Shown piece after piece: positions 1 to 23,737 of a DNA stretch of 23,737 bases (positions are counted from its first letter, which is position 1; the number at the start of each line of letters is the position of its first letter). The notes beneath the pieces were generated by a model. The model saw nothing but the letters and a program-made list of their open reading frames with translations, did no database searches and was not told where the DNA came from. The stretch is from IMG/VR virus record IMGVR_UViG_3300048838_000666, positions 1-23,737 of that record. One strand, 5' to 3'. Position numbers and translations under genes: made by a program. The stretch is from a virus.

Positions 1-1
1 A

Positions 2-496
2 GCAATCGGAGCGGGTCGACAAGACCTTCGAGATATTCTCGAGCAGATCGTCGTACTGGGGATGCGACCCATCATCGAGCGCCCCAGCCCGACCCCCGCG
101 ACAGCGACCGAAGCAGGTATCAAGTCGGCAGAAACGACCAGTGACCTGAAAGCCATGGTTCGTGACCTCGAGCGATTCATCGAGGCCTGCTTCGACGACG
201 GTTCGGACTACATGGGGATGTCCGAAGGCTGTCTCGTGGAAATCTACGACGAGTTCGTAGCCTTCGACGGAATCGAAATCAGCGAGCTACGAGGAGCCGT
301 TGAATCTGGTCTTCTGAGCAAGGAGACCTACTGGAAGGAATTGGTTCGCCGAGGGGTCCTGGCTCCCTCGTTCGATGCCGCGATCGAGTTGGTGGCGGTC
401 AAGAAAGAAGCCGAGGAAAAGCTCAAACAACAGCAAGAGCTACAAAAGACCAAGCAACAAAAGGCTCCCGGTGAAACCGGAAGCAAGGAGGAGTAA
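2..496 (+). CDS. Phage portal protein, DUF4055-type, C-terminal part (5' end outside window)
   Basis: The reading frame is open from base 2, so the gene starts upstream of the window and only about 164 C-terminal residues are seen. The visible start, AIGAGRQDL, followed by a leucine-rich helix and an LGMRP stretch, matches what I recall of the C-terminal region of DUF4055 portal-like proteins, which form the dodecameric ring at the capsid vertex for DNA entry and tail attachment. A later ETYWKELVRRGVL stretch fits the helical end of the same family. The tail (about the last 35 residues) is rich in Lys, Glu and Gln and probably coiled or disordered. The next gene is a scaffold, then the capsid, as expected after a portal. 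An ATG at base 62 exists, but the open frame and conserved residues upstream argue it is internal. The family call rests on motif memory. Confidence 0.6.
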   Translation, partial: AIGAGRQDLRDILEQIVVLGMRPIIERPSPTPATATEAGIKSAETTSDLKAMVRDLERFIEACFDDGSDYMGMSEGCLVEIYDEFVAFDGIEISELRGAVESGLLSKETYWKELVRRGVLAPSFDAAIELVAVKKEAEEKLKQQQELQKTKQQKAPGETGSKEE

Positions 497-499
497 GAG

Positions 500-1273
500 G
501 TGGCGCCTCTGAAGCCTTTCATCAGCAAGCCGGAAGACGTCGAAGAGAGTCTTCGACCCTTCTACAAGAAGCGTGAGGATCTCGATCTCGACATCCTCGT
601 TCTCGACGTCGTACCTCAAGAAGGCTGGTCCCTGGAAGACGTCAGGGGCCTGAAGTCTTCCCTCGGTCGTGCCCGTGACGAGCGTCGGACGGCAACGGAA
701 CGTGTCACGAACCTCGAGGCCGACATTCTTCAGCTCAACTCGAAGCTGAAGGCGAAGGTCCCCGATGACGCGACCAAGCTGGTCGAAGCTGCTCTCAAGG
801 AGCGGGACGAGCTTCACAAGACCGAAACGGAAAAGATCACCAACCGATCCAAGAAGCTCCAGAGCAAGGTCGAGGCCTTGCTTGTGGACAGCGAGCTGAC
901 TTCTGCGCTGGTCGATGCTGGCGTCAAGAAGAACATGCTTCCGCTGATCCTCACGCAGGCCAAGTCCAACACTCGGGTTCGTGAGGAAGGCGACGACTTC
1001 GTGGTCGAGGTTCTCCAGGGCGGGTATGCCGTGGCGGACAAGACCCTGAAGGATCTCGTCGGTGACTACGTCAACCTCTACCCGGAGGCCTTCGAGGGTT
1101 CCGGGGGGAGTGGAAGCGGGGCTTCCAACAACGACCAGAATCGGCAGCCGGCCGGTGGCAAGCGTCAGCCGAAGCATCGAGCAGATTTCACCAACGCTCA
1201 CGAGAAGGCCGTCTGGATCAAGGAAAACGGCCAAGACAAGCTCATGAGCCTACCGCCCGCACCGGCCCAGTAG
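500..1273 (+). CDS. Capsid assembly scaffolding-like protein
   Basis: This 257-residue protein shows the composition of siphophage scaffolds: a charged N-terminus, a long central helical region (about residues 50-135) with coiled-coil-like heptads rich in Lys, Glu, Arg and Leu, and a flexible Gly/Ser/Asn/Gln linker (about 200-225) before a short basic C-terminus. Scaffolds of this type nucleate procapsid assembly and leave before or during packaging. The start is a GTG at 500; the Shine-Dalgarno AAGGAGGAG lies inside the end of the portal gene, three bases separate the two genes, and translation is probably coupled. Its position directly before the major capsid gene supports the role. No protease motif is visible, so I see no sign of a protease-scaffold fusion. 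The sequence itself is poorly conserved; the call is by composition and synteny. Confidence 0.72.
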   Translation: MAPLKPFISKPEDVEESLRPFYKKREDLDLDILVLDVVPQEGWSLEDVRGLKSSLGRARDERRTATERVTNLEADILQLNSKLKAKVPDDATKLVEAALKERDELHKTETEKITNRSKKLQSKVEALLVDSELTSALVDAGVKKNMLPLILTQAKSNTRVREEGDDFVVEVLQGGYAVADKTLKDLVGDYVNLYPEAFEGSGGSGSGASNNDQNRQPAGGKRQPKHRADFTNAHEKAVWIKENGQDKLMSLPPAPAQ

Positions 1274-1298
1274 CTGGTAGGGACACGGAGAACGCCTA

Positions 1299-2264
1299 AT
1301 GGCGATCGGTACCAAATCTGGTTTCGTCATCTATGACGAAATCTTCCATACGGCCGTGGCCGAGACGCTCGACCGCAACGTCCGAGTCTTCAACGAAGCT
1401 TCGAATGGCGCGATCGTGCTCCTGTCGGACGCAATGAAGGGTGAGTACCTGCGACGGACCTTCTTCGAGATGGTCTCGGGTCTCATCGCTCGGCGCGATC
1501 CCACCGTCACCACCGCGGTGGCCGATGCTTCGATGACCCAGGACGAAATCATCGCGGTCAAGCTGAACCGGCGCATCGGCCCGGTCGCTCAGACCTTCGA
1601 CTCGTTCCGCAAGATCGGCATGAGCTCGGAAGAGCTCAGCCTCGTCATCGGTCAGATGGCCGGCGAACAGATCATGCAGGAATACTTCAAGGTGGCGATG
1701 AAGGCGGTCATCGCCTCGATCCAGTCGACGATGAAGGTGGATGCGGACGATGCGACCATCTCTCACCCCGACCTGGTCGACGGCCTGGCCAAGTTCGGTG
1801 ATCAGGCAGACCGCATCGTCTGCTGGGTCACGCACTCGAAGCCCTACTTCGATCTGGTCAAGAGCGCGATCACGGAGAAGCTGTTCGAGATCACGGGCAT
1901 CGCCATTCGCAGTGGCGTGACTGCGACCCTCGGCAAGCCCGTCGTGATCGCCGATCAGTCGGACCTCGGCCCCATCGCGGGAACGCCGGTCACTTACAAG
2001 TGGCTCGGTCTGACCGCGAACGCCGTCGCCGTCATCCAGTCGGAGGAACAGACCATCGTTTCCCAGGTCATCACCGGCCTGGAGAACTTGGTCATCCGCA
2101 TGCAGGGAGAGTTCGCGATGAGCCTCCGCGTCAAGGGGATGAAGTACGACATCGCCAACGGCGGTGCCAATCCCAACGACGCGACCATCGCGACCGCAAC
2201 CAACTGGGACAAGGCGGTCACGTCGGACCGGGACACTCCGGGCGTCGAGATCACGATCCAGTAG
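1299..2264 (+). CDS. Major capsid (head) protein
   Basis: This 321-residue protein would be the main building block of the icosahedral head, probably with an HK97-like fold. It resembles a family of siphophage major head proteins that I recognise from several stretches: an N-terminal FVIYDEIFHTAVAETL, the central KLNRRIGPVAQTFDSFRKIG, a VCWVTHSKPYFDLV segment and the C-terminal GLENLVIRMQGEFAMSLRVKG followed by NGGANP. Length is normal for the family. A GGAG Shine-Dalgarno about eight bases before the ATG supports the start. There is no long N-terminal delta domain, consistent with a separate scaffold gene upstream. Capsid protein is needed in hundreds of copies, and codon use here is markedly GC-rich at third positions, as in the tail tube gene, unlike the connector genes that follow. 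Confidence 0.88.
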   Translation: MAIGTKSGFVIYDEIFHTAVAETLDRNVRVFNEASNGAIVLLSDAMKGEYLRRTFFEMVSGLIARRDPTVTTAVADASMTQDEIIAVKLNRRIGPVAQTFDSFRKIGMSSEELSLVIGQMAGEQIMQEYFKVAMKAVIASIQSTMKVDADDATISHPDLVDGLAKFGDQADRIVCWVTHSKPYFDLVKSAITEKLFEITGIAIRSGVTATLGKPVVIADQSDLGPIAGTPVTYKWLGLTANAVAVIQSEEQTIVSQVITGLENLVIRMQGEFAMSLRVKGMKYDIANGGANPNDATIATATNWDKAVTSDRDTPGVEITIQ

Positions 2265-2291
2265 TCAACTCGGAGCTGGGGAGAGGGAGCC

Positions 2292-2798
2292 ATGGCGTTT
2301 ACGGTCGAAGATGGTACGGGACTCACGGCAGCCAACAGTTATGCGGCCGTCGCAGAATTGGTGAGCTATACGGGAGACCGGGGGGTCGACATTTCTTCGG
2401 CCGATACGCAAGCGAGGGAGCAAGCTCTAGTCAACGCCTCTCAGTACCTGGATCAGAAGTACGGTCCCCGGTGGAAGGGGTTGCGAAACTCCCGAGACCA
2501 GGGTCTCGACTGGCCCAGGTATGAAGTCGTAGACCGGAATGGCTTTCCTCTCCCCAGCAACGAGGTCCCCAAGGAGATCGTGAACGCGACTCTCGAGCTC
2601 GCGATTCGCAAGATCCAGGGGACTTCCCTCGAGCCCGATGTACCGGCAGCACAACCTGTGGAAGGAGTGACGCAGGTTGGCCCCATCCGCAAGTATTTCC
2701 GTCACTTCGGGCGTCCTTCTTCTCCGAAATTCCGAACCGTGGAGCAGATCCTGGCCCCGCTCTTGAAGCCGGGTGGGATCGAATTGATCCGAGCATGA
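2292..2798 (+). CDS. Head-tail connector adaptor (DnaT-like/gp6-like family)
   Basis: This 168-residue protein starts with FTVEDGTGLTAANSYAAVAE and contains the segment around GLDWPRYEVVDRNG and EVPKEIVNATLELA, the hallmarks of a phage family often labelled putative DnaT-like ssDNA-binding protein. By genome position and predicted helical fold such proteins act as the head-tail adaptor that docks under the portal ring. The helix-rich region at about residues 20-60 and the second helix at 95-115 fit that fold. The ATG has a purine-rich GGGAGAGGGAG leader. It sits immediately after the capsid gene and overlaps the next connector gene by four bases. The DnaT label should not be taken to mean replication; the neighbours make the connector role much more likely. 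Confidence 0.75.
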   Translation: MAFTVEDGTGLTAANSYAAVAELVSYTGDRGVDISSADTQAREQALVNASQYLDQKYGPRWKGLRNSRDQGLDWPRYEVVDRNGFPLPSNEVPKEIVNATLELAIRKIQGTSLEPDVPAAQPVEGVTQVGPIRKYFRHFGRPSSPKFRTVEQILAPLLKPGGIELIRA

Positions 2799-3187
2799 CC
2801 CAACTAGACGTCGATCTTCGTGCCTCAGTCAAGCTGATCATCGACGAGGTTGGGAAAGTGATGTCTGTGGTGCGAAAGACCCGTGCCTACGATCCCAACA
2901 CGGATGCAACCACAGTTGGTACTCCAGTCACATACACAGTCAAAGGTTCACCTCCGGCGCCGGTTTCCGTTCGTGAGCTTGGCAAACGAGATGCCACGCC
3001 TGATCGAATGGACCTTCTGCCTACCGATTCAGTCATCTGGTTTGCAGAAGAAAATGCCGTGATCGACATCCAAGAGTTCGACGAGATTCACTTCGACGGT
3101 CTCAAGTTCTTCGTGGTCCAAAAGAACGTGTACTACTCTGGCGAGCTCATCTGTGCCAGGGAAGTCTTCGTCCGAGGATTGACGTGA
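2795..3187 (+). CDS. Head closure (stopper) protein
   Basis: This 130-residue protein is mostly predicted beta strand (for example VIWFAEENAVIDIQEFDEIHFDG and KFFVVQKNVYY), a pattern typical of siphophage head-closure or stopper proteins that seal the portal channel below the adaptor. It lies second in the four-gene connector block, exactly where a stopper belongs. The ATG overlaps the stop of the adaptor gene (ATGA), which suggests coupled translation. No catalytic motif is visible. I assign it by order, size and beta-rich pattern, not by a recognised signature; a minor capsid or neck protein of another type is the alternative. Confidence 0.6.
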   Translation: MTQLDVDLRASVKLIIDEVGKVMSVVRKTRAYDPNTDATTVGTPVTYTVKGSPPAPVSVRELGKRDATPDRMDLLPTDSVIWFAEENAVIDIQEFDEIHFDGLKFFVVQKNVYYSGELICAREVFVRGLT

Positions 3188-3651
3188 ATCTGAACCAGTT
3201 CGCTCAAAGCTTCCCGAAGCAAGCGCGTGCCATTGATAAGGCCGTAAAGGAAGCCCGAGATGGACTGGTTCAAGAAGCCTTCGAAGCTGTCGTCGAGTAC
3301 AGCCCAGTACTAACGGGTTCATATCGGGCTCGGCATCAAATCGCGGTAGGAAGTTCTCAGGGAGCTCTGATTTATGAGCACCCGAGTAAACCCCCCGTCG
3401 AGGGAATCAAGACACTTGGATCGGTGATCCCGGCACCCGACGTTTCAGGCGTAGAAGATCTCCTGGCCCCCATCGGGCCGTATGAGAGGGTTGTCATCTT
3501 TAATGACATTGCCTACGCGGCCGCGATCGAGTACGGGTCGGGAGAAAATCAGCCCAAGCTAGTCTACGAACAGACCGCCGTCGAGCTCCAGCTGGAGGCT
3601 CCGGCTCGGTTCGCACAAGCCATTCAAAAGGCTATCCGAGGTCTGAAATGA
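3184..3651 (+). CDS. HK97 gp10-like neck/tail completion protein
   Basis: This 155-residue protein resembles the HK97 gp10 family of neck or tail-completion proteins: an N-terminal helix, then EYSPVLTGSYRARHQIAVG, matching the family's P-x-x-T-G-x-x-R motif, a beta-rich middle, a VVIFNDIAYAAAIEYGSG segment corresponding to the usual N-x-x-x-Y-A-x-x-x-E-Y-G motif, and a C-terminal helix. Such proteins act at the head-tail junction. The start is a GTG that overlaps the previous stop in a GTGA tetranucleotide. A stretch of about 30 residues (EHPSKPPVEGIKTLGSVIPA and what follows) between the two motifs looks like a long loop. Confidence 0.75.
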   Translation: MNLNQFAQSFPKQARAIDKAVKEARDGLVQEAFEAVVEYSPVLTGSYRARHQIAVGSSQGALIYEHPSKPPVEGIKTLGSVIPAPDVSGVEDLLAPIGPYERVVIFNDIAYAAAIEYGSGENQPKLVYEQTAVELQLEAPARFAQAIQKAIRGLK

Positions 3652-4067
3652 GCTTCGAAATCATCGCGGATGAAGTTCGAGACTTGTTTCGGGTCGAGTT
3701 TGCGTTGCTTCAGCCAGGGTTGCTGATCCTGTGGGCAAATCAATCGAAGGCCTCGGTCCTGCCCACACCGACAGAATCCTGGGTTCGATTCTCAATCAGA
3801 GAGCGGCGGAGCCGATTGACTAGCCTGGGTAATCCCGGCGGTCGTCTGATGGAGAGGCCTGGGTTCGCGGTCGTGGAAATCTACGTTCCCCTCGGTGACG
3901 GGGAAAGAGGGCTCAGGAGAATTGGAGACAGCGTTGCTGGTGCTCTTCAGCTCAAAGCAACAACCAATGTTCAGTTCGAGGAAACTCGTCTGATCATAGT
4001 TGGCGGGGAGGGTCAACACTATAAAGGAATAGCGTTGACTGACTTCACAGGCAACGACTTCGCCTAG
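3648..4067 (+). CDS. Tail terminator protein
   Basis: This 139-residue protein lies between the gp10-like gene and the tail tube, the usual position of the tail terminator, which caps the tail tube and joins it to the head. The pattern fits: an N-terminal helix (IADEVRDLFRVEF), an alternating strand region including WVRFSIRERRSR, then PGFAVVEIYVPLGDGERGLRRIGDSVAGAL, in which a strand is followed by an amphipathic helix, and a closing strand pair. This resembles DUF4128-type terminators. The ATG overlaps the previous stop (ATGA). No RNA structure or second gene lies between it and the tail tube; a 20-base gap holds the tail tube Shine-Dalgarno. Confidence 0.65.
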   Translation: MSFEIIADEVRDLFRVEFALLQPGLLILWANQSKASVLPTPTESWVRFSIRERRSRLTSLGNPGGRLMERPGFAVVEIYVPLGDGERGLRRIGDSVAGALQLKATTNVQFEETRLIIVGGEGQHYKGIALTDFTGNDFA

Positions 4068-4074
4068 AAGCCCT

Positions 4075-4082
4075 AGGAGGGG
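4075..4082 (+). promoter_or_regulatory. Shine-Dalgarno of the upstream (GTG) tail-tube start
   Basis: AGGAGGGG lies seven bases before a GTG at 4088, near-ideal spacing. It supports translation from the GTG and thus a 25-residue N-terminal extension on the tail-tube protein. Confidence 0.6.
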
Positions 4083-4087
4083 TCAAC

Positions 4088-5338
4088 GTGTCTTTCGGCG
4101 AAAGTCCCTTCGGAACGACACCGTTTGGAGGGATGCTCTCATCAACAGAAGGAGAAAGTCAAATGCCCAAGGCTCAAGCAGCCAACGGTCGACTCGCGGT
4201 CGTCAAGGAGTCCAGCTACGGAGTGAATCCGGGCACGGGCTTCCAGTACACTCGCTTCACGAGCGAGGGCCTGAAGCACGACATCAGCCTCACCGAATCT
4301 CAGGAAGTTCGAGCAGGTCGCAATCCGCTGGGCGCGATCCGAACGAACGTCCTGGGCCGAGGTCCCATCAACTTCGAGGCCCATCTCGATACGCTGTTCA
4401 AGTCGCTGCTTCAGGCGGTGATGTGCGCAGCGACGCCAACGGACGTCGATCTTTCGGCTCGGTCGATCGACATCTCGGCGTCTGCGGGCCAGACCTGCAC
4501 CATGACCGATGCGGCGACGGCAAATGCCTTCGCCAACATCGCCGTGGGGCAGTGGTTCCGCGTCGCGGGCTTCACTTCGGCGGCCAACAACGGTTATGTC
4601 CGATGCACGGGCAAGACCAGCAACAACGTGATCGCAGTGGAAGGTCGAACCTTCTCGAACGAGGCCGGTCAGACCGACATCGCGATCGAAGGTACCCGTC
4701 TGGTGATCGGGTCGACCGCGAACAGCTTCACCATCGAGAAGCAGTTCACGGACGTCGGCGTCTACCAGCTGTTCCTGGGAGCCCTCATCAACACTTTCTC
4801 GCTGAACATGCGTTCTCGCGAGATCGTGACGGGCTCGATGGAATGGTGGTCCAAGTTCCCGACCACGTCGGGTTCCTCGGGCGCGGGTACGCCGGCGGCA
4901 GCTTCCACGCTTCGCCCGGCCAATGCCATCGACAACGTGATCAACGTCCGTGAAGGTACGATGGCCTCGGTCTCGACTCACAAGGCCACGGAGATCACCT
5001 TCGAGTTCAACAACAATCTGCAGGATCTCCCGGCCATCGGGGTCCTCGGCCCGGACGAGATCGGTCTGGGTTCGGTTTCGGCTCAGGGTCGAATGTCCCT
5101 GTACCTGGCCGACGTCTCGATGGCAAACAAGATCGAGAATGCCACGGAGACGATGATCTCGTGGCAACTCAGCTGGCCGAACAACGTGTCCGCGATCTTC
5201 ACGCTCCCCGCGGTCGATCTCGGCGAGTTCGAGTCGGTCATCCAGGGTCGACAGGGAGCCATCGCTCAGAACATCGGCTTCTTCCCCAAGGAAGATGCCA
5301 ACGGCGTCGCAGTTCAGATCGATCTGTTCGGCGTGTAG
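4088..5338 (+). CDS. Major tail tube protein
   Basis: This protein (416 residues from GTG 4088, 391 from ATG 4163) is the tail-tube subunit that stacks around the tape measure. The segment from NGRLAVVKESSYGVNPGTGF through YTRFTSEGLKHDISL is characteristic of phage tail-tube proteins, followed by beta-rich repeats and an Ig-like or loop-rich middle (about residues 130-230), then SLNMRSREIVTGSMEWWSKF and a C-terminal tube half. It directly follows the tail terminator and precedes the tail chaperones. Two starts have strong Shine-Dalgarno sites: GTG 4088, giving an extension with a PFGTTPFGG motif, and ATG 4163, where the family-like sequence begins. Third codon positions are strongly GC-biased, as in the capsid gene, which fits high expression. 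The Met-start form is the more typical N-terminus for the family. Confidence 0.83.
   Translation: MSFGESPFGTTPFGGMLSSTEGESQMPKAQAANGRLAVVKESSYGVNPGTGFQYTRFTSEGLKHDISLTESQEVRAGRNPLGAIRTNVLGRGPINFEAHLDTLFKSLLQAVMCAATPTDVDLSARSIDISASAGQTCTMTDAATANAFANIAVGQWFRVAGFTSAANNGYVRCTGKTSNNVIAVEGRTFSNEAGQTDIAIEGTRLVIGSTANSFTIEKQFTDVGVYQLFLGALINTFSLNMRSREIVTGSMEWWSKFPTTSGSSGAGTPAAASTLRPANAIDNVINVREGTMASVSTHKATEITFEFNNNLQDLPAIGVLGPDEIGLGSVSAQGRMSLYLADVSMANKIENATETMISWQLSWPNNVSAIFTLPAVDLGEFESVIQGRQGAIAQNIGFFPKEDANGVAVQIDLFGV
4149..4154 (+). promoter_or_regulatory. Internal Shine-Dalgarno for the downstream (ATG) tail-tube start
   Basis: AAGGAG lies eight bases before the ATG at 4163, inside the frame opened by GTG 4088. 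It supports a second, in-frame initiation that removes the first 25 residues. Confidence 0.6.
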
Positions 5339-5342
5339 TCAC

Positions 5343-5359
5343 GACCGGCGAAGCCGGTC
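5343..5359 (+). promoter_or_regulatory. Perfect 7-bp hairpin with GAA triloop after the tail tube gene
   Basis: GACCGGC (5343-5349), GAA, GCCGGTC (5353-5359) form an uninterrupted GC-rich stem five bases after the tail-tube stop. There is no T-run behind it, so it is not a canonical intrinsic terminator. It could protect the 3' end of tail-tube mRNA, cause pausing, or mark RNA processing. Confidence 0.5.
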
Positions 5360-5364
5360 ATTGA

Positions 5365-5389
5365 GTGGGTAGCTGGATGCTTTACCCAC
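5365..5389 (+). promoter_or_regulatory. Second hairpin abutting the tail chaperone ribosome binding site
   Basis: GTGGGTA (5365-5371) pairs perfectly with TACCCAC (5383-5389) around an 11-base loop. The stem ends one base before the AGGAGA Shine-Dalgarno of the gene starting at 5401, so its folding could limit ribosome access and lower chaperone output relative to the tail tube. The regulatory role is inferred. Confidence 0.45.
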
Positions 5390-5400
5390 AGGAGAAAGAG

Positions 5401-5841
5401 ATGGAAGGTTCGGATTTGGTTCAGGCAGTCGAAGAGTTCGACTTCGAAGTCGACGTCCAGGCGGAAGACGACGGAGTCTGGGTTCCCATGTCCGAGGTTC
5501 AGCCGAACTTCGAGATCAAGCTCCGGTCGATTCGCAGTGATGCGTATCGGAAGGCGCAGACCAAGAAGTTCTCCAAGCTTCGTGCATTGGGTCGTCTCTC
5601 GACTGCCCGACTGACGGACGAGAGCGAACGGATCACTCGTGAATGCATCAGTGAAGCGTGCATTCTCGACTGGAAGGGACTGAAGAACAAGTCGGGCGTC
5701 GAAGTCCCGTATTCTCCCGAGCAGGCCAAGTCGTTCATGACCGAGCGCCGCTTCGCCATGGTGGCAGAAGCCATCACGGTCGCGGTTCGCGGCGTGGGCA
5801 TGGTCGAGGAAGCGGAGGAGGAGAAGGTCAAGGGAAACTGA
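5401..5841 (+). CDS. Tail assembly chaperone, short form (lambda gpG-like)
   Basis: This 146-residue protein is the first of the two tail assembly chaperones that lie between tail tube and tape measure in siphophages. They coat the tape measure and recruit tube subunits, and are absent from the finished virion. The segment ILDWKGLKNKSGVEVPYSPEQAKSF matches the W-x-G...PYSxExA pattern seen in this family, and the C-terminus is acidic (EEAEEEKVKGN). I place the start at ATG 5401, nine bases downstream of GGAGAAAG, and not at GTG 5365, which lies in a hairpin and lacks a Shine-Dalgarno. The gene ends in an in-frame slippery heptamer directly before TGA, so a fraction of ribosomes should continue in the -1 frame into the T-like extension. 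Confidence 0.8.
   Translation: MEGSDLVQAVEEFDFEVDVQAEDDGVWVPMSEVQPNFEIKLRSIRSDAYRKAQTKKFSKLRALGRLSTARLTDESERITRECISEACILDWKGLKNKSGVEVPYSPEQAKSFMTERRFAMVAEAITVAVRGVGMVEEAEEEKVKGN
5832..5838 (+). promoter_or_regulatory. -1 programmed ribosomal frameshift site (GGGAAAC)
   Basis: The zero-frame codons read AAG GGA AAC TGA, so GGGAAAC is in the exact X-XXY-YYZ phase needed for tandem slippage. A -1 shift moves translation from the frame ending at TGA 5839 into an open frame running to 6167. This mirrors the lambda G/GT site, GGGAAAG. A small stem, GGGTC/GACCC (5871-5875 with 5880-5884), lies further downstream than typical stimulators. Confidence 0.85.
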
Positions 5842-6167
5842 GAGAGGCAGTCCGCTACAGGGTCATCACTGGGTCACTAGACCCCGTTAAGATTGAAACC
5901 CTGCTCGAAGCGGATGCCCTCGACGATTTCCTTGGTGAAGAGCCCGATGTACCTCCGGCCTTGATGCCTCTGTGGGAAGCGTTTTGGCATCTCCGACTCG
6001 CACAACCGGTGGAATTTCCCATAGATATTGCATCGGTTGAATCCTACACCCGAGGCATCGATTGTCCGTGGATCTTCTTGACCTGGCTTCCATTCATTCA
6101 GGCAATGGATTCCGAATTCCGGCTTGCCTGGACTGAACAGGTCAAACTCACCAACGCCGGAAAGTGA
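5838..6167 (+). CDS. Tail assembly chaperone, frameshift extension (lambda gpT-like)
   Basis: This open frame has no convincing start of its own. It is reached by the -1 frameshift at 5832-5838 and adds 109 residues to the short chaperone, giving a fusion of about 255 residues (5401-6167). The extension contains VPPALMPLWEAFWHLRLAQPVEFPIDIASVESYTRG and a C-terminal helix with FIQAMDSEFRLAW, a pattern I associate with second tail chaperones in proteobacterial siphophages. In lambda the T domain binds tail-tube protein while the G domain binds the tape measure; the same division is likely here. Apparent coding in this frame upstream of 5838 is low-complexity Gly/Arg/His sequence, the shadow of the short chaperone, and should not be translated as a separate gene. 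Confidence 0.78.
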   Translation: MREAVRYRVITGSLDPVKIETLLEADALDDFLGEEPDVPPALMPLWEAFWHLRLAQPVEFPIDIASVESYTRGIDCPWIFLTWLPFIQAMDSEFRLAWTEQVKLTNAGK

Positions 6168-6179
6168 CCGGAGTGCGGC

Positions 6180-9100
6180 GTGTCAGACATTGAAGTTGGT
6201 ATCGACAGCACTCGAGCCGAGCAAGGTGCTAGGAAGTTCGTATCCAGTGCTGATTCGATGGCGAAGGCGGCCAAACGGGCCTATGAAGAATTGCGCCAAC
6301 TTCAGGATGCCGTGTCCGCACTCCGGTCACAAGGAGTCACCCTCAAAGTAGATAACCAGTCTTTTCAGCAAGCCAAGACGGCGGTCGAACAGACCGAGGC
6401 CGCTACTCGAAAGCTTGGCAGTACTGAAAAGGCTCTCGCGCAAGATCGAGCTCGGGCGATCAAGGAAGCCGCTCGCCTCGATGCTGACCGCCTGAAGCAG
6501 ATTCAGAGCCTCGAGAGCGCCGTAGCGCGCGAACGGGCTCGAGCTGCCCAGGTACAAAGCAGGCTAGACGCTGAACGACTTCGAGCAGCGGAGCGTGAAG
6601 CTCAGGTCCGAGCTCGAGCCCTGGCTCAAGAAGAAGCCGCTCGAGTTCGATTGCTCAGTCGAGACCAGCGAAACTCCATCAGCCAACAAAGCCGCCAGGA
6701 TGCGGAGCGTCTACGGCAGCTGCAGAGGGAGGAGCGTGCGGCAAGACAGGCGGCTTCTCGTGAGGAACGCAGCGCGGCGCGTGAAGTCGCTCGCCAACGC
6801 GAACAAGCGCTTCGTGAGGAACGTCGCATCGTCGGTCAAATTGCGGCCGATCGGCTTCGAGCCGCGAGAGAACTCAGCCGTGCGGATGGTCAGCGTCTCG
6901 CAGAAATGCAGAGAATCGAACGACAGTTGGCTTCACTCCGCTCTCGAACGGCTACGCCTCAACAAAGGGCTCAGCTCGAGTTCCGAGACAATTCGTCGAT
7001 TCTCAACCGAGCTCAAGCGGCGGGGCTTCTCAACGCTCGTCAGACGCTTGCCTTGCGGCAACAGATTGCTGCTCATTATCAACGAGAAGCCCAAGGGGCA
7101 AACGGTCTAAAGGCCTCAATAGCAGCCTTGGCCGATAGCTTCGGCACCCTTAGCCGAACCACGGCACTCGCAATCCCTGGTCTCCTCACAATCCAAGAGA
7201 CCCTGTTCTCGATTTCTGGAGCAGTCGGGGGAGGCGGTGTAGGTACGGCTGGTAAGGTTGGATTGATCGCTGGCGTAGGCGCTTTGGCAGCAGCCTTCGC
7301 TGGTTTCTCTGCCGTCCAGAACATCGCTCAGGCCAGCATCGAGTTTGAGAAGATTCGAGGCGCTCTCCGAGCTGCTACGGGTGATACGGAAAAGGCCGAA
7401 GCAGAATTCCAATTCCTCAGTGCCGTTGCCAATAGGCTTGGTACTGATCTCAAGTTCTCTGCTGGAGAATACGCCAAGTTGGCAGCGGCAGCGCGATCCG
7501 CCAACTACGACATGAGTACAGCCCGATCTGTATTCCTCGGTGTTGCCCAGGCTTCGGCAGCCCTTCGACTCGGAGCAGACGAAACCGCAGGCGTTCTCTA
7601 CGCCTTGCAACAGGTCATCTCCCAGAACACTCTGAAATCGGAAGAGCTCAAGAGGCAGTTGGGTGATCGTCTGCCTGGTGCCTTCGCCATTGCCGCGGCT
7701 GCGTTGAAGAAGACGCCGGAAGAATTGACCGAGGCGATGGAAAAGGGCCTGGTAAGCGCGAGTGAGTTCATCCCCGCGTTTGCTAAGGCTCTCCAAGACC
7801 TCTTCGGAGCAGAAGCCCTTCAAGCTTCAGAAGAATTGCTCGGTCAATTGAATCGGTTGCGGAACGAGATCTTCCTGCTCGAGGTCGAAGCTGGAAAGGC
7901 AGGGATCGTCGATGCCCTTGTGGATGGCGTCGAACAGCTCCGGTCCGCACTGGCGAATGAAGAAACTCGCCAAGGCCTTCTCAATATTGCCAATCTTCTT
8001 GGTGGCACCCTCAAATTCATGGTGGAGAATTCCACCCAGATTCTCACCGTCTTGGGTGCAATCGCTGGAGCTGGCGCTGGTCTGACGGTCGGTGGACCGA
8101 TCGGCGCGGTACTTGGTGCAATCGCTGGCGCCGGCGGTGTCCAAGTTGGTTTGGCTCTTAATGCTCCTGAAAAGTCTGAGTTTGAGAAAGCTGCAGCGAA
8201 TGTCAGGATTCTGGAGAATGCCTATCGCGATCTAAGTGAGGCTGGGGCACAAGCCGATGCTAACAATCTCGGTGAAAGTCTCAAGCAACAACGCGAGATT
8301 GCTATCAAGCTTGATCCCGAAGGCTTGAAGCAGGCTCGTTTGGTATTGGCAGAGCTCGAAGAGACCTATGCCACTACTTCACTGACTCCTTTCGCTGAAC
8401 AGCAATTGATTGGTGACATCGAAAGGCAACGAGCCAAGGTTCTTGAGCTTCAAGGAGTAGTCAAAGAGACTACTACCACAACCGATGCCTATGCAGCTGC
8501 TGTAGCTTCTGCAGCCACTGTTGTGGAAGATGAAGCTACGAAGACTGAACGTGCTCGGAAAGCCTTCAGTGAATTCGAGTCCGATCTTGACAAAGTCAAG
8601 AAGGCACATGAAGAATACAATGCCACAGTCCTGGAACTCGATCGGGGCCTGAAAGAGGGCTACATCACCCAGGCCCGATACAACGAGCTTTTGGTCATTG
8701 CCAAGGAAGAGATGGATCGTGCCTCTGGTGCATCCAAAGAATTGGCAAAGACCGAACGTGAAGCGGAAAAGGCCGCTGCACAGGCTGCAAAGGAACGCGG
8801 CCAGGCTACCATCGAGCTCATTGGATACATCGGGGCCCTCAATCAATCGGTCGTTGAGGCACAACAGGACGTCAATGCTGCTCGTCAGGGGGAAGCTGCA
8901 GTTACGGCTTTGGCTCGAGCTCGAGCCATCGACAATGCCCTTGTGGAAGCAAGGGCAAAGGCCCTCGAGCGAAAGCAGCCTCTCGAGGCCGAAGAGGTCC
9001 GAATCATCGAAGAGAAGGCTGGAAAACTCTTCGACCTTCAGCAAGAATTGACAAAGGTAAAGAAGGCCCAGAAGGATGCAGAAGCTGAAACTGAAAGGCG

Positions 9101-11444
9101 ACGAGAAGCCGAAAGGGATTTGCTTCTCGAACCTTTCAAGGAAGCGGCTCGTTCGGTCCAGGGGCTGTTCGCCGACACTTTCGAGAAGGTCTTTGATGGT
9201 GGCATCGACAGCTTCAAGGACTTAGCGGGTGAAGTCTTCTCGATCTTCAAGAGACTTGCGGCTGAAATCGCGTCTCTCCTCATCTTCAGACCCATCCTGC
9301 AAAGCTTCTCTGGTACTGCTGGACTTACTTCCATCCTCGGAGGAGGCAACGCAGGCGGAGGCATTCTTTCTGCACTCTTCGGTGCAGGTTCCTCGGCAGC
9401 CATTGGTACTGGCGGTACCTTCGGGAATGTGTCGGGTGGAGCTTCAAGCACCGCACCTTCGCCGAGCTTTTTCCAGAACATTCTGAGTCTGGGCAGCAAG
9501 CTCGTAAACGGCCTCTCGGGCCTGACCTCTGTGGGAACCTTCGGGGGATACGGCGCCGGTCTTGCACTTCGAGGCCTCAACGGGCTTGGCATTACCCTCT
9601 CGGGTGCACAGCAGTTGGGAGTAATCTCGGCCTTCTCACCGTTGGCAGGCATTGGTGGGGCTCTGGGAGCCTTTGGCGCTCAGGCCCTCGGGTTGGGTTC
9701 GGGCAATGGGTTGATCGACGGTGGCCTTGGCTTGGTTGGTGGAATTGGTGGAGGCATCGCAGGTGGCGCTTTGATGGGTGCCTCTTTGGGAACTTTCGCC
9801 GGTCCGATCGGTGCGGCCATTGGAGCATTCCTTGGCGTTGCCGCTGGCTCGCTGATCCCGAAGAATCGACCCGATCATCAGGAATTCCAAATCTATAGCG
9901 GAGGCGTTGGTACCCCCGCCAACATCTTCGAAGATGGAGCATTCTCGGAAGGTCCCTTTGGTCGAGTGGGGATTTTGGGCACCAAAGGTACTCAGGTCGG
10001 TCAAGACTTTTCCCAGCAATTGGCTAATTTCCTAGGCGCTTCAGATGCCGCAATCGCCAAGAGCTTGACTGATGCCGAGATTGAACGAGTAAGGGCCGCC
10101 ATCGAGGGGACTTTGGGCCCCAAGGTCAACACTCGTGGCAAGTCTTTCTCGGAAAATGACATTGCGGTCGTGGTTCAGTCTCGACTGGCCCAACAGTTCG
10201 CGGCCTTGGGTCTTGGAGAACAGCTTGTAAGCATCGAGCGCCAAGCCGCTGCCGCGAATAACAACACTCCGAATGCCGCCTACCTCGAGGCCTTGACCGG
10301 AGGTGCTGCAAGCTTTTTGGAGGAAAGGAAGTCGTTCATCGAGGCTTTGGAAGAGCTCGAGGCTGGTCCCTTGGGCGAAGCTGAAGCGGCTCTCAAAGAG
10401 TTGGATGACCGATTCAAAGAGCTTTCTGAGGCTGCGAAGGTTTACGGAGAAGAACAGTCCAGGATCGATGCGGCTCGTGCACAGTCTTTGCAACGCCTGA
10501 AGGACGAGTTCACAGACAACACTGAAGTCGAGATCCTGAAGATCGAGAATCCTCTCCAGAGCCAACTCAACGAACTCGACAAGGCCAGAGAAGAACAAAT
10601 CAAGAACGCCCAGGCCCTTGGTCTCGAGATTACTCGGATCGAGTATCTGTTTGGTCTACAACGGGCCCAGATCGTGACCAACTTCCAGAAAACGATTTCG
10701 GATCGTATTCTGGAGCTCGAAGACCCGTTGGCTGCTTCGCTCAAGGCCCTCGACGAGTGGCGAGACGAGCAGATCAAGAACGCGACCACACTCGGCCTGT
10801 CGACTGTGGAAATCGAGAAGCTGTATGGGCTCGAACGGCTTCGGATCATCGAAGAATACAATCAATCTGGAGTCAACTCCTTCAAGGCCGCTCGAGACAG
10901 CATCAAAGATCTCATCAAGGAGCTTACCCAAGGTTCGTCGTCTCCGTTGTCTGCACAGACCGTCTTTGACAATGCTTTCACCGAGCTCATGAAGCTGAAT
11001 CTGGATGCGCAGACAGCAGCTACGCCGGAACTTCGTGCCGAGGCATTGACTCAGATCAGCGAGGCAGCTACGAATCTCTTGAATGCGGCAGAGAATCTGT
11101 ATGCCAGCGGGCCCCAGTTCTTTGCAGTCTTCAACCAGGTCCTTGCTCTTCTACAAGCTCGGTCTACTGCCCAGGATGTATCGGAACCGCAGCTTCCGGC
11201 GTTTGCCACAGGTGGTTCTTTCGTCATCCCGGGCAATACGGGCCCCGACACTCGAGTGGTCAAGTTCAAGGCTTCTGGTGGAGAAAGGGTTTCGATCTCG
11301 AGGCAATCTGACCAGATGGCAATGCTGCGTGGGCTCAAGGACGTCGGTCAAGAGATTACTCGAGGCAACTCGGATTCCACGGCTACAATGGACAAGCTGA
11401 TCCACGAGATTCGTCTCCTCCGTAGGGAGCTGGCTACCAAATGA
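6180..11444 (+). CDS. Tail tape measure protein
   Basis: At 1754 residues this is the largest gene in the window. It sets tail length and is ejected during DNA delivery. Domains: an Arg/Glu/Ala-rich coiled coil (about residues 60-310); a hydrophobic Gly/Ala-rich stretch (335-385); the tape-measure N-terminal type domain of TIGR02675 (about 387-541, with AATGDTEKAEAEFQFLSAVANRLG and LGADETAGVLYALQQVISQ); a second hydrophobic stretch (620-661); mixed helices; a long Gly/Ala-rich region (1044-1227) that could insert in membranes; degenerate 58-61-residue helical repeats (about 1391-1563); and a C-terminal ATGGSFVIPGNTGPDTRVV motif common in tape measures. It has no cysteine at all. At roughly 0.15 nm per residue the tail would be about 260 nm. 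The GTG start has a GGAG about eight bases upstream, 12 bases after the chaperone stop. Confidence 0.92.
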   Translation: MSDIEVGIDSTRAEQGARKFVSSADSMAKAAKRAYEELRQLQDAVSALRSQGVTLKVDNQSFQQAKTAVEQTEAATRKLGSTEKALAQDRARAIKEAARLDADRLKQIQSLESAVARERARAAQVQSRLDAERLRAAEREAQVRARALAQEEAARVRLLSRDQRNSISQQSRQDAERLRQLQREERAARQAASREERSAAREVARQREQALREERRIVGQIAADRLRAARELSRADGQRLAEMQRIERQLASLRSRTATPQQRAQLEFRDNSSILNRAQAAGLLNARQTLALRQQIAAHYQREAQGANGLKASIAALADSFGTLSRTTALAIPGLLTIQETLFSISGAVGGGGVGTAGKVGLIAGVGALAAAFAGFSAVQNIAQASIEFEKIRGALRAATGDTEKAEAEFQFLSAVANRLGTDLKFSAGEYAKLAAAARSANYDMSTARSVFLGVAQASAALRLGADETAGVLYALQQVISQNTLKSEELKRQLGDRLPGAFAIAAAALKKTPEELTEAMEKGLVSASEFIPAFAKALQDLFGAEALQASEELLGQLNRLRNEIFLLEVEAGKAGIVDALVDGVEQLRSALANEETRQGLLNIANLLGGTLKFMVENSTQILTVLGAIAGAGAGLTVGGPIGAVLGAIAGAGGVQVGLALNAPEKSEFEKAAANVRILENAYRDLSEAGAQADANNLGESLKQQREIAIKLDPEGLKQARLVLAELEETYATTSLTPFAEQQLIGDIERQRAKVLELQGVVKETTTTTDAYAAAVASAATVVEDEATKTERARKAFSEFESDLDKVKKAHEEYNATVLELDRGLKEGYITQARYNELLVIAKEEMDRASGASKELAKTEREAEKAAAQAAKERGQATIELIGYIGALNQSVVEAQQDVNAARQGEAAVTALARARAIDNALVEARAKALERKQPLEAEEVRIIEEKAGKLFDLQQELTKVKKAQKDAEAETERRREAERDLLLEPFKEAARSVQGLFADTFEKVFDGGIDSFKDLAGEVFSIFKRLAAEIASLLIFRPILQSFSGTAGLTSILGGGNAGGGILSALFGAGSSAAIGTGGTFGNVSGGASSTAPSPSFFQNILSLGSKLVNGLSGLTSVGTFGGYGAGLALRGLNGLGITLSGAQQLGVISAFSPLAGIGGALGAFGAQALGLGSGNGLIDGGLGLVGGIGGGIAGGALMGASLGTFAGPIGAAIGAFLGVAAGSLIPKNRPDHQEFQIYSGGVGTPANIFEDGAFSEGPFGRVGILGTKGTQVGQDFSQQLANFLGASDAAIAKSLTDAEIERVRAAIEGTLGPKVNTRGKSFSENDIAVVVQSRLAQQFAALGLGEQLVSIERQAAAANNNTPNAAYLEALTGGAASFLEERKSFIEALEELEAGPLGEAEAALKELDDRFKELSEAAKVYGEEQSRIDAARAQSLQRLKDEFTDNTEVEILKIENPLQSQLNELDKAREEQIKNAQALGLEITRIEYLFGLQRAQIVTNFQKTISDRILELEDPLAASLKALDEWRDEQIKNATTLGLSTVEIEKLYGLERLRIIEEYNQSGVNSFKAARDSIKDLIKELTQGSSSPLSAQTVFDNAFTELMKLNLDAQTAATPELRAEALTQISEAATNLLNAAENLYASGPQFFAVFNQVLALLQARSTAQDVSEPQLPAFATGGSFVIPGNTGPDTRVVKFKASGGERVSISRQSDQMAMLRGLKDVGQEITRGNSDSTATMDKLIHEIRLLRRELATK
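10350..10869 (+). repeat. Three degenerate internal repeats in the tape measure C-terminal part
   Basis: Three protein-level copies start near residues 1391, 1452 and 1510 (DNA about 10350, 10533 and 10707). Copies two and three align clearly: ILKIENPLQSQLNELDKARE with ILELEDPLAASLKALDEWRD, then EEQIKNA with DEQIKNA, and both end with a Y-x-x-x-G-L-x-R/Q-x-x-I pattern. Copy one shares only the PL...L..LD core and spacing. DNA identity is low, so the duplication is old. Confidence 0.6.
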
Positions 11445-13066
11445 CAATCGGAATTGACCCGTTTGGTATCCCGCCTTTTGGCGTAGGTGGTGGAGAGGCT
11501 GGGGCAGAAAGTGCCCCGTTCGACCCTTCAACACTTCTCAACAGAGATATCGTATACCTCGTAGAAGCCTTTCCCTGGGACCCTGTAGAAGAGGCAATCA
11601 TCCGAGTAGGTTTCTCAGACCCTGCTCAACAGAATCGGAAATGCATTTTCTCGGGATTCCTGTTCCCTGCCAAGCTCGTCAATACCCTGTCTGTGAAGTA
11701 TCGACTTTTCCAGCGAAACCTGCCCACAGAACAGACCGAAGCTAGTTCTCTGGGTACAATCACGTTGGGATGGGGTGACGGAGAACACGACAATCTCACG
11801 GACTACTATTGGGATGGTCGTGCCATCAACATCTACATCGGGGAACCTCACTACGAGTTCGAGCAATTCCAACGAGTCTACACTGGATTCGTGAAAGACG
11901 TGAATTGGAACGAACAGTTCATTGAGTTCGAAGTCGAGGACCAACTGGATCGACTGGCCGTTCCCATTCAGGAGAACACATACGCTGGGGATGGTGTCGG
12001 TGAGAGTTACGACGCGAACCCCCAACTAACGGGTACCCTAAAACCCCTGACCTGGGGCGCAGCCAGGAACGTCGAACTCGTTCTCATCAACGATGGGTTC
12101 GACGTCTATCAGTTCAACGATGGACCAGCAGAAGCGGTAGATGCAATCTACGACAAGGGTAACGAACTTGTCAAAGCCAATTCCGGAGCCAACGACATCA
12201 CGGATTTGGCCATCGCCGACGTCTTCGATTGGACTCCTGTTGGAGGGCAATACATCACCGATCTCGCTCGAGGGATCGTTCGTCTAGGCGCTCCTCCCAT
12301 TGGCGCAGTGACTGGCGACGTCAAGGGTAGCAATGATGGCGGATATAGTCAACTCGCTGGCGAGCTATTTGTCCGCCTCTTGACTCGAGCGGGTATCAGT
12401 AGCGCACTCATTGACACTGTCTCTGCTGACACCCTCGATACCAATTTCCCGTATGTGATTGGTTTCTACACCTCCACCAACACAGTCACATACCGCGATC
12501 TCATCGATCAGATCGTACACTCGGTCTTCGGCTATTGGAGGGTGGACCGCGAAGGCATCATCTCTGTGGCAAGGTTCGAGTTCGCCACTCCTGCACTGAC
12601 TGTGCACGAAGGCGATGTCCTCGCGATTCAAAGGGAAGATACTCATTATCCCATCTGGAAGTTGGTCTTGAACTACAACCGAGCTTGGATGGTTCAAGAT
12701 CGTGATGGTTTGGCAGATGGAGTAATTCCCCCGCATCGAGATGCGGTATCCAAAGAGTATCAAAAAGTAGAACAAGAGAATGCTTCCATCCGTACTGCGC
12801 ATTTGAAGGCAACCTTGTACGAGATGTTTAGCCTTCTGACTGAATCAGCAGATGCCCAAGACGAAGCTACTAGTAGGATGGCTCTTCTTGATGAATTGAG
12901 ACATTTCTACAAGGTTACGGTCAAAAACAACTCGTGGATCGTGGTCCCCGGTATCACGATCAACATCAATTGGCCTCGTTGGAATGTTTCTACGAGGGAT
13001 TTCATCGTCGTTGGCGTGGATGAAAACGTCGCCAGCGGAAATACAACCCTTCTAATCTGGGGATAA
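11441..13066 (+). CDS. Tail tip / baseplate hub-like protein
   Basis: This 541-residue protein follows the tape measure with an ATGA overlap, the normal place for tail-tip proteins. After a Gly/Pro-rich N-terminus with PFGIPPFGVGGG, it shows features of a phage tail protein family I recognise by pattern: YYWDGRAINIYIG, FQRVYTGFVKDVNW, FEVEDQLDRLAVPIQENTYAG, TGTLKPLTWGAARNVELVLI, then TPVGGQYITDLARGIVRLG and GAVTGDVKG. These read as a beta-rich hub domain with a glycosylase-free core; I see no lysozyme or peptidase motif. Later parts (about 290-541) are mixed alpha/beta and end in a strand-rich WPRWNVSTRDFIVVGV segment. It may act as the distal hub that closes the tube below the tape measure. 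The exact structural role is inferred from order. Confidence 0.65.
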   Translation: MTIGIDPFGIPPFGVGGGEAGAESAPFDPSTLLNRDIVYLVEAFPWDPVEEAIIRVGFSDPAQQNRKCIFSGFLFPAKLVNTLSVKYRLFQRNLPTEQTEASSLGTITLGWGDGEHDNLTDYYWDGRAINIYIGEPHYEFEQFQRVYTGFVKDVNWNEQFIEFEVEDQLDRLAVPIQENTYAGDGVGESYDANPQLTGTLKPLTWGAARNVELVLINDGFDVYQFNDGPAEAVDAIYDKGNELVKANSGANDITDLAIADVFDWTPVGGQYITDLARGIVRLGAPPIGAVTGDVKGSNDGGYSQLAGELFVRLLTRAGISSALIDTVSADTLDTNFPYVIGFYTSTNTVTYRDLIDQIVHSVFGYWRVDREGIISVARFEFATPALTVHEGDVLAIQREDTHYPIWKLVLNYNRAWMVQDRDGLADGVIPPHRDAVSKEYQKVEQENASIRTAHLKATLYEMFSLLTESADAQDEATSRMALLDELRHFYKVTVKNNSWIVVPGITININWPRWNVSTRDFIVVGVDENVASGNTTLLIWG

Positions 13067-13067
13067 C

Positions 13068-14495
13068 ATGGGTCGACTATTGATGGCTTCTCCGTTCGAT
13101 TGGGATACGGCTACAATCGGCGGATCAGACAATCCCGTTGGTACGCCCCTGAGCAACTTGACTAAGACTGATCCGACTCTTTTGTGGAGTTCGGGTAGCA
13201 ATCCAAACCCCTACATCACATTCGACGCTGGTATCAGTCGACAACTCAATCTCATTTCCCCACTATTCTCCAGGTGCTCAAAGTACGCAACCTGGAGAGC
13301 TCGCATTGGAGCTGACCCCACCTTTGCGAGCAATGCCCACGACTCCGAAAGCACTTGGGGCCGAGCTATTTCTTTGGATAATGGGCTAATGCGGACCAAT
13401 TACAACGGCTATAGCTTCCAAAGCTTTACCGTCGCATTCCGAATCCTTCTTCGAAGTACTCGCGATGGCTTGATCATGAGCAAAACTGGGACTGCACCAT
13501 ACTCCATGAATCTGAATATCATCAATGTCACTGGTGGTCCCAAGCTTCGGTGGGGAGTTCCCAGTCACCCCTACGCTGAACTTCCCATCGAGATCATTCC
13601 CGGAGTCTGGCATCACTGTGCAGTCTCGTATGATTCGGTTACCCGTCAATTGCAGCTCTTTTGGAATACGAAACTGATGGCAGTCAATACCCACACGGAT
13701 AACGTGGCACAAGACAGTGGGTATGATCTAGTCTTTGGTAGCTCTACGGCTGGAGCTGACTTCATGGTTCAGCAGGTAAGTCTCTGGGACTATGCGAAGA
13801 ATGCTACGCAGATTGCTGAGATCGCTTCGCAACCCCTCCAATACCCCTGGACTTACCCCAACCTCGTGTCCTACTGGCCGATGGCAGAAGACACTGGATC
13901 TTCTGTGGCAGCGTCCGCCGAGGTTGGCGCGGGTAGTGATCCTCGACCGATGGCTCTCTCTGGAACATATCATTGGACTTACGGGATGCCTGTCTGGGCT
14001 TCTGCAGGCCTTGACAATTATGACCGAGTCCATGGCATGTACTATTTCCCGAACGTCGCAGACATCAATGGTCAAAGGTACGTTCGGTTGGATTTCCGTG
14101 ACCCTGGCAAGTCCAATGTCGAGCTTGGTCGCGTAGTCATCTCGAAGGCTTATCAGCCCAGTCGCAACTACAAGTACAACGCGGCATATGGCCACAGAGA
14201 CCAAAGCGACGTATTCCGAGCACCTAGTGGTTCGGTATCCATTCGTCGTGGAGCCAATGTGCCGTTTGCCAAGTACGCGATCCAATTCACGAATGAGCGT
14301 GAGCTCAGAGCCAATGTCATGGAAATGCAACGTAGGGTGGGAGGGTCCAGAGAAGTTCTGGTAATCCTAGACCCAGATGACGACGGCTTTCGCATCCAAA
14401 GGATGTATTACGGACTAATGGCGTCCGTATCACAGAATGTTCATCAAAACTTCAGCCTGTTCGAAGCAGGATTCGAAGTGGAGGGCCTGGTTTAA
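13068..14495 (+). CDS. Tail protein with inserted LamG/concanavalin-like lectin domain
   Basis: This 475-residue protein looks like a split tail-tip protein with a lectin fold in the middle. The N-terminal part (about 1-95) and C-terminal part (about 325-475) resemble one phage family: DAGISRQLNLISPLFSRCSKY and ATWRARIG early; YVRLDFRDP, VELGRVVISKAYQPSRNY and a closing MYYGLMASV late. Between them, about residues 110-260, lies a LamG-like jelly roll, with FTVAFRILLRSTRDGLIMSK, the typical VWHHCAVSYDSVTRQLQLFWN strand pair, and FMVQQVSLWDYAKNATQIAEI. LamG domains often bind glycans, so this may touch host-surface sugars. The gene starts one base after the previous stop and has a weak Shine-Dalgarno; a second ATG at 13083 is possible. 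Confidence 0.68.
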   Translation: MGRLLMASPFDWDTATIGGSDNPVGTPLSNLTKTDPTLLWSSGSNPNPYITFDAGISRQLNLISPLFSRCSKYATWRARIGADPTFASNAHDSESTWGRAISLDNGLMRTNYNGYSFQSFTVAFRILLRSTRDGLIMSKTGTAPYSMNLNIINVTGGPKLRWGVPSHPYAELPIEIIPGVWHHCAVSYDSVTRQLQLFWNTKLMAVNTHTDNVAQDSGYDLVFGSSTAGADFMVQQVSLWDYAKNATQIAEIASQPLQYPWTYPNLVSYWPMAEDTGSSVAASAEVGAGSDPRPMALSGTYHWTYGMPVWASAGLDNYDRVHGMYYFPNVADINGQRYVRLDFRDPGKSNVELGRVVISKAYQPSRNYKYNAAYGHRDQSDVFRAPSGSVSIRRGANVPFAKYAIQFTNERELRANVMEMQRRVGGSREVLVILDPDDDGFRIQRMYYGLMASVSQNVHQNFSLFEAGFEVEGLV

Positions 14496-17023
14496 TGTCT
14501 CGGCTGATTCGACTTCTGGTCATCGCTCTCGCGCTAGTTGTGGGGACAGTCCCCGCTCAAGCAGCATTCGATCTTCCGAACGCGGTCCGAGAGAGTACCA
14601 ATTCCACCGGAACGGGTACAATCACTCTCGATGGTGCTGCATCGGGATATTTGTCTTTCGGTTCGCAGATCGCGAACAATGACAAAGTCTTCTACACGAT
14701 CTACAACAACACGGACATCGAGGTAGGTGAAGGTACCTTCCTGACTGGTCCGAATCGAATCCAGCGTGATGTGGTTCTGTACTCCACCAATGCAAATGCA
14801 TTGGTGAACTTCCCTGCAGGGTCCAAGACGGTCACATCTTCGCTGCCCGCAGAAGCAATCAAAAGCCTCACTGATCCGGCAGCAGCCGGTGGCTTCCTGG
14901 TACGAACCTCGAAGAACAACTACACCGCCCGAACCCTCTCTGTGGCAGGTGGTCTGGCGATCACAAATGCCAACGGCATTTCGGGCAACCCCCTGATCGA
15001 CGCCTCTTCACTTCCCTGTGGAGACAACACGACCACCTGTCGAGCCATCAGAGATTCGGATGCTGACGGCGACATTTGTGACGATCTCCAGATCGGAGTC
15101 AATTACCTCATCGATCCGGGTCGACCCGACTGGGGAGATTACCAAGACATTTACTTGGCCGCTCCTCCCATCGGCGAGTATGACTGTCGACAACGAGTCC
15201 GAATCTGCCTCAGTACGGGTTCCACCACGGGGTCGAATGAACCGTCCTGCGACGCTGCCAATCAAAATCTGATGCCCGTGATCCATGGCGTTGGTCCCTG
15301 GGATACCGTCAGAATCAAGGGCACCGCAGACGGAGTCAATGATCCGTACCCGTGGGAACCCAATGCCAGTGGCCCGGATGCGATGATTTGGATCGGTGAC
15401 CTCTGGAATGATGAAGCTGGGTACGTGAATGTCGATTGGCCGTGGATCTGGGCAGACGACGTCCATCACTCCATCCTTACCGCATACCCGTGGAATCGGG
15501 TAATGCCGATCTTCTGTGACGGCTGCAGCGGAGAAATTGGATGGAAGTTCAAGACACTTACCGACGGTATCAGTACCACCACCGCCTTCTATCCTACTTT
15601 CGTAGGAATCAATCTCAAAGTGAACATGGATGCCTACATCCAGCCGGGTTTCACCAGAGAAGTGCAGCCCTCCTTCGCCGCTGCATTTTTCCAAGGAAAC
15701 GGCATCAGCATCGCTGGAACGTCGAATGTTGGTGGCTTGGGGTTTGGTCGTGACCTTACTCCCGCTACTCTCTACTTTGGTAGTGCGTCAAATGCCAACA
15801 TCTACGGTGATACCAATGCCATCACTTTCGATGGAAGCTATGAGATTCTGGATGGGAGCCGAATCGAAGGTGGCCCGCTGGGGGCCGTAGAATCTCAAGA
15901 TGCACAAAGAGTCACTCTTCGAGGTAGACTCAGTTCTTCTGCCACGACCAAGCCGACGCTAAACTTTGCAACCAGCTCGGGAGCAAAGGGAACGGTCATC
16001 ACTTTCGACGGCGCAGACGTAGTAGGTTCTCAATCACTCAACATGCCTGTAAGGTTCACTGGCATTAACATCAATGCCAATTACCCCCACAGGATCATTG
16101 CAAATGGCACTTTCTGGAATACATACAACGGTGATAATGGTGGAATCTTCGGGTGTCTAAACATGACATTCACTCCATCTCCACGTTGTATCGTCAACCT
16201 GGCGGCATCTCGTCGAATGGGAAAGGGTCCGTGGTTTTCCGCACCCCCTACCAAGTTCGACGATACTCAGCAGATCTTCTTCGATCATCCTCAGAAGAAG
16301 TACTACACCATCCGAGTTCCGGATGGAACATCTGCATCTGGAAAGTGCATCCTGAATCCGCTGTCGGCTACACCCACCATCGGGACTTGTGATGCTACGG
16401 CATACATCGACTTCAAGGAGGATGTTTTCCTCACTGATTCGATGATCAAGCTGACCGAAGATTCAGTTGCAAGCTCTTCATGCATGATCGCACTTCAGGA
16501 ATCCGTAGATGTGGGGTCCACGACCTTTTCAAACTACGGGATGATGAATAGCACGTGCACGGCAGACAACACTCCCCATGCTTGCTGCTCGGGCTCTGGC
16601 GCGGGAAATTGCCGTAGCCATGGAGGCTGGAATGAGATTCACTACGGTGAAGCCGCCAGCTCCCTTCGATCAATTTCCACAGATCAACAGGGAGAGACAT
16701 ACAACGTCATCAACAACGGTCTCATCAAGGCTGGTGAGCGAATCCGATTTCAATTCCAGCAGCTGAAACGATGCAACGGCGGAACTCGAGCCAACTGGGA
16801 TTGCGAAGTCGATGGCGATTGCCCCAGCAGCACCTGTGGAAACATCACCAATAGCTGTGGCAATACCGCTGAAATGCAACTCACTTTCTCTACCATCCCG
16901 GTAGAGCCCGAACCTCAGTGTTACGACATGGTAGACAACGATTCTGATGGTCTTGTGGACTTCAACGAAAGCGGTCCGGGTTGGGATACCGGTTGCACGA
17001 GCCGCTTGGATAACAGCGAATAA
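14495..17023 (+). CDS. Fibre-like protein with Sec signal peptide and cysteine-rich body
   Basis: This 842-residue protein starts with an N-region (MSRLIR), a hydrophobic core and a SPase I site after AQA (residue 23), a textbook Sec signal. Immediately after comes a domain (about 24-125) that I recognise from phage tail-fibre N-termini: TNSTGTGTITLDGAASGYLSF, then YYTIYNN-like, VGEGTF, RDVVLYSTNANALVNFPAGS. The rest is beta-rich with a parallel-beta-helix feel (about 390-560) and 24 cysteines overall. Putative calcium-binding aspartate motifs lie at 187-197 (DSDADGDICDD) and near the end (DNDSDGLVDF). Cysteine clusters lie at 688-706 and 760-782. The ATG overlaps the previous stop (TAATG). 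Skipping the signal peptide would require the GTG at codon 16, which has no Shine-Dalgarno. Role is either receptor-binding fibre or a secreted fibre-derived protein. Confidence 0.72.
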   Translation: MSRLIRLLVIALALVVGTVPAQAAFDLPNAVRESTNSTGTGTITLDGAASGYLSFGSQIANNDKVFYTIYNNTDIEVGEGTFLTGPNRIQRDVVLYSTNANALVNFPAGSKTVTSSLPAEAIKSLTDPAAAGGFLVRTSKNNYTARTLSVAGGLAITNANGISGNPLIDASSLPCGDNTTTCRAIRDSDADGDICDDLQIGVNYLIDPGRPDWGDYQDIYLAAPPIGEYDCRQRVRICLSTGSTTGSNEPSCDAANQNLMPVIHGVGPWDTVRIKGTADGVNDPYPWEPNASGPDAMIWIGDLWNDEAGYVNVDWPWIWADDVHHSILTAYPWNRVMPIFCDGCSGEIGWKFKTLTDGISTTTAFYPTFVGINLKVNMDAYIQPGFTREVQPSFAAAFFQGNGISIAGTSNVGGLGFGRDLTPATLYFGSASNANIYGDTNAITFDGSYEILDGSRIEGGPLGAVESQDAQRVTLRGRLSSSATTKPTLNFATSSGAKGTVITFDGADVVGSQSLNMPVRFTGININANYPHRIIANGTFWNTYNGDNGGIFGCLNMTFTPSPRCIVNLAASRRMGKGPWFSAPPTKFDDTQQIFFDHPQKKYYTIRVPDGTSASGKCILNPLSATPTIGTCDATAYIDFKEDVFLTDSMIKLTEDSVASSSCMIALQESVDVGSTTFSNYGMMNSTCTADNTPHACCSGSGAGNCRSHGGWNEIHYGEAASSLRSISTDQQGETYNVINNGLIKAGERIRFQFQQLKRCNGGTRANWDCEVDGDCPSSTCGNITNSCGNTAEMQLTFSTIPVEPEPQCYDMVDNDSDGLVDFNESGPGWDTGCTSRLDNSE

Positions 17024-17316
17024 TGGAGATCAACCAAGAGTTCTTGAAGACGGCGATTGAGACAATAGGCGTCGCGTTCAGTGCTGCTGTGGGCGTAGGC
17101 GCTTATCTCAAGAAGCAGGTGAGGCACCTGATCCAGACGGAACTCCGTCCAATCTCGAAGCGCCTGCGGAAAGCCGAAAACAATCACCGCATCCTGGCAC
17201 AGGGACTATATCTAAACCTTCACAAGGATGGCTCTTGTGAAAGTGAGGATTGTCCCTGTTATTATCTCGAACGCCTTTCCAAAGAAGACAAAGAGGAAGA
17301 AGAAGAAGATGATTGA
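17023..17316 (+). CDS. Small membrane protein, holin candidate
   Basis: This 97-residue protein has one hydrophobic segment (about residues 9-28, TAIETIGVAFSAAVGVGAYL), then a basic amphipathic helix, a short cysteine patch (GSCESEDCPCYYLERL) and an acidic tail ending EEEEEDD. Its place, just before putative cell-wall genes, and its size make it a candidate for a single-span holin or a small membrane anchor. The segment is only moderately hydrophobic, so an alternative is a tail or membrane-associated accessory protein. The ATG overlaps the fibre stop (TAATG) and translation is probably coupled, as no good Shine-Dalgarno is visible. The gene overlaps the next start by eight bases. Confidence 0.5.
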   Translation: MEINQEFLKTAIETIGVAFSAAVGVGAYLKKQVRHLIQTELRPISKRLRKAENNHRILAQGLYLNLHKDGSCESEDCPCYYLERLSKEDKEEEEEDD

Positions 17317-18235
17317 ACCCAACTACGTCGACATGGTCAAAGTCCGAGACGAAGAGATCCGCGGCAAAAGCATGGAGCAGATTGCTCGCTGTGGAATGTT
17401 CGTTCACTCCGCCAATCCTGCAGTGGGTCACAAGCCCGATCGCTGGTCTCGTTTCATCTGGGATGAAATCGTCCGTGGTCAAATGATCGTGGCGATCAAC
17501 AATCGACTCCAAGCCAAAGAAGGCGTGAAGCCAGTCCAATGGCTCATCGGTGGGATTCGAGCCGACGTCATCGTCCATTATCCTTACATGGGCGATCTCA
17601 TCGGCTTCGACCCGAGCTGGGGCTTGGGGATGTCCGAAAAAGCCTGGGACCGAACTCGTCGCAACTGGGAAAACAATGGATGGAAGTGGGGATATGACTC
17701 GGGCATCGCTTCCCTGCAGGGGCAGCTCGAGACGGCCCTGGCGAAGCGAGGCCAGGTTCCGGTACCCTACGTCCAAGTCAACGCGACCAACAAGACGTTG
17801 AACATCTATTGCTATGCAATGGACGTTCGACAAGACCGTTGGTTCGATTGGCTGATCGAGAAGTCCCTCGAGATGGCAAAGGCTACTGGCTGTTGGACTT
17901 TCTGGCACGGCTTCAAATCTGGCCTGAACGAGAATACGCCTTCACAGATAGTGTTGCCCGATTCCGTTCACCAGCTCGAGTACCAGAACGGCGAGTCGAC
18001 CTGGCAGAGTCGGCCCCACAATCCTGGTGGAACGATGCTGACGTATGCTCACTATAAGCCTGGTGAGTTTCTGGATCGTTTCATGGTCCTGACCAAACGG
18101 ATGCGAATGGCGGGTATCGAGATTCTTCTCAACGAGGCTTATGCCAATCAGGGCCGCCGCTGGCTGTGGACAGAGAAATACCCCGAGGTCGCCGGACTTT
18201 TGATCGGCGAGATGCAAGTAAGGACCATGACATGA
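17309..18235 (+). CDS. Unrecognised Trp-rich protein, possibly a TIM-barrel glycosidase-like fold
   Basis: I do not recognise this 308-residue protein with certainty. It has 15 tryptophans and alternating strand-helix units: CGMFVHSANP, VQWLIGGIR, YVQVNATN, YAMDVRQDRWFDWLIEKSLEMAKATG, CWTFWHGFKSG and AGIEILLNEAYANQ. The D-x-R...W-x-D-W-L...A-x-A-x-G pattern followed by strands is reminiscent of glycosidase-like TIM barrels, with acidic candidates in LLNEAY and AMDVRQD. That is inference only. I start it at ATG 17309 after an AAGAGGAAG stretch, overlapping the previous stop by eight bases. An upstream in-frame ATG at 17228 would add 27 basic residues lying inside the previous gene, which is less likely. 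It sits between a holin candidate and an endolysin, so cell-wall or surface-glycan degradation is plausible, but it has no signal peptide. Confidence 0.55.
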   Translation: MIEPNYVDMVKVRDEEIRGKSMEQIARCGMFVHSANPAVGHKPDRWSRFIWDEIVRGQMIVAINNRLQAKEGVKPVQWLIGGIRADVIVHYPYMGDLIGFDPSWGLGMSEKAWDRTRRNWENNGWKWGYDSGIASLQGQLETALAKRGQVPVPYVQVNATNKTLNIYCYAMDVRQDRWFDWLIEKSLEMAKATGCWTFWHGFKSGLNENTPSQIVLPDSVHQLEYQNGESTWQSRPHNPGGTMLTYAHYKPGEFLDRFMVLTKRMRMAGIEILLNEAYANQGRRWLWTEKYPEVAGLLIGEMQVRTMT

Positions 18236-18705
18236 GTGCCGCCATACCCGTCTTCACACACGCCCCTTGGGCCGAGCTCATCTTCCAGGAATTCATCACT
18301 GGAATCAAAGAGTGGCCCGATCCGGGTGAAAATACCCGCATCCTGGAATATTTCCGAGTAGGGTGCCCTGGTTTCACGCCGCCCAACGGAGATGAAACCA
18401 ACTGGTGCGCTGCAGCGATTAGATGGGCACTCGTGACGTCCAGGGTGCCGAATGCGACTGGGAAACCTCTCGCGCGTTCGTTACTCACGGTCGGCGAAGC
18501 GATCCAAACACCCAAGCCCGGGTGCGTAGTGGTGATGTGGCGCGGGTCGAAGACAAGCTGGGAAGGACACGTAGGTATCTGGGTTGGTCAGTTCGGAGAA
18601 AACAACCTCGTACTCGGAGCAAATCAATCCAATGCAATCACTGTGGCACCTTTCCCGAAGAATCGCGTTCTGGGGTATCGTTGGTTCCGTGCTCCTTTCC
18701 ACTAG
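18232..18705 (+). CDS. Endolysin-like peptidase, TIGR02594 (NlpC/P60-CHAP type)
   Basis: This 157-residue protein fits the TIGR02594 phage family of NlpC/P60 or CHAP-like cell-wall peptidases. Catalytic candidates: Cys59 in ETNWCAAAIRWAL, His113 in WEGHVGIWVG, and Asn131 in LVLGANQSNAI, with the ending VLGYRWFRAP also typical. It begins with the usual HAPWAELIFQE helix. It probably cuts peptide bonds of peptidoglycan at the end of infection. There is no signal peptide or transmembrane span, so release would need a holin or the phage's other membrane proteins. The start is ATG 18232, overlapping the preceding stop in ATGA; an in-frame upstream ATG at 18166 lies inside the previous gene and is rejected. 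Its last 74 bases overlap a second gene in another frame. Confidence 0.85.
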   Translation: MSAAIPVFTHAPWAELIFQEFITGIKEWPDPGENTRILEYFRVGCPGFTPPNGDETNWCAAAIRWALVTSRVPNATGKPLARSLLTVGEAIQTPKPGCVVVMWRGSKTSWEGHVGIWVGQFGENNLVLGANQSNAITVAPFPKNRVLGYRWFRAPFH

Positions 18706-18874
18706 TGAATGCCACCAGCTAGCTACTCCCAGCTGTCCTCCGATGCATGCAGTCTACGATGAAGACGGTTGTCCCGACGGTGCATGGGGCTTCGAGACAT
18801 ACTACGGATGGCCGTTCGAAGATCGTTCACAGATCTGCGCGGAGATCAATAGACTGTGTGCCCCTCTGGAGTAG
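18632..18874 (+). CDS. Small exported cysteine-containing protein, overlapping lysin gene
   Basis: This 80-residue protein starts inside the endolysin gene in the +1 frame and runs 169 bases past it. It begins MQSLWHLSRR, then a hydrophobic core (about residues 11-23), then STSEC, which fits a SPase I cleavage. The -1 residue is Glu, so it is not a proper lipobox. The mature part has five cysteines and an acidic patch (VYDEDGCPDG), with no predicted long helix as in inner-membrane spanins. Overlap with a lysin recalls lambda Rz/Rz1, so an outer-membrane or periplasmic lysis accessory is possible but unproven. A GGAG lies 12 bases before the ATG, slightly far. Without this gene, 150 bases would be empty in an otherwise packed operon, which supports it. 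Confidence 0.5.
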   Translation: MQSLWHLSRRIAFWGIVGSVLLSTSECHQLATPSCPPMHAVYDEDGCPDGAWGFETYYGWPFEDRSQICAEINRLCAPLE

Positions 18875-19311
18875 ATGAAGACCTCGATCAAGACTTCGAA
18901 CTAGAAAAGCTCGAGGCTGCAAGAGAAGGTAGGCCCCCTAGGAAAAAGAAGTGGCTTGCAATCGACAAACTCAGGAAAGAGTTAGGTCGAGGCGAGATGG
19001 GACCCAGAAACATAGTCCCTATCTTACCCGAAGAATTGGCTCAGGCCCCAGAACCCGAAACGGATCAATGGAGTCGTAACCTAGCAGATAGGGCCACAAG
19101 AATGGCTCAATCGCTGCCACAGGAACAACGCCACGTCATAGTCATGGCCCTCCGATGCCTTTCTCATAGAACGGCAGAGGGTAAGGTTCGAGTGTGGTTG
19201 GAATTAAATCCCAACCGACGAGCAACTCACAAAGTCATTGCTGAAGAGGTAGGACTAAGTCGATTCAGCGTGACTCGAGCACTAGTAAAACTCAGGAGAA
19301 AGACCAAGTGA
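18856..19311 (+). CDS. Sigma-region-4-like helix-turn-helix regulator
   Basis: This 151-residue basic protein has a C-terminal domain (about residues 87-149) patterned like sigma-70 region 4: SLPQEQRHVIVMALRCL, then a short turn and a second helix pair ATHKVIAEEVGLSRFSVTRALVKLRRK (about 123-148), a canonical helix-turn-helix with GLS-x-x-x-V. The N-terminal half is charged and looks disordered or helical. A role as phage transcription regulator, perhaps for late or delayed genes, is likely; no full sigma core-binding region 2 is visible. The start is a GTG at 18856, the only early start in frame, with GGAG 12 bases upstream. It overlaps the previous gene by 19 bases and the next by four (GTGA). 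Confidence 0.62.
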   Translation: MCPSGVDEDLDQDFELEKLEAAREGRPPRKKKWLAIDKLRKELGRGEMGPRNIVPILPEELAQAPEPETDQWSRNLADRATRMAQSLPQEQRHVIVMALRCLSHRTAEGKVRVWLELNPNRRATHKVIAEEVGLSRFSVTRALVKLRRKTK

Positions 19312-19646
19312 AAAGATTCACCGTAGTTTTACTCCTCAGTCTGGCCTGTGCTCCGACTTGGCTCCACAGTGAAGAATCAGCCCAGTATGTCTTGGGATCA
19401 GCAGACCAGGGTTGTACCGCTTCGCCTGACATAGCGGGCGGTATCCCTTGTCTGAATCATGATTCTGCGTATTGGGTAGGTGGAACCGAAGAGGATCGAC
19501 TCATAGCGGATGCCCAGCTATTCTATGAGTTGATTCTCTACGGGGTCCCCGAGGACGTTGCTTCGATGTATTACCGCGTAGTCCGAGAGCTTGGATGGAC
19601 TAGGTGGCCCTACAAGAAGCAACGAACTCGGGGACCTCCGAGATAA
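19308..19646 (+). CDS. Secreted protein with phospholipase-A2-like CxxHD motif
   Basis: This 112-residue protein starts MKRF with a hydrophobic core (residues 5-13) and plausible cleavage after about residue 21 (LHS), so it should be exported. The mature part carries ADQGCTASPDIAGGIPCLNHDSAYWVGGTEEDR. The CLNHD at 48-52 with Tyr55 and Gly58-Gly59 recalls the C-x-x-H-D-x-x-Y active site of phospholipase A2 and related bacterial secreted proteins with HD-x-A-Y-W-x-GG-T. The second cysteine (Cys36) could form a disulfide. If active it would hydrolyse membrane phospholipids during lysis. The classic calcium loop is not obvious and length is short, so a non-catalytic relative is possible. GTG start overlaps the HTH gene stop. 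It is the last late gene; its stop directly abuts the opposing gene. Confidence 0.6.
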   Translation: MKRFTVVLLLSLACAPTWLHSEESAQYVLGSADQGCTASPDIAGGIPCLNHDSAYWVGGTEEDRLIADAQLFYELILYGVPEDVASMYYRVVRELGWTRWPYKKQRTRGPPR

Positions 19647-19730
19647 TTACTCGTACAGACCGAGCATGAAGAAGACCAGAAGAATCAGCAATGCCAGCAG
19701 CAGCAGCACGATGATGAGGAATGAATTCAC
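19647..19730 (-). CDS. 27-residue single-span membrane peptide
   Basis: A tiny minus-strand gene encodes MNSFL, then about 20 almost wholly hydrophobic residues (IIVLLLLALLILLVFFMLG), then LYE. It is almost exactly one membrane span. Three signs say it is real: a perfect GGAGGAA Shine-Dalgarno five bases before the GTG; a GTGA overlap with the stop of the upstream gene (19727-19730), which suggests coupling; and a stop codon that precisely abuts the opposing gene. It could be a membrane stress or exclusion peptide, a small holin-like partner, or an anchor for a host membrane protein. Nothing in sequence decides between these. It lies at the end of the early operon, away from the lysin operon strand. 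Confidence 0.65.
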   Translation of the reverse strand: MNSFLIIVLLLLALLILLVFFMLGLYE

Positions 19731-20098
19731 TTCTTCCTCCGAGCGATGATCTGCTGAATCCGATTCGCATCATCGCCCCCGACCGGCCATTCCCACCTTC
19801 CGCCAGGTCGATTGATCCCGGCCTTCCTGAGCATCCTTCGAAGATCCTTTGCACTGATCTTGTGGTCGAATGCCAATTCTTTCAACGTGACCACGGGACC
19901 CTCGACGGCTCCAGGCTTTCTAGCCTTCTTCCGTCGCTTTGTGGATTGCGTAGCCGCGTAGGATTGGTAATTCGGTTGATTGGACGGAGGTGTGACGGGC
20001 CGCTTCTTTCGTCTGACCTTGGCTTCTGCCTCAACGATCTCGAAAAGTTCCTTGACCCTCTTGACAATGGCCTCTTTCTCGGCCGGGACAGCACTCAA
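19727..20098 (-). CDS. Small basic DNA-binding-like protein
   Basis: This 123-residue protein has a charged helical N-terminus, a basic and Ser/Thr/Gln-rich linker (KRRKKARKPG region) and a C-terminal domain from about residue 68: VVTLKELAFDHKISAKDLRRMLRKAGINRPGGRWEWP, then ANRIQQIIARRK. The K-E-L-A...K-x-L-R-x-x-L-R-x-x-G-x...P-G-R-W-x-W pattern is seen in small phage and actinophage proteins and reads as a helix-turn-helix-like or SAP-like DNA-binding domain. The TTG start overlaps the helicase stop in TTGA and is supported by AAAGGAG seven bases upstream. Between helicase and membrane peptide, it may tether replication or act as a regulator. Function is inferred only from composition. Confidence 0.6.
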   Translation of the reverse strand: MSAVPAEKEAIVKRVKELFEIVEAEAKVRRKKRPVTPPSNQPNYQSYAATQSTKRRKKARKPGAVEGPVVTLKELAFDHKISAKDLRRMLRKAGINRPGGRWEWPVGGDDANRIQQIIARRKK

Positions 20099-21474
20099 GC
20101 GGTTCTCCTTTGTTCCATCCGAAGAAGGACTTGTGTACGCTTACCCTTGGATTTAACGGTCTTGTAGATATCTTCATCCACTGTGTCTCTGGCAATCAGA
20201 TGATAGAAGATTACATTCCTAGTCTGTCCTTTCCTGTATAGGCGTGTTACGGCTTGGTCGAAATCAATCCACGAGTGCGTCGTGGAGTACATAATCCCAA
20301 TGCGAGCTACCCGAAGCTCGTTAACCCCGATCCCACCGACACGGATCTGTGAAACGAAGACTTTTGCCGACCGGTCCTGCACAAACTGCTTTCGGAGCGG
20401 CATTCGCTTTCTTCGGTTAATGCCCCCATGCATTTGGATGGGATTGAGACCCATAGCAGTGCAAAGCTTGGCAACTGCTTCTATCTCGGGTCTGAATCTA
20501 CAGTAGATTACGACCTTCTCATTCCCGATCTGCTGGAGAAGTTCTTTTAGCTTCCGAGTCTTAGCTCGGCTAATCCTGTGAATTTGTTTCCTATCGTCTA
20601 CGAAGAAACCTCCTGCAATCTGTTGCAGACGGGTAGTCTTCGCTAGAACCACAGGAGCAAAAGCCATCTTGCCCTTGAATTCTGCCACAGCTTCAGCCTC
20701 GAGCTCATCATATATCTTTTTGACATCGGGCTCGAGGTCGAATCGCTTTACGGAGTGATTGAGCTCGGGCATTTGCTCGACGTCTTCGATCTCAACTCTC
20801 ATCATTCGTGAATGAATCTTTTCCCTAAGCTTGGCCTTCTTAGTCTCTTTGACCACAAGCTTAGTGTACCCATACCCGATGTTCTTGGCATATCTCTCGG
20901 TGAATTTACCCCAATGGGTCCCAAACACTTCGGGACATGCAAATCGGTATTGGGCGAAGACGTCGAGACCGCCCTTATCAAATGGGGTCCCAGACAAAAG
21001 CAATTTGTACTGGGTCAATTTCCCAATTTGATATAGGACTTTAGATTGCTTCGAGGAATGTTTCTTGATCATATGGGATTCATCGGCGATTGCGACGTCC
21101 CATCGTAATCTCTTGAACCAGTTCTTCCTTCGGACTACGAGCTGATAGCCTGCGAGAACGATTAGGGTGTTTTTTGCACCCCCTGATTTCCTAACGATCG
21201 ATCGAAACTCAGCTCCCTGCAGTGCTCCGAAGTCATCTAACCGGATCACCCTTCGCTCGAAGTCGGCGAACTTTTCGATTTCTTCCAGCCATGTATCGAT
21301 CACGACCGGCGGACAAATGACAAGGACTGTAGAGATTGGTTGCCTAGCCTCGAGATAACCAATGGCTGCGGCAGTCTTCCCTACCCCCTGCTTGAAATAG
21401 AGAGCGTAACCGTCAAACTTCATCGCTCGGGCTATGCCAAGCTTTTGGTGTAGTTTGAGAGGGATTTTCGTCAT
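20095..21474 (-). CDS. SF2 (SNF2/DEAD-like) DNA helicase
   Basis: This 459-residue protein has a full set of SF2 motifs: LHQ at 8-10 (Q-motif-like), KQGVGKT at 28-34 (Walker A), DESH at 131-134 (motif II), SGTP at 161-164 (motif III), VVIYCRFRPE at 321-330 (IV), SQIRVGGIGVNE at 375-386 (V) and QAVTRLYRKGQT at 407-418 (VI). The order and motif VI form are like SNF2-type phage helicases. It should unwind or translocate on DNA in replication or recombination, fitting its neighbours. The ATG has no good Shine-Dalgarno; a TATAAT box sits seven bases upstream, so initiation may be near-leaderless. The last codons overlap the next gene. Confidence 0.88.
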   Translation of the reverse strand: MTKIPLKLHQKLGIARAMKFDGYALYFKQGVGKTAAAIGYLEARQPISTVLVICPPVVIDTWLEEIEKFADFERRVIRLDDFGALQGAEFRSIVRKSGGAKNTLIVLAGYQLVVRRKNWFKRLRWDVAIADESHMIKKHSSKQSKVLYQIGKLTQYKLLLSGTPFDKGGLDVFAQYRFACPEVFGTHWGKFTERYAKNIGYGYTKLVVKETKKAKLREKIHSRMMRVEIEDVEQMPELNHSVKRFDLEPDVKKIYDELEAEAVAEFKGKMAFAPVVLAKTTRLQQIAGGFFVDDRKQIHRISRAKTRKLKELLQQIGNEKVVIYCRFRPEIEAVAKLCTAMGLNPIQMHGGINRRKRMPLRKQFVQDRSAKVFVSQIRVGGIGVNELRVARIGIMYSTTHSWIDFDQAVTRLYRKGQTRNVIFYHLIARDTVDEDIYKTVKSKGKRTQVLLRMEQRRTA

Positions 21475-21481
21475 TTCGGTT

Positions 21482-21511
21482 ATTATATCTCAGGCGAGGT
21501 CGTCTCGTAAA
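21482..21511 (-). promoter_or_regulatory. Possible promoter before the helicase gene, near-leaderless
   Basis: On the minus strand a perfect TATAAT (21487-21482) lies seven bases before the helicase ATG at 21474. TTTACG (21511-21506) could serve as -35 at 18-base spacing, four of six matches to TTGACA; TTACGA at 17 bases matches three. Transcription would begin within about one base of the ATG. It lies in the only sizeable gap (44 bases) of the minus-strand operon. Confidence 0.45.
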
Positions 21512-21518
21512 GGACCTG

Positions 21519-21824
21519 CTAACGTCTATTTTTCAGTCCTCGACGAACTTGTGTGAAGGCCTGTGGAATACTGCTGACCATCGCGGAATGGCCCTTGGCC
21601 TTAAGCACTCGTCGAATCTGATAGCCCTGGGCAGGGGAGAGTGTATCCTCCTTCCCCGGAAGCTTGACTTCCAGAGCGAAGAATACACCCTCCACGCAGC
21701 CCAGGAGATCCGCGATGCCTTTCTCTTGGAAACGGCCACCGTGGATCTTGTACCAGACAGAGTCTCTGAAGCCGTTCTCGAGGGCTTCTCTGATCGCTTC
21801 TACGAGATCGACTTCAGAGCTCAT
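21519..21824 (-). CDS. VRR-NUC nuclease
   Basis: This 101-residue protein is a compact VRR-NUC (PD-(D/E)XK fold) nuclease, a family that includes phage Holliday-junction resolvase-like enzymes. The residues line up: VWYKIHGGRFQEKGIADLLG (Lys26, His28, Gly36, Asp39), then FFALEVKLPGK (Glu52 and Lys54 as catalytic E-x-K), and LSPAQ (Gln66) with a closing helix. It probably trims or resolves branched DNA in recombination. The ATG at 21824 lies three bases after the stop of the SSB-like gene. A 44-base gap with a promoter-like element separates it from the helicase. Confidence 0.85.
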   Translation of the reverse strand: MSSEVDLVEAIREALENGFRDSVWYKIHGGRFQEKGIADLLGCVEGVFFALEVKLPGKEDTLSPAQGYQIRRVLKAKGHSAMVSSIPQAFTQVRRGLKNRR

Positions 21825-21827
21825 GGT

Positions 21828-22391
21828 CTAGTCGTCCTCTTCCTCTTCTTCTTCCTCTTCGGAATCGTCGTCGTCCGACTCTTCCTCTTCTTCCTCTTCT
21901 TCTTCGGAATCGTCTTCCTCGGTCTCTTCCTCTTCTTCCTCCTCCCCATCACCGAGTTGATCCACGTGGAAGATGTCCGTGATCTTGGACCGCTTCTTGC
22001 CGTCGTACTCCTCGGACTCGACGGTTCCCCCGTGCTCGAGACCGATGTACTTCTTCGGGTTGACGGCGAGCTTCTTCCCTTCGGGAACCTCGACCCCGAG
22101 AGCCTCGAGCATCTGTCGGAGCTTCCACAGAGCCTTCGGCGTGACTGCGCAGTAGGTCCAGCCTCGCCATCCCTTCTGGGCGCCCTCTGCTACGACGGAC
22201 TCGAACACGACCATGTCGTTGCCCGCTTCCGACTCATCCCAGTAGGCCTTGTCCACCTTGAAGCGGTAGTCACCCTCGGGGATCTTCTTGCGACCACCAG
22301 ACTGGACGCCAGAGAAGTCGATCGACTTCGTGTCCTTCGAGGACGTGCTCGAGGAAGTCTTCTTCGACTTGGTCGAACTCTTGCTCTTCAA
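21828..22391 (-). CDS. DUF669-like ssDNA-binding protein with polyacidic tail
   Basis: This 187-residue protein is a DUF669-type phage protein, probably OB-fold, acting as single-stranded DNA-binding protein beside the Sak4-like ATPase. Ser/Lys-rich first 25 residues precede the core (about 30-140): IPEGDYRFKVDKAYWDES, DMVVFESVVAEG, GWRGWTYCAVTPKALWKLRQMLEALGV and GTVESEEYDGKKRSKITDI. The C-terminal 41 residues are almost entirely Glu, Asp and Ser (about 35 acidic). Acidic tails on phage T7 gp2.5 and bacterial SSB recruit partner enzymes; this one is much longer than those. The TTG start overlaps the ATPase stop (TTGA) and has GGGAG about nine bases upstream. Confidence 0.75.
   Translation of the reverse strand: MKSKSSTKSKKTSSSTSSKDTKSIDFSGVQSGGRKKIPEGDYRFKVDKAYWDESEAGNDMVVFESVVAEGAQKGWRGWTYCAVTPKALWKLRQMLEALGVEVPEGKKLAVNPKKYIGLEHGGTVESEEYDGKKRSKITDIFHVDQLGDGEEEEEEETEEDDSEEEEEEEEESDDDDSEEEEEEEEDD
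21831..21953 (-). repeat. GAG/GAA/GAC low-complexity tract encoding the acidic tail
   Basis: The 123 bases are runs of GAA, GAG and GAC codons on the minus strand, interrupted by a few TCG/TCC (Ser) and one ACC/ACG-type (Thr) codon. Such tracts can expand or contract by slippage. On the plus strand it reads as CTT/CTC-rich polypyrimidine and produces a spurious hydrophobic open frame. Confidence 0.8.
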
Positions 22392-23212
22392 ACCGATTCT
22401 CCCTTCATGATCTTCAGGATTTTCTCGAACGTGGGATCCACAATGAATCCCGGTACCTTGGAACCCTTGGGCGATCGAACCTTGGTCAGATATACCGGAT
22501 GAGGCCCAAGTCGCATCCGGAACTCCGTGATTTTGGTGATTTTGCCGTCCTTCTTTTTCTCCCTTTGCTTGATGTGAGTCTGACCGATGGCCTTTACCAT
22601 CGCATTGAGGTCCTTTGCCACAGAGGGCATCATGGCCGGGCCGAAGTCAGGAAGTAGATCGCCCATCTCCTCTTCGGTATCGTCATTGATCGACTTTCGG
22701 TCCTGAGCCAAGAAGCATGTGTGGATGGGAAGGTCTCGATAGTCCAGTAGTACGGGACTGAGTGCAGACCCTAGGAAACCCCATGCCCTTCTTGACATCA
22801 CTTCGGGACTCTTGGCCTTTTGCTTGGCCCACTGCATTGCCAGAGATTGAACCTGTGTGACGGTATCGATGATCACGCCCCCGTAGGGATGTTCCATTTC
22901 CTTGAGATACCAGTAGGCTCCGACGAAGTCGTCCCAGGTATCTGCTCGGAAGACGTCGACTCGGTCACCGTATTCCGAAATCGAATCCTGACCCTGTTCT
23001 CGGACGTCGATCAGGAGTACCTTCTTCCCTTCGGGAACGATGTCAGCCATTGTGGCTGCGAAGCTGGTCTTGCCCGTACCAGATCTTCCGTAGATCAGGA
23101 CGGATAGGATCAGTTCCAGAGCAGCGATGGGCTTGATCCTCTTCTTGATCTTCTCTGATGCTGTGCCCTTGGACTCGCTCATCGAGTCGGGCTTACGCTT
23201 CCTTTTTAGCAT
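22388..23212 (-). CDS. RecA-like AAA ATPase, Sak4-type recombination protein
   Basis: This 274-residue protein has Walker A GRSGTGKT (residues 42-49) and Walker B GGVIIDT (111-117) with a RecA-like core, typical of phage Sak4 ssDNA annealing/strand-exchange ATPases (AAA_24-like). Further family-like stretches are VEVLLIDV-type (here KVLLIDVREQGQD, 64-76), FLAQDRKSIND and the C-terminal KVRSPKGSKVPGFIVDP. The N-terminus is basic. It likely works with the SSB-like protein encoded next and with the nucleases. I use ATG 23212, preceded by GGGAAAGG, and not the upstream in-frame start at 23260, which lies deep in the previous gene. It overlaps the nuclease gene by 20 bases. Confidence 0.82.
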   Translation of the reverse strand: MLKRKRKPDSMSESKGTASEKIKKRIKPIAALELILSVLIYGRSGTGKTSFAATMADIVPEGKKVLLIDVREQGQDSISEYGDRVDVFRADTWDDFVGAYWYLKEMEHPYGGVIIDTVTQVQSLAMQWAKQKAKSPEVMSRRAWGFLGSALSPVLLDYRDLPIHTCFLAQDRKSINDDTEEEMGDLLPDFGPAMMPSVAKDLNAMVKAIGQTHIKQREKKKDGKITKITEFRMRLGPHPVYLTKVRSPKGSKVPGFIVDPTFEKILKIMKGESV

Positions 23213-23737
23213 TGCGCCTTTCCCTTCTGGTGAATTCCACCTTCTTGACGAAATTGACATCCCCGCCCATCAACCGAGTCCGGCAGATTCGATTGAATGT
23301 GCAAGACTTGCACTGGAACCCCAGCTCCATCACAGGTTTGTCGCGGCGAGCAATTTGCTTCGCGGTACGCTTGGCCTCGACCACGATTTGCTTGACAATC
23401 GGAGGCCTTGTGGTGATCGGGATTCGCCGATAGAACTTCTCAGGGTCTGCTGTGATGGCCGACTTCATATCTTGATAGTCGCTAGGGTCAAGGCCATGCT
23501 TTTTGATGGCTCGAAGATAGGTCGGCCAATCGGTGTCGATGCTCTTGCGTCGACTCAAAGAGCCCTTCTTCGTGAGTGCAGGGATTTTGGGTCGCTTCGC
23601 TCGAATCTCGTCCCACAGAACTCCCGTCGACCACGAGTAACCCAGGACGTCGAGGCCCCAGATGTAGAGACTGGTTTGTAGATCGAAGACTCGCTGTTCG
23701 ACGTCTCCGAACTTGCGTACGGTCTTGCGCTCGAGGA
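23193..23737 (-). CDS. PD-(D/E)XK nuclease, Cas4/RecB-like (5' end outside window)
   Basis: The minus-strand frame is open to the window edge, so the gene begins beyond it; about 180 C-terminal residues are seen. It carries EQRVFDLQTSLYIWGLDVLG, where the Q-x-x-x-Y motif of RecB/Cas4 nucleases lies, followed by WDEIRAKRPKIPAL and a serine/lysine linker. Three cysteines in LGFQCKSCTFNRIC (codons about 23283-23312) fit the C-terminal part of a four-cysteine iron-sulfur cluster; the first cysteine and the catalytic D-(D/E)-x-K core would be upstream. It probably resects DNA ends for recombination. A TTG at 23558 is internal, as upstream codons belong to the conserved family. Confidence 0.72.
   Translation of the reverse strand, partial: LERKTVRKFGDVEQRVFDLQTSLYIWGLDVLGYSWSTGVLWDEIRAKRPKIPALTKKGSLSRRKSIDTDWPTYLRAIKKHGLDPSDYQDMKSAITADPEKFYRRIPITTRPPIVKQIVVEAKRTAKQIARRDKPVMELGFQCKSCTFNRICRTRLMGGDVNFVKKVEFTRRERRNAKKEA

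Follow-up and report, generated by a model that had tools for sequence, protein, structure and literature searches.

Tailed phages are taken to build their virions entirely in the cytoplasm, a compartment in which stable disulfides are not normally formed, and export followed by cross-linking before use is, to our knowledge, not how phage fibres are made. A tail fibre produced as a Sec preprotein was not found in the open-access literature. The closest described systems are other phage proteins that carry signal peptides. One is gp40 of Xanthomonas phage PBR31, a signal-peptide esterase that resembles tail-associated hydrolases and is encoded in the spanin region (PMC10975493). Another is Lom of phage lambda, a signal-peptide protein located in the host envelope, whose gene lies between the tail-spike and tail-fibre genes (PMC12309495). 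In addition, Lys44 of phage fOg44, a secreted endolysin, is a late protein that a signal peptide directs to Sec export (PMC6116005).

Here we analysed the window, i.e. the whole 23,737-nt (23.7 kb) IMG/VR record IMGVR_UViG_3300048838_000666 of a bacterial virus, in which a plus-strand gene (14495-17023) encodes an 842-aa preprotein that joins a predicted signal peptide to a tail-fibre N-terminal domain and a Cys-rich body. Judged from its sequence, export of this fibre-type protein is highly probable.

Genomic setting and start of the fibre gene

The gene order of the window is typical of a tailed phage, with a portal-like fragment, a scaffold-like gene, the major capsid gene (Gp13-like, Pfam E 5e-90), connectors, tail tube and tape measure, followed by a 541-aa tail protein that matches phrog_8917, a 475-aa LamG protein, the fibre gene, a small membrane/coiled-coil protein, a 335-aa unknown protein and a cell-wall hydrolase-like protein, after which the replication genes lie on the opposite strand. 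The fibre gene is therefore placed among tail genes, 3' of the tape measure, tail-tip and LamG genes and 5' of the lysis genes, and this position is the same in a Myxococcota prophage described below. The upstream neighbour (13068-14495, plus strand) has a LamG/concanavalin-like domain (PF13385, E 1.5e-12; phrog_8610) without a signal peptide and is likely a second fibre or a tail-tip protein. Downstream, the small membrane/coiled-coil protein (17023-17316, plus strand), recognized by its sequence and by a gene of the same kind 3' of the prophage homologue, is holin-like at a guess, and the lysis region includes the hydrolase-like protein (18232-18705, plus strand; TIGR02594; start codon picked by eye).

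A 112-aa ORF at 19308-19646 (plus strand) has a second signal-peptide-like N-terminus, matches phrog_6098 (E 8e-6, function not known) and contains a stretch, CLNHDSAYWVGGTEEDRLIAD, that recalls phospholipase A2-like HD motifs; it is possibly a lysis accessory. The best capsid relative of the window is Tunturiibacter phage Tunturi_4 (42%), in whose tail genes no ORF with a strong signal peptide was found.

The fibre gene begins with an ATG at 14495 that overlaps the LamG stop codon, TAA, and has a Shine-Dalgarno sequence, GGAGG (14480-14484, plus strand), in front of it. The first-pass annotation had considered that translation might begin downstream, at GTG codon 16. This start is not favoured, since the anti-Shine-Dalgarno energy is -9.8 kcal/mol at the ATG and +1.7 at the GTG, i.e. 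the ribosome site is strong at the former and absent from the latter. Homologues starting downstream did not appear, nor did any other outcome that the annotation had named as contrary to its proposal. Misassembly of the window was rejected, as contig L002 has the identical junction (100% over residues 1-172) and the homologues retain a signal peptide.

The signal peptide and the fibre N-terminal domain

Residues 1-23 (14495-14563, plus strand; MSRLIRLLVIALALVVGTVPAQA) were described at first reading as a signal peptide with an AQA cleavage site, and this description holds. In MSRLIR-LLVIALALVVGTVPAQA/AFDL, the n-, h- and c-regions match a Sec signal, with AxA at the translated N-terminus and predicted cleavage after residue 23 (AQA/A). 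Signal peptides were called not by SignalP but by a home-made rule based on the charge of the n-region, the hydropathy of the h-region and the residues at -3 and -1. The rule passes 2 of the 78 ORFs in the window and 86 of 7628 ORFs from Markov-shuffled DNA, none of which (0/7628) scores as high as the fibre. Among 1605 ORFs of at least 200 aa at 356 control loci with the same fibre domain (2.64 Mb), not one has a strong signal peptide. A signal peptide is kept in the window protein and in both diverged homologues of its body, and the starts of the domain's relatives point to the same boundary.

Directly behind the predicted cleavage site, residues 24-122 (14564-14860, plus strand) form a phage tail-fibre N-terminal domain, a resemblance noticed earlier and borne out by several lines of evidence. 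By tblastn, these residues match annotated fibre proteins of Pelagibacter, Methylophilales, Roseobacter and uncultured phages; a 124-sequence alignment agrees with this; the AlphaFold model of the domain has a pLDDT of 93; and a BFVD fold search returned 34 viral proteins at E <0.001, fibres included. PDB sequence and fold searches with the domain or the body gave nothing convincing. Common as the domain is, with hundreds of copies, neither PHROG nor Pfam yields a significant match to it. It is followed by a linker (residues 123-172; 14861-15010, plus strand) with a fibre-type motif, GFLVRT..YTARTL..GLAITNANGISGNPLID, assigned from weak tblastn matches of residues 104-309 to cyanophage structural proteins and otherwise by eye.

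In most tblastn relatives and 80 IMG/VR relatives, an initiator codon stands at or near the position of residue 23. Among the matches listed, with the window's own contigs left out, ATG or GTG lies exactly there in 308 of 324 domain copies, Met lies one residue later in 10 and four residues later in 2, and the other 4 entries come from G001 and G002, phages with a signal peptide in front of the domain that are each entered twice. The predicted mature N-terminus of the window protein thus coincides with the domain's normal start. In the primary product, 23 residues precede the domain, so that it would occupy the extreme N-terminus of the mature product only. Two pattern scans of viral contigs with complete listings, one that looked for AxA spaced as expected and one that looked for a hydrophobic stretch lacking an ATG, found signal-peptide forms of the domain only in the window's phage, G001 and G002, and a scan of genome contigs for the domain with a signal peptide found none. 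At least 120 loci from another pattern scan constitute a sample unbiased for signal peptides.

The Cys-rich body, its homologues and the C-terminal module

The body (residues 173-803; 15011-16903, plus strand) has no significant match in Pfam, PHROG, NCBIfam or PDB sequence searches, which returned no enzyme domain either. Its structure, predicted without homologues, has a pLDDT of 32, and a beta-rich fold is a guess. The counts first reported for it, 24 Cys in 842 residues and none in the 1754-aa tape measure, are correct; Cys makes up 2.85% of the fibre protein and 0.50% of the other window genes (binomial P 2e-11), and none of the 24 occurs before residue 175, the fibre N-domain having none.

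Two full-length homologues of the body were found. One, from a search of viral contigs with the C-terminal motif, is encoded by G006, a viral contig of 35.4 kb and 68% GC; it has 729 aa, aligns to residues 174-842 (~30% identity, E 8e-74) and has a signal peptide of its own, MIRRALLILFAMTVPLAAIGVGFG, without the fibre N-domain. The other was found with a two-sequence profile (window and G006) on contig C337 of G085, a Myxococcota metagenome-assembled genome (MAG) in which binning errors are possible. It is 43% identical to the window protein over 678 aa (E 3e-169) and starts with MTARISRVLLLLVVAVLLAALAPDALAQ, a signal peptide preceded by GGGAGG, again without the fibre N-domain. This contig carries a lambda-like prophage with head protease/capsid, tail tube, tape measure, central fibre J and endolysin (PHROGs), and its order of tail hub, exported protein, small membrane/coiled-coil protein and hydrolase resembles that of the window. 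The profile matched 1 of 379 genomes in the Myxococcota sample (phylum of G011); the samples of two other phyla gave 0/297 (phylum of G012) and 0/46 (phylum of G013), empty results that weigh little. The only other clear window protein in common with G006 is an SNF2-type helicase (20095-21474, minus strand; 29% identity, E 9e-51).

The window, G006 and G085 proteins have 24, 24 and 20 Cys, respectively, and 18 Cys columns are identical in all three at a three-way identity of 21% (binomial P 3e-8, columns taken as independent), an even number, as suits a putative disulfide-bonded extracytoplasmic protein. Predicted export is a feature common to these three diverged proteins, along with the Cys positions, and the fibre domain is the variable feature, which the window's form of the body has and the other two lack.

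The C-terminal module (residues 806-842; 16910-17020, plus strand), EPQCYDMVDNDSDGLVDFN..GCTSRLDNSE, is by motif comparison typical of exported cellular proteins. Many genomes of Myxococcota, Patescibacteria, Woesearchaeota and other groups encode its motif, CxDxxDNDxDGxxD[FY]. The signal-peptide rule is passed by 55 of 68 motif ORFs with a 5' end (81%) versus 75 of 283 background ORFs of the same loci (~27%), an approximate comparison because motif ORFs were tried at up to six starts and background ORFs at starts within 50 residues. Taken together, the signal peptide, the 18 Cys kept in the homologues and a module of exported proteins lend good support to the prediction of export and oxidative folding, and the earlier proposal of export gains from a signal peptide and Cys positions kept in two diverged homologues.

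Predicted exported proteins in the structural regions of other phages

The window is not a lone oddity, because signal-peptide genes also lie near structural genes in G001, G004, G006, G007 and G008. An alginate-lyase-like protein with a signal peptide is encoded in G008. In G001 (L393/L394; IMGVR_UViG_3300031111_000030), a podovirus-like contig, about eight such genes occupy the head/tail region and include a fibre, a SASA-family carbohydrate esterase and the gene right 3' of the major capsid gene. In Rhizobium phage RHph_I3_11 and a Manatee Spring podovirus, relatives of this post-capsid protein are encoded at the same place and have no signal peptide. Another G001 signal-peptide protein has a domain in common with a virion structural protein of a Xanthomonas phage. 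In G002 (L395, 1462-1953), a signal-peptide-like protein is likewise encoded directly 3' of the major head protein gene, the head proteins of G001 and G002 belonging to different families. In G006 (L520, 17808-18221; L521, 412-2848), the body homologue lies in a run of consecutive signal-peptide genes, of which one encodes a Cys-rich product with beta-helix-like repeats.

Fibre-domain proteins of up to 2127 aa, with a GTG start and no signal peptide, were seen in L362, L365, L373 and L391; their bodies consist of xNTAVGxxSLxxNTTG repeats with 29-59 Cys. Thus, Cys-rich fibres are not always exported. The first-pass annotation had treated abundant Cys as a mark of export, which stands for conserved Cys positions in company with a signal peptide but not for Cys number as such, as the L373 protein has 59 Cys and the fibre N-domain without a signal peptide.

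Possible roles of the fibre-type protein

There is about an even chance that the protein, synthesized as a Sec preprotein, serves as a phage fibre or receptor-binding protein and docks on virions outside the cytoplasm. From the signal peptide, the fibre domain and the conservation, all visible in the sequence, we infer actual export, disulfides and docking as follows. The preprotein would cross the inner membrane during infection, and after cleavage behind AQA the mature protein would begin with AFDLPNAVRE, in register with the start of its cytoplasmic relatives once their Met has been removed (ALVLKDRVKE). The body would form its conserved disulfides in the periplasm, and the co-exported fibre N-domain would then attach the protein to virions when lysis occurs or later, or from outside. 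We know of no role of this N-domain except on virions, so its retention behind an export signal suggests that docking takes place outside the cytoplasm; for a docking domain fused precisely behind a signal peptide, docking there at or after lysis would be the simplest account. Late addition is not far-fetched, given that phage P22 tailspikes add spontaneously, late, to finished particles. Against virion docking, the fibre N-domain is missing from both homologues, and the body can thus work without docking of this kind; the LamG neighbour may already serve as a cytoplasmic fibre; and a fibre exported before lysis would still have to meet tails built in the cytoplasm.

These points bear on the main rival explanation, in which the exported protein stays free or on the cell surface and is never part of the virion; it would act in conversion or block superinfection, by masking receptors or modifying the surface, and its N-domain, acquired by recombination, would serve trimerisation or solubility. 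A free envelope-acting role fits the domain-less but signal-bearing G006 and Myxococcota prophage homologues better than docking does and may be the ancestral one; the C-terminal module shared with exported cellular proteins and the further signal-peptide genes directly 3' in G006 agree with it. We nonetheless consider it rather doubtful for the window protein, whose fibre N-domain and fibre-type linker are intact, whose gene is in the tail-fibre position, and whose signal peptide is joined exactly at the usual start of the domain, which suggests that the domain matters. An exported hydrolase or matrix-acting protein that aids lysis or particle spread, as has been guessed for PBR31 gp40, would suit a gene near the lysis region and has parallels in the signal-peptide SASA esterase of G001, the alginate-lyase-like protein of G008 and the PBR31 esterase itself (PMC10975493), but it is improbable for a body in which Pfam, NCBIfam, PHROGs and PDB sequence searches detect no enzyme domain. 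Least probable is a hydrophobic N-terminus that does not work as a signal, with cytoplasmic assembly and an intact N-terminus, or a misread start. The rule-based call leaves some room for this reading, against which stand the contrast between the ribosome sites at ATG and GTG, the absence of equal scores among the null and control phage ORFs (0/7628 and 0/1605), and signal peptides on homologues whose N-termini otherwise differ.

A wider reading, a little less likely than not, is that some phages build virion parts outside the cytoplasm, namely fibres and, in G001, possibly capsid-associated proteins, which would be exported by Sec, oxidised in the periplasm and fitted during or after lysis. 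A conserved export signal and conserved Cys on a fibre-type protein make periplasmic maturation and late addition of receptor-binding parts testable. If the protein is free instead, it would belong to a new family of envelope proteins that phages export. The three phages that carry the family have genomes that otherwise differ, and one of them ties it to a Myxococcota host through the homologue in the MAG.

Comparison with known systems

The fibre N-domain is most directly compared with gp61 of Roseobacter phage CRP-6 and gp58 of Pelagibacter phage HTVC023P, which are alike over residues 24-122 at ~35-40% and share the invariant V..E.....GTG core; unlike the window protein, they have Met at the residue-23 position, no signal peptide and other bodies. 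At the opposite end, residues 809-842 are matched by the C-terminal module of the secreted CxDxxDNDxDGxxD[FY] proteins of Myxococcota, Patescibacteria, Woesearchaeota and others, which are cellular and have neither a phage fibre domain nor the rest of the window body. As for phage proteins with signal peptides, Lom differs in being a beta-barrel outer-membrane protein without a fibre domain, and Lys44 in being a lysis enzyme rather than a fibre-type protein. PBR31 gp40, compared by description, is an esterase of the spanin region for which no fibre N-domain is reported, but as a phage protein with an N-terminal signal peptide it is the nearest precedent for the protein of the window.

What the first reader, a model, noticed from the sequence alone, without database searches (positions are those of the whole stretch)
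19308..19646. Phage-encoded secreted protein with a phospholipase-A2-like active site
Seen: signal-peptide-like start and CLNHDSAYWVGGT, matching the C-x-x-H-D-x-x-Y core of PLA2-type enzymes, at the end of the lysis/late operon. Known: the His-Asp pair is the catalytic dyad in PLA2; prophage-encoded PLA2 exists in streptococci. Inference: a lipase working with holin and endolysin to break host membranes, or acting on the envelope during release, is rarely described for such phages.
Basis: partly seen in the sequence, partly recalled or inferred. Interest (0 to 1): 0.7.

Follow-up and report, generated by a model that had tools for sequence, protein, structure and literature searches.

The report
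Exported phage phospholipase-A2-like enzyme
The last gene of this phage's tail-and-lysis operon encodes a small, probably exported protein of the phospholipase A2 type, one of a widespread but mostly unannotated phage family, which may help to break open the host's membranes, although no experiment has shown that role.

Summary
ORF 19308-19646 (+), 112 aa, starts GTG, has an AGGAG site 9 nt upstream and overlaps the stop of the preceding gene. It has a signal-peptide-like N-terminus and C-x-x-H-D-x-x-Y. It matches no curated Pfam family, but matches phrog_6098 ('unknown function', E=8e-6). At least 120 viral contig stretches carry the extended motif. A profile of 80 members finds bacterial and fungal group XIV PLA2 structures (E 1e-6 to 7e-5), and individual members hit PF09056 and DUF1353. 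A DUF1353 protein, TtaP, has demonstrated PLA2 activity. The AlphaFold model's best three structural matches are all such PLA2s. The PLA2 reading is therefore supported, with one correction: the dyad is His51 with Asp68, and Asp52 is the calcium ligand. The calcium loop carries a one-residue insertion almost unique among relatives, so activity is likely but not certain. A lysis role fits the window's gene order and a parallel cassette in one relative (L108). Across the family, however, small membrane-protein neighbours are not enriched (23% against 19%), most members lack export signals, and some sit near terminase, tail or diversity-generating retroelement genes. New member of a known kind; whether it replaces a spanin is open.

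The parts
19308..19646 (+). ORF for the PLA2-like protein, 112 aa
   Evidence: codon-usage score best in own frame
19294..19298 (+). AGGAG ribosome-binding site, 9 nt before the GTG start; start overlaps the upstream stop codon (GTGA)
   Evidence: sequence
19308..19370 (+). signal-peptide-like N-terminus MKRFTVVLLLSLACAPTWLHS (residues 1-21); cleavage site inferred
   Evidence: hydropathy; no canonical lipobox
19404..19430 (+). putative calcium-loop segment D33-Q34-G35-C36-T-A-S-P-D41, with one extra residue (Q34) compared with the (D/N)-G-C of relatives
   Evidence: alignment A1; column 34 is a gap in 78 of 79 relatives
19449..19511 (+). catalytic core C48..H51-D52..Y55..G58-G59....R64..A67-D68; H51 and D68 the presumed dyad, D52 the presumed Ca ligand
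   Evidence: residue roles by homology with TtaP/SvPLA2 (PMC11525133)
19569..19595 (+). third core helix signature Y88-Y89..V92-R93..G96
   Evidence: 90% or more conserved for V92, R93, G96; recognises the protein without the motif; helix 82-99 in the model
18232..18705 (+). endolysin candidate, TIGR02594 family, CHAP-like
   Evidence: TIGR02594 E=1.1e-20 above cut-off, phrog_1259 E=2.5e-20 (run on the longer ORF 18166-18705)
18632..18874 (+). 80-aa exported-looking Cys-rich ORF overlapping the end of the endolysin gene; no family
   Evidence: (run on the longer ORF 18584-18874)
18856..19311 (+). sigma-region-4/HTH-like ORF directly upstream, translationally coupled to the PLA2-like gene
   Evidence: weak HTH and sigma matches
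17023..17316 (+). 97-aa protein with one N-terminal hydrophobic segment then an amphipathic/coil region; holin- or i-spanin-like layout, no family

Best explanation
A late-expressed, Sec-exported phospholipase of the bacterial/fungal group XIV - DUF1353 PLA2 superfamily. Mature part of about 91 residues: a Ca-binding loop around G35-C36 followed by three helices. His51, polarised by Asp68, would activate a water that attacks the sn-2 ester of envelope phospholipids, while Ca2+ held by Asp52 and the loop stabilises the transition state. Made as the last gene of the tail/lysis operon, it would collect in the periplasm and weaken host membranes, most plausibly the outer membrane, so that after holin and endolysin action the envelope gives way. 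Shown here: the ORF, family relationship and conserved residues. Inferred: export, enzymatic activity, calcium dependence, role in lysis. My separate estimates: superfamily membership 0.9, active PLA2 0.75, exported 0.8, lysis role 0.4.
For: phrog_6098 match E=8e-6. Alignment of 80 viral relatives; G35, C36, V92, R93, G96 conserved in 90% or more although only C48-D68 was used to recruit them. Profile hits to 4aup, 1faz, 7ygk, 8k1w, all PLA2, E 1e-6 to 7e-5, and 4.5e-7 to 1.7e-6 with the second alignment. 24 members hit PF09056 (best 4.3e-9), 25 hit DUF1353 (best 1.5e-5). Two AlphaFold models with confident core helices; best three VIA matches are PLA2s at Z 6.6-6.8 and 5.9-6.3, next unrelated rows 4.1 and 3.7. 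DUF1353 TtaP is a biochemically proven PLA2, abolished by D85A, the equivalent of D68 (PMC11525133). Gene order endolysin - 80 aa - HTH - PLA2 in the window. One of the closest relatives, L108, has TIGR02594-type endolysin - 72-aa TM/coil protein - PLA2 - holin-like protein. L079 has a PLA2 with an N-terminal hydrophobic segment next to an endolysin.
Against: The window protein alone passes no curated Pfam or NCBIfam threshold. Its calcium loop is aberrant (Q34 insertion) and the N-terminal part does not score above shuffles. Foldseek E-values are not significant and Z 6-7 is modest for helical folds. Across 79 loci, small co-directional membrane-protein neighbours are not enriched: 18/79 against 19.2% control, p=0.25. 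Most relatives show no export signal.
Confidence: 0.55

Rival explanations
1. A true exported PLA2, but not a lysis gene: an accessory cargo gene at the end of the late operon that alters the host envelope, or is released to act on other cells, as proposed for secreted PLA2 genes of streptococcal and staphylococcal phages.
For: Family neighbours vary (reverse transcriptase, tail fibre, terminase, methyltransferase). Staphylococcus sciuri phage phi575 carries a signal-peptide pla2 downstream of its lytic module, interpreted as a conversion gene (PMC5390265). Operon ends are common sites for cargo genes (general knowledge).
Against: No integrase or lysogeny gene was recognised in the 23.7 kb window, though it is a fragment and not every ORF was searched; the gene is translationally coupled to the late operon.
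Confidence: 0.3
2. A degenerate PLA2 fold with no catalysis: the calcium-loop insertion abolishes activity and the protein only binds membranes or partners.
For: Q34 insertion almost unique among 79 relatives; N-terminal segment not recognised by the family profile.
Against: Every core residue including H51, D52, Y55, R64 and D68 is kept, which is unexpected in a decayed enzyme; D33 could still supply a ligand.
Confidence: 0.15
3. A virion-associated PLA2 used in entry, comparable to the parvovirus VP1 PLA2 domain, rather than in exit.
For: In Vibrio phage 1.097.O the PLA2-domain protein lies between terminase and a head-completion gene; several relatives lie beside tail genes.
Against: The window protein carries a signal-peptide-like start, which would send it out of the cytoplasm where virions assemble, and it lies beyond the endolysin.
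Confidence: 0.08
4. Chance motif in an unrelated small protein.
For: No significant Pfam or PDB match with the single sequence.
Against: phrog_6098 match; motif-independent C-terminal match ranks first against 5,000 shuffles; PLA2 structures best in both model comparisons.
Confidence: 0.03

Closest known systems
phrog_6098 (PHROGs family, function unknown)
   Same: window protein matches at E=8e-6; 77 of 80 relatives match
   Different: the family carries no functional name; the window member has a signal-peptide-like start that most members lack
DUF1353 (PF07087), TtaP of Salmonella Typhi
   Same: 25 of 80 relatives match weakly; same His / adjacent Asp / distal Asp arrangement, spacing from His to second Asp 17 here against 15; TtaP has PLA2 activity and has prophage relatives (PMC11525133)
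   Different: window protein itself gives no DUF1353 hit; TtaP has no signal sequence and lacks the disulfide cysteines of SvPLA2, whereas C36 and C48 are present here
Group XIV secreted PLA2 (PF09056; S. violaceoruber 1FAZ, T. borchii 4AUP, Sciscionella 7YGK, Saccharothrix 8K1W)
   Same: secreted, three-helix core, C-x-x-H-D-x-x-Y, distal Asp on the next helix, terminal Y-Y..V-R..G helix; profile E down to 4.5e-7
   Different: no PF09056 hit for the window protein; shorter; two core cysteines (C36, C48) rather than four; GG turn instead of the longer N-Y-K segment; insertion in the calcium loop
gp09 'phospholipase A2 domain protein' of Vibrio phage 1.097.O
   Same: phage-borne relative of the family, recognised by InterPro as PLA2
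   Different: located next to terminase/head genes, not lysis
phi575 Pla2 and streptococcal phage PLA2
   Same: signal-peptide PLA2 downstream of phage lytic genes in phi575 (PMC5390265)
   Different: Gram-positive phages, interpreted as virulence conversion; sequences not compared here
Spanins and disruptins (Gram-negative phage outer-membrane disruptors)
   Same: possible functional niche; 13% of such phages lack an identifiable spanin (PMC12819732)
   Different: spanins fuse membranes and disruptins are peptides; this would be an enzyme

Membership tests
Group XIV sPLA2 (PF09056) | scores above the Pfam model's cut-off | tested here: not met
   no PF09056 hit for the window protein up to E=1; 24 relatives hit at E<=0.1, best 4.3e-9
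Group XIV sPLA2 (PF09056) | C-x-x-H-D-x-x-Y with a second Asp on the following helix | tested here: met
   C48, H51, D52, Y55, D68; D68 aligns with the catalytic Asp in profile alignments to PLA2 structures
Group XIV sPLA2 (PF09056) | three-helix PLA2 core fold | tested here: met
   helices 46-57, 61-77, 82-99; top VIA matches 4aup, 8k1w, 7ygk, Z 6.6-6.8, above unrelated rows at 4.1; Z is modest
Group XIV sPLA2 (PF09056) | calcium-binding loop with (D/N)-x-C | tested here: inconclusive
   D33-Q34-G35-C36 has an inserted residue
Group XIV sPLA2 (PF09056) | two disulfides (four cysteines) in the mature enzyme | tested here: not met
   mature part has only C36 and C48
Group XIV sPLA2 (PF09056) | sn-2 phospholipid hydrolysis | not testable with these tools
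   needs an assay
DUF1353 (PF07087) | scores above the Pfam model's cut-off | tested here: not met
   no hit; 25 relatives hit at E<=0.1, best 1.5e-5
phrog_6098 | profile match | tested here: met
   E=8.1e-6, residues 47-105
Phage outer-membrane lysis protein (spanin-like role) | spanin sequence family or lipobox/TM architecture | tested here: not met
   no lipobox, no spanin family hit
Phage outer-membrane lysis protein (spanin-like role) | required for outer-membrane breach during lysis | not testable with these tools
   needs deletion and complementation
Phage outer-membrane lysis protein (spanin-like role) | consistent linkage to lysis genes across the family | tested here: not met
   18/79 loci have a small co-directional membrane-protein neighbour against 19.2% control, p=0.25; a few clear cassettes such as L108

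The most novel reading that the evidence does not exclude
Exported phage PLA2s form an enzymatic class of outer-membrane disruptor that replaces or assists spanins in lysis of Gram-negative hosts; the window, L108 and L079 would be examples, and the muramidase-plus-PLA2 pair of the typhoid islet (TtsA/TtaP) a possible relic of such a cassette.
Probability: 0.25. Interest if true: 0.65.

Novelty: new member of a known kind. Interest (0 to 1): 0.38.

Why it matters
About 13% of tailed phages of Gram-negative bacteria have no identifiable spanin, and what they use instead is described as an open question (PMC12819732). A small exported phospholipase behind the endolysin is a concrete, testable candidate. 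More generally, a large phage family listed as 'unknown function' can be given a likely enzymatic activity.

Tried and rejected
Single-sequence searches (Pfam, NCBIfam, PDB, tblastn of 50,697 phage records, peptide-pattern scan of viral contigs) found nothing beyond phrog_6098. Searching whole contigs for four endolysin families gave few matches (2, 2, 1 and 2 of 50), too few for a linkage statistic. Small membrane-protein neighbour enrichment: negative. No viral relatives of the window's endolysin or of its 308-aa neighbour were found; one contig with an identical head protein (L129) covers the head genes but, by its length, ends before the PLA2 gene. No paper found in the held library describes a PLA2 as a phage lysis protein in the four searches made. 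Foldseek alone gave no significant E-value. One lysis review was read for lipases, without result.

Full report
Observation. The ORF at 19308-19646 (+) exists exactly as described. It starts GTG, has AGGAG 9 nt upstream, and overlaps the stop of the preceding HTH-like ORF as GTGA. Its own frame has the best codon-usage score of six. CxxHDxxY occurs in 40 of 200,000 shuffles of the protein; the extended pattern C..HD..Y..GG....R..AD occurs in none. The extended pattern was chosen after seeing the sequence, so I rely more on independent evidence: the phrog_6098 profile match, E=8e-6, and a test in which the motif columns were removed and the C-terminal part alone ranked first among 5,000 shuffles, E=9.9e-5.

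Family. Alone, the protein reaches no Pfam, NCBIfam or PDB family. Eighty sequences, the window's and 79 non-redundant relatives, were aligned. The residues C48, H51, D52, Y55, G58, G59, R64, A67 and D68 are invariant by construction of the search, but G35, C36, V92, R93 and G96 are conserved in 90% or more without having been asked for. 24 members hit Prokaryotic phospholipase A2 PF09056 (best E 4.3e-9) and 25 hit DUF1353 (best 1.5e-5). The profile finds PLA2 structures from Tuber, Streptomyces, Sciscionella and Saccharothrix at E 1e-6 to 7e-5; a second, tighter alignment gives 4.5e-7 to 1.7e-6.

Structure. Two AlphaFold models show three confident helices (46-57, 61-77, 82-99 in the first). 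Foldseek E-values are weak, but in both second looks the three best matches are the group XIV PLA2s (Z 6.6-6.8 and 5.9-6.3), clearly above the next rows at 4.1 and 3.7. These Z values are modest for a helical fold, so they support rather than prove.

Active site. In SvPLA2, TbSP1 and TtaP the dyad is the motif His with an Asp on the next helix (H70 and D85 in TtaP), and the Asp after the His is also important for catalysis; TtaP D85A is inactive (PMC11525133). The equivalents here are H51, D68 and D52. The calcium loop reads D33-Q34-G35-C36, whereas relatives read (D/N)-G-C; position 34 is a gap in 78 of 79. This leaves activity probable but open.

Export. The N-terminus has a basic start, a hydrophobic stretch and a polar c-region; there is no canonical lipobox. 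Among the relatives examined by hydropathy only a handful have a comparable segment: L006, L011 (lipoprotein-like), L047 and L079. Most members therefore look cytoplasmic and would need release through holin lesions if they act in lysis.

Context. In the window the order is tail-region protein, 97-aa TM/coil protein, 308-aa protein, TIGR02594 endolysin, 80-aa exported-looking Cys-rich ORF, HTH-like ORF, PLA2-like gene, then convergent helicase, nuclease and Sak4-like genes. No lipobox-bearing o-spanin candidate was found in 16.9-19.9 kb with a simple scan. In L108, one of the closest relatives, a TIGR02594-type endolysin is followed by a 72-aa TM/coil protein, the PLA2 and a holin-like protein. 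L079 has an endolysin beside its PLA2 gene. But a systematic count found no enrichment of small membrane-protein neighbours (18/79 against 19.2%, p=0.25), with crude gene calls. Other neighbours include reverse transcriptase, tail fibre, terminase and methyltransferase families, and Vibrio phage 1.097.O has its PLA2-domain gene next to the terminase. The lysis role is therefore a hypothesis for this member, not a family property.

The virus. The window is a viral contig, probably incomplete. Its major head protein is nearest to Tunturiibacter phage Tunturi_4 (42% identity), then Vibrio and enterobacterial phages, so a Gram-negative host is likely but not established.

Verdict. A new member of a known kind: a probably exported PLA2-superfamily protein of a phage. 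The most interesting point is that it offers a candidate enzyme for outer-membrane breach in phages without spanins, which PMC12819732 names as an open question. In the same vein, the TtaP authors considered that TtaP might supply the outer-membrane perturbation that the muramidase TtsA cannot (PMC11525133).

Noticed in passing
L037:2299-5158 (also L008, L020, L024, L026, L053): A subfamily of the PLA2-like genes lies just downstream of a diversity-generating retroelement: in L037 a 114-nt repeat pair whose 13 mismatches are all at adenines of one copy, then a reverse transcriptase, a DUF4376-like ORF, the PLA2-like gene and a prophage-tail protein. Adenine-biased repeats were found in five other loci; reverse transcriptase phrog_1423 matches 10 of 112 upstream neighbours.
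   Followed up: partly
L108:3482-4711: Compact apparent lysis cassette: TIGR02594-type endolysin, 72-aa TM/coil protein, PLA2-like, holin-like protein.
   Followed up: partly
window 18632-18874: 80-aa exported-looking, cysteine-rich ORF overlapping the 3' end of the endolysin gene in another frame; no family match.
   Followed up: partly
window 18856-19311: Sigma-region-4/HTH-like protein encoded between the endolysin and the PLA2-like gene; possibly a late regulator.
   Followed up: no
L129 (IMGVR_UViG_3300048839_000488): Contig with an identical major head protein, 100% over 321 aa, extending about 1.9 kb beyond the left end of the window; by its length it ends before the PLA2-like gene.
   Followed up: no
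phrog_1158: This PHROG, named tail assembly chaperone, matches 51 of 80 PLA2-like sequences (best E 5.6e-12); the name may be misleading for these members.
   Followed up: no
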